From NCBI GenBank assembly GCA_026647565.1, contig JAPKGU010000006.1, positions 1 to 49,206 of the forward strand: 49,206 bases of DNA, written 5' to 3'. A program made the position numbers and the translations under genes. This DNA is from Phycisphaerales bacterium. GTDB taxonomy: Bacteria > Planctomycetota > Phycisphaerae > Phycisphaerales > UBA1924. This document shows, piece after piece, positions 1 to 49,206 of the stretch. Below the pieces are notes generated by a model. That model saw only the letters and a program-made list of their open reading frames with translations. It did not search any database and had not been told where the DNA came from. Positions within the stretch are counted from its first letter, which is position 1. Every line of letters starts with the position of its first letter.

Positions 1-324
1 GTGCTCGGCGACGGCGTAGGGGGAATAAGCCGGCACGCGGGCGACGGTGAGCCCCAATCGCTCGGCCTCGGCGAGATCGACGTGGTTGAAGCCCGCCGAG
101 CGGAGCGCCAGCAACCGCGTGCCGCCGGCGTGGAGAGCGCGGAGGACCGGGGCTGAGGCGTCGTCGCCGACAAAGAGCGAGACGGCGGGCATGCCCCGGG
201 CGAGGTCGGCCGCCGCTGCCGAGAGCTTCGCGTCGAGGTAGACCAGTTCGTGGGCGGCGTGCGCGTTCGCGGCGTCGAGAAAGGGCTTCTCGTAGGGTTT
301 GCTGGAGTAGACGGCGATGCGCAT
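1..324 (-). CDS. ldhA: D-lactate dehydrogenase (2-hydroxyacid dehydrogenase), N-terminal part, truncated by window edge
   Basis: The first 108 codons are present and the frame runs off the left edge, so the NAD-binding Rossmann part and catalytic Arg/Glu/His lie outside. What is visible is the N-terminal substrate-domain half: MRIAVYSSKPYEKPF, then LRSAGFNHVDL and VPAYSPYAVAEH, which match the fermentative D-lactate dehydrogenase branch of the D-2-hydroxyacid dehydrogenase family (pyruvate + NADH to D-lactate). GGAGG lies 7 nt before the ATG at 324. The gene is the last of a leftward group behind the universal stress and macro-domain genes, which suits a fermentative or low-oxygen role. Family assignment is firm; D-lactate as the substrate is inference. 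Confidence 0.8.
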   Translation of the reverse strand, partial: MRIAVYSSKPYEKPFLDAANAHAAHELVYLDAKLSAAAADLARGMPAVSLFVGDDASAPVLRALHAGGTRLLALRSAGFNHVDLAEAERLGLTVARVPAYSPYAVAEH

Positions 325-390
325 GGCGGAACCTCCGTCAGGACGGGGGATGAGTGCGTGATGGCGTTTGGCGCCAGTGCGGTTGAGCCA

Positions 391-492
391 GCAGGGAGTC
401 TACCTGCTTTCCCGCGCCTTCACCCCATCTCGTCCTGCGTCGGCCACGAGATGAACGCAGGGAGTCTACCTGCTTTCCCGCGCCTTCACCCC
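391..492. repeat. Pair of identical 36-bp direct repeats separated by 30 bp
   Basis: Positions 391-426 and 457-492 are identical over 36 bp, starting gcagggagtctacctg and ending cgccttcacccc. The right copy covers the last eight codons and stop of the macro-domain gene, so the left copy is a duplicate of that gene's 3' end. The 30-bp spacer contains a 7-bp inverted repeat (427-433 with 446-452). The repeat itself carries gcagg/cctgc arms that could form a weak stem. The repeat-spacer lengths resemble one CRISPR unit, but there are only two copies, one is coding, and no cas gene is present. Confidence 0.85.
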
Positions 493-969
493 CTTCTGGT
501 ACGTCGTGTAGACGTAGACCGGGATCTTCAGCGAGTCCAAGTGCTGACGAACCAGCGGAGCGACGGCATCCCACGACATCCCGCCCACACCCGTGCAGAG
601 TTTGGGGATCGCGAGGCTTTGCACGTTCTCGCGTTCCGCCCACTCGCGGAGTTCCTTCAAGGCATGGTTGACGTTTTTCGCGTTCGCCGGCCCGGGCTTG
701 GCACCGTGCTCGTACCCGCCCTCCTGCGTGAGCAGGGCGACGAGACGCACGGGCTTGCCCGGCGCATCGCTCACGCCGCCCCAGTCCCACAGCTCGCCCG
801 ACTTGGGATGGTCGGTCTGGCAATAGTGGCGGAAGTCCTTGTACATCGCGGGCCACTTCTCTCGCAGCGCGAGCGCGAGGCCGCTGTGGAACGGGTCGTT
901 CGGTGCTACGCCGTGGGCGATGGCATCGGCGGAGGAGAGGAGAATGTCGCCAGTCACTTCGTGAATCAT
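466..969 (-). CDS. Macro-domain protein (ADP-ribose/Appr-1''-p binding or hydrolysing)
   Basis: A 167-residue single macro domain. The N-terminus IHEVTGDILLSSADAIAHGV is the usual strand-loop start, though the canonical N-A-A-N loop is replaced by S-A-D-A-I-A-H. The later loop LAIPKLCTGVGGMSW is the phosphate-binding glycine loop. The form with an early H-G-V and a C-terminal KL.TG.GG is typical of small ADP-ribose-binding proteins that remove ADP-ribose from proteins or nucleic acids, or process ADP-ribose phosphate. It follows the stress protein gene by 45 bp on the same strand and probably shares its transcript. An AAGGA lies about 10 nt before the ATG. Family is clear; hydrolase activity is not shown by the sequence. 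Confidence 0.85.
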   Translation of the reverse strand: MIHEVTGDILLSSADAIAHGVAPNDPFHSGLALALREKWPAMYKDFRHYCQTDHPKSGELWDWGGVSDAPGKPVRLVALLTQEGGYEHGAKPGPANAKNVNHALKELREWAERENVQSLAIPKLCTGVGGMSWDAVAPLVRQHLDSLKIPVYVYTTYQKGVKARESR

Positions 970-1014
970 GGGTGTGGTGTCCTTGTCAAGAGGGGAATGG
1001 GCGGTGCATTTCGC

Positions 1015-1977
1015 CTAGGCCTCCCCCGCCGCGAGCGGGTGACGGAAGCCCTCGGGCTTGACGGCGAGCACGGAGCATGGCGACTCGTCGAGCGCCTTCT
1101 CCGCGGTGCTGCCCAAGAGGATGTCGCGCAAGTTGGTCCGGCCGCGGGTTCCCAGCGCAATGAGGTCGGCGGAGACACTCTTCGCGTACTCGACGATTCC
1201 GGAGCGGTGCCCGCCGTAGTCGTTGCAGACGGGGCGTATCCGCAGTCCTTTGTGTGCCTCGGCCACCGGACCGACGAGATCGGCAAGGCGTCGTTCCAAG
1301 GCGTCGCGGTACTGTTTCTGGAGATGGGCAGGGGCCATGGGCTGGGGAGCTCGATAGTGCAGTCGGTGCCACGGAGCGGCAAAGACGTGCAGCACGTGCA
1401 GTTCTGCCCCGTCCTGGGCGGCAATCATCGCGGCCCGAGCCAGAGCCCTCGCCGAGGTCTCCGAGAAGTCCACCGCGGCCACCACACACTTGAACGGCCC
1501 GGCCTGCGTGTCGCGCACGAGCAGCACGTCGGTCATGCTCTTGCGGACGCACGCGGTGGCCACCGTGCCGAAGCCCACATCCGGGCTTTGGTCACCGAAG
1601 GCCCCCATGACGAGGAGGTCGGCCTTGTGCTCGCGGGTGTGGTTCAGGATGCCAACGAGGCGATTGTTCATGGAGACGTGAATCGGCAGCGCCGAGGCAC
1701 CTGCGATCCTGACGGCGAACTCGCCCCACGCCGCCTTGGCGTCCTGCACCAGATGGTCGCGAGTCGCCTGCTGGTAGGCCGACAGTGCCGACTCCAGTTC
1801 GATCACGACCGTGGTGTCGATGACGTGGACGACGCGCACCGGCGCGTTCGACCACGCCGCGATCCGAATCGCCTGGCCGATGGCGACCGCCGAGCACGGC
1901 GTGAAGTCGGTGCCGACGACCACGGACGTATACGGGCGTGCGAGCGCGGCGGCGGGGACTGGGTGGGCTGCGGTCAT
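1015..1977 (-). CDS. Universal stress protein with two UspA domains
   Basis: 320 residues containing two consecutive Usp folds, roughly residues 15-155 and 160-310. The second domain has the ATP-binding signature G-T-R-G-R-(x9)-G-S-T (GTRGRTNLRDILLGST). The first has the altered version MGAFGDQSPDVGFGT, so nucleotide binding may differ between halves. Tandem Usp proteins are cytoplasmic stress/energy sensors often induced by anoxia. AAGGAG lies 6 nt before the ATG. A palindrome (2030-2043) lies 53 bp upstream of the start, in the same place as upstream of the CBS gene at 6696. It is probably the first gene of the operon continuing to the macro and D-lactate dehydrogenase genes. Confidence 0.93.
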   Translation of the reverse strand: MTAAHPVPAAALARPYTSVVVGTDFTPCSAVAIGQAIRIAAWSNAPVRVVHVIDTTVVIELESALSAYQQATRDHLVQDAKAAWGEFAVRIAGASALPIHVSMNNRLVGILNHTREHKADLLVMGAFGDQSPDVGFGTVATACVRKSMTDVLLVRDTQAGPFKCVVAAVDFSETSARALARAAMIAAQDGAELHVLHVFAAPWHRLHYRAPQPMAPAHLQKQYRDALERRLADLVGPVAEAHKGLRIRPVCNDYGGHRSGIVEYAKSVSADLIALGTRGRTNLRDILLGSTAEKALDESPCSVLAVKPEGFRHPLAAGEA

Positions 1978-2029
1978 GGGCGGCTCCTTCGTGCCAGATT
2001 CATAGCGAACGCCGACGTGCGGCGTGGTT

Positions 2030-2043
2030 GCGGAAACTTCCGC
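2030..2043. promoter_or_regulatory. Palindrome GCGGAA-AC-TTCCGC, candidate operator upstream of the universal stress gene
   Basis: A perfect 6-2-6 inverted repeat, 53 bp from the stress-protein ATG. A TATGAA -10-like hexamer lies 25 bp downstream of it on the minus strand, which puts the palindrome centre near -43 of a predicted start. The same palindrome, with the same AGAT-N flank, recurs at 6749-6762 at the same distance from another gene. The 7-2-7 geometry is that of NarL/FixJ-family binding sites. The binding protein is not known; the regulator encoded at 8449-9216 is the obvious candidate (inference). Confidence 0.6.
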
Positions 2044-2067
2044 GATCTGGTGTGATCGGCAGGGCCT

Positions 2068-4569
2068 TCAGGCCTTGGGACGCGTCGTCAGCATCCGCGC
2101 CACGCCCGGAAGGGCATCAGGGTTCAGCGACATCGAGTCGATGCCGATATCGGCGAGCCACGCGGCGAACTCGGGGTAGTTGCTCGGCGCTTCGCCGCAG
2201 ATGCCGACCTTGCGGCCGCTCGCGTGGGCTTTCTGAACGACCATCTCGATCATGGCCTTGACGCCCGGGTCTCGCTCGTCGAAGACGTGCGCGAGTTGCT
2301 CCGAATCGCGGTCCACGCCGAGGGTGAGCTGCGTCAGGTCATTGGAGCCGATCGAGAAGCCGTCGAAGAGCTCGCTGAACTGCGTCGCCAGCACGACGTT
2401 GTTGGGGATCTCACACATCACGTAGACCTGCATCCCATTCTTGCCGCGCACCAGCCCGTGCCTGGCCATCTCGGCCAAGACCGCGCGGCCCTCGGTGAGC
2501 GTCCTGCAGAACGGGATCATGACGATGACGTTGGTCAGGCCCATTTCCTCTCGTACACGCCGGATCGCGGCGCACTCGAGCGCAAACCCCTCGCGGTAGC
2601 GTTCGTCGTAGTAGCGAGACGCCCCGCGCCAACCGATCATCGGGTTCTCCTCCTTGGGCTCGAAGGCCTCTCCCCCCAGCAGACCGGCGTACTCGTTGGT
2701 CTTAAAGTCGCTGAAGCGAACGATGACCGGACGCTGGAAGAAGGCCGCCCCGATCTGCGCGACGCCCTCGGCCAGCCGCGACACGAAGAACTCCCTCAGA
2801 TCGGCCCCGTACCCGGCGGCAGCGGCCCTGCGGCGGATCTCCGCGCGCACTTTAGGGTCGGCCACCCGTTCGGGATGGACCAGGGCCATCGGGTGCACGC
2901 CGATCCAGTTTGTGACGAGGAACTCGATCCGCATCAAACCCACGCCCGCGACCGCGCCGCCGCCCGTTGCCGGCAGGCAGCCCAGCCGGAAGGCGTTGCC
3001 CGGATCGGCGAGGTTGAGCATGAGCGGCACCGGCGACACGGGCAGGCTCGCCGGGTCGAGCAGTTCGTGCTCGAAGGGGACCGCGCCGTCGTAGACGGTA
3101 CCAACATCTCCCTGGGCGCACGACACTGTCACGGTCTGCCCGTCCTTTATCGCCTCGGTACCGCTGCCCGTGCCGACGACGCACGGCAGGCCCATCTCGC
3201 GCGACACGATCGCGGCGTGGCAGGTCCGCCCGCCACGGTCGGTCACCACCGCCGCGGCCTTGCGGAGCACCGGCTCCCAATCCGGATCGGTCATCTCGGC
3301 GACCAGCACCTCGCCGGGCTTGAAGTGGTGCAGGTCGTCGGTGGATCGGACGACGCGGGCGATGCCTGTGCCCACACGGGCTCCGACGCTCTTGCCGGTC
3401 ACGAGCGAGCGGCCCTTGCCCTTGAGCCGGAACGTCTCAAGTCTGGTGCCCGGCGAGCCCCCTCCGGCCCGCTGCGAGTGCACCGTTTCCGGCCGAGCCT
3501 GCACGATGAACAAGTCGCCGGTCCGCCCGTCCTTCGCCCACTCCAGGTCCATCGGCGAGTCGGTGCCGCGCTTCGCGGAGTAGTGGTCCTCGACGACCAT
3601 CGCCCAGCGGGCCAGCGTCAGAGCCTCGTCGTCGCTGAGCACGAAGCGGCGTCGATCCGCGGCGGGCACGGGCATCTCCTTCACGCTCCGCGCCGCGACC
3701 AGCCCCGCGCCGGTGTAGACGAGCTTTACGGCCTTGTCGCCCAGGTCCCTGCGGATCACGGACCGCTTGCCCGCCTTGGCGGTCGCCTTGTGCACCCAGA
3801 ACTCGTCGGGGTTGACGCGCCCCTGCACGACCGTCTCGCCCAGCCCCCATGCCCCGTCGATCACCACCACGCCGCGGTGCCCGCTCTCGGTGTCGAGGGT
3901 GAACATGGTCCCCGCGCACGCAAGATCGCTGCGGACCATCCGCTGCACGCCCACCGACAGGGCCACAGCCCGATGCGAGAAGCCGTTGTGGACGCGGTAG
4001 ACGATCGCGCGATCGGTGAACAGCGACGCCATGCACGCGCGCACCGCCGCATCCAGCGCTTCCTCACCGCGGATGTTGAGGTACGTCTCGTGCTGCCCTG
4101 CAAACGACGCCGTCGGCAAGTCCTCCGCCGTCGCCGAGGACCGGCAAGCCACGTCGAGGCACGGCACGCCTTGCTCGCACGCCTCGGCATCCCGCGAAAG
4201 CACGCGGTACGCCGCCATGATCGCGTCGCGCACGGGCGTCGGCAGCGGAGCACCGGCGATGCGGTCTCGCACCCGTTGTGCGGTCTCCGCGAGCGCCCGC
4301 GTGTCGCCGATATCAAGCCCCTCCACCTGCTGGTACACCCACTCCGCAATCCCCGCCTCGCGCAGGTGCAGCCGGAACGCCTCCGCCGTCACAGCGAACC
4401 CGTCGGGCACGCGTACACCGAGCGAGCTGAGTTGCCCGATCATCTCGCCCAGCGAGGCGTTCTTGCCCCCCACGGTCCCCACGTCAGAGCTGGCGATCTC
4501 ACGGAACGGGATCACGTACGCCGTCGTGGAGGAAACCGTGCTGGCTCGACCGTGCTCAATCGTTGTCAT
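2068..4569 (-). CDS. ppsA: Phosphoenolpyruvate synthase
   Basis: 833 residues, the usual size. It converts pyruvate + ATP + water to PEP + AMP + phosphate. The N-terminal ATP-grasp domain starts with GGKNASLGEMI. The mobile phosphohistidine domain contains TDRGGRTCHAAIVSRE with His451 as the phosphorylated residue. The C-terminal TIM barrel ends with VGICGEAPSNYPEF. I chose the ATG at 4569 because GGAAGG stands 6 nt before it; an in-frame start eight codons upstream lacks this. It follows the alcohol dehydrogenase gene by 45 bp and is probably co-transcribed. In such clusters it redirects pyruvate during anaerobic or stationary survival (inference). Confidence 0.96.
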   Translation of the reverse strand: MTTIEHGRASTVSSTTAYVIPFREIASSDVGTVGGKNASLGEMIGQLSSLGVRVPDGFAVTAEAFRLHLREAGIAEWVYQQVEGLDIGDTRALAETAQRVRDRIAGAPLPTPVRDAIMAAYRVLSRDAEACEQGVPCLDVACRSSATAEDLPTASFAGQHETYLNIRGEEALDAAVRACMASLFTDRAIVYRVHNGFSHRAVALSVGVQRMVRSDLACAGTMFTLDTESGHRGVVVIDGAWGLGETVVQGRVNPDEFWVHKATAKAGKRSVIRRDLGDKAVKLVYTGAGLVAARSVKEMPVPAADRRRFVLSDDEALTLARWAMVVEDHYSAKRGTDSPMDLEWAKDGRTGDLFIVQARPETVHSQRAGGGSPGTRLETFRLKGKGRSLVTGKSVGARVGTGIARVVRSTDDLHHFKPGEVLVAEMTDPDWEPVLRKAAAVVTDRGGRTCHAAIVSREMGLPCVVGTGSGTEAIKDGQTVTVSCAQGDVGTVYDGAVPFEHELLDPASLPVSPVPLMLNLADPGNAFRLGCLPATGGGAVAGVGLMRIEFLVTNWIGVHPMALVHPERVADPKVRAEIRRRAAAAGYGADLREFFVSRLAEGVAQIGAAFFQRPVIVRFSDFKTNEYAGLLGGEAFEPKEENPMIGWRGASRYYDERYREGFALECAAIRRVREEMGLTNVIVMIPFCRTLTEGRAVLAEMARHGLVRGKNGMQVYVMCEIPNNVVLATQFSELFDGFSIGSNDLTQLTLGVDRDSEQLAHVFDERDPGVKAMIEMVVQKAHASGRKVGICGEAPSNYPEFAAWLADIGIDSMSLNPDALPGVARMLTTRPKA

Positions 4570-4614
4570 GGTGCGTCCTTCCTTCGTCTCCATTCGGCGT
4601 GCTCTCGATAGCCG

Positions 4615-5691
4615 TTACCCGAAGGTGATCAGCGGCTTGACCATCCCGTCTTCCTTGGTTTGCATCATGCGGAAGGCCCGCTCGATGTCCTTGAAGGCGA
4701 AGCGGTGCGTGGTCATTGCCAGCGGATCGACGCGGCCGGACTCGATCAGCCGCAGCAGGCGGCCCATGCGCTCACTCCCGCCCGGACACAGTGCGGTGCG
4801 GATGGTCTTGTCGCTCATCCCCACGCCCCAGTCCAGACGTGGGATCGGCACCGTGTCGCCGTCGCCGTGGTAACCAACATTGGAGATCGTGCCGCCGGGT
4901 CGCGTCGCGCTTACGCACGCGGCAAAGGTCCGCGGCGAACCGAGTGCCTCGATCGCGCTGTCCACGCCCTTGCCTCCGGTGAGCCTCTTGATCGCCTCGA
5001 CTGGGTCTTCTTTCGAGTAATCCACCACGACATCGCAGCCGTACTTCTTCGCGAGCGCGATGCGGTTCGGCATTGACTCGACGCCGATCACCAGCCCCGC
5101 GCCGCGCAGGCGCGCGCCGACGGTCGCCATCAATCCCACCGGGCCTTGCGCGAAGATCGCAACTGAGCCACCGATGGGAATGTTCGCAAACTCGGCTCCG
5201 ATGAAGCCCGTCGAGAGCATGTCGCAGCAGTACGCGGCTTGCTCATCCGTGAGACCGTCGGGGATGGGCGCGAGGTTCGCCAGTGCGTTGTTGACGTGGA
5301 AGTACTCGGCCATGTTGCCGTCTTTCACGTTGGCGAACTTCCAGCCGCCCAGCATTCCGCCGCACTGGCTGGAGTACCCGCGCTGGCAGTTGTCACAGGC
5401 ATAGCACGGCGTGATGGCGTTGACCGCAACGCGCTGGCCGACCTTGAAACGGTCCGCCTCGGCCACCGCGGCGCCCAGCTCGTGGATCACGCCCACCGCT
5501 TCGTGCCCGTGCGTGAGGTCGTGCCTGTCGCCGATCGCACCCGCGACGGTGTGCGTATCGCTGGTGCAGATCAGCGCGGCGGTGGTGCGGACGATCGCGT
5601 CAAAGGGTCCAGGCCGGGGGATGGGCTTCTCCATCACGGCGACCTTGCCGATCCCTCGCATCACGAGGCACCTCATGGTCATCTCGAGCAT
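4615..5691 (-). CDS. Zn-dependent alcohol dehydrogenase, isopropanol dehydrogenase type
   Basis: 358 residues, medium-chain dehydrogenase fold. Predicted catalytic zinc ligands are Cys42, His63-Glu64 and Asp157, the Cys/His/Asp set of the clostridial NADP secondary-alcohol dehydrogenases. Segments such as NMAEYFHVNNA, RLRGAGLVIGV, GGTISNVGYHG and ALCPGG also match that group. Unlike those enzymes it keeps a structural zinc lobe: Cys96, Cys99, Cys102 and Cys110 in the C-x2-C-x2-C-x7-C spacing. The cofactor loop after GPVGLMATVGARL reads GVESMPNR, so NADP versus NAD cannot be settled. GGAG lies 7 nt before the ATG at 5691. Part of the CBS-DUF2934-ADH-ppsA run; probably reoxidises cofactor under low oxygen. 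Confidence 0.9.
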   Translation of the reverse strand: MLEMTMRCLVMRGIGKVAVMEKPIPRPGPFDAIVRTTAALICTSDTHTVAGAIGDRHDLTHGHEAVGVIHELGAAVAEADRFKVGQRVAVNAITPCYACDNCQRGYSSQCGGMLGGWKFANVKDGNMAEYFHVNNALANLAPIPDGLTDEQAAYCCDMLSTGFIGAEFANIPIGGSVAIFAQGPVGLMATVGARLRGAGLVIGVESMPNRIALAKKYGCDVVVDYSKEDPVEAIKRLTGGKGVDSAIEALGSPRTFAACVSATRPGGTISNVGYHGDGDTVPIPRLDWGVGMSDKTIRTALCPGGSERMGRLLRLIESGRVDPLAMTTHRFAFKDIERAFRMMQTKEDGMVKPLITFG

Positions 5692-5796
5692 GCACGAGCT
5701 CCAAAGGCAACATGAAGATCAATCCGCGGCGCGACGTGTTCGGTCGCGCCGCGAGCGCAGCGGGAACAGAAGTGGCACCGCCCGCGAGGCCATATG

Positions 5797-6147
5797 TCAC
5801 AACCCGCCGCGGGCGGGCATTGCAGCCTGATGGTGGCTTTCCGAGCGGGTCTTGATCTCAAGCACCGCCGGGTCGGAGATGGTGTCTTCACTCGACGACC
5901 CGGGTGCAGTCCGGCCATTCAGTTCACGCTCGGCCTGCGCCCAGTCGGATTCGGCGTCACCTGGTGCGCCGTTGCGGGTCTGGTAGATCTCATAGGCCCG
6001 CAGGCGGACGCGGTCGGGTGTGATCTCGATGTGGGTCCCTTCGCCGATCTTGCGGCCTGCGCCTACGGGGATAGGCGTCGGAGTCTTCGGACGGCGCTGG
6101 ATGTCCTTGCTCAGCGTGTCTCTCACGATGGTCTTCGGGGTGCCCAT
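5797..6147 (-). CDS. DUF2934 protein
   Basis: 116 residues, soluble and polar. The recognisable part is RVRLRAYEIYQTRNGAPGD followed by ESDWAQAEREL (about residues 45-78), the short DUF2934 signature found in many soil and planctomycete genomes, often beside stress genes. Its biochemical role is unknown. The N-terminal 40 residues are basic and probably disordered, and the tail is Ser/Glu rich. ATG at 6147 has AGGAG 6 nt upstream; an earlier in-frame ATG at 6201 has no such site. It lies between the CBS and alcohol dehydrogenase genes in one leftward group. Confidence 0.8.
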   Translation of the reverse strand: MGTPKTIVRDTLSKDIQRRPKTPTPIPVGAGRKIGEGTHIEITPDRVRLRAYEIYQTRNGAPGDAESDWAQAERELNGRTAPGSSSEDTISDPAVLEIKTRSESHHQAAMPARGGL

Positions 6148-6210
6148 GCGCTGCTCCTGTGATTCGGTCTCCTGTTGACTCAATGTGTCCACGATGGACA
6201 TTCCACCACG

Positions 6211-6696
6211 TCAGCCTCCGGGCCGCGGAAACTTCTTCAGGACGTCGAGCGCCGTGATCACGCCGATGGGGTACATGTCGTTGTCGACCACGATCACCCG
6301 GTGGATACGTCGGTCCGCCATGAGTGCCGCGACCTCATGAATAGGAGTGCTCGGCTCCGCCGTCAGTGCGCTCTCGGTCATGAAGTCCTGTACGCACACG
6401 AGCGGCTCGGGGATCGGAGACTCGCCGCCGTCATCGTCCTTGCTTCCTTGCTCGCACACCACCTCGAAGAGATAGGCCGGTGGGATGTCTCGAGTTCCTT
6501 CCGAGCACCGGCGGATCAAGTCTGTCTTGCTGACCACGCCGATCACCCTTCCGCTGTGATCGACAACCGGGCAGCCCGAGATGTCGTTCTCCTCGAACAG
6601 CCTCGCCAGTTGGCGGATCGTGGTGGACGGTTCGGCGCACACAGGGTCCGGGGTCATGATGGTGGCTGCGGTGTCGTTTGCGAGGTGCCTGCTCAT
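6211..6696 (-). CDS. Two-CBS-domain protein (Bateman module)
   Basis: 161 residues comprising almost nothing but two CBS domains: about 12-70 (IMTPDPVCAEPSTTIRQLA, then ISGCPVVDHSGRVIGVVSKTDL) and about 98-158 (FMTESALTAEPSTPIHEVA, then HRVIVVDNDMYPIGVITALDVL). Stand-alone CBS pairs bind adenosine nucleotides and modulate partner proteins. The ATG at 6696 has GGGAGG 6 nt upstream; longer in-frame starts would run into the divergent kinase promoter. It is the first gene of the leftward CBS-DUF2934-alcohol dehydrogenase-ppsA run. A palindrome at 6749-6762, 53 bp before the start, duplicates the one before the stress-protein gene. Confidence 0.93.
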   Translation of the reverse strand: MSRHLANDTAATIMTPDPVCAEPSTTIRQLARLFEENDISGCPVVDHSGRVIGVVSKTDLIRRCSEGTRDIPPAYLFEVVCEQGSKDDDGGESPIPEPLVCVQDFMTESALTAEPSTPIHEVAALMADRRIHRVIVVDNDMYPIGVITALDVLKKFPRPGG

Positions 6697-6748
6697 AGCG
6701 AGCCTCCCGGAACGCTGGATGATGGCGACCCCGGCGGAGCTGATCCAC

Positions 6749-6762
6749 GCGGAATTTTCCGC
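6749..6762. promoter_or_regulatory. Palindrome GCGGAA-TT-TTCCGC, second copy of candidate operator
   Basis: A perfect 6-2-6 inverted repeat in the 142-bp gap between the divergent CBS gene (start 6696) and histidine kinase gene (start 6839). It is 53 bp from the CBS ATG, the same as the copy at 2030-2043, and has the same AGAT-N flank on the minus strand. A CATCAT -10-like hexamer lies 24 bp downstream toward the CBS gene. It could also control the kinase-regulator pair, 76 bp away on the other side (inference). Confidence 0.6.
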
Positions 6763-6838
6763 CATCTCGCGTCCAAGGCCCGCGATGAGGCCCGTTTCAG
6801 GGGCATACCGATAGCCCGATGCGATACGATTGCTCTCG

Positions 6839-8440
6839 ATGCCGCAACCCGGTCCGCCTCCGCCCGCCGATAGCGATTCGCACAGTCGTGCAGTCCTCGC
6901 TGCGGCCCTCGACCCGATCATCACCATCGACGCATCGGGCGTGATCCAGTCCGCCAGCGACTCGGTTCTGCGCGTCTTCGGGTGGTCGCCCGGCGAACTC
7001 ATCGGGCGCAACGTCAGCGTGCTGATGACCGAGCCGCATCAGTCGGCCCATGACGCCTACCTCGCACGCTACGCCGCGACAGGTCAGACCCGCATCCTCA
7101 ACAACCCGCGTCGGCTCGAGGCCGTCCGCCGGGACGGCACGCGGTTCCCGATCGAGCTCTCCGTCTCCCAGGCGGACATCCCAACGATGGCGGGACCGCT
7201 CTTTGTAGGCATTATCCGCGACCTCACTCGTCCTCGCCGATCCAGGGGCCCGCGCGGGGCGGGCGTCGCCGAGTCACAGGACTTGCAGGGCCTCGTCACC
7301 GAGCAGACGAGGGCACTTGAACAGGCCCACCTTCGCCTGAGGCTGGCCGACCAGATGGCCTCGATCGGCACACTTGCCGCCGGGCTGGGTCACGACATGA
7401 ACAACGTCCTGCTGCCGGTGAGAGCGCAGATCAATGTTCTGCGCGAGGCGAGCCGCAACCTCTCTGAGTCCCGTGCTGACGCTCATTCTCGCGCGTGCAC
7501 ATGCAGCGGTCAGTCCGGTGCTCCGGGGATCGATATCCGCCCCGCGATCGACGCCATCGCCTCAAGCGTCGCTTACCTGCAGCAGCTCGCGGATGGGCTC
7601 CACGCGCTCGCGCAGAATCCCGACAACACCTACCCGGACGGGCCACCGACCGACCTGCGAGACTGGTGGGACCGCACCGGGATCGTGATCGCCAAGGGAG
7701 TCCCGAAGCACGTCAAGCTGACCGCGGCGATCCCGCCCCACCTGCCACCCGTGAGTGTCGCACCGCACCGGCTGACACAGGCCGTGCTGAATCTGGTGAT
7801 CAACGCGGGCGAGGCCATCCCCAGCCTCGATCAAGACCCCTCCCGCAAGCGCCGGCAGGGTCGTGTGAAGATCACGGCCCGATCCGAGGGCGATGAGTCG
7901 GGAGCCCGGTGGATCGCTCTGTCCGTCTCCGACAACGGCACCGGGATGACCGCCGAGGTCAAGCGTCGGGCGTTCGAGCTGTTCTTTACGACCAAGTCCC
8001 GCGGCAGGGGAACCGGGCTTGGGCTTCCGCTGGTCCACAAGGTGGCCGCACGCGTGGGCGGGCGAGTCGTGATCGACACCGTGCTCGGCAAGGGCACCAC
8101 CGTCACGATGTGGCTGCCCGAGGCCCACGTGCCCTCGGATGCTCAGCCCCGCCATCGCGCGGTCATCGCGGTTTCGAACGCTCGCCTGGCCTCGCTGGTC
8201 CGACACGTGCTGGAGGCCGCGGGTGTGCAGATCGTCGACGCTTCTCGCGCTCTCGACGGAGCGGCACTCTGGGTGGTCGACCAGCCGGTCTCCGCAAAGC
8301 GCGTTGGCGGCGAGGGGACGTCCGTCCGCCGCCGCAACGGCCCGAAGCACCTTACGATTACCCCGACCGACGACTTCAAGACGATCCGCGAGCTGATCGC
8401 CATGGCACTCGCATCCTTGCCCGAGTCCGGGGATAAGTAG
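6839..8440 (+). CDS. FixL-like PAS sensor histidine kinase
   Basis: 533 residues, no membrane segment, so a cytoplasmic sensor. The PAS domain (about 15-130) is FixL-like: FGWSPGELIGRNVSVLM, then HDAYLARY. His71 and Arg91 are 20 residues apart, as are the haem ligand and Gbeta Arg of FixL. A short coiled linker leads to the dimerisation helix with phosphoacceptor His185 (GLGHDMNNVL). The ATPase domain has Asn322, SVSDNGTGM and GRGTGLGLPL. The last about 100 residues resemble a receiver-like fold but show no clear acceptor Asp. The ATG at 6839 has a poor ribosome site, and a TTG three codons earlier is possible. The response regulator gene follows after 8 bp. Confidence 0.92.
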   Translation: MPQPGPPPPADSDSHSRAVLAAALDPIITIDASGVIQSASDSVLRVFGWSPGELIGRNVSVLMTEPHQSAHDAYLARYAATGQTRILNNPRRLEAVRRDGTRFPIELSVSQADIPTMAGPLFVGIIRDLTRPRRSRGPRGAGVAESQDLQGLVTEQTRALEQAHLRLRLADQMASIGTLAAGLGHDMNNVLLPVRAQINVLREASRNLSESRADAHSRACTCSGQSGAPGIDIRPAIDAIASSVAYLQQLADGLHALAQNPDNTYPDGPPTDLRDWWDRTGIVIAKGVPKHVKLTAAIPPHLPPVSVAPHRLTQAVLNLVINAGEAIPSLDQDPSRKRRQGRVKITARSEGDESGARWIALSVSDNGTGMTAEVKRRAFELFFTTKSRGRGTGLGLPLVHKVAARVGGRVVIDTVLGKGTTVTMWLPEAHVPSDAQPRHRAVIAVSNARLASLVRHVLEAAGVQIVDASRALDGAALWVVDQPVSAKRVGGEGTSVRRRNGPKHLTITPTDDFKTIRELIAMALASLPESGDK

Positions 8441-8448
8441 CACGAATC

Positions 8449-9216
8449 ATGCCCTCAAAGCGTCGCTCAACCACGAAGTCGGAAGCGCCTGCGTCGCCGC
8501 CCGACGACGGAGCAGGTATCCGCGTGCTGTGTGTGGATGACCACGCAGTGATCATCGAGGGGCTCAAGGCCCAGTTTTCTCTTGACCCCTCCATACGGTG
8601 CATCGGGTCGTTGTCGTCGGCCGAGCGTCTGGTCGAGGAGGTCGGCCGACTGAAGCCGGACCTCGTGCTGCTCGACATTGAGATGCCCGGACCTGACGCC
8701 TTCGAGACCGCCGACCGGCTCCGTCACATGCATCCTCGCACCCGTGTTGTCATCCTGAGCGCCCACATCCGCGACGGGTACATCGACGCGGCGTTCAAGT
8801 GCGGGGCCTGGGGCTACTTCGCCAAGTCCGATGAACTCTCCGCCATCATCTCCGGCATCCGCGAAGTGGCGTGTGGCCGAGACGGGACATTCGTCCTCGG
8901 ACCGAAGGTGAAGAAGCGTTGCCGACCCGTTGTTCCACATGCCACCGGGGTCCGACCTTCGCCTCCATTACGCCGAGTCCCCGCGGGTCCGAGCGATGCA
9001 AGGCCCGTCACGCCGCTGAGCACCCTTTCGATGCGAGAGGTCGAGGTGCTGCGCCTGATCGGCAAGGGCCTGACGCGCAACCAGATCGCCTCAGAACTCT
9101 CGCGCGAGGTCAAGACCATCGATGGGCATCAGAAGCGCATCATGCGCAAGCTGAACGTCGGATCACGCTCCGACCTCATGCGGCTGGCCATCCGCGAGGG
9201 GTTGGCCGAGGCGTAG
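8449..9216 (+). CDS. NarL/FixJ-family response regulator
   Basis: 255 residues. Receiver domain about 24-145: acidic pair Asp30-Asp31, phosphoacceptor Asp76 in LVLLDIEMPG, then ILSAH and the conserved Lys of YFAKSDE. A Pro/Arg-rich linker (about 155-180) leads to a C-terminal LuxR-type helix-turn-helix, LSMREVEVLRLIGKGLTRNQ, then VKTIDGHQKRIMRKL. It should be phosphorylated by the preceding kinase and bind inverted-repeat DNA as a dimer. It is the natural candidate to bind the palindromes at 2030 and 6749 (inference). The linker is longer than in ordinary NarL proteins. Confidence 0.93.
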   Translation: MPSKRRSTTKSEAPASPPDDGAGIRVLCVDDHAVIIEGLKAQFSLDPSIRCIGSLSSAERLVEEVGRLKPDLVLLDIEMPGPDAFETADRLRHMHPRTRVVILSAHIRDGYIDAAFKCGAWGYFAKSDELSAIISGIREVACGRDGTFVLGPKVKKRCRPVVPHATGVRPSPPLRRVPAGPSDARPVTPLSTLSMREVEVLRLIGKGLTRNQIASELSREVKTIDGHQKRIMRKLNVGSRSDLMRLAIREGLAEA

Positions 9217-9226
9217 AAGAGAGAAC

Positions 9227-9251
9227 GCTTCCCCGCAAGGTCGGGGCAAGC
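9227..9251 (+). terminator. Possible hairpin after the two-component operon
   Basis: GCTTCCCCG and CGGGGCAAGC pair with one bulged base across a 6-nt loop, 11 bp after the regulator stop codon. No T-run follows, so it is only a weak intrinsic terminator candidate between two convergent genes. Confidence 0.3.
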
Positions 9252-9305
9252 AGTGGCATCGCGCCCGAGGCCGGTTTCTGCGGATGTCCTTCGACCGAAG
9301 GGCCC

Positions 9306-10898
9306 TCAGGGGTTCTTCGTCGCGCGTTGGTCGGCGGGGAGCGCGGGCGTCAGCTCTTTCAGGATGCGATCGACGGCGTCGAGCCGAGCGCGGAGCGCGG
9401 CGTTCTCCTGCCGCAGTTCCTCGAGCTTCTTGTCATTCGACTCGTTGGCGGCGCGGATTGCAGCGATCTCGGCGTCCTTCTCGGCCCGCAGGTCCCGCAG
9501 CGCCTCGACGGTGAGAGCCTCAAAGCCCGTGATCTGCAGCGTCTTCAGGCCGCTCGAGTCTGTGGCCACCCAGTCGGGGAAGACCGGTTCAACCTCCTGG
9601 GCGATAAAGCCCATGCACTGCCCCGCGCGGGCGCCGGGTATGTTGGGTTCGTTGTAGAAGAAGGTGTGCCCGCTGAGATCCATCAGCCGATCGAGCACGC
9701 CGGTCAGCGGCTCGATGTCGTGCTTCGCACGCGCGTCCGAGACGGTGGCCCAGATCGGCGCGCCGGTCTTGGCGGCCATGCCGTTGGACCGGAAGATGAA
9801 CTGCACCTGCCCGCCCGCCCGGACGATCAGGTCGTCGCCGGGAGGGGCATCGGCCCCGGGGTTGTCGCCGAGGTTGATGATGAGCTGTGAGTTGTCGGGC
9901 GAAGGGTTTTGGCGTTCGATAGATACCGGATCGCTGTTGTCGGTCGGGCTGCCGAATCGCAGCGACCCCGAGTCGATCCGCACATCGCCGTTGACATGCA
10001 CCCGGCTCTGCGCCGCGCCGTTGAGATTCACGCCGAGGAAGCCCGAATCGACCCGCACATCGCCCACGACATGCACGCGGCTCTGCGGAATTCCCGCGGT
10101 GTTCACGCCGAGGTTGTCGCGCACGACGAGGTCCTGGTACATGGTGGCATCGCCGAACACACGGGCTTGGCCGCCGATACCCAGATCGCCCGTGAAGACC
10201 CCGTCGCCGGCCACCGACAGCTTTGAGTTGGGAACTGACGTGCCGATCCCCACGTTGCCCATGGGATCGATTAGCATGCGAGCGGCGCCCGCGGTGCGAT
10301 CGATGATCTGGAAGGTCCCGGCCAGAAAGACGTCTCCCCCGGCGCTGCTCTGCAGCGTCCAGCGTCGCCCGCCATCGCCGCCGACAATCCCGATCTCGGT
10401 ATCCCCGGCGCTCCGAGCGACCTCAAACGCCGAGTTGGGCACTGTCGTGCCGATGCCGACATTGCCGCCGGAATAGGAGAGGTCGTTGCCCAGGGTGGCC
10501 CAGGGCGCCATCGAGAAAGTCGCGGCGGGCGCCGCGTTCATCGCCTGCCTGGGCGAGAGCGTCACTCCATTCACCGTGATCGCGAGCCAGCGGGCGTTCG
10601 GCCCGAATACGCCCGCACCAAAGTCGAGGGTAACGGTGAACACTCCGTTGCTGACCGCGACCGGCGGCGGGTTGTCGCCCACGCCATCGAACGTGAGCGT
10701 CGGCCCGACCTGGGTCCCCGCCGATACGGCATCCCACAACTTGAAGACCATCGGGAACGATCCGTTTGAGGGCACACCCGACTGCTCGAGCAGCCCCTGG
10801 TACGTGAACGCCGATCCGAGCGGCGTCTGCGCGGAAACGGTCGCGGCGAACGCGCACAGTGCGAAGAACAACTTCAAACCTAAGCACAGGCCTTTCAT
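9306..10898 (-). CDS. Secreted protein with C-terminal S74 intramolecular chaperone domain
   Basis: 530 residues. An N-terminal signal peptide (about 1-23, LKLFFALCAFAATVSA) precedes a beta domain starting TPLGSAFTYQGLLEQSG. The middle (about 145-310) is a series of beta-helix-like repeats with the motif NVGIGTxxPNSxLxVAGD. The S74 domain begins near 385 with ATVSDARAKHDIEPL, which retains the Ser and Lys of the autoproteolytic dyad, followed by TFFYNEP and CMGFIAQEVEPVFPDWV. The final 60 residues form a coiled coil (DKKLEELRQENAALRARL). In phage tailspikes this domain trimerises the fibre and then cleaves itself off. Here no phage genes are nearby; a trimeric surface fibre is likely. AAGGAG precedes the ATG. 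Confidence 0.88.
   Translation of the reverse strand: MKGLCLGLKLFFALCAFAATVSAQTPLGSAFTYQGLLEQSGVPSNGSFPMVFKLWDAVSAGTQVGPTLTFDGVGDNPPPVAVSNGVFTVTLDFGAGVFGPNARWLAITVNGVTLSPRQAMNAAPAATFSMAPWATLGNDLSYSGGNVGIGTTVPNSAFEVARSAGDTEIGIVGGDGGRRWTLQSSAGGDVFLAGTFQIIDRTAGAARMLIDPMGNVGIGTSVPNSKLSVAGDGVFTGDLGIGGQARVFGDATMYQDLVVRDNLGVNTAGIPQSRVHVVGDVRVDSGFLGVNLNGAAQSRVHVNGDVRIDSGSLRFGSPTDNSDPVSIERQNPSPDNSQLIINLGDNPGADAPPGDDLIVRAGGQVQFIFRSNGMAAKTGAPIWATVSDARAKHDIEPLTGVLDRLMDLSGHTFFYNEPNIPGARAGQCMGFIAQEVEPVFPDWVATDSSGLKTLQITGFEALTVEALRDLRAEKDAEIAAIRAANESNDKKLEELRQENAALRARLDAVDRILKELTPALPADQRATKNP
9969..10112. repeat. Two imperfect 69-bp direct repeats (75-bp period) inside the S74-protein gene
   Basis: Positions 9969-10037 and 10044-10112 align closely, with shared blocks such as cgcacatcgcc, gacatgcac and ttcacgccgagg. 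They encode successive 25-residue fibre repeats of the form SRVHVxGDVRxDSG-x2-LGVN. This shows the shaft grows by unit duplication. Confidence 0.7.
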
Positions 10899-11080
10899 CG
10901 CAACACTCCTTGAAGAAACAGACGGATTCTCGGGTCGATCTGCCGCATGGTACCAGACCTCGATTTCCGATCAAGACGGGGGCGATCGCACCGTCCGGGA
11001 CTCGTGGCCTTGACCGACTCAGAGATCGCCTTGAGTTTTCGGCGGCGTGCAGCATGGGGGCGGAGCGGTAGACTGAGTGG

Positions 11081-12226
11081 ATGCGGCGAGAGCATGACGT
11101 CATCGTGATCGGCGTCGGGACGATGGGGGCGGCGGCGTGCGCGGAGCTGGCGCGGCGGGGGAAGCGGGTGCTGGGGATTGAGCGGTTTGATGTGCCGCAC
11201 GGGATGGGGGCGCACCACGGGCACTCGCGGATGTTCCGGTTGGCGTACTTCGAGCATGCGGACTATGTGCCGCTGCTGCGGAAGGCGCTTGAGGGATGGA
11301 ATGAGTTGAACGCGGCGTCGCCGCTGCGACCGTTCACGATGACGGGCGGGTTGTATGCGGGGCCGGCGGGGTGCGAGACGGTCGAGAGGTCCGCGGAGGC
11401 GGCGCGTGAGCACGGGCTCGAGCATCGGTTGCTGACGCGGGCGGAAGCGATGCGCGAGTTTCCGAGGTTCGCGCTTCCCGACGGGTACGCCGGGATGTAC
11501 GAGCCAACGGTGGGGTTCGTGGTGCCGGAGCACGCGGTGGCGGCGATGGCGACGCTGGCCCTCGAGCGTGGCGCTGAGATCCGGGCGCGGGAGCGGGTGC
11601 TCTCGTGGGAGGCGAACGACGTGGGCGTGGTCGTAAGAACGGATCGGGCCGAGTATCGGGCGGGGTCATTGGTCATCACGAACGGGGCGTGGACGAGCCG
11701 CGTGGTGGGGGATCTTGGTGTGCCGCTTCGGGTGACGAGGCAGGTGCTCGGGTGGGTGTGGCCGGAGGAGCCGGAGGCGTACACGCTCGGGCGGTTCCCG
11801 TGCTGGGCGATCGAGGACGAGGCGAAGAGCGTCTTTTACGGGTTCCCGATGCTGCCGAGCAATCCGGGGCTGAAGGTGGCGAAGCACGTGCCGGGGCGCG
11901 AGGCGGACCCGGAGACGCTGGATCGCGCGGGGGCGACGCGCGAGGATGAGGAGGACTTTCGCGAGGGGATTCGCAGGTACTTGCCGCGGGCGGAGGGCCC
12001 GACGATGGCAATGGCGGTGTGCATGTACACGAACAGCCCGGACTCGCACTTCATCATCGATCGGCATCCGCGGCATGAGAATGTGGCGATCGCGTGCGGG
12101 TTCAGCGGGCACGGGTTCAAGTTCGCGCCGGTGGTGGGGGAGATCGTGGCGGACCTGGCGATCGACGGCACGACGCGGCTGCCGGCGCAGTTCCTCGGGC
12201 TGGGTCGGTTTGGTGGTGTGAGATGA
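11081..12226 (+). CDS. solA: FAD-dependent amino-acid oxidase, monomeric sarcosine oxidase / N-methyltryptophan oxidase family
   Basis: 381 residues, the family length. FAD-binding start DVIVIGVGTMGAAACAELARRGKRV is a Rossmann GxGxxG. FERFDVPHG-like text (IERFDVPHGMGAHHG) and SRMFRLAYFEHADYVPL match the sarcosine/N-methyltryptophan oxidase group. The Cys in AVCMYTNSPD is the expected site of covalent 8alpha-S-cysteinyl FAD linkage, and CGFSGHGFKFAPVVGE closes the active site. It should oxidatively demethylate an N-methyl amino acid, yielding formaldehyde and H2O2; which one is not determined. Its stop overlaps the thpR start (ATGA at 12223-12226), so the two are translationally coupled. Confidence 0.88.
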   Translation: MRREHDVIVIGVGTMGAAACAELARRGKRVLGIERFDVPHGMGAHHGHSRMFRLAYFEHADYVPLLRKALEGWNELNAASPLRPFTMTGGLYAGPAGCETVERSAEAAREHGLEHRLLTRAEAMREFPRFALPDGYAGMYEPTVGFVVPEHAVAAMATLALERGAEIRARERVLSWEANDVGVVVRTDRAEYRAGSLVITNGAWTSRVVGDLGVPLRVTRQVLGWVWPEEPEAYTLGRFPCWAIEDEAKSVFYGFPMLPSNPGLKVAKHVPGREADPETLDRAGATREDEEDFREGIRRYLPRAEGPTMAMAVCMYTNSPDSHFIIDRHPRHENVAIACGFSGHGFKFAPVVGEIVADLAIDGTTRLPAQFLGLGRFGGVR

Positions 12227-12786
12227 GCCGGGCGCCGGTGATGCGGTTGTTCGTGGCGGTGTATGCGGATGCGGAGGGGGCGGCGGCGCTGGCGCGGCAC
12301 GCGGCGGAGATCGAGCGCGAGCACGGCGGGCGGTTTCGGGCGACGGCGCGGGAGCTGATCCACCTGACGCTCCTGTTCATCGGGGAGACGAGCGAGCGCG
12401 AGCTGGATGGGGTGATGGAGTCGATCGGCCGATCGGTGGCGGGAGTGGGAGCGTTCGAGTTGGGGGCAGGGAGACTTGTTGGATTGCCGACGGGGCGGGA
12501 GGCGAGGTTGGTTGCGGCGGAGACCGACTCGCCGCCGGGGTTGCTGGAGGTGCAGCGGCGGCTGGCGTCGCGGCTGGCGCGGAACCCGAAGGACAAGAGG
12601 TCGGGGAAGTACCTGCCCCATCTGACACTGGGGCGTTTCGGGCAGGGCGCAGCGGAGGCGTTTGAGGCGAGGGCGATTCCGGAGGTTCGATTTGGGGTGG
12701 AGCGGGTGCGGCTGATGAGGAGCGTGCTCAGGCCGGGAGGGGCGGAGCACGCGGAGGTCGCGGGGTTCGGGCTGGACGGAAGGTGA
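12223..12786 (+). CDS. thpR: RNA 2',3'-cyclic phosphodiesterase (2'-5' RNA ligase family)
   Basis: 187 residues, usual size. Both catalytic HxTx motifs of the 2H phosphoesterase fold are present: HLTL in LIHLTLLFIGE (about residue 45) and HLTL in YLPHLTLGRFG (about residue 130). LFVAVYADAEG is the standard N-terminal strand. The family opens 2',3'-cyclic phosphate ends on RNA. The ATG overlaps the stop codon of the upstream oxidase by four bases. The functional link between the two genes is not obvious. Confidence 0.9.
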   Translation: MSRAPVMRLFVAVYADAEGAAALARHAAEIEREHGGRFRATARELIHLTLLFIGETSERELDGVMESIGRSVAGVGAFELGAGRLVGLPTGREARLVAAETDSPPGLLEVQRRLASRLARNPKDKRSGKYLPHLTLGRFGQGAAEAFEARAIPEVRFGVERVRLMRSVLRPGGAEHAEVAGFGLDGR

Positions 12787-12896
12787 AGCGCCGGAAGGAC
12801 TTGCCTATTGTTGTGGCCCCTCGCAGCGGCTCGGATTCGCCGGGCGCGGCGGGATTCTCAACCACCAGATAACCAGCCAGATCAGGGGTTTACGCG

Positions 12897-13367
12897 ATGG
12901 AAACGACGCTCATCATCCTGAAGCCGGACGCCGTGCAGCGCGGGCTCATGGGTCGCATCATCAGCCGCTTCGAAGAGAAGGGCCTGCAGATCGTCGGGTG
13001 CAAGCTCATGCAGATCAGCCAGGACCTGGCGGCGACGCACTACGAGGCGCACAAGTCCAAGCCGTTCTATCCCGGCCTGGTGCGGTTCATGACGAGCAGC
13101 CCGGTGCTGGTGATGGCGGTGCGCGGGATCGGGGCGATCACGATCGCCCGGAACATGATGGGCGCGACGTTCGGCTCGAAGGCGGCACCCGGGACGATCC
13201 GCGGCGATTTCGGCGTCTCCAACTCGTACAACCTGATCCACGGCTCTGACAGCCCTGAGGCGGCGGAGCGCGAGCTGAAGCTCTTCTTCAAGTCCGGCGA
13301 GGTGCTCGACTTCGGCCGCGCAGTGGAGCAGTGGGTCTATGACTTCGGCGGCGGCAAGCCGGAGTGA
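12897..13367 (+). CDS. ndk: Nucleoside diphosphate kinase
   Basis: 156 residues. It transfers the gamma phosphate of ATP to NDPs through a phosphohistidine. Seen: TLIILKPDAVQRGLMG at the N-terminus, the Kpn-loop region, RGDFG, and the catalytic His in NLIHGSDSPEAAERE. Slightly longer than the common 140-150 residues because of a C-terminal tail (EVLDFGRAVEQWVYDFGGGKPE), which is frequent in non-proteobacterial Ndk. AGGGG lies about 9 nt before the ATG. It ends at a strong shared terminator. Confidence 0.97.
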   Translation: METTLIILKPDAVQRGLMGRIISRFEEKGLQIVGCKLMQISQDLAATHYEAHKSKPFYPGLVRFMTSSPVLVMAVRGIGAITIARNMMGATFGSKAAPGTIRGDFGVSNSYNLIHGSDSPEAAERELKLFFKSGEVLDFGRAVEQWVYDFGGGKPE

Positions 13368-13410
13368 GTTGACTCGGTTCGGTTGATTCGACAATGAGGG
13401 ACCCAAGGAC

Positions 13411-13440
13411 AAACGCGGCCCACGTGGGCCGCGTTTCTTT
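13411..13440. terminator. Bidirectional intrinsic terminator between ndk and csrA
   Basis: A perfect 26-bp palindrome (13411-13436) with arms AAACGCGGCCCAC and GTGGGCCGCGTTT, followed by CTTT. It lies between the convergent ndk (stop 13367) and csrA (stop 13463) genes and reads as a GC-rich stem ending in T residues on either strand. Confidence 0.88.
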
Positions 13441-13462
13441 GCGGTAGATCGATTGTGCGGGA

Positions 13463-13690
13463 TCAAGAGCCGGCGGCGGCGGCGTTGGGGCCGATGGTGG
13501 CGACGACGGCCGGCGCTTCCTGAACGATTTGCTCGGCGATCTCGCGACGGTGGATGTCGACTTCTCTCGGGAAGTCGAAGGCGATGCGGACGCGCTCGCC
13601 CTTGATGGACGCGATTCGGACTACGCCGATCGGGTTGCGCGGGTCCCCGATGACGACTTCTTCCCCTTCGCGTCTTGTGATGACGAGCAT
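13463..13690 (-). CDS. csrA: Carbon storage regulator / translational regulator CsrA
   Basis: 75 residues. The start MLVITRREGEEVVIG and the body GVVRIASIKGERVRIAFD, then FPREVDIHRREIAEQI, are diagnostic of CsrA, a dimeric RNA-binding protein recognising GGA in stem-loops. The C-terminal Ala-rich tail is variable in the family. GGAGG is 5 nt before the ATG. A TATACT -10 lies at 13744-13749, giving a leader of about 47 nt that contains a hairpin and two GGA triplets including the ribosome site. This fits the usual autoregulation (inference). Confidence 0.95.
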   Translation of the reverse strand: MLVITRREGEEVVIGDPRNPIGVVRIASIKGERVRIAFDFPREVDIHRREIAEQIVQEAPAVVATIGPNAAAAGS

Positions 13691-13709
13691 TGGCGCCTCC
13701 AGCCCCGAA

Positions 13710-13725
13710 CGGACAGATTTGTCCG
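13710..13725 (-). promoter_or_regulatory. Leader hairpin upstream of csrA
   Basis: CGGACA and TGTCCG pair across a 4-nt loop in the predicted csrA leader, 20 nt before the start codon. It contains a GGA triplet, as does the downstream ribosome site (GGAGG). CsrA proteins bind paired GGA sites, so this may be the self-repression site. Confidence 0.4.
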
Positions 13726-13726
13726 G

Positions 13727-13770
13727 CTCACCTGAGCGAGGTGAGTATACCACAACTCCAGTGGTTGCAA
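13727..13770 (-). promoter_or_regulatory. Predicted csrA promoter with overlapping palindrome
   Basis: On the minus strand TTGCAA (13765-13770) and TATACT (13744-13749, five of six consensus bases) are separated by 14-15 bp, slightly short. A perfect 7-bp inverted repeat, CTCACCT-N5-AGGTGAG (13727-13745), overlaps the -10 edge and predicted start, where a repressor would sit. Confidence 0.45.
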
Positions 13771-13902
13771 GGCCTTTTCGCGATCTGAGCGCGAACCGAG
13801 GGGATTGTGAACGCTGAACCCACAGATCATCCGGAACCGAGGGTCAGGGCGAGGGCTGCGGGCTCCTTACGTGGACCGAACTTCCCGCGTCCGACGGCGC
13901 GG

Positions 13903-14175
13903 TCAGGAGACCGCTTCGACACCCTTGATCTCAGGGATGTGGGCCTTCAGGTTGCGCTCGATCCCGATCTGCAGGGTGATGTTGCTGGAGGGGCAACCGA
14001 CGCAGGCGCCGTGGAGGCGGATGCGAACGATGCCGGCGGGTGTGACGTCGACAAACTCGACATCGCCTCCGTCGCTCTGCACGGCGGGACGGATCAGGTT
14101 GATGACGTGCTCGACGCGCGCGGCCAGGTCGTGGGCGGGAGGCGGGGCCTGATTGCCAAGGGCTCGGTTCGGCAT
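13903..14175 (-). CDS. NifU C-terminal-domain Fe-S scaffold protein
   Basis: 90 residues, a stand-alone Nfu domain. VEHVINLIRPAVQSDGGDVEFVDV and GACVGCPSS-N-ITLQ contain the C-x2-C pair that binds a transferable 4Fe-4S cluster, and IERNLKAHIPEIKGVEAV is the usual ending. It probably delivers clusters to apo-proteins in the cytoplasm. No isc/suf genes are adjacent, which is common for Nfu. Start at 14175 gives MPNRALGNQ; no strong ribosome site is visible. Confidence 0.92.
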   Translation of the reverse strand: MPNRALGNQAPPPAHDLAARVEHVINLIRPAVQSDGGDVEFVDVTPAGIVRIRLHGACVGCPSSNITLQIGIERNLKAHIPEIKGVEAVS

Positions 14176-14211
14176 TGGAGCAATGGTAGGTCCGAGAGGG
14201 ACGCGGGTCGG

Positions 14212-15099
14212 TCAGGAGCCGGGGAGATCAGGTGGATCTCGATCGAGGACCTGGCCGCTGAACAGCCGGTTGTTGGGGACCAGGTCGCCCTCGGCTTGCT
14301 CGAGAGCGGTGCCGTCGCCCCTGGTTGCGTATCCGAGGTCGGTGGGGCTGATCGTGGAGGCGTGGGAGTCGAGGTAGACGGCGTTGACCATTCGGATGTG
14401 GCGTGGATCGACTGCGGAGCGATGGGAGGAGCATTTGTCGCTGGCGTTGGTGAGTCGGGGCGGATCGAGGTTGAATCCCTCGTTGCCGTAGGCGCGTTCC
14501 TCTCGTCCGTTGTTGTCGTAGGCGAGGCGATCGGAGTGCGGGTAGGCGGCTGCGGTGCCCATGCAGTCGGCGGCCATGACAGTCTGGGAGAAGTCCCGGA
14601 TGATCGAGCGCTGCACCGGGAAGTTGTGGTACTTGTCTGCGGTGACGCGTGAGTTGCCGAGGAACTGGTAGTTGTAGCCGTACGCGCCGTTGCGCTCGTC
14701 GGTCCATTCAGGGACGGAAGGGCAGACGTAGACGTTGCTTGTGTAGTCCTGGCGCCCGTCGGACGTGGATGGCTCGGCGAAGGCGTAGATACCGACGTAG
14801 CCGCCGATACGAGCGAGCCATGTCGGACGGAACTTCATGCCGTTGCCGACCTCGTACCAGTTGTCCGGGTTGCTCTCGCCTCCGGGAAGGTTTGGGGCGC
14901 GGCCCGGGACCATGACCTCACGGTTCTCGTCGGCGTACATCGCCCAGCCGAGGGAGAGCTGCCGGAGGTTCGAGAGGCAGAGGAGGGACTTGGATGTCTG
15001 ACGCGCGGCGCCGAGGGCCGGAAGGAGGATCCCGATCAGGATCGCGATGATCGCGATGACGACCAGAAGCTCGATCAGGGTGAAGGCGCCTCGGGGCAT
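14212..15099 (-). CDS. Prepilin-type N-terminal cleavage/methylation protein (planctomycete pseudopilin-like)
   Basis: 295 residues. The N-terminus PRG-AFTLIELLVVIAIIA is a type IV prepilin signal: a short basic leader, cleavage after Gly, Glu at +5 and a hydrophobic helix to about residue 28. The next segment (LLCLSNLRQLSLGWAMYADE) is typical of the large DUF1559-like pseudopilin families of Planctomycetes. The remaining about 240 residues are an extracellular beta domain. A related TFxHS-style end (MVNAVYLDSHASTISP) resembles the H-x9-DG group, but the motif is imperfect. The start at 15099 gives the correct leader length; no good ribosome site is visible. Confidence 0.85.
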   Translation of the reverse strand: MPRGAFTLIELLVVIAIIAILIGILLPALGAARQTSKSLLCLSNLRQLSLGWAMYADENREVMVPGRAPNLPGGESNPDNWYEVGNGMKFRPTWLARIGGYVGIYAFAEPSTSDGRQDYTSNVYVCPSVPEWTDERNGAYGYNYQFLGNSRVTADKYHNFPVQRSIIRDFSQTVMAADCMGTAAAYPHSDRLAYDNNGREERAYGNEGFNLDPPRLTNASDKCSSHRSAVDPRHIRMVNAVYLDSHASTISPTDLGYATRGDGTALEQAEGDLVPNNRLFSGQVLDRDPPDLPGS

Positions 15100-15442
15100 G
15101 GGTGAGTCTTGGCGGTTTGGGGCGTGAGCGGGCGGGCACTCCCGGTTCGGAGCGGGAGCGGGCACGGTTCCGATCGGTCACCGGGCTTGGCGAGATGACG
15201 GGATCCTTCCGGGAGCGGAAAGGGGTGATGGGGGATCGGTGGGGGCGAGGGACCGGTGAATGGAGAACGCCCCGCCCAGATTGCCGGGCCGGCGTCGGAG
15301 GGTGCGTGATCGCGCCGTGGACGCGAAGGACGGGACTTCGTTGCGGCGGCGGCGACCGGCGAGGCCGAGGGCGACAGAACTGGGAGCGGCTGCGGATCGT
15401 GCCTGCGGCAGGGAGGACCCGGCGTGTCTATCCGCCCTTCCG
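15100..15442. other. 343-bp intergenic stretch with a possible PEP-CTERM relic
   Basis: No intact gene. On the minus strand, 15340-15412 encodes in one frame P-A-A-G-T and, one base out of phase, A-L-G-L-A-G-R-R-R-R. Together these are the two halves of a PEP-CTERM tail. The second half is 28 of 30 bases identical to the intact PEP-CTERM tail at 19308. It lies just after the terC stop. It may be a decayed gene end or chance similarity in GC-rich DNA. I see no promoter or terminator in the rest. Confidence 0.3.
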
Positions 15443-16651
15443 CTAGGCGCCATCGCTCTTCTTTCCGAGATGCTCTTTCCCAGAGAGTTTGGACGGCACA
15501 ATCACACTCAGCACGGTTGCAAATGTCAGCGTGCCTACGACCACCAGCAGCGACACCGTTGTGTCGATCTTGATCGGATTGGCCTTCTCCAAACCAATCA
15601 CTCCGAGGTACGGCGGCACGCTGAGCAGCAGCAGCTTCACTCCAACGAACGCGAGGATCAGGATCAGCGCGGGCTTCAGGAACCGGAACTTCTGGATCAG
15701 TGCCGCGAGGCAGAAGTAGAGGGCGCGCAATCCGAGAATCGCGAAGATGTTGCTGGTGAAGACGATGAATGGGTCCGGCGTGATCGCGAAGATGGCGGGG
15801 ATCGAGTCCACGGCGAACACCAGGTCGGTGATCTCGACCAGGATGAGCGCCAGGAAGAGGGGCGTGATCGCCCAGGAGGCGCTGAGCGAGCCCGGCGGCG
15901 GCGGATCCATGACCTCTGCTCCGGCCGCGTTCACGGAGTACGTGGGCTTGAGGGTGCGTTTGGTGAAGAACCTCTGCCCGTCGTAGAAATCAGTGACCCG
16001 GAAGAACCTCTTGCAGAGGCGCACGGCGATGTTCTGCGACACGTCGTCGTGGCCCTTGATCAGGGCCATCTTCAGCGCCGTGAGGATCAGGAAGGCGCCG
16101 AAGATGATGAGGATCCACTGGTACTTCAGGATGAGGCCGGCGCCGAGGAAGATCATGCCGCCGCGCATGAGGAGCGCTCCGATGATGCCCCAGAAGAGGA
16201 CGCGGTGCTGGTACTTCGCGGGCACGGCGAAGAAGGCGAAGATCAGGGCGATGACGAAGATGTTGTCCATCGCCAGGGACTTCTCGACCACGTACCCCAC
16301 CAGGTACTGCTTGGCGGCTTCGAGACCCTGCACATCGCCCGACACAATCAGGGGCGCACCTGCTTTGACCTCTTCCGCCGTGCTGTACATGGCGGTGTTC
16401 AATCCGAGGCCGAGCCAGTTGTTCTCGTACGCCATGTACACGAAGCCGCTGAAGGCGATTCCGCAGGTCAGCCAGATGACCGACCAGGTCACGGCTTCCT
16501 TCATGCTGACTTCGTGGGCTTCACGGTGGAAGACACCAAGATCCAGCGCCAGGAAGACGATGACGAGGCCGATGAAGGCGACATACGCCCAGACCTTGAG
16601 ATCGGCGGGATTTGATGCTGCGGTGGTCGCGAGAAGGAGCAGGTCATTCAT
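15443..16651 (-). CDS. TerC family integral membrane protein
   Basis: 402 residues with about nine hydrophobic segments. Signature acidic membrane motifs are present: LALDLGVFHREAHEV near residue 35, KSLAMDNIFVIALIF near 125 and ILVEITDLVFAVDSIPAIFAI near 270. The family (TerC/Alx/MeeF) exports Mn2+ or supports tellurite and metal homeostasis. A longer than usual cytoplasmic loop (about 200-245, FFTKRTLKPTYSVNAAG) precedes the second half. An AAGGA lies 11 nt before the ATG. I looked for a yybP-ykoY manganese riboswitch in the 141-bp leader and could not recognise one. Confidence 0.92.
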   Translation of the reverse strand: MNDLLLLATTAASNPADLKVWAYVAFIGLVIVFLALDLGVFHREAHEVSMKEAVTWSVIWLTCGIAFSGFVYMAYENNWLGLGLNTAMYSTAEEVKAGAPLIVSGDVQGLEAAKQYLVGYVVEKSLAMDNIFVIALIFAFFAVPAKYQHRVLFWGIIGALLMRGGMIFLGAGLILKYQWILIIFGAFLILTALKMALIKGHDDVSQNIAVRLCKRFFRVTDFYDGQRFFTKRTLKPTYSVNAAGAEVMDPPPPGSLSASWAITPLFLALILVEITDLVFAVDSIPAIFAITPDPFIVFTSNIFAILGLRALYFCLAALIQKFRFLKPALILILAFVGVKLLLLSVPPYLGVIGLEKANPIKIDTTVSLLVVVGTLTFATVLSVIVPSKLSGKEHLGKKSDGA

Positions 16652-16792
16652 GATGCTTCATGTCCTTGGGCCGGTCGCTGCCGATCCGGCGGAGTTCCTG
16701 TGCCACGAAGCGGTTACCCCCGCTCGTCGGGCGAGACTTCGAGATCGAATCGCGGCGACCGCACGCTGGTCGCGCCGCGCTTCCAACATGTC

Positions 16793-17779
16793 CTACACGC
16801 CTTGCCTTACCATGCTCAGCAGCTTGCCCGCGTTCAAGCCGGCGCTCTGCGACTCGATCGCGCCGCGGTGCTGCGAGTAGAGGTTTCTGGCCTTCTGGGC
16901 CTGTGTCGTGAAGATGCTCTTGAGGTCGACCGCGCCCAGCGACCTGCCGCCGGCGTAGTACGCCTTGGCGGCGTGTCCGAGCGCATAGGTCGACGCGAAG
17001 GAGAACGCGGAACTGGTCGCCTGGTCTGCAACGGCGCCTGCGGCGCGCCCGAGGGTGCGGCGTCCAAGCCCGCCGAGGAACTTGCGGGCATAGTTCTCGA
17101 GCACCTGCGATGTCATGCCGACACCGACGGTCGCCAGGAAATCCTTGATGTGCCCGGCGCTGAGCGTGTACCCGTATCGCGTTCCGATGCGGTAGACCAT
17201 CTTCATCTGCAGCGGGACGATTGCGGCCGTCGCCAGCCCCTGGGGCAGGAGCTCGATCGCCGCGTTCAGGATCGCGTAGCGGGTGATCGACGAGTCAATC
17301 TCGGTCTCGTCGACTCGGGCGCTGCCCTCCCCCGATGAGGCCGCCCGAGGCACGGCCCCTGTAGCGGGCATCGGTTCGAGGCCGAAGTCGACAAGCTCGT
17401 CGGCCTGATGCAGCGTCGCATGGGCCGACGCCTCGTCGATGGCGAGGGCAATCCGAAGCTTGTCCAGGAACGATTTCTCTTCCGGTCCTGCCTTCCCGTC
17501 CGCGTCGCACACGGCCACGGCCATCTCGTATGCCAGCGTGCGATGCTCCTGCCTCTTCAACGGCGCGGCGGCTTTCTCGACCGTGACCCGTCCGAGCAGA
17601 ACGTCCTGGTAGAGCGCCGACATGCCGCGTCCGGGCGCGGCGACGTCGTTCGATGCACCGGGCCCGAGGTTCTCAACGATCCGCCGGACCTCCTCGCGTT
17701 CGGCGTCGTTCTTCCGCCCATCCGCGAACGCGGCCAGAAGGCACACCATCACAACCGCATCCTGTTCAATCGGGTTCAC
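16793..17779 (-). CDS. TerB-like / DUF697 protein
   Basis: 328 residues. The N-terminal 120 residues are a helical TerB-type domain (VMVCLLAAFADGRKNDAERE and EMAVAVCDADGKAGPEEKSFLDKL), where acidic D-G-K repeats probably bind metal. A Pro/Ser linker leads to a C-terminal membrane-associated DUF697-type segment (about 165-270) with HIKDFLATVGVGMTSQVLE, then FLGGLGRRTLG and FASTYALGHAAKAYYAGG. GTG start at 17779 with GGAG 8 nt upstream. It is transcribed toward terC with a 141-bp gap. A shared role in metal or envelope stress is plausible from the TerB-TerC pairing, not proven. Confidence 0.75.
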   Translation of the reverse strand: MNPIEQDAVVMVCLLAAFADGRKNDAEREEVRRIVENLGPGASNDVAAPGRGMSALYQDVLLGRVTVEKAAAPLKRQEHRTLAYEMAVAVCDADGKAGPEEKSFLDKLRIALAIDEASAHATLHQADELVDFGLEPMPATGAVPRAASSGEGSARVDETEIDSSITRYAILNAAIELLPQGLATAAIVPLQMKMVYRIGTRYGYTLSAGHIKDFLATVGVGMTSQVLENYARKFLGGLGRRTLGRAAGAVADQATSSAFSFASTYALGHAAKAYYAGGRSLGAVDLKSIFTTQAQKARNLYSQHRGAIESQSAGLNAGKLLSMVRQGV

Positions 17780-18193
17780 GATCCACTCTCCGCTCGTAAG
17801 GTGCGTGCGAGTGCAGCCGGGCGTGCGGGGCGTGCTCGGGAGCCGGCGTGGTTGGTCGTCGCCAGAATGGGGACGTTCGCCTCATCCGAGAGCCGCCGCG
17901 CAGGTCACAACGCAGAACCAGGTTGTTGGTCTCGCCTTGGGCGTCGGTCCTCGCTCAGAAGCGACGAGGACTGATGCCGCAGACGGGCCGGGGGGAGCGA
18001 GAACCGTTCCGCCCGTGTTGACGACCCGTCCCACCCGCACCGGCGGGCGGCTACTCCCCAACAGGAAGCCGGTCTGATGATAGCAATCGTTCGATGGTGG
18101 GGCGATCGCTCTCCATTCAGGCCACGCGTGTCCGGAGAACACGAGCGTTCCTCGGGCGTACGGAGGGCAACGTCCACCAACGGGAGGTTCTTC
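17780..18193. other. 414-bp divergent intergenic region
   Basis: It separates the leftward TerB/DUF697 gene from the rightward hibernation-factor gene. No credible gene is seen; the short open frames are Arg/Pro rich without homology. A small inverted repeat, CGTGT-N7-ACACG (18127-18143), lies 51 bp before the hibernation-factor start. I cannot identify either promoter with confidence. Confidence 0.5.
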
Positions 18194-18511
18194 ATGGAAG
18201 TCAAGCTGTTCGACGGGAGCATCAAGACGAGCGAGGCCCAGTACGACTACGTGATGAAGAAAGTTGGGGCGGCTGCCGCTCGGCTGAAGGATGCGGCCTG
18301 CGCCGTCGACGTGCGTCTTACGGATGTCAACGGACCGAAGGGAGGGATCGACAAGCAGTGTTCGATCGTGGTGACTCCACCGGGGCTGGCGACGTTGCGT
18401 GTGGAAGAGCAGGCGGCAGACTACTACGCGGCCATCGACGCGGCGGCCGCCACGCTCAAGAAGTCGCTCGCCCGGCTGCTCGAGCGCACCAAGGCCAACG
18501 GGCCTCGCTGA
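18194..18511 (+). CDS. hpf: Ribosome hibernation-promoting factor (RaiA/HPF family, short form)
   Basis: 105 residues, the length of short HPF/YfiA without the C-terminal dimerisation domain. It shows the beta-alpha-beta3-alpha layout: an N-terminal strand (MEVKLFDGSIKTSE), the helix YDYVMKKVGAAAARLK, the strands VDVRLTDVNGP and CSIVVTPPG, and the last helix DYYAAIDAAAATLKKSLARLL. It should bind the 30S mRNA/tRNA channel and inactivate ribosomes in starvation. ATG at 18194 was chosen over upstream in-frame starts because GGGAGG stands 6 nt before it. Confidence 0.88.
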   Translation: MEVKLFDGSIKTSEAQYDYVMKKVGAAAARLKDAACAVDVRLTDVNGPKGGIDKQCSIVVTPPGLATLRVEEQAADYYAAIDAAAATLKKSLARLLERTKANGPR

Positions 18512-18650
18512 GCGTCGCCGGTCGAGGGCTCGTCGCGCAAAGTCGGCGCGGATGGGCCGGTCCTCAATCCGTCGGGAGGGCCTGGGGTGATCCCGGCGAT
18601 ATGGAATCTATCGGCACCGGTTGCGTGCGGTGGTACTGTTCGCCTCGATC

Positions 18651-19172
18651 ATGACGCCCGGCATCCTCGAGTTCTGGTTGGAGCTCACGCTTCTCGCGGT
18701 TCTCGCGTGCCTGCTTGTCTACGGGATCTTCGACACGCGATTCGAGCTTGCGCGTCGGAAGGGGGCGGACGCGGTTGTGCTTCTGCGGCGCAACGCGCGC
18801 CGGCTCTGGGTGCTGATCGCGGGCACCACGGTCATCTTGCTCGGGATCATGATTTCGCCGCTGCCCGGGCCGGGGCTCAGCGTGCTGGGGCCGCTGGGGC
18901 TTGCGATCCTGGCGAGTGAGTTCGTGTGGGCACGGAGACTCGCTCTCCAGATCAAGGAACGGAGCGGGCCACTTCGCGAGGCGACGCAGCGGGTGGCGGA
19001 CGCGACTCCGAGGTGGGCCGTGATCCCGGTCTGCGTCGCCTACTGGTCCGCGACCGTGCCGCTCGAGATCTGGACGCCGGTGCCCTCGGTGGTGCTGTGG
19101 CCGGCGGCGTCGATCCTGTTCACGCCGGTGTTCCTGTGGTCGTATCTGGTGCTGAAGGCGGCGCGCGTGTGA
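18651..19172 (+). CDS. PGPGW-type small membrane protein
   Basis: 173 residues with about four hydrophobic helices. The first spans about 5-25. After a basic loop, the second carries ISPLPGPGLSVLGPLGLAILA followed by SEFVWARRLALQIKE, which is the signature of the PGPGW transmembrane family (role unknown). Two more segments lie near 125-165. ATG at 18651 was used; a TTG 30 bp upstream is in frame. It converges on the PEP-CTERM gene with a shared hairpin between. Confidence 0.72.
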   Translation: MTPGILEFWLELTLLAVLACLLVYGIFDTRFELARRKGADAVVLLRRNARRLWVLIAGTTVILLGIMISPLPGPGLSVLGPLGLAILASEFVWARRLALQIKERSGPLREATQRVADATPRWAVIPVCVAYWSATVPLEIWTPVPSVVLWPAASILFTPVFLWSYLVLKAARV

Positions 19173-19248
19173 CGGGCGGGAGCGGGGACTTCGGCCTGGC
19201 TCGCGAGCGGGGGCGCGACATCGCGCTCTGACAGCGTGGGAGCGCAAA

Positions 19249-19280
19249 GACAACTCCTCCCGATGTCGGGAGGAGTTGTC
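19249..19280. terminator. Strong shared hairpin between convergent genes
   Basis: A 15-bp perfect stem (19249-19263 with 19266-19280, GACAACTCCTCCCGA paired with its complement) and a 2-nt tg gap. On the minus strand it is followed by TTTGCG. It lies 77 bp after the PGPGW stop and 28 bp after the PEP-CTERM stop and can terminate both. Confidence 0.82.
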
Positions 19281-19307
19281 GCGGTTGAAGGGTGAGAATC
19301 GGCGGGA

Positions 19308-20009
19308 TCAGCGGCGGCGACGACCCGCGAGGCCGAGGGCGCCGACGAGGGTCAGCAGGGTGCCGGGTGCGGGGATGAGCTCGGCGGTGAAGAGCCAGTC
19401 GGAGTTGGAGTGGTAGGGGTAGAAGGACCCGCCGGAGTGGCGATGGAACATCCAGCCCCACCCGGAGAGGCCGTCGAAGCCGCGGTGGCCGGCATCGTTG
19501 TTCTCGTCGCCGAAGCGGAAGTCGCGCTGCGACCCGCTGTAGTGGCCGTCACGGAGCTCGACGGTGACGCCATTGGGAGTGAGCATGGTTCCGTAGTTGT
19601 AACCGGAGGCGGGAAGATCGACGATCACGTCATCGTCGCCGGGCTCGAGCGTGACGCCGAGGTTGTAGAGGAAGTCGACGGTGTAGAGTCCGAGGTGCAT
19701 GTCGGCGGCGTAGCCGGAGCCGATGTCGCGACCACCGTAGACCGTGCCCCAGATGTGGATCTCGGTGCCGGTGTACTCGAGGAACATGGCGGCGGAGGCG
19801 TGGTCGAAGTCGAAGGTGAAGATGTCGGTGCCGCTGGTGACGTCGTAGAGCTCGTCAAGGCGCAGTCCGTAGAGCGGGGGACGGGCGTTGCCGTCCGGGT
19901 GGTTGTGGAGGCGGTAGATGCCCGGAACGATGGTGTCGGCCGAGGCGGAGCCCGCGGCCATCGCGAGGGCGGCGCACGCGGCCATGCCAGAAACGCACTT
20001 GAACGTCAT
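19308..20009 (-). CDS. PEP-CTERM sorting-domain protein of unknown function
   Basis: 233 residues. An N-terminal signal peptide of about 24 residues (MTFKCVSGMAACAALAMAAG-SASA) precedes a beta-rich, Asp/Gly/Tyr-rich domain with no family I recognise. The end LIPAPGTLLTLVGALGLAG plus RRRR is a PEP-CTERM signal: PxPGT, hydrophobic helix, arginine cluster. It is handled by exosortase and leaves the protein at the envelope or in exopolysaccharide. The phycisphaeral form of the tail, directly ending at R-R-R-R, is clear. ATG at 20009 has an AGAGG about 8 nt upstream. A TTGACA lies about 125 nt upstream but without a convincing -10. Confidence 0.85.
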   Translation of the reverse strand: MTFKCVSGMAACAALAMAAGSASADTIVPGIYRLHNHPDGNARPPLYGLRLDELYDVTSGTDIFTFDFDHASAAMFLEYTGTEIHIWGTVYGGRDIGSGYAADMHLGLYTVDFLYNLGVTLEPGDDDVIVDLPASGYNYGTMLTPNGVTVELRDGHYSGSQRDFRFGDENNDAGHRGFDGLSGWGWMFHRHSGGSFYPYHSNSDWLFTAELIPAPGTLLTLVGALGLAGRRRR

Positions 20010-20214
20010 GTTGAGAACCTCTCTCTGCTCATCCGTGTGGCGGGCGCAGCCACAGAAACGCTTGCGGCGGCCCCGTTCCACACCGGTCCTGGTTCCACCC
20101 AGTTCCGGGCACGGAGTGTCGCGTCAAACGAAAAGTTGTCAAGCAGAAGTAGGAGATTGCTTGCATTTCTTCAAAGTCAAGATAGGCATGATGCGCGGTA
20201 CTGATAGGAAAGCA

Positions 20215-20246
20215 AAGATGGGAAGCCATGTAAGACTTCCCATCTT
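20215..20246 (-). terminator. Terminator after the E2 gene
   Basis: Arms AAGATGGGAAG and CTTCCCATCTT (11 bp) around a 10-nt loop. On the minus strand the stem is followed by TTTGCTTTCC. It stands 31 bp after the E2 stop codon and ends the 2-oxoacid dehydrogenase operon. The rest of the 267-bp gap to the PEP-CTERM start shows no gene. Confidence 0.82.
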
Positions 20247-20276
20247 CTCAGATGACCGAGATATCAGACGATGGCG

Positions 20277-21710
20277 TCAGACGCGAGCAGGTCCGAGAAG
20301 CGATTCGGGCTCCTGGAGGAGGCGAACGATCTCGGCGAGGGCGAGGGCGGCGGTCGCGCCGTCGACGACTCGATGGTCGCAGGCAAGGGAGAGGGGCATG
20401 AGCTTGCCGACGAACATGCCTCCGTTGCGGACGACGACACCCTCGCGTGTGCGGCCGACGGCGAGGATGCCGACCTCGGGGTAGTTGATGACGGGGGTGG
20501 CGAAGCGGCCGGCGTATGAGCCGACGTTCGTGATCGTGAAGGTTGATCCCATCAGCTGGTCGCGGGAGATGGAACGGTCGCGAGCGGACGCGGCGATCTG
20601 GTTGACGTGGCGGCCGATCTCGAGGACCCCGAGGGCGTCGCAGTCGCGGACGACGGGGACCATGAGGCCGTTCTCGGTGTCGGTGGCGATGCCCATGTGG
20701 ATCGCGCGGTGCTGGATGATCTCCTCGTTGGCGTCGTCGGTCGTGCTGTTGAGCACGCGGAACTGGTCCATCGAGAGCGTGCGGCAGACGGCGGCGCAGA
20801 CGAAGGGGAGGAAGGAGACCTTCTCGCCGGACGCGGCGGCAAGCTTCTTGCGGAGGGTGTCGAGCGCGGAGACATCGGCCTCGTCCATGACGTTGAAGTG
20901 GACGGCCTGGTTGACGGATTCGCGAAGGCGGTTGGCGATGGTGCGGCGGACGCCCCGGAAGGGGATGCGCGTGACGCCTTCGCCGGGGGCGAAGGCCACG
21001 GCGGGGCGGGGTGCGGGGGTCGGAGCCGATGCGCGAGCGGGCGCGGCCGGTGCGGGTGTGCGTGCGGCGGGCGATGGGGTCCGCGAGGTCGGAGTCGTGG
21101 AAGCGGCGGGGAGGGACGGCTGGCCCATTCCACAGGATGCGCCACCGGATGCGGCGGCGCGGACGTCCTTCTCGGTGACGCGGCCGCCGATGCCGGAGCC
21201 GCTGACGCGATCGATGTCGATGTTCAGATCGCGGGCGAGGCGGCGGACGGCGGGGGTCGCGAGGGCTTTGCCCGGAGCGGCGGACATGCCAGCGAGTTCG
21301 CCGGACATCTTGCCGACGACGGTGCCGGCGTCCTCGCGGTGCGCGGGTTCGGCGGGCTCGGCGTGAGCGCCGTTGGCGTGGCCCGAGGATGCGGGCGCGG
21401 GCTTGGTCGGAGATGGGGATGCCTTGGGGGCGGGCTTGGATTCCGCGGCGCTGTCACCCACATATGAGACGAGCGGATTGCCGACGTGGAGGATCTCACC
21501 CTCGGAGCCGTGGAGCGTCGCGATGGTGCCGGCGCGGGGGCTGGGGACCTCGACGAGGGCCTTGTCGGTCTCCATCTCAGCGAGGATGTCGTGCTCGGCG
21601 ACGGTCTGGCCGACCTGGACGCGCCACTTGATGAGTTCGGCCTCGTGCACACCCTCGCCGAGGTCGGGGAGGATGAAGACGTTCGGGTCGGCGGACTTCT
21701 GATGCGCCAT
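20277..21710 (-). CDS. pdhC: 2-oxoacid dehydrogenase E2, dihydrolipoyl acyltransferase
   Basis: 477 residues. Lipoyl domain 13-90 with the lipoylated Lys50 in EMETDKALVEV; an Ala/Pro/Ser linker; the E1/E3-binding domain about 150-190 (TPAVRRLARDLNID, GIGGRVTEKDV); a second Ala/Pro linker; and the catalytic domain about 245-477 ending with the active-site motif DHRVVDG (His about 446). Only one lipoyl domain. GGAG lies 6 nt before the ATG. It is the last gene of an operon with E1alpha and E1beta, but a foreign-looking element separates it from E1beta. Acetyl versus branched-chain acyl specificity cannot be read from the sequence. Confidence 0.93.
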   Translation of the reverse strand: MAHQKSADPNVFILPDLGEGVHEAELIKWRVQVGQTVAEHDILAEMETDKALVEVPSPRAGTIATLHGSEGEILHVGNPLVSYVGDSAAESKPAPKASPSPTKPAPASSGHANGAHAEPAEPAHREDAGTVVGKMSGELAGMSAAPGKALATPAVRRLARDLNIDIDRVSGSGIGGRVTEKDVRAAASGGASCGMGQPSLPAASTTPTSRTPSPAARTPAPAAPARASAPTPAPRPAVAFAPGEGVTRIPFRGVRRTIANRLRESVNQAVHFNVMDEADVSALDTLRKKLAAASGEKVSFLPFVCAAVCRTLSMDQFRVLNSTTDDANEEIIQHRAIHMGIATDTENGLMVPVVRDCDALGVLEIGRHVNQIAASARDRSISRDQLMGSTFTITNVGSYAGRFATPVINYPEVGILAVGRTREGVVVRNGGMFVGKLMPLSLACDHRVVDGATAALALAEIVRLLQEPESLLGPARV

Positions 21711-21720
21711 GGGGAACTCC

Positions 21721-22179
21721 AAATAGCAAATAGCAAAGGGCCAAATGGCAAACTGAGTCAGGTGGCGGAAAGGTCGTTGCGACGGGTGCGGTGGATGATG
21801 GCTCCGATGATCTTTCGGAGTTCGGCGGACTCGGACGAAAGGCCGGCTATTCGGGATTCATCGATCCACTTCCTGTGAACCACGAAGCGGAACCAGTATC
21901 GCAACTCGGCGAGTTCCTTGAGCACGATCGCGAGGCATTTGCAGAAGTCCTTGCGGCTCATTGCTTCATCGGCTTCCGCGGTGTTCGCCCCGACTGATGT
22001 GCCGGCACCATAGATCTGATCCACAACTCGGCGAGACTTTCCCGTCGTTTCAACGGCATCGGCGAGGTCAGCCGCGCGATGGCTGAAAGCTTCGATGCGA
22101 TCAACGAGTTCGGGTGGAAGTCGTCCCATTCGTGTCAGATCCGAGGTTTGCTATCTGGCCCTTTGCCATTTGCGATCTG
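21721..22179. mobile_element. Inverted-repeat-bounded mini-element carrying a four-helix-bundle gene
   Basis: The left end (21721-21752) and right end (22147-22178) are inverted copies matching at 27 of 32 positions. Each is built from TTTGCYATY-like heptads around a central TGGCCCTTTGC. Between them is only the four-helix gene. The element starts directly at the ribosome site of the E2 gene and ends 2 bp from the E1beta stop codon, so it fills the E1beta-E2 junction exactly without disrupting either gene. No target duplication is evident. Confidence 0.6.
21758..22129 (-). CDS. Four-helix-bundle protein of the 23S rRNA intervening-sequence (S23/IVP) family
   Basis: 123 residues, all helical. 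Family landmarks: Phe-rich first helix (RIEAFSHRAADLADA), RRVVDQIYGAGTSVGANTAEAD at the second helix junction (S-x-G-A-N-x-A-E), KDFCKCLAIVLKELAELRYW in the third and SESAELRKIIGAI in the fourth. Related proteins are encoded in intervening sequences of bacterial 23S rRNA genes and resemble the Avd protein of diversity-generating retroelements. They bind nucleic acid, but the function of free-standing copies is unknown. The gene is flanked by inverted repeats at 5 and 17 bp and is co-oriented with the host operon. Confidence 0.9.
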   Translation of the reverse strand: MGRLPPELVDRIEAFSHRAADLADAVETTGKSRRVVDQIYGAGTSVGANTAEADEAMSRKDFCKCLAIVLKELAELRYWFRFVVHRKWIDESRIAGLSSESAELRKIIGAIIHRTRRNDLSAT

Positions 22180-22181
22180 TT

Positions 22182-23180
22182 TCAGTACGAAAGCGTTTGG
22201 ACGATCGACTCGCCGATGCGTTCGGCGTTGGGGAGATACTCGAGTTCGAGCTTGTAGTACGGCATGACGGTGTCGAAACCGGCGACGCGCTGCACGGGGG
22301 CTTTGAGGTGCAGGAAGCAGTGTTCCTGGATGATGGCGGAGAGCTCGGCGCCCATGCCGCAGGTCTTGGGGGCTTCGTGAACGATCACGCAGCGGCCGGT
22401 CTTCTGCACGGACTGGATGATGGTGTCCTGGTCGATGGGATAGATCGTGCGGAGGTCGATGAGTTCTGCGGAGACATCTTCCGGGAGTTTGTCGAGCGCG
22501 GCGAGGCATTCGAAGACCGATGCGCCCCAGGAGACGACCGTGATGTCGGTGCCCTCTGAGACGACCTTGGCCTGGCCGATGGGGATGGTGTAGTCCTCTT
22601 CGGGGATCTGCTCGCGGTAGGAGCGGTAGACGCGCTTGGGCTCGAAGAAGACGACCGGATCGGGGTCGCGGATGGCGGCGAGGAGGAGGCCCTTCGCGTC
22701 ATAGGGCGTGCAGGGCATGACGACCTTGAGGCCGGGGGTGTGGGCGTAGATGGACTCGGGGGAGTCGGAGTGGAGTTCCGGGGCGTGGATGCCGCCACCG
22801 ACGGGAACGCGGACCGTCATGGGGACGGTGATGGCGCCGCGCGAGCGGGTGCGGTAGCGAGCGGCGTGGTTGGTGAGCTGGTCGTAGGCCGGGCCCATGA
22901 ATCCTTCGAACTGGATCTCGGGGATTGGGCGCATGCCGCCCATGGCCAGGCCGATGGCGGTGCCCATGATGCCGGACTCTGCGAGGGGTGTGTCGACGAC
23001 GCGGTCGGCGCCGAAGCGTTTCTGGAGGCCGTCGGTGACGCGGAAGACGCCGCCGTTCAGGCCGACGTCTTCGCCGAGACAGACCACGCGATCGTCGCGT
23101 TCCATCTCCTGGTAGAGGGCCTCGTTGATGGCGTCGACGAGGGTGAGGCCCTTCTCTTTCATCATTTCGGTGCGGGGCAT
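22182..23180 (-). CDS. pdhB: 2-oxoacid dehydrogenase E1 beta subunit
   Basis: 332 residues, family length. Transketolase-like pyrimidine-binding half with VCLGEDVGLNGGVFRVTDGL, DTPLAESGIMGTAIGLAMGG and IQFEGFMGPAYDQL; C-terminal half with YDAKGLLLAAIRDPDPVVFFEPKR, then DLRTIYPIDQDTI and VIVHEAPKTCG. Together with E1alpha it decarboxylates a 2-oxoacid on thiamine diphosphate and acylates the E2 lipoyl group. GGAG is 6 nt before the ATG. The E1alpha gene ends 55 bp upstream. Confidence 0.94.
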   Translation of the reverse strand: MPRTEMMKEKGLTLVDAINEALYQEMERDDRVVCLGEDVGLNGGVFRVTDGLQKRFGADRVVDTPLAESGIMGTAIGLAMGGMRPIPEIQFEGFMGPAYDQLTNHAARYRTRSRGAITVPMTVRVPVGGGIHAPELHSDSPESIYAHTPGLKVVMPCTPYDAKGLLLAAIRDPDPVVFFEPKRVYRSYREQIPEEDYTIPIGQAKVVSEGTDITVVSWGASVFECLAALDKLPEDVSAELIDLRTIYPIDQDTIIQSVQKTGRCVIVHEAPKTCGMGAELSAIIQEHCFLHLKAPVQRVAGFDTVMPYYKLELEYLPNAERIGESIVQTLSY

Positions 23181-23235
23181 GGACGGCTCCGTGGGGCGAG
23201 GTCTGGTTGAGCGTTGGGCGGCGTGCGAAGAGTGC

Positions 23236-24360
23236 TCAGTACGCTGTCGGCTCGGCGGCGAGGCCGGCCTGGGTCGGATCTTGTCCGAGCGAGCTGGTGC
23301 GCATGGTGCGCTTCTGGCGCTCGAGTTCCTCGGGGATCTCGGCGAAGGTGTAGTCGAAGATGTCGCTGATGAGGGGCTTCTCGATGGTCTCGGCGGCCTT
23401 GACGACGTCGGCGACGAAGATCTTGGCCTTCTCTTCGGCGGCCTTCTGCTTCTCGTCGGACCAAAGGTTCTTGCGCTCGAGGTACTTGCGGAGTCGGATC
23501 ATGGGGTCCTTGCCGACCCACGCGTCCACTTCCTTGGTGTCGCGGTAGCGGCGGGCGTCGTCGGCGGTGGTGTGGTCGGCGAGGCGGTAGGTGACGGCCT
23601 CGATGAAGGAGGGGCCGCCGCCCTGGCGGGCGCGCTCGATGGCATCCTTGCTGGCCTTGTGGACGGCGAGGAGGTCGTTGCCGTCGACCTGGATGGTTGG
23701 CATGTCGTAGGCGAGGGCCTTCTGCGCGACGGTGGCGGAGTTCATCTGCTGGTCACGCGGGACGCTGATGGCCCACTGGTTGTTCTGGCAGAAGAAGACG
23801 CAGGGGACCTGGAGGGTGGAGGCGAAGTTCATGGCCTCGTGGAAGTCGCCCTCGGAGGTAGCGCCGTCGCCGAAGTAGGTGATGGTGACGCGGGGCTCCT
23901 TCTTGAGCTTGAAGGCCCAGGCGATGCCGGTGGCGTGGAGCATCTGGGTGCCGATGGGGATGGAGAGGGGCGTCATGTTCACGCCCTCGGGGATCTGGTT
24001 GCCACGCTCGTCGCCCATCCAGTGGAGGAGGATGTAGTGCATGGGAAGACCGTGCAGGAAGAGCGCGGCGTTCTCGCGGTAGCAGGGGACGAGGAAGTCG
24101 ACGCCCTTCTTCGCGGCGTAGCCGGAGCCGACGGCGGCGGCTTCCTGGCCCTTGTTCTGCGGGTAGGTGCCCATGCGCCCGGAGCGCTGGAGCTTGAAGG
24201 CGATCTCGTCGAGCTGGCGGCAGTCGATCATGAACTGGTAAAGCTTCAGGATCTCCTCGTCGGAGAGCGTGTCTTTGGCCAGTTTGGCGTCGACGTGGCC
24301 CTCCTCGTCCATGATCTGGAGGTACTCAACGGACGCCGAATAGACGGTGCGGCTGGGCAT
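23236..24360 (-). CDS. pdhA: 2-oxoacid dehydrogenase E1 alpha subunit
   Basis: 374 residues. The thiamine-diphosphate motif begins GDGATSEGDFHEAMNFAS and ends about 30 residues later in FFCQNNQWAIS. LAYDMPTIQVDGNDLLAV and DHTTADDARRYR are the standard later blocks; the phosphorylation-loop region is bacterial. AGAGGAG stands 8 nt before the ATG. First gene of E1alpha-E1beta-[four-helix element]-E2. Sequence alone fits either pyruvate or branched-chain substrate. Neighbouring acyl-CoA dehydrogenase, enoyl-CoA hydratases and HMG-CoA lyase favour branched-chain 2-oxoacids (inference). No E3 gene is present in the window. Confidence 0.93.
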   Translation of the reverse strand: MPSRTVYSASVEYLQIMDEEGHVDAKLAKDTLSDEEILKLYQFMIDCRQLDEIAFKLQRSGRMGTYPQNKGQEAAAVGSGYAAKKGVDFLVPCYRENAALFLHGLPMHYILLHWMGDERGNQIPEGVNMTPLSIPIGTQMLHATGIAWAFKLKKEPRVTITYFGDGATSEGDFHEAMNFASTLQVPCVFFCQNNQWAISVPRDQQMNSATVAQKALAYDMPTIQVDGNDLLAVHKASKDAIERARQGGGPSFIEAVTYRLADHTTADDARRYRDTKEVDAWVGKDPMIRLRKYLERKNLWSDEKQKAAEEKAKIFVADVVKAAETIEKPLISDIFDYTFAEIPEELERQKRTMRTSSLGQDPTQAGLAAEPTAY

Positions 24361-24498
24361 GAGCCGGGCTCCTCTGGGTTCGGACCAAGTTTACGCCCGA
24401 AGCGGGGCGATCGCGCCCCCGGCATCGGGAAAGGAGGCACGGGCGTGTGCCGCCGATGGGTAAGGACTCGCCCGGGTTGAGGCGCGAGCGTCGCCGGA

Positions 24499-26517
24499 TC
24501 ACTGGTGCGATGCGGCGTGGGCGCGATGCTCGGCCGGGGCCTGCGCGAACTGGCTCTGGCGGTCGCCGGGGAAGGGCTTGATGCCGTCCTGGCTGACGAC
24601 CCTGCCGGTCCCCTTGGCGTTGGGCGAACGCTCTGAGATGACGAAGAGGGCGTTGGGCAGAGAGTCGCTGTGCTTGAGCGCGGCGTCTGCGGCCTTGAGC
24701 ATTGTCTCGTCGGCGTTGTCGTACAGGGAGCGGATGCGGGCGTGGAACTCGCACTCTGCGAGTTCGATGAAGTGGATCGCGGCGGCACGGTCGCGCTCGA
24801 ACTCGAGATCAGCGCCGTTGCCCTTCGTCCCGTGCGAGCGGATGTCGGCGTCGAGCTTCGCGAGGGTGCAGAGGGCGGCGTGGATCACGATGGCGCTGTC
24901 GGCCAGGCGACCCTGGACGACCTGACGGACGAGGAGCTTCTCCTCGAACTGCTTGCTCATGATCTTGAACTGGTAGGTGTGCTCCTGGACCATGCGGCAG
25001 ATGCGCTCGGCGTAGGGGCGGAGGGTGGCGTCGATGTTGGAGATTGCGGGGACGCGACGGCGGATCCCGAGGAAGACCTCGAGGCCGAGGGGAGCCGCGG
25101 CGCGCATGATGCGGGGCTTGAGAAGGTTCGGGGTGATCCGGGCGAGGTTCTTGCCGAACGACTCGCTCTTGTCCCAGCCGACCTTCTCCTTGACGGCGAG
25201 CATTTTCTCGGCGAGCTGCTTGCCGCCGTAGCCGAAGATGTAGGCCTGCATGACCTCATTGGCGCCCTCGACGATGAGGTTGATGCGTGAGTCGCGGAAG
25301 ACTCGCTCCATCTCGTTCTCGGTCATGTAGGATTCGCCGCCCATGATCTGCATGGCGTCGTTGACGACGCGCCAGCCGTACTCGGAGCAGAAGACCTTGC
25401 AGAGGGCGGTCTCGACCTGGATGTCCTCGTCGTGCCGATCGAGCATGCCCGTGGTCATGTAGAGCACGGCGTCCATCGCGTAGTCGTACGCGGCCATGCG
25501 GGCGATGCGCTCGCGGACCATTTCCTTGTCCGCGAGGGGGAGCCCGAACTGGAAGCGGGTCTGGGACCACTTGGTGGCCTGATCGCGGCAGCGACGGGCG
25601 CCGCCGAGCATTCCCGCGGAGAGGGTGCAGCGTCCATAGTTGAGACAGGAAAGGGCGATCTGGAGGCCTCGGCCTTCCTGCCCGAGGAGATTGGCCTTGG
25701 GGATCCGGACGTTGTTGAATCGGATGCGGGCCTGCCAGGTGCCTCGGATGCCGCACTTGGAGCGGTTCTTCTGGAAGATCTCGACGCCTTCGAACCAGGG
25801 ATGGCAGACGATCGCGGATATCTTGCCCTTTCCGTCGGGTCGGCTCTCGCGCGCCATGACCGTGAAGAGACCGGAGATGGCGCCGGAGGTGGCCCACTTC
25901 TTCTCGCCGTTGACGATGTAGAACTCGCCGTCCTCGGACTTGGTGAAGGTGGTCTCGCAGCCGCCGGCGTCGCAGCCGACGTTGGGCTCTGAGAGGCAGA
26001 AGGCGCTCAGCCAGTCCTTGGCGAGATGGGGGAGCCAGTTCTTTTTCTGCTCGTCGGTGCCGTAGAGCATGACGGCCTTGCAGCCGATGGACTGGTGCGC
26101 GGAGACCATGACGGCGGTGGAGCCGCAGGAGGTTCCGATGCGTTCGAGGACTCTGTTGTAAGAGGTGATTCCGAGACCGAGGCCGCCATACTCCTTCGGG
26201 ATGGTCATTCCGAGGACCCCGATCTGGAAGAGGCGGTCGATGACCCAGCGGGGGATCTCCTGATCCTGGTCGATGGCGACGGCGGGGTGCTCGGTTCGGA
26301 GATACTCATCGAGGCGAGCGAGGAGCTGGTCGCACTCGGCCTGCTCGCGGGCGTCCTGCTGCGGGTAGGGGAAGTAGGACGACTCCTTCACGTTCCCCCA
26401 GAAGATGTTCTTCACGGGGCCCATGTTCGTCGGCTCTGCGCCGAGCCATTCCTCGGCCTGCTCAAGGAGCTTGCGGTCGGCCTCGGAGATGCCCTTCATC
26501 TGCTTCAGGTCAGCCAT
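24499..26517 (-). CDS. Acyl-CoA dehydrogenase, long (VLCAD/ACAD9-like) form
   Basis: 672 residues, longer than the 380-residue short-chain enzymes. The N-terminal helical domain includes GVLGMTIPKEYGGLGLG. The beta domain contains FCLSEPNVGCDAGG and IVNGEKKWATSGAISGLFTVM, the FAD/substrate signatures. The C-terminal helical domain has the catalytic-base region LIVEGANEVMQAYIFGYGG (Glu), and a further about 220-residue helical extension follows, as in membrane-associated VLCAD/ACAD9. It should introduce the alpha-beta double bond into an acyl-CoA, passing electrons to ETF. ATG at 26517 has GGAG 8 nt upstream. Downstream E1alpha is 138 bp away. Confidence 0.92.
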   Translation of the reverse strand: MADLKQMKGISEADRKLLEQAEEWLGAEPTNMGPVKNIFWGNVKESSYFPYPQQDAREQAECDQLLARLDEYLRTEHPAVAIDQDQEIPRWVIDRLFQIGVLGMTIPKEYGGLGLGITSYNRVLERIGTSCGSTAVMVSAHQSIGCKAVMLYGTDEQKKNWLPHLAKDWLSAFCLSEPNVGCDAGGCETTFTKSEDGEFYIVNGEKKWATSGAISGLFTVMARESRPDGKGKISAIVCHPWFEGVEIFQKNRSKCGIRGTWQARIRFNNVRIPKANLLGQEGRGLQIALSCLNYGRCTLSAGMLGGARRCRDQATKWSQTRFQFGLPLADKEMVRERIARMAAYDYAMDAVLYMTTGMLDRHDEDIQVETALCKVFCSEYGWRVVNDAMQIMGGESYMTENEMERVFRDSRINLIVEGANEVMQAYIFGYGGKQLAEKMLAVKEKVGWDKSESFGKNLARITPNLLKPRIMRAAAPLGLEVFLGIRRRVPAISNIDATLRPYAERICRMVQEHTYQFKIMSKQFEEKLLVRQVVQGRLADSAIVIHAALCTLAKLDADIRSHGTKGNGADLEFERDRAAAIHFIELAECEFHARIRSLYDNADETMLKAADAALKHSDSLPNALFVISERSPNAKGTGRVVSQDGIKPFPGDRQSQFAQAPAEHRAHAASHQ

Positions 26518-26598
26518 GTCACGTGCTCCGCACAACCTGCGAATCGTTCAGCGACGTCGGTGCGTTCAGCGGGGCACCGACTGAGTCTCAATCCTACG

Positions 26599-27525
26599 TC
26601 AGCCCTTGCCCCCGCTCGACTTTGCGAAGAACGCATCGATCGCCTGGACTGCCTGGGGGGTGTGCCTCAGGCGGACGAGCGACTCTTGCTCTGAGGCGAG
26701 GGCCGCGGACCAGCCCCCCGCGAGACCGGCGTCAACGGCACGGGCGACGGCCCGAGCGGCCTCGGTGTCGGGGAGTTCGGCGCGGACGCGGTCAAGGGCG
26801 TCGATCGCGACGGCGCGGGTCGCCGGACGCCCGGTCCAGCGGAGGGGAGCGCCGTCGCGACGGGGCGTATTCGGGCGAGCGGACGCGAGCCACTCTTGGC
26901 AGACGTCCTCGAGATCCTCGGGCGTCTCGGCGACGGCCGAGAAGAGCCCTGCGGCGCGAGCTTCATCGAAAGTGAGAGGCTTGCCGCTGGCGGTGCGGCG
27001 GATGCCTTCGGCGGGATCGATCAGCGCGGGCAGGAGACTCGCACCACCCCAGCCGGGGCAGATCGAGAGGCCGCACTCTGGGAGCCCAACCGGGTATGGC
27101 CTTCCTGGCTGTCCGTCGCGCGGCTGGGGCGAGAGCGCGATGAGGGCATCGCAGTGCATGGCGATCTCGAGGCCGCCACCGAGAGCGGCGCCGTTGATCG
27201 CGGCGACTGTGGGAAAGGGGAAGGCCGCGAGCATGCCGAAGACCTGTGAGCCGTAGGCCAGGTATCGGCGGAGTTGGTCGTCGTCGAGTTCCCGGATCGA
27301 TCGAAGGTCCGCACCGGCGACGAATGCGCGAGGACTGGAGGAGGCGAGCACGAGCCCCGTCGCGTCGCGCGGGACGAGCCGGAGCGTCGCCTCGATTCGC
27401 TGGATGAGCGAGTGATCGAGGACGACGACTGGCTTGCCGGGCTGGTCGAGAACGACAGTGACGGAGCCGGGGCACGGGCCGCCGTCGTGACGCCGGATCG
27501 CGAGTGGGGCAACCGCGTTGCTCAT
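26599..27525 (-). CDS. Enoyl-CoA hydratase/isomerase domain protein, FadJ-N-terminal-like
   Basis: 308 residues of crotonase fold only. Oxyanion-hole blocks are AFVAGADLRSIREL and AAINGAALGGGLEIAMHCD. GLPECGLSICPGWGGASLLPALI carries the catalytic-Glu region, as in the hydratase half of the multifunctional beta-oxidation protein. The C-terminal about 70 residues are helical and lack the 3-hydroxyacyl-CoA dehydrogenase domain that would follow in FadB/FadJ. The ATG has only a poor AGG nearby. The next hydratase gene ends 38 bp upstream, so the two are likely co-transcribed and followed by the acyl-CoA dehydrogenase gene. Confidence 0.82.
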   Translation of the reverse strand: MSNAVAPLAIRRHDGGPCPGSVTVVLDQPGKPVVVLDHSLIQRIEATLRLVPRDATGLVLASSSPRAFVAGADLRSIRELDDDQLRRYLAYGSQVFGMLAAFPFPTVAAINGAALGGGLEIAMHCDALIALSPQPRDGQPGRPYPVGLPECGLSICPGWGGASLLPALIDPAEGIRRTASGKPLTFDEARAAGLFSAVAETPEDLEDVCQEWLASARPNTPRRDGAPLRWTGRPATRAVAIDALDRVRAELPDTEAARAVARAVDAGLAGGWSAALASEQESLVRLRHTPQAVQAIDAFFAKSSGGKG

Positions 27526-27563
27526 CCTGAGAGTCTATTCCGCCCGATGGCGCCCGTTTGACC

Positions 27564-28319
27564 TCAAGCCCCGAGCCGATTGCGGAGTCGCTCCTGCGCG
27601 TCGCGAGTCGCGAGGACGCTTGCGGAGAGGCCCGCGGCACGCCGGAGCAGCGACTCGTCGAGGGAGCCGTCAAGCTCGTTCAAGAGGTCCTTCGTCGCGG
27701 CGATGGCTCTGGGACCGCCCTGGGCGATGCGAGCGGCCATGCCCGAGACCGCCTCATCGAGCGTTTCGAGAGTCGGCACGCAGTGGTTGACGATGCCGAG
27801 GGCTGCCGCTTCGGAGCCGGACATGAGACCTCCGAGGAGGAGGACGCGGCGTGCGGCCCCGGGGCCGATCTTTCGGACGAGCCATGGGGCGACGACTGCG
27901 GGACAGACGCCCAGATCAACTTCGGGGAAGCCCATTTTCGAGTCGTCGTGGGTGACGGCGACGTCGCATACGCACGCGAGTCCGCACCCGCCACCGATGG
28001 CGGCGCCGTTGACGCGGGCGATGGTGACGATCGGGAGGCGGCGGATGCGAAGGGTGAGAAGGGCGAGACGGGTGAGGAGATCGGAAGCGAGCGCGTTGTC
28101 TCCGAGCACGGCCTTGAGGTCCATTCCGGCGCAAAAGGACTTCCCCGCGCCGGTGAGGATCAGCACGGAGAGAGACTGCGAGTCGCTTTCGATCTCATTG
28201 AGACGCTTGTTGAGTGATTCGAGGAGATCGACTGAGAGCGCGTTGCGTGCGTCGGGGCGATTGAGCGTGAGGGTTGCAACGCGGCCGGAGCGGGTCGTGG
28301 TGGTGAGGGGATCGGGCAT
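27564..28319 (-). CDS. Enoyl-CoA hydratase, methylglutaconyl-CoA hydratase-like
   Basis: 251 residues, crotonase fold. FCAGMDLKAVLGDNALAS and ARVNGAAIGGGCGLACVCDVA form the CoA/oxyanion site. GFPEVDLGVCPAVVAPWLVRKIG resembles the LiuC/AUH group, where an F-x-E-V-x-L-G-x-x-PAV-x-x-P block is usual. With HMG-CoA lyase encoded at 34707-35642 this suggests the hydration step of leucine breakdown (inference). There is no ribosome site before the ATG; a TGC-TATAAC extended -10 lies 6 nt upstream, so the mRNA may be leaderless. Confidence 0.82.
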   Translation of the reverse strand: MPDPLTTTTRSGRVATLTLNRPDARNALSVDLLESLNKRLNEIESDSQSLSVLILTGAGKSFCAGMDLKAVLGDNALASDLLTRLALLTLRIRRLPIVTIARVNGAAIGGGCGLACVCDVAVTHDDSKMGFPEVDLGVCPAVVAPWLVRKIGPGAARRVLLLGGLMSGSEAAALGIVNHCVPTLETLDEAVSGMAARIAQGGPRAIAATKDLLNELDGSLDESLLRRAAGLSASVLATRDAQERLRNRLGA

Positions 28320-28325
28320 GTGGAC

Positions 28326-28334
28326 GTTATAGCA
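28326..28334 (-). promoter_or_regulatory. Extended -10 promoter predicted to give a leaderless transcript
   Basis: On the minus strand TGC-TATAAC is followed by six bases and then the ATG of the hydratase gene. A start six to seven bases after the hexamer would fall on the A of the ATG. No -35 hexamer is obvious and no Shine-Dalgarno sequence is present. The preceding gene ends at the terminator at 28351-28377, so a promoter here is required. Confidence 0.5.
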
Positions 28335-28350
28335 CAGGGCGGAAAGGAAA

Positions 28351-28377
28351 GCGGCCGACCCCTCTGGGGTCGGCCGC
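28351..28377 (-). terminator. Terminator after the subtilase gene
   Basis: A 12-bp perfect stem, GCGGCCGACCCC with GGGGTCGGCCGC, around a 3-nt loop, 23 bp after the subtilase stop. On the minus strand it is followed by TTTCCTTTCC. Confidence 0.88.
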
Positions 28378-28400
28378 GAACGGGCGTGATCATTGCGGGC

Positions 28401-31400
28401 TCAGACGACGGGCTGGCTGGTGCCGAGGGGCGTGCCCAGCGTTCCGAAGCCACCGGGGAAGAAGCGGTCGTAGCGTCCCATGTAGGCGACGATGGGCGAG
28501 GCGGCCTTAACGGTGATTCCGTAGTACTGCGGGGAGTTGCGTCGATCGCCGAGGACGAAGTCGTGGATGTTGAACTCGGCGACACGTCGGGGCGAAACGA
28601 CGCGCCGGAACGTCTCGACGCCGGATGTTCCGCCGAACTGGAGCGAGATCTCAACGACGATGTCGTCGGTCGTGGGATTGAAGAGTCGGAGGTACTCGGT
28701 GACGATGCCGTCGGTCCTGGGGCGATAGCCCTCGCCGAAGCCCCAGTACGTGTAGGCCTGGGAGGAGAAGCTGGTCGCGAGGCCGTCGTTGAATGCCTGG
28801 GTCGGCAGACTCATGGAGACGGCGACGTTCGACTCGTAGAGGACGGAGTAGGGGGTTCCGAGGGGGAAGGACGGCAGGTCGTTGACATTGAGGACGCCGT
28901 GCTGGCGAGCGGGCACGCTCAGCGAGGTGCGGTAGGCCGAGCCGTCCTGGTAGAGGAAAGAGAAGACGATCGTCGCAGCCGTGTCGTTGCTGTTGAGGAC
29001 GCCGATCTTCTCGAAAGTGCTGTTGAGGCCGAGCTGTCCTTCGGGCACGGCGCCGATGGACGTGCCGAGGCCGGGTGCCCCGACGAGCCCGTAGGCGTTG
29101 CCGTTGTCCAGGCCGTAGTGGGAGAGCGACGCGACGATTTCCTCGTCCGCGCTGACGGTGACTCCATAGGACCCGGCGGGGATGGTCGTGTTGTTGCGGA
29201 TGTTGATTCCGCCGCGGCGGTAGCCGTCGATCTCCTGAACGATCTCGATCGGATCGCCGCCGCCAGTCGGGTAGAAGGTGGAGGTAACCTTGATGGTGTT
29301 GGGAGAAGTGTTGTAGTAGACGAGTGCCTCGGCGACGTTGGTGGCTTTCTCGACCTGCCCGAAGGTCCAGAAGGTGTCGGCTCGGTTGGTGAAGGCCTCG
29401 CCGATGGCGGCGCGCCGGTCCTTGAGAACGAACTCGTCGTAGTGGCTGAACTGGGCGGCGACGGGGCGTTCGGAGCGGATCTCGATGGAATAGGGCGTGT
29501 TCTTCCGGACAAGCAGTGAGTCGGCTGCGAACGAGGTCGGCGTGACCAGCGTTGCGCCGCCTCGGCTGTTGCCGGCGATGACGAAGTCCTTGAGGATCTG
29601 GTCGCGTTCGCCGCTGGCGTAGCGGGCGATGACGACGACCCTGGTGGGCTCGTCGTTGGGGTTCATGATGGGGATGGCCGTGGAGGTCTTGCTGTTGGCG
29701 TATCCCTCGGGGTAGTAGACGCGGTAGGGGAGAACGGGAACGGGATCGCCGTTCGAGAGGGTCTCGCTGGCCGGATTGGCCGAGTCGGCGGCCAGGTGGC
29801 CGGTGCCGGTGCCGGCGTTGAGGGTGGTGACGAGCGCGGCGGCGTCGGCGGGCGTGTTGCCGAAGAAGATGAAGTAGCGGAGATTGGTCGAGGCGCCGGC
29901 GGCGAGGGTTCCGACGTTGAAGGACATCGTCATGATCTGGTCGGCGGTGAGGCCGTTGGGATCATTGACGCCGAAGGAGATGAGCTGGAGCGGGTCTCGC
30001 ACGGAGGTTGTGCTGGAGAGGAACGAGGCCTGAGCCCTTGCGTCGGAGTCCGGCGCGGCGAGGGCGATGGTCAGGCCGTCTTCGAATGCGTTGGTGGAGA
30101 AGGATGCGGTTGCGACCTTGGCGCCGGGGTCGACGTCGTTGACGGTCGAGACGGAGTTGTTGCCCCCGACCATGTTCGCGCCTTGCGCGGGATTGAAGCC
30201 CTCCATCCATGCGACGTTGCTCACGGCGCCGGAGGTGGTGTTGAGGAGGTTGACGTCGATGACGATGAAGCCGTCGTTCCGGCCGAACTGGACGGTGCGG
30301 TTGACCTGGAGTCCGCGGAACATGCCGGACGCGGTGACGCGACGGTTGAGGACCTCGGACTCGTCGGTCAGCACGACCGGGAGGCGGGTCGCGGCGGTGG
30401 TGCCGTCGTTCAGGAAGTTGTACCCGTTCATCGTTGCGCCGAAGAAGTTCTGGTTTCCGGCGGCGGATGCGGGGAAGAGGAACTCGATGCCGTTGAAGCG
30501 TGCGCCGACGGGATTGCCTGAGGCGTTGTTGGCGAAGAGCGTTCCGTCGGAACCGATCCCGGCCTCGACGTCGCTGCCGACGACGACCACGGGCTGGTCG
30601 CTCACTCCGGCGGAGACGGTGACGTTGAGGGTGTAGGCGCCGGTGCTGACGGCGGGGGTTCCGGTGGTGACGTCGAAGGGGTTGTACGTGGTGTTGGCGC
30701 CCTCGGAGACGGCGATGTAGTACGTGCCGCCCTCGGAGAAGACAAAGTCCTCGATCGCGGAGTTCAGCGTCGCGCCGAGAGAGACGACGCGGAGCTCGAC
30801 GCCCTCTGAGTTGAAGAGTCGGAGGGTTGTGTCGACGACGCCGCCGGAGGTGACGGTGGCGTTGAGCGTGGTGCCCTGGCTCGCGACGAAGCGGAAGATG
30901 TCGCGGTCGAGGACGCCGAAACCACCGTCGCCGATGGATGCGATGCGTGTCGCGGCACCGGATCCGTTGATCTCGGAGATGTTCTTGGCGGTAACGAGGG
31001 TGTCGTTGGACTCGAGCGGGCCGAAGACGTCGTTGCGGAGCGTGAAGTCGATGGACCAGGAGAGAAGCTGTCCGATGTTGAGCGAGGTCGTGTCGACGAT
31101 GCGGAGCGTCCAATCGCCGTTGGCCGCCTTGCCGTCGAACCGGTTGAGCGCCTGATCGGGGCGGAAGGAGCCGGTGTAGGGAGGGGCGGCGGCGCTTATG
31201 GCCGTGGCGGCTTCATCGTCGAAGACGGTGTTCGTGAGGTTGTCGCCGGACGTGCCGCGCTTGTTGAAGAGCAGGGTCTCGGTTCCGTCCGGCGCCATGA
31301 GGTAGATCTGGAGGTCGCCGACGAACGTGTGCTCGAGATTGACGCGGACGTTGACGTCCTGGATCTCGCGGGTATCGCGGAAGTTCAGGGTGCTGGTCGT

Positions 31401-33746
31401 GACGCCCGAGGTGCCGATGGCGGGGATGCGAAGGGGCGCGTCGAGCACGCCGGGTGCGTTGACGCGATCGTCAGAGACGAGCGCGGCAGAGAGCTTGAGG
31501 TTGTAGTTGCCGGTGGACTGCTGTGCTCCGGAGCCGGCGAGCGTTGCGTTGTAGTTGGCGTTGCCGAAGCCGGAGATGCCGATAAAGTAGTCGCCGCCCG
31601 TGTTGACGAAGAAGTCCAGATAGGCGTCCTGCCCGAAGAACTGGTCGTTGGCGGCAATCTGGTTGCCGAAGGCGTCGAAGAGGCGGATGTATGAGTCGAG
31701 GGTGGAGGGGACGGGGAGGCGCTTCGCGACGACCTCTGCGGTGATCAATCCGCCGGCGGGCAGAGAGATCCGGAAGAGGTCGACGTCGCGAGTGGACTGG
31801 AGGCCGTCACCGATCCTGGCTCCGTTGATGGTGGCCCTGCCCGTTGCGTCGAAGACGATGGGCGTGGCGGAGGCGATGGTGTCGTTGGCCTCGAACGTGC
31901 CGCTGACGGGGATGACCTTGAAGTTGAGCGTGGTGTCGAAACCGCCCGAGGTGTTGCCGTTGAGGTAGTTGCCCTCTTCGTCGCGGAAAGCAGCGTCGTC
32001 AAGGGTGATGCGATAGATGTCGAGGGGGAGGCGCTGGCTCGGGAAGGACGCGAGGTTCAGCGTGAAGTCGACTCGCCGGTTGTTGGACACGTTGATCGAG
32101 ACTGCGGAGACGGGGATGGAGACGTCGTCGCCGTTGCCGAAGATGTCGTCCGCGCCGGCGCCGACGATGGTGACGCCGGACGTGGACAGGAAGGTCGAGT
32201 TGATCGGCTTGTTGAACGTGGTGCTCAGCGTGTTGATGATGGAGCCGGTCTCGGTGAGCTGTCCGAAGACGGGGCCGGGCAGGAAGGCGCTGACCACGGG
32301 GCCGTCGCGGCTGATGATCTGTGCGGCGCGCCAGACGTTGAGGCGTCCGCCGGATTGCACCCGGTTCTGGAGCGAGGGAATCGGATCGACGGAGTTCATG
32401 AGGGCGGCGCGGATCTCCAGGGGAGATGCGCCGGGTCGAGCCGAGGCGATGATGGCGACAGCGCCGGCGACGAATGGCGACGCCATCGAGGTGCCGCTCA
32501 GGAGGGCGTACCCGGCTCCGGGCACTGTCGCGAGGATGTCGACGCCGGGTGCGCCGATATCCACGTCGTTGGCGCCGTAGTTGGAGAAGCCGGCGAGGCC
32601 GTCGTCGTTGTCTGTCGCGGCGACGGAGATGATGCCGGAGAGGTCGTAGCCGGCCGGGAGGAAGGTTCGATCTTCCTCGTCGATGGGGTCGATGTTGAGG
32701 CCGTTGTTTCCGGCGGCGGCGACGAAGACGATACCCGCGTCGATCGTGCGCTGGATCGCGTCCTTCTCGGCCTGGAAGAACTCCGGGAAGTCCTCGAAGA
32801 GGTCCTCCGGGCGAAGCGCGCCGTAGGAGTTGTTGCTGGCGACGATGTTGTGGCCGGCTTCCTTGAGAGTGACCAGATAGTCGTACGCACTGAGCGTGGC
32901 GGAGAATGGGAAGAAGCCGGACTCGTCCACGGCCTTGATGGGGAGGATCGAGACGTTCCAGGCGACTCCGGCGACGCCGATGCCGTTGTTGCCGACGGCG
33001 CCGATGATGCCGGCGACGTGCGTGCCGTGGCCGTTGTCGTCCGCGGGGTTGTTGTCCAGGTCACCGAAGTCCCAGCCGTTGACGTCGTCGACGAATCCGT
33101 TGCCGTCGTCGTCGATGCCGTTGCCAGGGATCTCGCCGGGGTTGGTCCAGATGTTGGCCTGGAGATCGGGGTGGGTGATATCGACGCCGGTGTCGATCAC
33201 GGCGATGATGACGTTCTGGGAGCCGATCGTCAGGTCCCACGCGTTGGTGGAATCGGCGTCGGCATCGATGACGCCGGTGCCGCTGCCCCCGACCGACTGG
33301 CCGGTGTTGTCGTGGCCCCACTGGAACGTGAAGAACTCGTCGTTGGGGACCCGGCCCGCCCTCGACACCAGGTCGGGGATGATGCTCTTGACACCGTCGA
33401 CCAGGATTGAGGTGCGGGCGGCCGAAAGGTCGGTGATCCGCTGTTCGGTCTTGAAGGAGGCGTACGTGCCCCTGGCGATGGACTGGATATCTGTCGCGGT
33501 AATCCGGAGCCGCGTGGCGATCTCCTGGACACGGCTGACGATACCGGCCTGATCGAGAGCCTCGTCAAACGAGACAACCCAGGAGCCCTGTTTGGCATCA
33601 ACCTGGGATCCGTACCACGAGAAGGTGTCGAGCCCCGCGACTCCGGTCAGGAGCGTTCGCTGCTCGAGTGAATCCATCATTCGCGTGTCCGTGCGTGCAA
33701 CAGACTGACCATCGCCGCGCCTCGCGTCGTTCCGAACAGTCGGCAT
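28401..33746 (-). CDS. Giant secreted subtilisin-family (S8) serine peptidase with LEPR-XLL-like start
   Basis: 1781 residues. An N-terminal LEQRTLLTG (about 27-35) is a variant of the planctomycete LEPR-XLL motif and no classical signal peptide precedes it. The subtilase domain (about 140-490) has Asp185 (AVIDTGVDITHPDL), His240 (DNGHGTHVAG) and Ser420 (SGTSMASPF), so the triad is intact, plus an Asp/Gly-rich Ca-binding type insert near 205-235. Then follow a pre-peptidase C-terminal domain, a P/Homo-B domain (LEHTFVGDLQIYLMAPDGTE to GDWTLRIVDTT), a second pre-peptidase domain, and about 700 residues of beta modules. The last three modules repeat S-H-Y/M-x-R-Y and W-x-F-G motifs. Start 33746 has GGGAG 9 nt upstream. 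A TTGACA lies at 33907-33912. Probably cell-surface. Confidence 0.9.
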   Translation of the reverse strand: MPTVRNDARRGDGQSVARTDTRMMDSLEQRTLLTGVAGLDTFSWYGSQVDAKQGSWVVSFDEALDQAGIVSRVQEIATRLRITATDIQSIARGTYASFKTEQRITDLSAARTSILVDGVKSIIPDLVSRAGRVPNDEFFTFQWGHDNTGQSVGGSGTGVIDADADSTNAWDLTIGSQNVIIAVIDTGVDITHPDLQANIWTNPGEIPGNGIDDDGNGFVDDVNGWDFGDLDNNPADDNGHGTHVAGIIGAVGNNGIGVAGVAWNVSILPIKAVDESGFFPFSATLSAYDYLVTLKEAGHNIVASNNSYGALRPEDLFEDFPEFFQAEKDAIQRTIDAGIVFVAAAGNNGLNIDPIDEEDRTFLPAGYDLSGIISVAATDNDDGLAGFSNYGANDVDIGAPGVDILATVPGAGYALLSGTSMASPFVAGAVAIIASARPGASPLEIRAALMNSVDPIPSLQNRVQSGGRLNVWRAAQIISRDGPVVSAFLPGPVFGQLTETGSIINTLSTTFNKPINSTFLSTSGVTIVGAGADDIFGNGDDVSIPVSAVSINVSNNRRVDFTLNLASFPSQRLPLDIYRITLDDAAFRDEEGNYLNGNTSGGFDTTLNFKVIPVSGTFEANDTIASATPIVFDATGRATINGARIGDGLQSTRDVDLFRISLPAGGLITAEVVAKRLPVPSTLDSYIRLFDAFGNQIAANDQFFGQDAYLDFFVNTGGDYFIGISGFGNANYNATLAGSGAQQSTGNYNLKLSAALVSDDRVNAPGVLDAPLRIPAIGTSGVTTSTLNFRDTREIQDVNVRVNLEHTFVGDLQIYLMAPDGTETLLFNKRGTSGDNLTNTVFDDEAATAISAAAPPYTGSFRPDQALNRFDGKAANGDWTLRIVDTTSLNIGQLLSWSIDFTLRNDVFGPLESNDTLVTAKNISEINGSGAATRIASIGDGGFGVLDRDIFRFVASQGTTLNATVTSGGVVDTTLRLFNSEGVELRVVSLGATLNSAIEDFVFSEGGTYYIAVSEGANTTYNPFDVTTGTPAVSTGAYTLNVTVSAGVSDQPVVVVGSDVEAGIGSDGTLFANNASGNPVGARFNGIEFLFPASAAGNQNFFGATMNGYNFLNDGTTAATRLPVVLTDESEVLNRRVTASGMFRGLQVNRTVQFGRNDGFIVIDVNLLNTTSGAVSNVAWMEGFNPAQGANMVGGNNSVSTVNDVDPGAKVATASFSTNAFEDGLTIALAAPDSDARAQASFLSSTTSVRDPLQLISFGVNDPNGLTADQIMTMSFNVGTLAAGASTNLRYFIFFGNTPADAAALVTTLNAGTGTGHLAADSANPASETLSNGDPVPVLPYRVYYPEGYANSKTSTAIPIMNPNDEPTRVVVIARYASGERDQILKDFVIAGNSRGGATLVTPTSFAADSLLVRKNTPYSIEIRSERPVAAQFSHYDEFVLKDRRAAIGEAFTNRADTFWTFGQVEKATNVAEALVYYNTSPNTIKVTSTFYPTGGGDPIEIVQEIDGYRRGGINIRNNTTIPAGSYGVTVSADEEIVASLSHYGLDNGNAYGLVGAPGLGTSIGAVPEGQLGLNSTFEKIGVLNSNDTAATIVFSFLYQDGSAYRTSLSVPARQHGVLNVNDLPSFPLGTPYSVLYESNVAVSMSLPTQAFNDGLATSFSSQAYTYWGFGEGYRPRTDGIVTEYLRLFNPTTDDIVVEISLQFGGTSGVETFRRVVSPRRVAEFNIHDFVLGDRRNSPQYYGITVKAASPIVAYMGRYDRFFPGGFGTLGTPLGTSQPVV

Positions 33747-33960
33747 AATCAGTGACTCCCGCGTTCTTCGGGGACCATCTCGTCCTTGCCTGGCTGCTGG
33801 TGCAGCCGGACGCGCAGCGTTTGCTGAGCATCCCGGCCCTGCGGCGCTGGTCCGGCCCGGTTGGGCCAAACCGCGCTCCCTCACCCTAAGGATAGCGTGT
33901 TCGCTTTGTCAATGCACGTGGTTCCCAATACCCGAATCTTTCCCTTCGAACTATCCACAT

Positions 33961-34710
33961 TCAGCGCCCGGGCCTGGGAGCCCAGGCCTTGGGGAGGAGG
34001 TCTCGCTCTTCAGGCCCCCCAACCAGCCCGAGCGACCGGTCGAGAGCTGCTCGGGAGTCCCTTGGGGTAGGACCCGACAGTTCCTGGAGGAGACGTCGGG
34101 TCGCGACGATCGCGCCGGGGCCTTTGGCCGCAAGGGCTTCTCCGAGGGTTCGGGCGCGGGCTTCGGCTGATGCCGCGTCGGGGAGGACCTCGGAAACAAG
34201 ACCGAGGCGTCTGGCATGGGGTGCGTCGATCAATCCGGGGTCGAGGAGCATGGCCCGCATGGAGCCGCCAGAGACGGTGGCGGCGAGCGTGGGTGCGGAG
34301 ACGGCGGGTGAAATCCCTAATCTGGTGACTGGGTACCCGAAACGAGCGTCTGCGGCACAGATGACGATGTCGGCACCACCGAGCAGGGCGCAGCCCCCGG
34401 CGACAGCTGCGCCCTGCACGACGGCGACGACGGGGCACGGCTGGGCTCGGAGGGCGGTGACCGCCTTCGACAGGCCATCGAGAAGTCTGGCTAAGGTCGA
34501 ACCGTGCGGATCATCCCGGCAGAGGTTGAGGTCGAAGCCGGAGCAGAAGACCGGGCCCTCGGCACGCAAGATGACGGCTCGCGTCTCGTGCGGCATCTCG
34601 GATGCTGCCCGAGCGAGTGCGTCGAGCATCTCGGGAGTGAGCGCGTTGCGAGCCTCGGGACGGTCGAGCGTGAGGCGGGTGACTGAGCCGGCGTGTTCGA
34701 CCCTGATCAT
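33961..34710 (-). CDS. Enoyl-CoA hydratase/isomerase family protein
   Basis: 249 residues, crotonase fold: VTRLTLDRPEARNALTPEMLD at the N-terminus, VFCSGFDLNL and VVQGAAVAGGCALLGGADIVI for CoA binding, and FGYPVTRLGISPAVSAPTL. The catalytic-Glu position reads FGYPVTRLG rather than F-x-E-V, so the usual hydratase glutamate appears absent and the reaction is uncertain. The ATG overlaps the stop of the HMG-CoA lyase gene (ATGA, 34707-34710), so translation is coupled. It probably acts in the same branched-chain acyl-CoA route. Confidence 0.82.
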   Translation of the reverse strand: MIRVEHAGSVTRLTLDRPEARNALTPEMLDALARAASEMPHETRAVILRAEGPVFCSGFDLNLCRDDPHGSTLARLLDGLSKAVTALRAQPCPVVAVVQGAAVAGGCALLGGADIVICAADARFGYPVTRLGISPAVSAPTLAATVSGGSMRAMLLDPGLIDAPHARRLGLVSEVLPDAASAEARARTLGEALAAKGPGAIVATRRLLQELSGPTPRDSRAALDRSLGLVGGPEERDLLPKAWAPRPGR

Positions 34711-35642
34711 GCGATGGGGTCCTTGGAGCGGAGGGCGGCGCGGGCCCAACGACCGGCTTCCTGGAGTTTGGGGAGGCGGATGGCGGTGGTGCCGCCGCGT
34801 GCGGCGAGGGCGGCGACGAGGACTTCCGTGTCGATGTTGCCGGGCGCGCGCCGTTGGCTGGTTGAGGCGTAGGGGCAGCCCCCAAGGCCGGCGATTGCGG
34901 AATCGAATGATCGAACGCCCCGGTTGTAGGCCTCGACGGCGCAGGCTGCTGCTCGGCCGAAGGTGTCGTGGAGGTGGATGACCAGATCGGCGCCAGCGCT
35001 GGAAGTCGGACGAAGCCGGTGGCCGAAGCGGGAGAAGATAGTGTCGAGCAGGCGAGCGATGTCCTGCGGCTCGGCGGCGCCGATGGTGTCGCCGAGATCG
35101 AGTTCGTCGGCGCCGAGATCGAGGAGGCGAGCGCCAACATCGGCGACGGCTTCCGGGGCGATACGTCCTTCGAACGGGCAGGCGATGACGCACGAGACGT
35201 AGGCCCGCACTCGAAGACCGGAGGCGTGGGCACGCCCGATGACTGGCTCGAAGCGTTCGAGCGTCTGGTCGATGCTTGCGTTTGTGTTGCGAGTTGAGAA
35301 GGTCTCTGATGCGGCGGTGAATACGGAGACCTTGTCGATCAGTCGAGAGCCGACGGCCTGATTGACGTCGAGGGCCGCGTCGAGGCCTTTCTCGTTGGGC
35401 ACCAGTGCGGAGAGTTCGGTGCCGCGGGGCTTGTCGGGGGCAATTGCGAGAAAGACTTCCCGTGCGTCGCCCAGCTGGGGCACCCATTTCGGCGAGACGA
35501 AGCTGGAGACCTCCACTTCGTCGACGCCGGTCGCCATCAGTGTTCGGACGAGCTCGGCCTTTTCATGGACGGAGAGGATGCGGGGCTCGTTCTGAAGCCC
35601 GTCGCGAGGCCCGACCTCGGTGATGCGCACCCTCTCGCTCAT
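34707..35642 (-). CDS. mvaB: Hydroxymethylglutaryl-CoA lyase
   Basis: 311 residues. HMGL-like TIM barrel with ITEVGPRDGLQNEP at the N-terminus, VEVSSFVSPKWVPQ, VIHLHDTFGRA (metal His-x-His) and the active-site loop GLGGCPYA with the catalytic Cys. It splits HMG-CoA into acetoacetate and acetyl-CoA, the last step of leucine degradation. No clear ribosome site is seen. A perfect palindrome (35664-35678) lies 22 bp upstream of the start, facing the divergent B12/GTPase gene. Confidence 0.94.
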   Translation of the reverse strand: MSERVRITEVGPRDGLQNEPRILSVHEKAELVRTLMATGVDEVEVSSFVSPKWVPQLGDAREVFLAIAPDKPRGTELSALVPNEKGLDAALDVNQAVGSRLIDKVSVFTAASETFSTRNTNASIDQTLERFEPVIGRAHASGLRVRAYVSCVIACPFEGRIAPEAVADVGARLLDLGADELDLGDTIGAAEPQDIARLLDTIFSRFGHRLRPTSSAGADLVIHLHDTFGRAAACAVEAYNRGVRSFDSAIAGLGGCPYASTSQRRAPGNIDTEVLVAALAARGGTTAIRLPKLQEAGRWARAALRSKDPIA

Positions 35643-35663
35643 GCGTCGATGCTACCGAGCGAG

Positions 35664-35678
35664 TTGGTCCGGGACCAA
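35664..35678. promoter_or_regulatory. Perfect palindrome TTGGTCC-g-GGACCAA, candidate operator
   Basis: 7-bp arms around one base, in the 109-bp gap between divergent HMG-CoA lyase and B12-binding/GTPase genes. The TGGTC-N-GACCA-like core resembles sites of FadR-subfamily GntR regulators. No regulator gene is adjacent, so assignment is inference. Confidence 0.5.
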
Positions 35679-35751
35679 TGGCCAGGGACGGGCGTGCGTC
35701 TGCGGGGTGGCGGCTATGCTCTCGGAAGGATCTCTGCTCAAGGGTTTGCCG

Positions 35752-36909
35752 ATGCCAACAACGATCAATCATGCGACCAGCGAGTTCGAGCGTCGAGACC
35801 GGTGCTCGGACCTGGCGCACCGTCCTCGGGTGCTGCTTGGGAAGATGGGGCTGGACGGGCACGATCGGGGCGTGAAGGTGATCGCCAGAGCGCTGCGAGA
35901 TTCCGGGGTGCACGTGATCTACTCGGGGCTGTGGCAGACGCCGCGGTCTCTGGCGATTTCGGCGCGGGACGAGGATTGCGACGTGATCGCGGCGTCGATG
36001 ATGTCGAACTCGCACCTGGCGCTCGGGCCGAAGCTGGTCGAGTCTCTGGCGGCTCTTGGGAGGCCGGATATTCCTGTGTACATGGGAGGGATTCTGCCCC
36101 AGGAGGACGTCGCGAGGCTTCTGCAGATGGGCGTCGCGAAGTGCTTTACAACGGGGACGGGACTCGAGCAGATCGTGGAAGCGGTGCGCGGGGCCGTGAG
36201 GCCGCTCGGGCAACGAGTGGAGCGGGATCACGCGACGGCGCAGCTGGCGCGGGACATCTCGCTTGTGCACGCGGGCGGCAAGGCGAGGGCCGATGCGAGG
36301 CGCCGCAAGCCCAAGCGTGTGATCGGCGTGACGGGTTCTCCGGGAGCGGGAAAGTCGACGCTGGTGGCGCAGCTGGTTGGTGAGTACACCCGGCGTGCGA
36401 AGGGCGATCCTTCGCTCGGGCGGTGCTCGGTCGTGGCGTTCGATCCGATGAGCCCTATCACGAGCGGTGCGTTGCTCGGGGATCGGCTTCGCGTGGACTT
36501 CAACGTGCTGGATGAGGCGGTCTACTACCGGTCGCTCGCCATCAGCGGCGAGGATTACCACGCGCTGGACGAGATCGTTCAGCTGATCGGCGGGGCTTGC
36601 GACGGATCGGGGGCCTACGAGATGGTCTTCGTCGAGACCGTCGGTGCGGGGCAGAACGAGACGAAGATCCGGAAGCACGTGGACCAGACGGCGGTCGTGC
36701 TGACGCCGGGCATGGGTGACGCTGTGCAGATGGACAAGGCGGGCATCCTTGAGATCGCCGATGTCTTCGTGTGCAACAAGGCGGATCACCCCGGCGAGAA
36801 TGAGCTGGTGAGGGACCTGCGGGACGTGGCGGGTCGGCGGCCGGTGGTCGAGACCGTTGCGACGCAGGGGAAGGGCATCTCGGAACTGCTCGACCTTCTG
36901 CTCGAGTGA
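35752..36909 (+). CDS. Fused cobalamin-binding domain and MeaB/ArgK-type G-protein chaperone
   Basis: 385 residues. Domain 1 (about 25-145) is a mutase-type B12-binding domain: DGHDRG (DxHxxG; His37 the lower cobalt ligand), VIYSGLWQTP and MGGILPQEDV. Domain 2 (about 188-385) is a G3E GTPase of the MeaB family: Walker A GSPGAGKST, FDPMSPITSGALLGDR, FVETVGAGQNE and NKAD for guanine. Together these equal the N-terminal two domains of IcmF without the mutase barrel. It should hold and protect or load adenosylcobalamin for a methylmalonyl- or isobutyryl-CoA mutase encoded elsewhere. AAGGG lies 8 nt before the chosen ATG; an in-frame ATG at 35716 is possible. Confidence 0.88.
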   Translation: MPTTINHATSEFERRDRCSDLAHRPRVLLGKMGLDGHDRGVKVIARALRDSGVHVIYSGLWQTPRSLAISARDEDCDVIAASMMSNSHLALGPKLVESLAALGRPDIPVYMGGILPQEDVARLLQMGVAKCFTTGTGLEQIVEAVRGAVRPLGQRVERDHATAQLARDISLVHAGGKARADARRRKPKRVIGVTGSPGAGKSTLVAQLVGEYTRRAKGDPSLGRCSVVAFDPMSPITSGALLGDRLRVDFNVLDEAVYYRSLAISGEDYHALDEIVQLIGGACDGSGAYEMVFVETVGAGQNETKIRKHVDQTAVVLTPGMGDAVQMDKAGILEIADVFVCNKADHPGENELVRDLRDVAGRRPVVETVATQGKGISELLDLLLE

Positions 36910-37012
36910 GTCGCGGAGCCGTGACATTCCAGGGGGCCGGTGCATCCCAGCATCGCCGCGCGGCGATGGCGGGCAGGAGTGGCGTCGCGCGTCCGCGGCA
37001 TTGGAGCAGCAC

Positions 37013-37960
37013 GTGGCGATCCGACAGCACGCGGAACAGTTGCGGTGCATGGAGGTCTGGGGTGGGAATGAGCCCGCGGATCGCGGGGTCAGTCTCGCCG
37101 GACTTGACGCCGTCGTCTACTCGTTGCCGGTCGGCACGGGCGCATCGGGCGGGGACGTGCACTACCTCTCGAGCTGCGCGACGGGGCGGATCACGCGGCT
37201 GCTGGTTGCGGATGTCAGCGGGCACGGCGAGACGGTTGCGTCGACGGCTCGATCCCTGCGCGACCTGATGCGCCGTTTCATCAACTTCGCGGATCAGACG
37301 CGGCTCATTGCGGGGATGAACCGGGCGTTCAGCGAAAGGGACCATGGCGGAAGATTCGCGACTGCGATCGTCGCGACGTACTGGGCCCCGACGCGTGAGC
37401 TGGTGGTGTGCAACGCGGGCCATCCGCGGCCCATGATCTACCGGGCGAAGCGGCAGACGTGGGCGGTGCTTGCTCCCGAGCCGGGTCATGGGGACGAGGG
37501 GGGCGCGTCCGACATCCCTCTCGGTATCGACGCGGACGGGTCGTACACGCAGTTCGGCGTGAGACTCGATCGTGGCGACATCGTGATGCTCTACACCGAT
37601 GCGCTGATCGAGGCCAGGAGTCAGAGTGGAGAGATGCTCACAGAGCGTGGCCTGATCGAGATTCTGAACGACCTTGGCGGCCTGAGCACGGTCGAACTCA
37701 AGGAGCGGCTGCTCGAGAGCATCGGGAGATTCCGGGGGAGCGGTTCGTCTGACGACGATACGACCGTTCTGCTGCTGACGCCGAATGACGCGGTGCCGCG
37801 TGCGGGCTTCGGTCTGGGGCTTCTGGCATCGGCTCGCATCGTGGGGGCGACCCTGGCATCGGTCTTCCGGGGAGCGGGCGCGATGCCCCTGCCCCAGTTG
37901 AGGTCCGATGTCATCGGGGGTGCACTGGTGGAGAGCATGAACCGGCGTCGGATGCGTTGA
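37013..37960 (+). CDS. SpoIIE/PP2C-type serine phosphatase
   Basis: 315 residues. The SpoIIE domain covers about 25-260. GGDVHYLSS and LLVADVSGHGE give the metal-binding aspartates, then FATAIVATYWAPTRELVVCNAGH, GDIVMLYTDALIEA and DDDTTVLLL. The N-terminus AIRQHAEQLRCMEVWGGNE is conserved among planctomycete relatives. No sensor domain or membrane segment is seen; the last 50 residues are hydrophobic/basic and divergent. A GTG start at 37013 was chosen because GGAG is 6 nt upstream and it keeps the conserved N-terminus; the first ATG (37049) would cut it. It likely dephosphorylates an anti-sigma antagonist, but none is adjacent. Confidence 0.87.
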   Translation: MAIRQHAEQLRCMEVWGGNEPADRGVSLAGLDAVVYSLPVGTGASGGDVHYLSSCATGRITRLLVADVSGHGETVASTARSLRDLMRRFINFADQTRLIAGMNRAFSERDHGGRFATAIVATYWAPTRELVVCNAGHPRPMIYRAKRQTWAVLAPEPGHGDEGGASDIPLGIDADGSYTQFGVRLDRGDIVMLYTDALIEARSQSGEMLTERGLIEILNDLGGLSTVELKERLLESIGRFRGSGSSDDDTTVLLLTPNDAVPRAGFGLGLLASARIVGATLASVFRGAGAMPLPQLRSDVIGGALVESMNRRRMR

Positions 37961-37990
37961 CATTGAGCGCGTCGCTATTCTTTGCGAACG

Positions 37991-39682
37991 ATGAACCGTC
38001 TGAATCTCGCACATTCCCCTGATGCGGACGACATGGCGATGTGGTGGCCGCTCGCCGGGATGCGGGATCGCAGGGGCAGGCCTTTCGAAGGTGCGGACGG
38101 GAGGCCGGCGCTCGATACCGGCGGATTTGTGTTCGAGACGATCGAGGCGGACATTCAGGTGCTGAACGTGCGTGCGATGGAGCGGGGAGATCTGGAGATC
38201 ACAGCGGTCTCGGCGGGGGTGTACCCGAGGATTGCCGAGAAGTACCGGATCACGAGGTGCGGGGCCTCCATCGGGGTGTCATACGGACCGAAACTGGTCG
38301 TGAGGGCGGAGAGCGAGCCGGCGACCCTGGCGGAGCTCATCGACTCGGGGACAACGGTCGCGATTCCGGGGCGGCACACGACGGCGTATCTCGTGCTCCG
38401 GGCGTTGTCGGGTCGCGTGTTTCCCGTGCTCGAGATGCCCTTTCACGAGATCGTCGATGCGGTGATGTCGGGACGTGTCGGAGCCGGGCTGCTGATCCAC
38501 GAGGCGCAGGTGTCCCCGGAGTCGCTCGGGCTTCGGGTCGTGACGCACCTCGGGCCGGCGTGGACCGAGCGGACGGGCGGGCCGCTGCCCCTGGGATTGA
38601 ACGTGATTCGGCGTGACCTCGACTCGCGGCACGGTGCGGGGACGTGCGAGCATGTCGCGGGCCTGCTTCGTCGGTCGGTGCGGCACGCGATCGACCATCC
38701 GGAGCGGACGAGGGCGTTCCTTCTGGCACGGAGCGAGGACCGGCCGGAGTGGCGCGATAGAGGGCTGCTTGATCGGTATCTGGGCATGTACGTCAATGAG
38801 CAGACGGTCGACTTCGGCGAGGGGGGAGTCGAGGCGCTTCGGGCGCTGTATCGTGAGGGCGCGGGAGCGGGGCTGTGCGACGATCCGGGCGTGATCGAGC
38901 GATCTGATCGGATGAGTCCGCGGCTGTTTGGCGTCGATGGAGGCACGAGCATGACGAGCGATGCGAAGGTGATCGGGATCCGGCGCGGCGAGGCGGGACT
39001 TGTGTTCGATGTTCCGGGAGCGCCGGCGATCCCGCTTCGGCACATCATCGGTATCGGTCGGAACTACGCGGAGCACGCCAAGGAGCAGGCGGCGGACGTG
39101 CCCGAGCGGCCGATGGTGTTCACCAAGAACCCGATGGCGGCGTGCCTGAACGGGGATGACATCGTGGTGCCGCGCGTATGCCAGGACAGGGAGCAGGTGG
39201 ATTGGGAGGCGGAGCTGGCGGTGGTGATCGGGCGAGACGCGAAGGACGTGCCGCTTGATCGGGCGCTCGGCTTCGTGCTTGGGTACGCGTGCGCGAACGA
39301 TGTGTCGGCGCGATGGTGGCAGAAGGAGGGAGCGGGTGGCCAGTTCTGTCGCGGGAAGTCGTTTGACACGTTCTGCCCGATCGGGCCTGTGATTGTTCCG
39401 GCGCGTTCAGTGCCCGACCCGCAGGGGCTTCGGGTGCGTTGCCGCGTGAATGGGGCGACGATGCAGGACGGTCACACGCGGGACATGATTTTCCCGGTGG
39501 CGCGTCTGGTGTCGGATCTCTCGCAGGGGACGACGCTGCAGGCAGGGACGGTGATCCTGACGGGAACGCCGAGCGGGGTTGGGATGGCGAGGAAGCCCCC
39601 GGTGTGGCTGCGGCACGGTGACGAGGTGGAGGTTGAGATCGACGGGCTCGGCGTGCTTCGGAACCGGGTGAGATTCGAGTGA
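37991..39682 (+). CDS. mqnD: MqnD (1,4-dihydroxy-6-naphthoate synthase) read-through fused to a fumarylacetoacetate-hydrolase-family domain
   Basis: 563 residues with no stop between two proteins that are normally separate. Residues 1-305 are MqnD of the futalosine menaquinone pathway: LNLAHSPDADDMAMWWPL, ITAVSAGVYP, GRHTTAYL and LLIHEAQ with His170. Residues about 322-563 are a FAH-fold enzyme: HIIGIGRNYAEHAKEQ, metal Glu406/Glu408 (DWEAELAVVIG), Asp437 (ANDVSARWWQ) and TGTPSGVGMARKPP. The joining segment (306-321) looks like translated intergenic DNA. An ATG at 38951 preceded by GGAGG at 7 nt marks the old FAH start, so FAH may also be made alone. The first start (37991) has no ribosome site. 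Confidence 0.88.
   Translation: MNRLNLAHSPDADDMAMWWPLAGMRDRRGRPFEGADGRPALDTGGFVFETIEADIQVLNVRAMERGDLEITAVSAGVYPRIAEKYRITRCGASIGVSYGPKLVVRAESEPATLAELIDSGTTVAIPGRHTTAYLVLRALSGRVFPVLEMPFHEIVDAVMSGRVGAGLLIHEAQVSPESLGLRVVTHLGPAWTERTGGPLPLGLNVIRRDLDSRHGAGTCEHVAGLLRRSVRHAIDHPERTRAFLLARSEDRPEWRDRGLLDRYLGMYVNEQTVDFGEGGVEALRALYREGAGAGLCDDPGVIERSDRMSPRLFGVDGGTSMTSDAKVIGIRRGEAGLVFDVPGAPAIPLRHIIGIGRNYAEHAKEQAADVPERPMVFTKNPMAACLNGDDIVVPRVCQDREQVDWEAELAVVIGRDAKDVPLDRALGFVLGYACANDVSARWWQKEGAGGQFCRGKSFDTFCPIGPVIVPARSVPDPQGLRVRCRVNGATMQDGHTRDMIFPVARLVSDLSQGTTLQAGTVILTGTPSGVGMARKPPVWLRHGDEVEVEIDGLGVLRNRVRFE
38939..38953 (+). promoter_or_regulatory. Internal ribosome site and ATG within the mqnD-FAH frame
   Basis: GGAGG (38939-38943), 7 nt, then ATG (38951), in frame with the FAH domain. 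The spacing and strength are better than at the annotated start of the fused gene. It suggests separate initiation of a 243-residue FAH protein. Confidence 0.6.
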
Positions 39683-39684
39683 GA

Positions 39685-40317
39685 TCAGATGTGCCGCGTC
39701 TCGCTGGCCGTCGGGATGGGCTGTGTCATGGCCGGGGCCGCGACGCGGGGCACGATGCGCTCGGCGTCGCTTGAGAGCTCGAAGAAGGTCTCGGGCTTGA
39801 AGCCGAAGATCGAGGCGACGATGTTGGTCGGAACGGTCTGACAGAGTTGGTTCATCTCGCGAACGTTGGCGTTGAAGAAGCGGCGTGCGGCGGCGATGCG
39901 GTCCTCTGTGAGCGCGAGCTCCTGCTGGAGCGACATGAAATGGGAGTCGGCCTTGAGGTTCGGGTACCGCTCCGAGATCACGAAGAGACTCTTCAGGCCC
40001 AGGAGGAGTGAGGACTCGTCGGCGGCGTGCTCGCCGACGTTTGCGTGGGCGCCGATCGCCTTGGATCGGAGGGAAGTGACTCGATCGAGGACGTCCCTTT
40101 CGTGTGCGGCGTATCCCTTGACGGTTTCGACGAGGTTGGGGATGAGGTCGTAGCGACGCTTGAGCTCAACGTCGATGTCGGCCCAGCTCTCCCTGATGTG
40201 CTGGCGTGTGCGGGCGAGCCGGTTGAAGGTGGCGATGAGCCAGATGGCGGGAAGCAGGAGGACGGCACCGGCGATCGCGAGCACGACGCCTGCGGGGATG
40301 GACTCAGCGAGCGTCAC
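39685..40317 (-). CDS. lemA: LemA family protein
   Basis: 210 residues. One N-terminal membrane helix (about 7-30, VVLAIAGAVLLLPAIWLIATF), then the LemA helical bundle: RQHIRESWADIDVELKRRYDLIPNLVETVKGYAAHE is spread over about 38-73, with EDRIAAARRFFNANVREMN near 155 and SIFGFKPETFFE near 180. Function of the family is unsettled. The GTG start at 40317 has GGGAGG 5 nt upstream and overlaps the stop of the upstream gene by four bases (GTGA), so the two membrane proteins are coupled. Confidence 0.92.
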   Translation of the reverse strand: MTLAESIPAGVVLAIAGAVLLLPAIWLIATFNRLARTRQHIRESWADIDVELKRRYDLIPNLVETVKGYAAHERDVLDRVTSLRSKAIGAHANVGEHAADESSLLLGLKSLFVISERYPNLKADSHFMSLQQELALTEDRIAAARRFFNANVREMNQLCQTVPTNIVASIFGFKPETFFELSSDAERIVPRVAAPAMTQPIPTASETRHI

Positions 40318-41048
40318 GTGGGCCTCCCGTGTGATTCGTCGAGTGCATGGAGCGTGTGTCTGGGCCATCGCCGGAAGAACCCTACAGCCCATGCGACCAT
40401 GACAGGGTATTGCTCGGGACTCCAGCGGGTCGCGCCGTCGGTGATGATAAAGTCTCCCCGCTCAAGCTCGAGGGCGCCGGGAAGCCCGGCGAGCAGGTAC
40501 TCCATCATGTCGGCCGTGATGAGGTCGTAGGCAAAGCGTTTGTCTCGGCTCTGGACGTGGAACTTGCGGCTGAACTCGGCGGATTCAAAGTCGATGTCGT
40601 CGAAGCCCATGGCGCCCGCGAGCTTGTCGAGGACGTGCTCCCGTCGGACGCGAAGGTCCGGGAGGCGAGCGAAGGGGGTTCGCAGAATCAGGTACGAGAA
40701 CCGGTAGTGGGTGGTGGACGTGGACTTGCCGGTTGAGCGGGTGATCTGGTAGTGGAAGTCTCCCATCTGCGCACCGAACGCGCGATCATCGATGCGCAGC
40801 GGGCCTGACATCGTGTTGTAAGCGAACCGGTTGGACCCGCGCTGGAACGGCTCGAAGTGGCGGAAGCGATCGTCGTGAGAGCGGTCGCGTCGCGGATCGA
40901 ACGTCCAACCCTGGGCCTCGGCAAAGGCCCGAAGGGCCGCAAGGCGTCTCTGATTCGCTTGGTGCGCCAGGATCGCGCCGAAGATGATGAGGAAAAGGGC
41001 AATGGCGACGCCGGCGGCGATGAGAAAGGTTGTGAGGGCGTCGTTCAC
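40314..41048 (-). CDS. Membrane-anchored protein of unknown function, paired with LemA
   Basis: 244 residues. One N-terminal membrane helix (about 7-29, FLIAAGVAIALFLIIFGAILA), then a short basic stretch and a soluble domain with many aromatic/basic residues: FAEAQGWTFDPRRD, FQRGSNRFAYNTMSG, YRFSYLILRTPFARLPDLRVR and MMEYLLAG. I do not recognise a named family. The opposite end resembles proteins that compare a cell-surface signal, but this is impression only. GTG start with GGAGG 8 nt upstream. It overlaps lemA by four bases. Confidence 0.75.
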   Translation of the reverse strand: MNDALTTFLIAAGVAIALFLIIFGAILAHQANQRRLAALRAFAEAQGWTFDPRRDRSHDDRFRHFEPFQRGSNRFAYNTMSGPLRIDDRAFGAQMGDFHYQITRSTGKSTSTTHYRFSYLILRTPFARLPDLRVRREHVLDKLAGAMGFDDIDFESAEFSRKFHVQSRDKRFAYDLITADMMEYLLAGLPGALELERGDFIITDGATRWSPEQYPVMVAWAVGFFRRWPRHTLHALDESHGRPT

Positions 41049-41171
41049 GCGTGCCGCCTCCGATGGACTCGGTGCCCAGCGTACCTTGTGTCACCGGGCG
41101 TCGCTCCGCTGCGTATCGTTGCCACGAGAGGGCGGGCGGTTTCACGGGGCCCTCGGAGAGACTTTCCAGCG

Positions 41172-41648
41172 ATGTCAGGGAAGAAGGTCAAGAACGACGC
41201 GCCGGTGATCGAGAACCGCCGCGCACGGTTCGATTACTTCATCCACGACACGCTGGAGACGGGGATCGTTCTCGACGGCACGGAGGTGAAGCCGATCCGG
41301 GCGGGGAACTGCTCGATCGGCGAGGGTTACGTCAAGGTTGAGATCAGCCCGCCTCGCCTTCTGCTGTTCGGAATGACCGTGGGGGAGTACCAGCCGGCGG
41401 GGAGCCGTCAGCACGTGTCGGATCGTGCGCGCACATTGCTGGCGCACAGGAGCGAGATCGAGAAGCTGCACCGTCAGGTGATGCAGAAGGGCATGACGAT
41501 CGTGCCGCTGCGCCTGTACTTCAAGAACGGGTACGCAAAGGTGCTGATCGGGGTCGCGGAGGGCAAGGCGGCGCACGACAAGCGCGAATCGATCGCGGAG
41601 CGCGAGGCGAAGCGAGACATGGACCGTGCGATGTCGAGGCGGTTGTGA
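41172..41648 (+). CDS. smpB: SsrA-binding protein SmpB
   Basis: 158 residues, standard. NRRARFDYFIHDTLETGIVLDGTEVKPIRAG spans about 12-42; SIGEGYVKV, then MQKGMTIVPLRLYFKNGYAKVLIGVA and the basic tail KRESIAEREAKRDMDRAMSRRL that sits in the ribosomal mRNA channel. It partners tmRNA in trans-translation; ssrA itself is not in the window. The ATG at 41172 begins the conserved protein; the ribosome site is weak (GGAGAG 13 nt away). Confidence 0.96.
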   Translation: MSGKKVKNDAPVIENRRARFDYFIHDTLETGIVLDGTEVKPIRAGNCSIGEGYVKVEISPPRLLLFGMTVGEYQPAGSRQHVSDRARTLLAHRSEIEKLHRQVMQKGMTIVPLRLYFKNGYAKVLIGVAEGKAAHDKRESIAEREAKRDMDRAMSRRL

Positions 41649-41660
41649 GGAGCGTGAGGG

Positions 41661-42104
41661 TCAGATGCCCTTGCCGCGGCTGGAACGTGCGAGTCGAACG
41701 GCGAGGGCGGCGCGTCGCTTCTCGCGGTTGACGCGTTCGACTTCGGCCTGCCGATCGGCGGCGTCCTTCGGGGCCTCGCGCCTGTTGGCGGCATCGAGTT
41801 CGGCCTGGGCTTCGGCTTCGGTGAGGTTCTCGGTTGGTGTGGCGCGTTCGGCGAGGATCGTGAGTGTGTCGCCGGCCATTTGCACGAAGCCGCCGTCGAC
41901 CAGGTAGGAGCGTGTGCCGCCCGAGTTGGACTCGGAGAATCGGACGGAGAGCTCGCCGAGGCCGAGGCGCGCAACGATGGGAGCGCGTCCCGGGAGAACG
42001 CCGAAGAGGCCGTCCCACGCGGGGATGGAGGCGTAAGCGATCTGCTCGTCGAGGAGGGATTCGGTGGGGGTTACAAGGCGGCAGCGGAAGGTCTTGGAGG
42101 CCAT
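41661..42104 (-). CDS. atpC: ATP synthase F1 epsilon subunit
   Basis: 147 residues. The beta-sandwich domain (FRCRLVTPTESLLDEQIAYASIPAWDGLFGVLPGRAPIVARLGLGEL spans about 5-51, with YLVDGGFVQMAGDTLTILAE after it) is clear. The C-terminal helices (ENLTEAEAQAELDAANR and VERVNREKRRAALAVRLA) complete it. GGAG is 6 nt before the ATG at 42104. Normally it follows atpD; here the upstream neighbour is a divergent permease gene, and no other atp gene is visible. Confidence 0.93.
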   Translation of the reverse strand: MASKTFRCRLVTPTESLLDEQIAYASIPAWDGLFGVLPGRAPIVARLGLGELSVRFSESNSGGTRSYLVDGGFVQMAGDTLTILAERATPTENLTEAEAQAELDAANRREAPKDAADRQAEVERVNREKRRAALAVRLARSSRGKGI

Positions 42105-42224
42105 GCTCAACTCCGATGGTGCCGGCGGGCTGGAGTGGATCCGATCCGGCGGGAACGATGGTAGACCGGGAGTCGGGGGCGCGTCGCCTCCGGACGGCGT
42201 TCGTCAGGCGTCGAGCCGGGTTGG

Positions 42225-43220
42225 GTGGATTATCCTCTGACCGTGGCACGGCGCACGATGGCGACGATCGGTGTGCTTCTCCTGTTGGTCACGGGGGCGG
42301 TTGTGCTCCGGATTTCACTCGGTTCGGGTGGGCTGTCATGGCCGGAAGCCGAGATTCGCGGGCTGCGTTTGCATCGCATCGCCCTGGCGATGGTGTGCGG
42401 ATCGGCGCTGGCTGTTGCCGGCGTGGTGCTGCAGGCCTTCCTGCGGAACCCGCTGGCATCTCCGGACCTCACGGGTGTGGCGGCGGGATCCGGACTGGGG
42501 CTCCTGATCGCGGCGTACGTCGCGTATCGGATGGGAGAGGTGTTGGCACCTGCGTTGTTTGGGCCGGCGGCGATGACCGGCGCGCTCCTGACGCTGGCCT
42601 TGGTAGGACTGGCATCCAGGCGCGGGGGCCGATCTGATCCGGTCGCGATGGTGCTGATCGGGGTTTCAGTCGGCATTCTGGCCTCTGCGCTCGGAATGCT
42701 TGTGCAGCAGATGATGCCACCCGATCCGTCGAGGTCCGTCACGCGATGGCTGATCGGATCGCTGGATGAGCACGCGTCGGTGCGCCTGGTCGTCGCTTCC
42801 GGGGCGATTGTGGCGTCGGCGATCGGATTGGTCGTGATGGTGGGGCCGTCGATCGATGCCGCTGCGCTCTGCGACGAGGAAGCGGCTTCTGTCGGGGTCC
42901 GGATCGGTCCGCTGCGTTGGCTGATGTTCGTGCTCGCGGGCGTGCTCACGGCGGTCGCTGTGGTGCTTGGAGGACCGATCGGGTTCGTGGGTCTGGTCTG
43001 CCCGCACCTGGTGCGGTCGTTTGCGGGACCGTCGCATCGCGGGCTGGTCGTCGGTGCGGCGATCGCGGGCGCGCTCATGCTGGTGAGCGCTGACGTGGTG
43101 GTGCGGCTGGTCGATCTTGGACACGGGCGACTTCCGATCGGTGTGGTGACAGCGATCGTTGGTGCGCCCGTGCTCATCGCGATGCTCCGCAGGGGCGTCG
43201 GTGCATGGGGCGGAGCGTGA
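42225..43220 (+). CDS. FecCD-family ABC transporter permease (iron/B12/haem type)
   Basis: 331 residues with about nine to ten hydrophobic segments. Typical blocks are RLHRIALAMVCGSALAVAGVVLQ then FLRNPLASPDLTGVAAGSGLG, ASVGVRIGPLRW, and GGPIGFVGLVCPHLVRSFAGPSHR with the cytoplasmic coupling region. Members import Fe-siderophore, haem or cobalamin with an ATPase and a binding protein; neither is visible here. The start is uncertain: GTG 42225, GTG 42243 or ATG 42258, none with a good ribosome site. The next gene starts 2 bp after its stop. Confidence 0.88.
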   Translation: MDYPLTVARRTMATIGVLLLLVTGAVVLRISLGSGGLSWPEAEIRGLRLHRIALAMVCGSALAVAGVVLQAFLRNPLASPDLTGVAAGSGLGLLIAAYVAYRMGEVLAPALFGPAAMTGALLTLALVGLASRRGGRSDPVAMVLIGVSVGILASALGMLVQQMMPPDPSRSVTRWLIGSLDEHASVRLVVASGAIVASAIGLVVMVGPSIDAAALCDEEAASVGVRIGPLRWLMFVLAGVLTAVAVVLGGPIGFVGLVCPHLVRSFAGPSHRGLVVGAAIAGALMLVSADVVVRLVDLGHGRLPIGVVTAIVGAPVLIAMLRRGVGAWGGA

Positions 43221-43222
43221 GC

Positions 43223-44434
43223 ATGGTGATCCGGCGGCATCCGGGTGATTTCGTCGTTCGCGAGGTGCTCACGGCGGAGGCGAGCCGCGAGATCCGTGAG
43301 CTGCCCGGGCCGAGGGCCCGGTATGCGGTGTATCGGGTGGAACGCGAGTCGATGACGACGCCCGATGCGGCGAAACGGCTGGCGGGGCTGCTCGGGGCGA
43401 AGCCGGGGGGTTTGTCGTGGGCGGGCTTGAAGGACAAGCACGCGCGGACGATGCAGCACATGACGGTGCCCGTGGTGGGCGGGCCGATGTCGATGGCGCG
43501 ACGCGTCGAGGTCGAGGGTTTCGCTGGGGAACTGATCGGATGGAGCGAACTCGAGGCGGACGCGTCGTGGATCCGAGCGAACGCGTTCGCGATTGTGGTG
43601 CGCGGGATGTCGGCGGAGCGTTCGGCGGCGATGCTGGATGTTGTGCGAGCGAGGTGCGATGATCGGGGTGGTGCGGGCCTGGCGTTTGTGAACTACTTCG
43701 GTCTGCAGCGGTTTGCGTCGGCCCGACACGGCCAGGGATTCGCCGCGCGGGCGCTGGTCGCCGGGGACTTTGAGCGTGCGATGAGGCTGCTGATCGGGAC
43801 ACCGACCCGCAAGGAGACGGGGACCAGACGCGTCGCGAGCCGGCTGCTGGCGTCGAAGTGGGGGATGTGGGCCGAGCTCGCGTCGGAACTCAGGGCGGGG
43901 GCGGAGCGCCGTGCGGCCGAGGTCCTCGCAAGGGGAGGCGGCTTTCGCGAGTCGTTCGAGTCGCTGCCGCACTTCACGAAGCAGATGTGCGTGGAGGCGT
44001 ACCAGTCGTGGCTGTGGAACCGGATCGCGGGAGGTGTGGTCGGGATCGACGCGGGAAACACGCTCGTTCCTCCGCAGCCGGAGACGATCGAGGCGGCGGT
44101 TCGGAGCGTGTCGATCGCGATGCCTGGTCCCGGAGCGTCGTTCGAGGGAGACGCCGGGGGGGCCGCGGCGCGGGTGATGGAGGCAGAGGGTGTGACGCTC
44201 GACGGATTGCGCGTGCCCGGCGTTCGAAGGCCTGTGTTCGGCACGCCGACGAGACCCTTGGTGGTGAGGGGGGAAGATGTTGCCGTCCAAGGCCCAGAGC
44301 GTGATGAGTGCGGCGGCGCGAGCGACTCCAAGGTGATGCTGTCGTTCCTGCTGCCACGAGGCGCGTACGCGACGGTGCTCCTGGCAGCGATCGAGCAGTG
44401 GGCCACGGGGCGCGGGATCAGGCCCCGGGCTTGA
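43223..44434 (+). CDS. truD: tRNA pseudouridine(13) synthase TruD
   Basis: 403 residues. Catalytic Asp motif AGLKDKHARTMQ (about residue 74), FVVREV at the N-terminus, the TruD block NYFGLQRF and the insertion domain between about 190 and 330, including HFTKQMCVEAYQSWLWNRI. It isomerises U13 of tRNA. The ATG at 43223 follows GGAG by 7 nt. The start lies 2 bp after the permease stop, so the genes form an unlikely-looking operon. The 3' end overlaps the opposing pseudouridine synthase gene by 17 bp. Confidence 0.93.
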   Translation: MVIRRHPGDFVVREVLTAEASREIRELPGPRARYAVYRVERESMTTPDAAKRLAGLLGAKPGGLSWAGLKDKHARTMQHMTVPVVGGPMSMARRVEVEGFAGELIGWSELEADASWIRANAFAIVVRGMSAERSAAMLDVVRARCDDRGGAGLAFVNYFGLQRFASARHGQGFAARALVAGDFERAMRLLIGTPTRKETGTRRVASRLLASKWGMWAELASELRAGAERRAAEVLARGGGFRESFESLPHFTKQMCVEAYQSWLWNRIAGGVVGIDAGNTLVPPQPETIEAAVRSVSIAMPGPGASFEGDAGGAAARVMEAEGVTLDGLRVPGVRRPVFGTPTRPLVVRGEDVAVQGPERDECGGASDSKVMLSFLLPRGAYATVLLAAIEQWATGRGIRPRA

Positions 44435-46145
44435 TCGCGCGGATCGCGAGGAACATCGGGATCTCGCGCCGGGAGCGATTCTCCTCGGCGGCCCGCGGCC
44501 CCGGCTTGCTCGTTCTTGAACTGGGCCACTCTTCGATCGCGTCCACGAGCATTCCCGAGTCTCGGATCGCACGCACGTACGTCTGGAGCGGGCGGTGGTA
44601 GGTGAGCGTGAGCACCGGCTGTTCGCCCTTGGCGACCTCGCCAGGGTTCATGACGATTTCCTTCACGCCGATTGAGAGGTATCCATCGACGCGCCGGAAC
44701 TGGCGTCCGACATGCTCGGCCGGGCGAGCGGGCCTTCCCGGGCGCGGGTTTCGGGTGGGAGGGCGGAGGCCGGTGTCGTCGTCCTCCGACCAGCCCCAGC
44801 GCGTCTGCCCCGGCGAGCGGAACGCGGGATGGAGAATGACGGCCACGAATCGCCCTCCGGGTCGCAGCGCGTTGGAGCATCCCCGCATGACGGGTTCGAG
44901 CGGATCGATGTTCATGAGAGCCATGACGGACGCGATCGCGTCGAGGTCCCGCAGTCCTGTCGTTTCGAGTTGGCGGGCGTCTGCGACCATGTACTCCGGC
45001 CGGCCCGGTCGTGGCGTCTCGCGTGATCTCGCGGCGTCGATGAGCTGGGGGGAGGCATCGACGCCGAACGCGACGGCGCCGAGCTGGGCGAGCATGCGGC
45101 AGAGCACGCCCTGGCCGCAAGCCACATCGAGCACACGCTGGCCCTGCTTGGCGTCGATCAGACCGAGCGTGCCGGGGAGGATGACGGTTCGGTACAGATC
45201 GCTGCCCCGATCGTCGATGAGGGAGTCATACCACGTGGCGACATGGTCCCACGAGCCGTCGGCGGGCTTCTCGGCGGGCGATGAGGGCGCGAGCACGACG
45301 CGCGGCTCGGCGTCGGTGGGCGGCTGCTTGTCGACGGCGGTCCAGAACTTCTCCGGAGCGGGGCTGAGGAACTTGACGCTCTGACCGGTTGCCGGATGTC
45401 TGAAGCCGAGTTCGGTGGCGTGAAGGCCGACGCGTCCGAGAGGACCGCCCGCCTTGCCGTATCGGGGATCTCCGGTGATGGGGTGCCCGATGGAGGCCAT
45501 GTGCACGCGGATCTGGTGCTTCCGACCGGTCTCGAGGCGGACCTGGGCGAGGGATCGCCCATTGGCGCGGGCGATGACCCGGTAGTGCGTGATTGCGAGA
45601 CGCGGGGTGTCGACGCCTCTGTCGCCGAGCGAGACGCCGGGGCTTGAGGTTGCGGGGAGCGACTCGACCGAGCCGTCCGCCAGCTCGCGAACAAGACTCT
45701 GGATGGTTCCCATCGCGTCGTCGGGCGCGTCGGGCAGGAGCGTGCCCTCGACGAGCGCGTGGTAGAGCCGGTGGACGCGTTTGGCGCGAAAGTCCTCCTT
45801 GAGGGACGAGAACGCTCGCTCGGTCTTCGCGAAGACCAGAAGTCCCGACGCTTCCTGGTCCAGGCGGTGGATCACGTAGACACGCGCATCGCGACCGCCT
45901 CGAGAGCGAGCGAGGGCCTTGAGCGTGTCGAAGACGCTGTATCGCTTCTTGTCGCCCGGCGCGGCAACGGAGAGAAGACCCGGCGGTTTGTCGACGACGA
46001 TGACGTCGCGGTCTTCGTGGACGATCTTCAATCCCGCGGGGAGGGTGACGGCTCGGACGCCTCTTCCGAGCGAGACGCGTGCCTTCTTCGGCGTGTGGGA
46101 CTTGCGGGTCGGCCCTTCGACGCCCGTGCTTCGCTTAGCGGCCAT
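44418..46145 (-). CDS. RluA-family pseudouridine synthase fused to a SAM methyltransferase
   Basis: 575 residues. Residues about 35-275 are an RluA-type synthase: VIVVDKPPGLLSV, catalytic Asp96 in HRLDQEASGLLVFAKT and the RNA-binding block GRKHQIRVHMASIGHPITGD. A Pro-rich linker (about 273-297) leads to a class I methyltransferase (about 298-575) with motif I VLDVACGQG (338-346), GVDASPQLID and DAIASVMALMNIDPLEP. One enzyme may both isomerise and methylate rRNA or couple two RNA modifications (inference). The ATG has GAGG 9 nt upstream and overlaps the coaB stop by 11 bp; the 3' end converges on truD. Confidence 0.9.
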   Translation of the reverse strand: MAAKRSTGVEGPTRKSHTPKKARVSLGRGVRAVTLPAGLKIVHEDRDVIVVDKPPGLLSVAAPGDKKRYSVFDTLKALARSRGGRDARVYVIHRLDQEASGLLVFAKTERAFSSLKEDFRAKRVHRLYHALVEGTLLPDAPDDAMGTIQSLVRELADGSVESLPATSSPGVSLGDRGVDTPRLAITHYRVIARANGRSLAQVRLETGRKHQIRVHMASIGHPITGDPRYGKAGGPLGRVGLHATELGFRHPATGQSVKFLSPAPEKFWTAVDKQPPTDAEPRVVLAPSSPAEKPADGSWDHVATWYDSLIDDRGSDLYRTVILPGTLGLIDAKQGQRVLDVACGQGVLCRMLAQLGAVAFGVDASPQLIDAARSRETPRPGRPEYMVADARQLETTGLRDLDAIASVMALMNIDPLEPVMRGCSNALRPGGRFVAVILHPAFRSPGQTRWGWSEDDDTGLRPPTRNPRPGRPARPAEHVGRQFRRVDGYLSIGVKEIVMNPGEVAKGEQPVLTLTYHRPLQTYVRAIRDSGMLVDAIEEWPSSRTSKPGPRAAEENRSRREIPMFLAIRAIKPGA

Positions 46146-46815
46146 GGCGGTGTGCCTCGATGATCGACAGCAGCCAGGGGCCGAAGTCGGGCTTTGGGAT
46201 CGGACGTTCGGTCGAGCAGGATGCGCCGGAGCTTGAGATCACGGTCGCCTCGATCGTGGGGCCGTCCATGGTCTCAAGAGGATTTGCGACGATGAGGTCA
46301 AGCGACTTTCGTTCGAGCTTTGACCTGGCGGAAGCGATCATCTCATCGCGGGGTTCGAGTGCGAAGCCGACAAACGTCTGGTCGGGTCTGCGACATCGGG
46401 AGACACCCGCGAGCAGGTCGGGCGTGGGCTCGAGTTCGAGGACCATTCGCTCGCCGGTCCGACGGCGTTTGCCGGCGAGCAGGTCGGGTGTCACACTGGG
46501 TCTGTAATCCGCAACGGCGGCGGCCATGACGAGCACGTCGCACCAGGGCGCGTGTGCCGCAAGCGCGGCACCGAGGTCGGCACACGTGCGGAACCGAACG
46601 ACCTCCACACGCGAATCGAAGGCGGTCTGACAGGTCGGTCCGAGCAGAAGCCGCACGTCCCAGTCTCTTTCGGCGGCGCTGTTGGCGAGCGCGACGCCCA
46701 GCCGTCCCGAGGACCGGTTTCCGATGTATCGAACCGCATCAATCGGCTCGTGCGTCGGACCGGCGGTGATGAGGAGTCTGGGATTGGCGGCTGGAGATTC
46801 AGGCGATGGGATCAC
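46135..46815 (-). CDS. coaB: Phosphopantothenate-cysteine ligase (CoaB) domain protein
   Basis: 226 residues. LLITAGPTHEPIDAVRYIGNRSSGR contains the ITAGPT-x-E-x-I-D signature; AAAVADYRPS and ERKSLDLIVANPLE are conserved later blocks. It joins cysteine to 4'-phosphopantothenate in CoA synthesis. The usual CoaC flavoprotein half is missing, so CoaC must be separate. I chose GTG 46815 because GGAG is 6 nt upstream and the ITAGPT strand then starts about 12 residues in. Earlier in-frame starts up to 46941 would run into the pilB promoter. Confidence 0.88.
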   Translation of the reverse strand: MIPSPESPAANPRLLITAGPTHEPIDAVRYIGNRSSGRLGVALANSAAERDWDVRLLLGPTCQTAFDSRVEVVRFRTCADLGAALAAHAPWCDVLVMAAAVADYRPSVTPDLLAGKRRRTGERMVLELEPTPDLLAGVSRCRRPDQTFVGFALEPRDEMIASARSKLERKSLDLIVANPLETMDGPTIEATVISSSGASCSTERPIPKPDFGPWLLSIIEAHRHGR

Positions 46816-46906
46816 GAACGTCTCCACCAGTCGGATGGGGGCAGTCGGAAGTGGGTGGTCGGATGGGTGAACGAAGCGGGGCGGCGGGTCTTTGCGTTTT
46901 CCTTGT

Positions 46907-46935
46907 TTGATCGTAACGCCGCACCTCTGCATAAT
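46907..46935 (+). promoter_or_regulatory. Predicted promoter for pilB
   Basis: TTGATC (46907-46912), 17-bp spacer, CATAAT (46930-46935; five of six consensus bases). Start predicted near 46942, leaving a leader of about 90 nt before the pilB ATG. Confidence 0.6.
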
Positions 46936-46949
46936 CCGCACCCCGGACG

Positions 46950-46977
46950 GTCGGGAGGGTACCCCCGACGTTCGGGG
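46950..46977 (+). promoter_or_regulatory. pilB leader with two mutually exclusive stems
   Basis: Stem A pairs GTCGGG (46950-46955) with CCCGAC (46964-46969). Stem B pairs CCCCGA (46963-46968) with TCGGGG (46972-46977). They share the same middle strand, so only one can form. This is compatible with a structural switch or simply GC-rich chance; no ligand domain is seen. Confidence 0.35.
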
Positions 46978-47031
46978 TTCATACGATGGACTTTCTCTGC
47001 GCCCCTATTCGGGCGCTACGGAACACTTTGC

Positions 47032-48768
47032 ATGGCACGCTCCAGGAAGAAACTCGGTGACATCCTCGTCGGCTGGGGCGTGATCACGCCCGATCAGGCG
47101 GACAAGGCATCGACGATCGCGAAGGGTTCCGGCAAGCGTCTCGGCGAGGCGCTGGTTGAGGCGGGTTACGTGAAGGAAGACCAGGTCGCAAAGGCCCTGG
47201 CGAACCAGTTCGGCCTGGAGTTTGTTGACCTCAACTCGAACGGGGTGTCCGGGAAGATCGAGTTCGGGGCGATCCCGGAGGATCTGATCAAGCGATACAC
47301 GATCCTTCCCCTGGGCAAGAGCGGGAACCGTCTCTCGCTCGCGATCCACGATCCGATGGATCTGGAGCTGCTCGACATGCTCCGGTTCCGGTTGAACGTG
47401 GAGGTGGAACCAAAGGTCGCGGCCAAGAGCCAGATCCGGGCGTTCATCGAGAGCAAGGGCAAATCCCCGCTGGGCGCGGCGAAGATGGTCGAGCCAGGGG
47501 CCGCGCTCGTGACGGACTCGATCGATCGGTCCATCGACCGTTCGGTGGACCGCTCCGTGGACAAGTCGATCGACGTGGCGTCGGAGGACGCGCCGATCGT
47601 GAAGCTGTGCAACCGCATCATCATCGAGGCAGTGAAGATGCGGGCGTCGGACATCCACATCGAGCCGTTCGCGGACCGCGTGCGGCTGCGGTACCGGATC
47701 GACGGCGTGTGCATGGAGCGTGACAACCTGCCAAAGCGGATGCAGAACGCGGTGCTGAGCCGCATGAAGCTGATGGCGTCGATCAACATCGCGGAGAAGC
47801 GGATCCCGCAGGACGGGCGTATCAAGCTGCCCGTGGACGACAAGGTGATCGACTTCCGCGTGTCGTCTTGCCCGGTGTACCACGGCGAGTCGATCGTGCT
47901 GCGTATTCTGCGTCCGGACTCGGTGAGGATCGGCCTTGAGAATCTCGGATTCGAGGCGGAGAACCTCGCGATCTTCAACAAGATCATCCGGCGCCCGAAC
48001 GGCATCTTCCTGGTCACCGGGCCGACGGGTTCGGGAAAGACGACGACGCTGTACTCGGCGCTCGACGTGCTGAACCGGCCCGACCGCAAGATCATCACGG
48101 CGGAGGACCCGGTCGAGTACAACTTCGAGGGCATCAACCAGTGCCAGGTGCGAGACCACATCGGCCTGACGTTTCCGGCCATTCTGCGGTCGATGCTCCG
48201 ACAGGCGCCGAACATCATCCTCGTCGGCGAAATTCGTGACAAGGAGGTTGCTGAGATCGCGATCCAGGCGGCGCTCACGGGCCACCTGGTCTTCTCGACG
48301 CTGCACACGAACGACGCGCCGTCCGCCATCACACGTCTGATCGACATGGGGATGAAGCCGTTCCTGGTTGCCAGCTCGATCCAGGCCGTCATGGCGCAGC
48401 GGCTCATCCGGGTCCTGTGCAAGCACTGCAAGCGGATCGCGAAGCCCGAGGAACTCGATCCCAAGTACCTCGGCCTCACGGGCCTGACGATGGAGGAGGC
48501 GATCGGGAAGGTCCACGTGCCGGTCGGGTGCGCGGAGTGCAACAACACGGGCTATCGCGGGCGAAAGGCGATCTTCGAGATGATGGTGATGAACGCGGCG
48601 ATCCGCGATCTCGCGTTCAAGCTCGCGCCGATCTCCGAGTTGAGGAAGGCGGCGCTCGCGAACGGGATGCGGCCGCTTGTGTACGACGGAAAGCTGAAGA
48701 TTCTCGCGGGCACAACGACGCCGAACGAGATTGCCAACTCGACGCAGGTCGAGGGCGGCGGACACTAA
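47032..48768 (+). CDS. pilB: Type II/IV secretion ATPase PilB/GspE
   Basis: 578 residues. N-terminal GspE_N domain (LGDILVGWGVITPDQADKA, LANQFGLEFVDL). A low-complexity linker at about 163-181 is built from four I/V-D-R/K-S tetrads. Then the ATPase core: Walker A GPTGSGKTTTLYSAL, Asp box, Walker B ILVGEIRDKEVAEIA, His box LVFSTLHTNDAPSAITRL, and the zinc tetracysteine region CKHCKR and CAECNNTGYRGR. It powers pilus or pseudopilus assembly. The ATG at 47032 begins the conserved domain; its ribosome site is weak. The pilT start follows 51 bp after the stop. Confidence 0.95.
   Translation: MARSRKKLGDILVGWGVITPDQADKASTIAKGSGKRLGEALVEAGYVKEDQVAKALANQFGLEFVDLNSNGVSGKIEFGAIPEDLIKRYTILPLGKSGNRLSLAIHDPMDLELLDMLRFRLNVEVEPKVAAKSQIRAFIESKGKSPLGAAKMVEPGAALVTDSIDRSIDRSVDRSVDKSIDVASEDAPIVKLCNRIIIEAVKMRASDIHIEPFADRVRLRYRIDGVCMERDNLPKRMQNAVLSRMKLMASINIAEKRIPQDGRIKLPVDDKVIDFRVSSCPVYHGESIVLRILRPDSVRIGLENLGFEAENLAIFNKIIRRPNGIFLVTGPTGSGKTTTLYSALDVLNRPDRKIITAEDPVEYNFEGINQCQVRDHIGLTFPAILRSMLRQAPNIILVGEIRDKEVAEIAIQAALTGHLVFSTLHTNDAPSAITRLIDMGMKPFLVASSIQAVMAQRLIRVLCKHCKRIAKPEELDPKYLGLTGLTMEEAIGKVHVPVGCAECNNTGYRGRKAIFEMMVMNAAIRDLAFKLAPISELRKAALANGMRPLVYDGKLKILAGTTTPNEIANSTQVEGGGH
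47518..47574 (+). repeat. 12-bp tandem repeat encoding I/V-D-R/K-S tetrads in the pilB linker
   Basis: Four successive tetrads (IDRS, IDRS, VDRS, VDKS) followed by ID. The codons vary (atc/gtg, cgg/cgt/cgc, tcc/tcg), so the repeat is held at protein level. It lies between the N-terminal domain and the ATPase core. Confidence 0.8.
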
Positions 48769-48819
48769 GAGAAAGCACTCCGCGTCGCCAGCGGCCCGCG
48801 GAGCATCACGGAGCAGCGA

Positions 48820-49206
48820 ATGTCTTCCCAGGAATCCAGCCAGTCACAACGCGCCGGCCCCACCATGCAGATCGACCGTCTGCTCGATACGGTGGTGAAG
48901 CTGGGCGCATCGGACCTCCACCTCACGGTGAACCGTCGTCCGACCATCCGCCATCATGGACACCTCAAGGACCTTCAGACGAAGATCCTTGATTCCGACG
49001 ACATGGTCGGTCTGATGAAGTCCATCACGCCGGAGCGGAACCAGCAGGAGCTCCAGGAAGAGGGCGGCACGGACTTTGGCTTCGCAGGCCGCGGACATCG
49101 TCATCAACCTGCTGCGGATGACGCGGCGCCTGCCCGCGCCGCAAGAGCTGGGGGTGCAGGAGGTGGTGCCGCCACCCCCGCCAGCTCCCCCGATGCCCGA
49201 GGTCAA
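48820..49206 (+). CDS. pilT: PilT twitching/retraction ATPase, N-terminal part, disrupted near window end
   Basis: About the first 88 codons match PilT: MQIDRLLDTVVKLGASDLHLTV, then RRPTIRHHGHLKDL and EEGGTDFGFA. The normal continuation (F-G-x-x-x-R-F-R-V-S-V-F) is absent. From about 49087 the frame turns into Gly/Ala/Arg-rich text, whereas the next frame gives AADIVINLLRMTRRLPAP and a Pro-rich run. This is a rearrangement, frameshift or contig-end chimera. GGAG is 6 nt before the ATG. ATPase motifs would lie beyond the window. Confidence 0.75.
   Translation, partial: MSSQESSQSQRAGPTMQIDRLLDTVVKLGASDLHLTVNRRPTIRHHGHLKDLQTKILDSDDMVGLMKSITPERNQQELQEEGGTDFGFAGRGHRHQPAADDAAPARAARAGGAGGGAATPASSPDARGQ

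Follow-up and report, generated by a model that had tools for sequence, protein, structure and literature searches.

Two copies of a palindrome in a 49,206-nucleotide stretch of Phycisphaerales DNA (the window) are probably the operators of the two-component system encoded beside them (Table 1), which would sense low oxygen through a FixL-like kinase and activate two runs of genes through a NarL-family regulator. In the proposed mechanism, falling oxygen would cause the kinase to lose O2 from its PAS haem, to autophosphorylate and then to phosphorylate the regulator; a phosphorylated regulator dimer would bind a 22-bp motif centred near -43.5, reach the -35 region and recruit RNA polymerase as a class II activator. 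Two runs of genes would be switched on, CBS-DUF2934-ADH-ppsA and USP-macro-D-LDH, and probably also a USP gene in another part of the genome. A small regulon made of these two runs, under a regulator of the NarL/FixJ type, had been put forward in the original prediction, and it is supported by the conservation of the sites and by the existence of a wider motif.

Table 1. Candidate regulatory elements and genes of the window
Feature	Position	Strand	Basis or remark
Candidate operator 1, before USP gene	2026..2047	-	22-bp motif GATCGCGGAAGTTTCCGCAACC; palindromic core 2030-2043
USP promoter -10 hexamer TATGAA	1999..2004	-	Lies 1 base downstream of its place in most members
Candidate operator 2, before CBS-DUF2934-ADH-ppsA run	6745..6766	-	GATGGCGGAAAATTCCGCGTGG; core 6749-6762
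CBS promoter -10 hexamer CATCAT	6719..6724	-	Position agrees with -10 profile of unseen sites
Double-CBS-domain protein	6211..6696	-	PF00571, 1.4e-31
DUF2934 protein	5797..6201	-	PF11154; start uncertain: L173 and L174 are similar from residue 19 on
Zinc-type alcohol dehydrogenase (ADH)	4615..5691	-	Domain match; operators upstream of orthologues in 4/7 relatives having the gene
Phosphoenolpyruvate synthase PpsA	2068..4593	-	TIGR01418, 1050.8 bits, cut-off 739.75
Tandem universal stress protein (USP)	1015..1977	-	PF00582, 4.6e-46, two stretches
Macro-domain protein, downstream of USP	466..969	-	PF01661, 3.9e-5, just above cut-off
D-isomer 2-hydroxyacid (lactate-type) dehydrogenase, N-terminal part	1..324	-	PF00389; cut by contig end
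FixL-like haem-PAS histidine kinase, divergent from CBS	6839..8440	+	Domains, PDB and NCBIfam matches
NarL-family response regulator, presumed binder of both operators	8449..9216	+	Domains, PDB match

The kinase consists, according to Pfam, of a PAS-type sensor and an ATPase only, with no GAF domain. Its seven best PDB matches are all FixL (E 1.9e-25 for structure 1dp6), with the FixL haem histidine aligned, and its best NCBIfam match is also FixL (NF041777, 138 bits, below the curated cut-off of 850). This FixL-like nature, which the original prediction did not mention, points to the likely signal. The partner, announced there as a NarL/FixJ-type regulator, does carry a receiver (PF00072, 1.8e-19) and a LuxR-type HTH domain (PF00196, 5.5e-15), and in the PDB it matches NarL (7.2e-23) better than FixJ (1.9e-9). 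Of 14 aligned kinases (three of them PAS pieces only), 11, including that of the window, retain the haem histidine; two of the three kinases that have lost it (L056, L061) stand beside operators of at least 20 bits. Since the residue is lost in these three, some members may respond to an input other than oxygen. It is nevertheless rather unlikely that operator and regulator are correctly paired while the signal is NO, redox state or another ligand: the lost histidines and the ability of haem-PAS proteins to bind NO and CO would fit such a signal, whereas the FixL structures matched by the kinase, and a target set (CcoN-FixO cbb3 fusion, ADH, PpsA and lactate-type dehydrogenase) of the low-oxygen kind, argue for oxygen.

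As to the putative operators, both exact copies of GCGGAA-N2-TTCCGC reported earlier are present, each 53 bp from a minus-strand ATG (1977 for USP, 6696 for CBS) and each with the AGAT-N flank on the gene strand (AGAT-C and AGAT-G). The geometry had been described as 7-2-7; the symmetric core is instead 6-2-6, the next pair reading C/A before USP and G/G before CBS. The -10-like hexamers said to lie downstream do exist at both sites, and are here set right as CATCAT, which is conserved in L173, and TATGAA, conserved in L173 and L174. The exact string GCGGAANNTTCCGC has no further copy before a gene in the window, these two being the only ones; six other places lie within two mismatches of it, each with two, and the window count of 8 matches against 4.8 expected includes such two-mismatch matches. 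A scan of the whole genome, as the original prediction had proposed, returned the same two copies in 3,943,683 bases, where base composition leads one to expect 0.44 (0.0054 in the window). In 101 genomes, a tally gave 57 places for the exact palindrome and 59 for a reversed-pattern control, and the palindrome was rejected as a family-wide signature. Random spread, named beforehand as the outcome that would count against the motif, is thus what is found for the exact string beyond the closest clade, but not for the wider motif.

That wider motif, of which the palindrome is a local form, spans 22 bp, has asymmetric flanks and reads about GATNRGGGAANNTTYCSCRTGG in the profile of unseen sites. 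The 21 sites on which the motif matrix was built all lie outside the window, and an earlier matrix, seeded among others with both window sites, had picked them up first; they are what remained of 25 non-window matches after four had been dropped by judgement (L054 13292, L057 13568, L070 609 and L070 15831). With this matrix, operators 1 and 2 score 15.0 and 20.7 bits, respectively. The test was run on 62 unseen loci (961 kb) that have no 60-mer in common with the training stretches, 18 of the 80 loci having been left out for sequence common to both. Matches of at least 15 bits numbered 77, against 1 with reversed and 3.7 with shuffled controls, and those of at least 20 bits numbered 35, against 0 and 0.7; 28 of the 62 loci are without any match of at least 15 bits. 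Near-duplicates account for 8 of the 80 loci, 6 of them among the 62; with these removed, 56 loci remain, with 70 matches versus 1 in the reversed control, and leaving out the closest relatives of the window as well brings the matches to 66. The 47 control loci, originally fetched for palindrome-like sites, gave 2 matches of at least 15 bits, one of which is the window USP site itself.

Comparison of orthologous promoters, likewise proposed at the outset, showed both sites kept in the same gene order in L173, L174 and L175, the USP copy being altered in the last; the spacers have diverged in these relatives while the operators stayed conserved. A fourth relative (L176) has lost the operator before CBS, with none there within 600 bp, and has other sites nearby. 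Four of the seven relatives with an ADH gene carry the wider motif (at least 20 bits) 66-372 bp before it, and 3 of 11 carry it 130-423 bp before CBS; no site above 9 bits was found at the CBS orthologues of regulator-bearing G067, G070, G079, G083 and G086, or at the ADH of regulator-bearing G047. In related uncultured planctomycetes, versions of the motif precede genes of respiration, dormancy and stress, among them those for USP, CBS, ADH, a cbb3 oxidase (a CcoN-FixO fusion), hibernation factor, Dps, BON and DUF2934 proteins. Ten downstream proteins, plus four more, were tested with Pfam and the other target names were read from sequence; the choice of target gene is heuristic, 10 of 75 sites being without a downstream ORF that passes the filter.

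The regulator presumably binds both operators, to judge from the clustering of the motif at its orthologues, from co-occurrence and from a change of motif with regulator class. Of the 11 relatives with a CBS orthologue, 8 also have the regulator, as do 5 of the 7 with ADH. Model R1, trained without both window sites, has 11 matches at E<=0.05 outside the training stretches; eight of these fall in the 20 of 100 relatives having the regulator (binomial 2e-4, relatedness ignored), two before ADH and one before CcoN. The pattern ACRGGG-N3-TTTCCC, chosen after examples had been seen, occurs at 12 sites in 5 of the 17 HR-class loci and in none of the 55 HQ-class loci, the other 12 HR-class loci being without their own pattern. 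With the original matrix, the contrast between HQ and HR loci is weak (17/44 versus 1/12, P=0.08, relatedness ignored). Within a single MAG (SHNF01, Bin8), GATCAGGGAAGTTTCCGC occurs at L189, and AACAGGGTGCTTTCCCTGT sites occur at L230, next to a paralogue of the regulator. Clustering amounts to guilt by association, and 3 of the 11 independent R1 matches lie in genomes without a close regulator orthologue, as expected if the motif were real but bound by another regulator whose sites merely gather around the kinase-regulator pair; this is unlikely, however, given that the matches concentrate at loci picked solely for this regulator and that the motif variant tracks regulator class, also between L189 and L230.

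If the NarL-family regulator is indeed the binder, its mode of action may be read from the promoters. A -10 element, unused in training, stands at a fixed distance from the motif in the profile of 75 unseen sites (A at position 44 in 54, T at 45 in 43, T at 48 in 54), which puts the centre of the motif at about -43.5, as for an activator. The right flank of the motif (RTGG) occupies the place of a -35, and the profile is without a separate -35 hexamer. Because the site reaches the -35 region, it is conceivable that the regulator represses and that low oxygen releases it. This is decidedly improbable, as promoters that depend on an activator usually combine a good -10 at constant spacing with the lack of a -35 consensus, and characterised DevR- and FixJ-like regulators are mostly activators.

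The regulon that such an activator would control in its own genome appears small. Neither a pattern search nor a scan with R2 found a large regulon in the assembly, which is 89% complete in 265 contigs, so that members may be missing. At up to three mismatches, the pattern search gave 20 rows against 11 for the control. No row but those of the two window sites, read on the gene strand, comes within two mismatches; of the 18 rows with three, one is operator 1 read on the opposite strand, and C259 alone is promoter-like, probably a third site, before another USP gene followed by a lactate permease gene. R1 ranks the CBS site second-best in the genome, weakly (13.6 bits, E 0.33), and the USP operator is not among the matches listed for that scan. 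Four R2 matches were treated as chance: C211 and C112 are inside frames with a coding-like GC pattern, C41 is at the very start of such a frame and C2 is in a long frame of unusual pattern. A chance origin of the palindrome pair, or a repeat or terminator element, would fit the control-level count of the exact string in 101 genomes but can be dismissed, since both of the two copies in the genome lie 53 bp from a start where fewer than one was expected, the sites are conserved in syntenic relatives and the 22-bp motif is far above controls in unseen loci.

More tentatively, these loci may represent an undescribed low-oxygen or dormancy regulon common to Phycisphaerales and relatives, in which a FixL-type haem-PAS kinase is directly coupled to a NarL-type regulator, and paralogous systems, even in one genome, are separated by a recognition-helix change (HQ to HR) matched by an operator change (half-site GATNRGGGAA to AACAGGG); two small conserved families without known domain would belong to it. 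With two regulator classes and two operator variants, a change in DNA recognition becomes directly testable. Nearly all that is known here of the host planctomycetes comes from metagenome-assembled genomes, and an operator, a -10, a likely binder and a target list would allow their low-oxygen response to be predicted from sequence. No planctomycete low-oxygen regulon of this kind is among the literature matches listed, whose coverage of subscription papers and bioRxiv is thin. A sigma-54 survey among those matches contains a single mention of Phycisphaera.

The system shares with rhizobial FixL-FixJ a PAS sensor with an aligned haem histidine and, in relatives, a cbb3 oxidase among the targets. 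It differs in that the kinase scores well under the FixL cut-off of NCBIfam, the regulator is closer to NarL, and a single motif is placed directly in front of the targets, FixJ being known to work mainly through FixK. The FixL-type PAS also sets the kinase apart from DevS, a sensor kinase with a GAF domain. In content, the regulon appears to resemble the actinobacterial DosR/OsdR regulons: according to PMC5069765, the regulator of OsdKR/DevRS(DosRS) in Streptomyces and Mycobacterium controls genes for USP, zinc-type ADH and pyruvate phosphate dikinase that lie close to its own, much as USP, ADH and a PEP-forming enzyme gene, here that of PpsA, surround the present regulator. The operator given there is a palindromic GGG..CCC (Streptomyces consensus AGGGCCGATCGGCCCT), unlike the GGGGAA-N2-TTCCGC-like operator profiled here; the cbb3 oxidase among the targets and the planctomycete host are further differences. 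This suggests that, in another phylum, the actinobacterial dormancy set of USP, ADH and PEP synthesis has come under the control of an oxygen sensor of different construction. The low-oxygen-activated (lxa) locus of Burkholderia, with six USPs, was itself compared with the DosR regulon by its authors, who discuss in PMC6127331 a CRP-type regulator (FixK/Anr-like) as its likely controller; the two systems would be alike as low-oxygen gene clusters with USPs and differ in the controller, which is presumably of the NarL type here.

Two exact copies of GCGGAA-N2-TTCCGC occur in the window, where composition predicts 0.0054, and a whole-genome scan found no further copy in 3.94 Mb (0.44 expected per genome). 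As the original prediction had it, a minus-strand ATG lies 53 bp past the end of each copy, and the genes behind them do encode a stress protein and a CBS protein; the claimed 7-2-7 geometry has to be corrected, the symmetric part being 6-2-6. The minus-strand order is CBS, DUF2934, alcohol dehydrogenase (ADH), PEP synthase, the operator of the universal stress protein (USP) gene, USP, macro domain and the start of a D-2-hydroxyacid dehydrogenase. The plus-strand genes divergent from CBS encode a histidine kinase with a PAS domain and a regulator of the NarL family. Inspection by eye also showed a direct repeat of 36 bp (GCAGGGAGTCTACCTGCTTTCCCGCGCCTTCACCCC), one copy of which overlaps the macro-domain gene at its 3' end; the other lies downstream of that gene.

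Palindromes and neighbouring features of the window
Feature	Position	Strand
Palindrome, followed by tandem universal stress protein gene	2030-2043	minus
Palindrome, followed by double-CBS protein gene	6749-6762	minus
36-bp direct repeat, distal copy	391-426	
36-bp direct repeat, macro-domain copy	457-492	
GCGATACGAT, directly ahead of kinase start	6821-6830	

Near-copies of the palindrome, asymmetric in form, recur in 20 stretches examined from 19 of the 20 regulator-bearing relatives. An iterated matrix, whose seeds included both window sites, gave 28 matches on these stretches plus the window, as compared with a mean of 2.2 in mononucleotide shuffles and none in reversed sequence; 21 of the 25 matches outside the window were kept as an alignment. 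For an independent set, the regulator alignment was scanned against named genomes and the best 80 of 140 loci were taken, mostly labelled Phycisphaerales or other Planctomycetota, 62 of which (961,285 bp) have no 60-mer in common with the training stretches. In these unseen loci the 22-bp matrix yields 77 matches of at least 15 bits, versus 1 in reversed and 3.7 in shuffled sequence, and 35 of at least 20 bits, versus 0 and 0.7. Removal of near-duplicates leaves 56 loci and 70 matches, and 30 of these loci contain a match. The 75 non-overlapping matches, with the profile GATNRGGGAANNTTYCSCRTGG, are spread over 34 of the 62 loci, and 28 loci lack any match of at least 15 bits. Downstream of these sites, beyond the matrix, A is found at position 44 in 54/75, T at position 45 in 43/75 and T at position 48 in 54/75, a signal that is a -10 element at a fixed distance from the motif. 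Since position 44 is taken as -11, the motif is centred at -43.5, where class II activators usually sit.

The non-window matrix scores the window sites at 20.7 (CBS) and 15.0 bits (USP). When the genome is scanned with a model built without them, an intragenic place comes first, the CBS site follows as a weak second (13.6 bits, E 0.33) and the USP site is not listed; with the window sites included in the model, the scores are 24.5 and 16.9 bits. A third, probable site in the same genome, GATAGCGGATACTTCCGCGATG (contig C259, 4626-4647; 11.5 bits by the non-window matrix), precedes another USP gene, with 49 bp between its core and the ATG; a lactate permease gene lies behind that USP gene.

Comparison of orthologous promoters showed that three loci whose regulators are 93%, 90% and 77% identical to that of the window (L173, L174 and L175) retain the gene order, both operators and the operator-ATG distance, with diverged spacers; the L175 USP site is altered to GCGGACTTTTCCGC. 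L173-L175 likewise retain the sequence directly ahead of the kinase start, a possible -10 for the promoter of the kinase gene. L176 (regulator identity 71%) has no such site near CBS, the best score up to 600 bp from that gene being 0.3 bits, but sites stand before other genes, a USP gene among them. Among ADH orthologues of seven relatives, four have upstream sites of at least 20 bits (G001 at 372 bp, G032 at 66, G067 and G079 at 111), G060 has one of 14.2 bits, and G022 and G047 have none. Of CBS orthologues in 11 relatives, those of G032 (416 bp), G033 (423 bp) and G012 (130 bp) have upstream sites, with an HMA-like gene intervening in G032 and G033; in G067 a stretch resembling the site carries an insertion (7.9 bits), and the others show nothing above 13 bits.

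Which protein binds was approached through co-occurrence. Regulator orthologues are found in 20 of 100 relatives (E<=3e-60), and 8 of the 11 matches to the model without window sites (E<=0.05, outside training stretches) fall in those genomes (P 2e-4). Read from sequence, two of the eight precede ADH, one CcoN, one a frame with a Tat-like start (G086) and one a gyrA-like frame (G006), probably by chance; the genes behind the remaining three (G046, G071, G032) are unclear. The regulators form two classes, distinguished by whether Q or R follows the conserved His in the presumed recognition helix. ACRGGG-N3-TTTCCC occurs as 12 sites in 5/17 R-class and 0/55 Q-class loci, with a Fisher P of 4e-4 that is optimistic because the pattern was picked after examples had been seen and the loci are related by descent. 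The class contrast for the original matrix (17/44 versus 1/12, P 0.08) is only suggestive. In MAG Bin8, two paralogous loci each have their own operator variant. Five records bearing a planctomycete-type regulator are labelled Leptolyngbya (L173), Limnohabitans (L194), Chloroflexi (L215), Vicinamibacteraceae (L229) and Actinomycetes (L248); probably the labels are wrong or the bins mixed.

The target set is one of low-oxygen and dormancy genes. Ten proteins compared with Pfam place USP, CBS, S30EA hibernation factor, BON, a CcoN-FixO fusion, an HMA-like protein and multihaem cytochrome c behind unseen sites, with two families giving no Pfam match. Sequence reading adds DUF2934 proteins and, at L177 and L179, the kinase gene itself, 350-390 bp behind a site. 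Training loci contribute a Dps-like ferritin and, as read from sequence, AhpD-like, HPF-like and ADH genes. The unmatched families, a single member of each having been tested, are small proteins that recur behind operators: IRPxxDPQREIDLTHRLVAAIAEELWRLYGGNxxLNWLEAExHLQRIVG (L184:5875-6279; also L176, L185, L202, L214, L215, L183, L177, L178 and L052) and DHDHDLIHFLSxRLDTLWRCDQCIANA (L183:10828-11079; L178, site 18685; L052, site 14273).

Each of the top seven PDB matches of the window kinase is a FixL (1dp6, E 1.9e-25), and the histidine that serves FixL as haem ligand is aligned; the kinase scores 138 bits in the curated FixL family, versus 850 required. The regulator matches NarL best (7.2e-23) and DevR at 5.3e-16. 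The system is not phylum-wide at E<=1e-60, since of 392 genomes sampled from the phylum 7 contain the kinase, and six of those, this one included, belong to the same order. Most likely, the kinase and regulator form a low-oxygen activator: low oxygen would lead the kinase to phosphorylate the regulator, which would activate these promoters from -43.5. Beyond the motif, its conservation and the -10, which the analysis establishes, binding, activation and oxygen sensing are proposed. Because the haem histidine is missing from 3 of the 14 kinases aligned, the signal there may differ from oxygen. In these three (L056, L059 and L061, of G021, G010 and G002) it is Leu; operators still lie near L056 and L061, with none of at least 15 bits at L059.

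Streptomyces OsdR, which its authors consider an orthologue of DevR/DosR, has the predicted operator AGGGCCGATCGGCCCT and predicted targets including USPs, a zinc-type alcohol dehydrogenase and pyruvate phosphate dikinase (PMC5069765). The window gene set is similar, but operator and sensor are not the same. The window system would accordingly work like DosR/OsdR with a FixL-like sensor, and is assigned to neither DosR/OsdR nor FixL.

What the first reader, a model, noticed from the sequence alone, without database searches (positions are those of the whole stretch)
21721..22179. Four-helix-bundle gene in an inverted-repeat cassette inside the 2-oxoacid dehydrogenase operon
A free-standing 23S rRNA IVS-type gene is enclosed by 32-bp inverted repeats (27/32 matching) made of TTTGCYATY heptads. 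It fits exactly between the E1beta stop and the E2 ribosome site, in the same direction. The repeats are AT-rich compared with the surroundings. No transposase is present, so the unit would be a non-autonomous mobile gene, possibly moved through RNA by analogy with rRNA intervening sequences or Avd-type retroelement proteins. As the stem-forming ends would be transcribed, it may also alter E1beta/E2 mRNA processing.
Basis: partly seen in the sequence, partly recalled or inferred. Interest (0 to 1): 0.68.

Follow-up and report, generated by a model that had tools for sequence, protein, structure and literature searches.

The report
Small mobile gene with heptamer-repeat ends
[quoted passage not shown] the same design, with a different repeat unit each time, surrounds members of this family in many bacterial phyla, so it looks like a widespread small mobile element and a candidate source of the unexplained 7-letter repeats scattered through bacterial genomes.

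Summary
A PF05635 (23S_rRNA_IVP/S23) gene at 21758-22129(-) lies between the E1beta stop and the E2 ribosome site, inside a 34-bp inverted repeat (85%) of CAAATGG-type heptads. It is not fixed: a same-genus genome has E1beta-E2 72 bp apart without it. The design is general. Of 219 IVP loci from many phyla, 130 carry inverted arms well above mispaired flanks; their tandem period is 7 (89), 8 (32) or 9 (7), with about five units per arm, and the unit differs between cassettes. The unit follows the protein, not the genome: IVPs >70% identical share it; unrelated IVPs in one genome do not. Cassettes abut the upstream stop codon, usually between co-directional genes. Mobility is supported by empty sites, near-identical copies at two sites of one genome, and an in-frame insertion inside dnaE. 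Gene-less arrays and hairpin mini-elements with the same unit occur mainly where IVPs occur. RNA/RT-based movement is not supported: 12 of 21 IVP genomes lack a detectable RT, and arm mismatches show no G-U bias. Best reading: a small mobile element whose protein (probably a pentamer) recognises its own tandem-repeat ends. Binding, mobilisation by the protein and the chemistry are inferred.

The parts
22182..23180 (-). E1beta (transketolase-like), upstream operon gene; its stop codon lies 2 nt before the cassette
22146..22179 (-). 5' arm: degenerate CAAATGG-type heptad array (CAGATCGCAAATGGCAAAGGGCCAGATAGCAAAC on the gene's strand)
21758..22129 (-). IVP/S23 gene, 123 aa, predicted four-helix bundle
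21720..21753 (-). 3' arm: inverted heptad array (GTTTGCCATTTGGCCCTTTGCTATTTGCTATTTG on the gene's strand), overlapping the first base of the GGAG ribosome site of E2
20277..21710 (-). E2 (lipoyl, E3-binding, acyltransferase domains), downstream operon gene; start ATG at 21710
23236..24360 (-). E1alpha, first dehydrogenase gene of the operon (context)

Best explanation
It is a small mobile element: one gene for an S23/IVP four-helix-bundle protein, bounded by inverted arrays of about five 7-nt (in relatives 7-9-nt) tandem repeats. Shown here: the anatomy and its generality; presence and absence at orthologous sites; near-identical cassettes at different sites; a unit sequence tied to the protein and not to the genome; gene-less arrays and inverted-pair mini-elements with the same unit. 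Inferred: the protein, probably a pentamer, binds the tandem units (one unit per subunit would explain a fixed period with a free sequence, as in the TRAP protein), and through them mobilises its own cassette and, in trans, gene-less arrays. Insertions survive where they are harmless and transcribed: between co-directional operon genes, right after a stop codon and before the next ribosome site, or in a tolerant loop of an ORF that stays open. The chemistry is unknown; a single-stranded DNA or RNA intermediate is a guess, because a 7-8-nt spacing does not fit one face of the double helix.
For: Arms: 87/139 IVP loci of the phylum exceed the 99th percentile of mispaired flanks; E1beta control 0/29. 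Best period 7/8/9 in 58/22/7 of these. Named genomes of many phyla: median score 31.5 vs 17, 43/80 above. Cyanobacterial plasmids: arms of GTAGGGA, AACAGGG, AGGTGAC, GGGTGTA and others. Units per arm: median 5.1-5.25; 2gsc and 2rld are deposited with five chains; the 2gsc paper's title describes an assembly of five four-helix bundles (cited in PMC10053308). Specificity: protein pairs >70% identical have arm similarity 0.71 (reversed control 0.28); same-genome pairs 0.23, different-genome pairs 0.22. Mobility: empty E1beta-E2 in G002; dnaE ORF 1360 aa with cassette vs 1139 aa without in the same genus; a 99-bp array-bearing insertion 3 nt after a stop codon in G001, empty in G003; 94%-identical IVPs with the same unit at two sites of G070; 81%-identical IVPs at FabH|FabD and KAS|KAS in different genera. 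Dispersed arrays: this unit in 8/12 IVP-positive vs 1/25 IVP-negative relatives, p=1e-4; on Nostoc plasmid pNe_5 15 matches to its own IVP's unit, against 1 on 11 other plasmids; hairpin mini-elements without the gene. Placement: both neighbours co-directional in 72/84 and 47/51.
Against: No transposition was observed and no binding of protein to repeats was tested. No target-site duplication is visible at the one sharp junction. 89 of 219 IVP loci lack arms above threshold, through decay, short arms or another biology. G017 has this unit's arrays but no detected IVP. The IVP/array association is not corrected for phylogeny. On pNe_5 the matches cluster within about 6 kb.
Confidence: 0.7

Rival explanations
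1. A host-serving regulatory module: the IVP protein binds heptad arrays in mRNA near stop and start codons and tunes translation or mRNA stability of its operon and of genes with solo arrays; the arrays are its regulon.
For: Arrays lie just after stop or just before start codons, in sense orientation, in core operons; MacGregor 2015 proposed a post-transcriptional regulator for TAACTGA repeats (PMC4679880).
Against: Host operons and unit sequences differ from genome to genome and close relatives lack the cassette without other change; a conserved regulon is not seen. It could coexist with mobility.
Confidence: 0.15
2. An IVS-like element that acts and spreads through RNA: the arms pair in the transcript, are cut by RNase III, and the RNA is copied back by a reverse transcriptase, with Avd-like help from the protein.
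For: The sense RNA folds with the arms as closing stem, z -4.7; same family as rRNA IVS proteins; Avd fold similarity Z 13.3; sense orientation in operons.
Against: Arm mismatches are not biased to G-U in the sense RNA (158 vs 141, p=0.35); 12 of 21 IVP-positive relatives have no RT at PF00078, among them G009 and G013, which are rich in arrays.
Confidence: 0.1
3. Heptamer arrays are ordinary slippage products of intergenic DNA and the IVP gene lies beside them by accident.
For: Solo arrays are common in these genomes and also occur without IVP next to them.
Against: Inverted pairing of the same unit on both sides of the gene far above mispaired flanks; unit tied to protein identity; a period limited to 7-9 nt.
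Confidence: 0.03

Closest known systems
23S rRNA intervening sequences (IVS) with the S23 ORF (Leptospira, Coxiella)
   Same: Same protein family PF05635; terminal inverted repeats (28-bp stem in Coxiella); small cassette; patchy and horizontally acquired; called selfish, with functionality and origin unclear (PMC4990558)
   Different: Here between protein genes, not in rRNA; arms are tandem 7-8-nt arrays with a cassette-specific unit; gene-less mini-elements and solo arrays exist. Whether rRNA IVS arms are heptad arrays was not tested
Heptamer repeats of the literature: TAACTGA (Beggiatoaceae, Cyanobacteria, Bacteroidetes), GGGAATC (Xanthomonas), GGGGA(T/C)T (Nostoc)
   Same: 7-nt units in few copies, intergenic, near start or stop codons (PMC4679880, PMC4692102); the orientation reported for TAACTGA (forward before starts, one reverse set after a stop) matches our arm rule; the L278 arm carries TCAGTTA, the reverse complement
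   Different: Described without a linked gene; 'no mechanism is evident' (PMC4679880); [quoted passage not shown]
Avd of diversity-generating retroelements
   Same: Same fold (Z 13.3 to 4dwl); likely homology with PF05635 (PMC10053308)
   Different: No RT, template repeat or variable repeat at this locus
REP/RAYT systems and MITEs (own knowledge)
   Same: Small inverted-repeat elements dispersed in intergenic space, with gene-bearing and gene-less forms
   Different: No Y1 or DDE transposase; the ends are tandem arrays, not a fixed palindrome or terminal sequence
TRAP, the trp RNA-binding attenuation protein (mechanistic analogy, own knowledge)
   Same: A ring protein matched to evenly spaced short repeats
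   Different: Unrelated protein; binding is hypothetical here

Membership tests
PF05635 23S_rRNA_IVP / TIGR02436 (S23) protein family | Profile match above the curated cut-off and a four-helix bundle fold | tested here: met
   56.2 bits vs cut-off 33.8; 70.9 vs 24; Z 17.1 and 16.0 to 2rld and 2gsc
Classical rRNA IVS element | Insertion within a 23S or 16S rRNA gene | tested here: not met
   Inserted between E1beta and E2
Classical rRNA IVS element | S23 ORF enclosed by terminal inverted repeats | tested here: met
Classical rRNA IVS element | Excision of its RNA by RNase III | not testable with these tools
   Only a predicted stem
Diversity-generating retroelement (Avd) | RT and template/variable repeats beside the accessory gene | tested here: not met
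   Neighbours are E1beta and E2; the only RT found in this genome lies on contig C28
DDE insertion sequence / MITE | Transposase in the unit | tested here: not met
   The unit holds only the IVP ORF
DDE insertion sequence / MITE | Target-site duplication | tested here: inconclusive
   None visible at one sharp empty-site junction of a related array insertion; the window's own site is too diverged for a base-exact comparison
Tandem heptamer (STRR-type) arrays | Tandem 7-nt units in intergenic DNA | tested here: met
TRAP-like repeat-binding ring protein | Binds evenly spaced repeats as a ring | not testable with these tools
   Only period, unit count and five-chain relatives

The most novel reading that the evidence does not exclude
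S23/IVP cassettes are a separate and very widespread class of mobile element whose ends are short tandem-repeat arrays read by a cognate pentamer, with neither DDE, Y1 nor RT chemistry; through gene-less derivatives they generate much of the unexplained heptamer-repeat content of prokaryotic intergenic DNA.
Probability: 0.45. Interest if true: 0.95.

Novelty: new variant of a known kind. Interest (0 to 1): 0.85.

Why it matters
Two old puzzles may share one answer. The S23/IVP family has been known for decades from rRNA intervening sequences without an agreed function or mode of movement (PMC4990558). [quoted passage not shown] The link found here, IVP genes framed by their own heptad arrays, makes both directly testable: bind each protein to its own and to foreign repeats, and map arrays against IVP genes.

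Tried and rejected
RNA-stem selection by wobble asymmetry: an early hint (125 vs 99) faded with more loci (158 vs 141). RT dependence: no significant association (p=0.24). Stop-codon-barrier idea (7 and 8 are coprime with 3): TAG is enriched in 5' arms but TGA and TAA hardly differ from shuffles, and 39 of 130 5' arms have no stop triplet; not pursued. rRNA location of nine arm-less or weak loci: no Rfam match. Same-junction cassettes as simple orthologues: likely for CysC|CysQ of G000 and G009 (68%), not for PDH E1beta|E2 of G009/G006/G016, which are not each other's nearest relatives. 'of' accepts only genome handles of this phylum, so Xanthomonas and Beggiatoa could not be checked. Literature searches for an S23-heptamer link found none, but the library holds open-access papers only.

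Full report
WHAT IS THERE. In the window the E1alpha-E1beta-E2 operon of a 2-oxoacid dehydrogenase runs on the minus strand. Between the E1beta stop (22182) and the E2 start codon (ATG at 21710) lies a 123-aa gene of the 23S_rRNA_IVP/S23 family. It is enclosed by a 34-nt, 85% inverted repeat (21720-21753 and 22146-22179) whose arms are degenerate tandem heptads of the CAAATGG / TTTGCYA type. The repeat far exceeds shuffled flanks (43 vs at most 27). The 5' arm starts 2 nt after the E1beta stop, and the 3' arm runs into the GGAG of the E2 ribosome site.

IT IS NOT FIXED. Among 61 relatives, same-genus G001 carries the cassette at the same place (93% protein identity); same-genus G002 and G003 do not. 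In G002 E1beta and E2 are 72 bp apart; G003 has an unrelated spacer of about 300 bp. In the other genera examined where E2 follows E1beta closely, no IVP lies between them.

IT IS A GENERAL DESIGN. I took 139 IVP loci from the phylum and aligned each upstream flank with its reverse-complemented downstream flank. The median score is 34 against 17 for flanks paired at random between genomes; 87 of 139 exceed the 99th percentile of the random pairs, and 0 of 29 E1beta genes do. Inside the arms of these 87 the best tandem period between 4 and 12 is 7 (58), 8 (22) or 9 (7) and nothing else; autocorrelation at lag 7 is 0.48 against 0.29 shuffled. In 80 named loci from Bacteroidota, CPR, Chloroflexi, Proteobacteria, Acidobacteria, Clostridia and others the same holds (median 31.5 vs 17; 43 above; 31 with period 7, 10 with period 8). 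Several cyanobacterial plasmids show it strikingly, for example five GTAGGGA-type units on each side in Nostoc edaphicum, while some others lack clear arms. Pooled over 130 cassettes, arrays have a median of 5.1-5.25 units.

THE UNIT BELONGS TO THE PROTEIN. Unit sequences differ from cassette to cassette. IVP proteins more than 70% identical share the unit (arm similarity 0.71; reversed control 0.28), also across genomes, whereas different IVPs in one genome do not (0.23 against 0.22 between genomes). Some of the >70% pairs are orthologous insertions, for which sharing is expected by descent. Nearest protein neighbours below 70% identity share the period more often than shuffled labels (0.695 vs 0.548, none of 300 shuffles as high). 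This is what a protein recognising its own ends would give.

IT MOVES. (a) Empty sites as above. (b) In G093 a cassette with AGGCACGG octads lies inside dnaE, in a variable loop; the dnaE frame stays open across it (1360 aa against 1139 aa in same-genus G026, which has the empty loop). An MmeI-like gene in G142 shows the same. (c) G070 carries 94%-identical IVPs with the same unit at two unrelated sites; the main block of homology covers only arms and gene. (d) 81%-identical IVPs lie at FabH|FabD in one genus and between two ketosynthase genes in another. (e) A 99-bp insertion ending in a heptad array lies 3 nt after a stop codon in G001 and is absent from the 95-96% identical flanks in G003, with no visible target duplication.

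DERIVATIVES. The window's unit occurs as dispersed arrays: 38 pattern matches in this genome, none for the reversed control. Of 37 genomes searched for both, arrays (4 or more matches) occur in 8 of 12 IVP-positive and 1 of 25 IVP-negative ones (p=1e-4; not corrected for phylogeny). In G013 and G009 two inverted arrays flank only about 20-120 nt without a gene, like mini-elements; some share the inner AATCAGAG motif with this genome's second cassette. One array-bearing element of about 135 bp occurs at three unrelated G001 sites. On the Nostoc plasmid pNe_5 its IVP's own unit has 15 matches; 11 other plasmids together have one.

WHERE IT SITS. The upstream neighbour is co-directional in 82 of 85 and both neighbours in 72 of 84 loci in the phylum, and both in 47 of 51 named ones (strand called by amino-acid composition of open frames). 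The 5' arm mostly begins within about 20 nt of the upstream stop codon. Junctions of core operons recur (read from the ends of the proteins): PDH E1beta|E2 (also in Thiobacillus), thiolase|acyl-CoA dehydrogenase, SdhA|SdhB, NuoC|NuoD, GroES|GroEL, ATP synthase, FabH|FabD, CysC|CysQ. Cassettes at PDH E1beta|E2 of G009, G006 and G016 are not each other's nearest relatives, so the junction was probably hit repeatedly. Exceptions exist: in plasmids of Nostoc edaphicum and Calothrix PCC 7716 the IVP is antisense to its neighbours.

HOW IT PROBABLY WORKS. The protein is a confident four-helix bundle (pLDDT 95.7), closest to 2rld and 2gsc and then to Avd. Both first structures are deposited with five chains, and the title of the 2gsc paper describes an assembly of five four-helix bundles (cited in PMC10053308). 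A pentamer that contacts one 7-8-nt unit per subunit would explain a fixed period, a free sequence and about five units per arm. This is inference, and so is mobilisation by the protein.

WHAT IS NOT SUPPORTED. RNA-stem selection: mismatches between arms are G-U in the sense RNA about as often as A-C (158 vs 141, p=0.35), although the RNA can fold that way (z -4.7). RT dependence: 12 of 21 IVP-positive relatives have no RT at PF00078; the RT found here, on another contig, looks like a group II intron protein.

RELATION TO KNOWN THINGS. By its protein and terminal inverted repeats it is kin to rRNA intervening sequences, whose functionality and origin remain unclear (PMC4990558), but it is not in rRNA. 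By its arrays it is kin to the heptamer repeats TAACTGA (PMC4679880), GGGAATC and GGGGA(T/C)T (PMC4692102), and to the tandem heptamers that the SPADE survey found most abundant in intergenic regions without a clue to function (PMC6344855). MacGregor raised the possibility that a repeat-binding protein is itself the mobile element; S23/IVP is a concrete candidate. I found no paper linking the two, within an open-access library.

VERDICT. Observation confirmed; interpretation partly right: a mobile cassette, but not shown to move via RNA. Main gaps: no binding or transposition experiment, no direct look at Xanthomonas or Beggiatoa, 89 of 219 loci without clear arms, and no phylogenetic correction of the array-IVP association.

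Noticed in passing
L201 (G093 C1, about 102 kb), compare L205 (G026): An IVP cassette sits inside the essential dnaE gene with the dnaE frame kept open through it; an MmeI-like gene in L100 shows the same.
   Followed up: yes
L328, L332, L162, L184, L106, L114, L163: IVP cassettes recur in CRISPR-Cas operons: annotated cas6|IVP|cas4 on Pseudanabaena and Anabaena plasmids; a probable cas4|IVP|cas1 in two genomes of this phylum; a clade with 9-nt units lies after a probable cas6 (the non-annotated ones read by eye from protein ends).
   Followed up: partly
L075 (G015) and L083 (G021), just after the E1beta stop: Gene-less octamer arrays (CCGGAGTA/CCGAAGTA, and GTGACGGA) directly follow E1beta in two other genera.
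   Followed up: no
L293, L294, L298 (G001): An array-bearing element of about 135 bp, nearly identical at three unrelated sites, followed in two of them by further short-period repeats.
   Followed up: partly
L304, L305, L306, L307, L308: Hairpin mini-elements: two inverted heptad arrays around roughly 20-120 nt, some directly after stop codons; L308 has a duplicated 3' half.
   Followed up: partly
L096, L124, L144, L146: Downstream of the IVP stop there is first a direct-orientation array, then the inverted array, so the 3' end is itself a hairpin like the mini-elements.
   Followed up: no
G000:C28:5427-6122 (L289): A reverse transcriptase that looks like a group II intron protein, the only PF00078 match in this genome.
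   Followed up: partly
L026 (G000 C46, bases 1-110): Fourteen heptads at the very end of a contig: the assembly probably breaks at such arrays.
   Followed up: no
L065 (G003), E1beta-E2 spacer: About 300 bp between E1beta and E2 with a small ORF resembling a membrane protein, unrelated to the IVP cassette.
   Followed up: no
window 9967-10113: Two copies of a 75-bp tandem repeat (78% matches).
   Followed up: no
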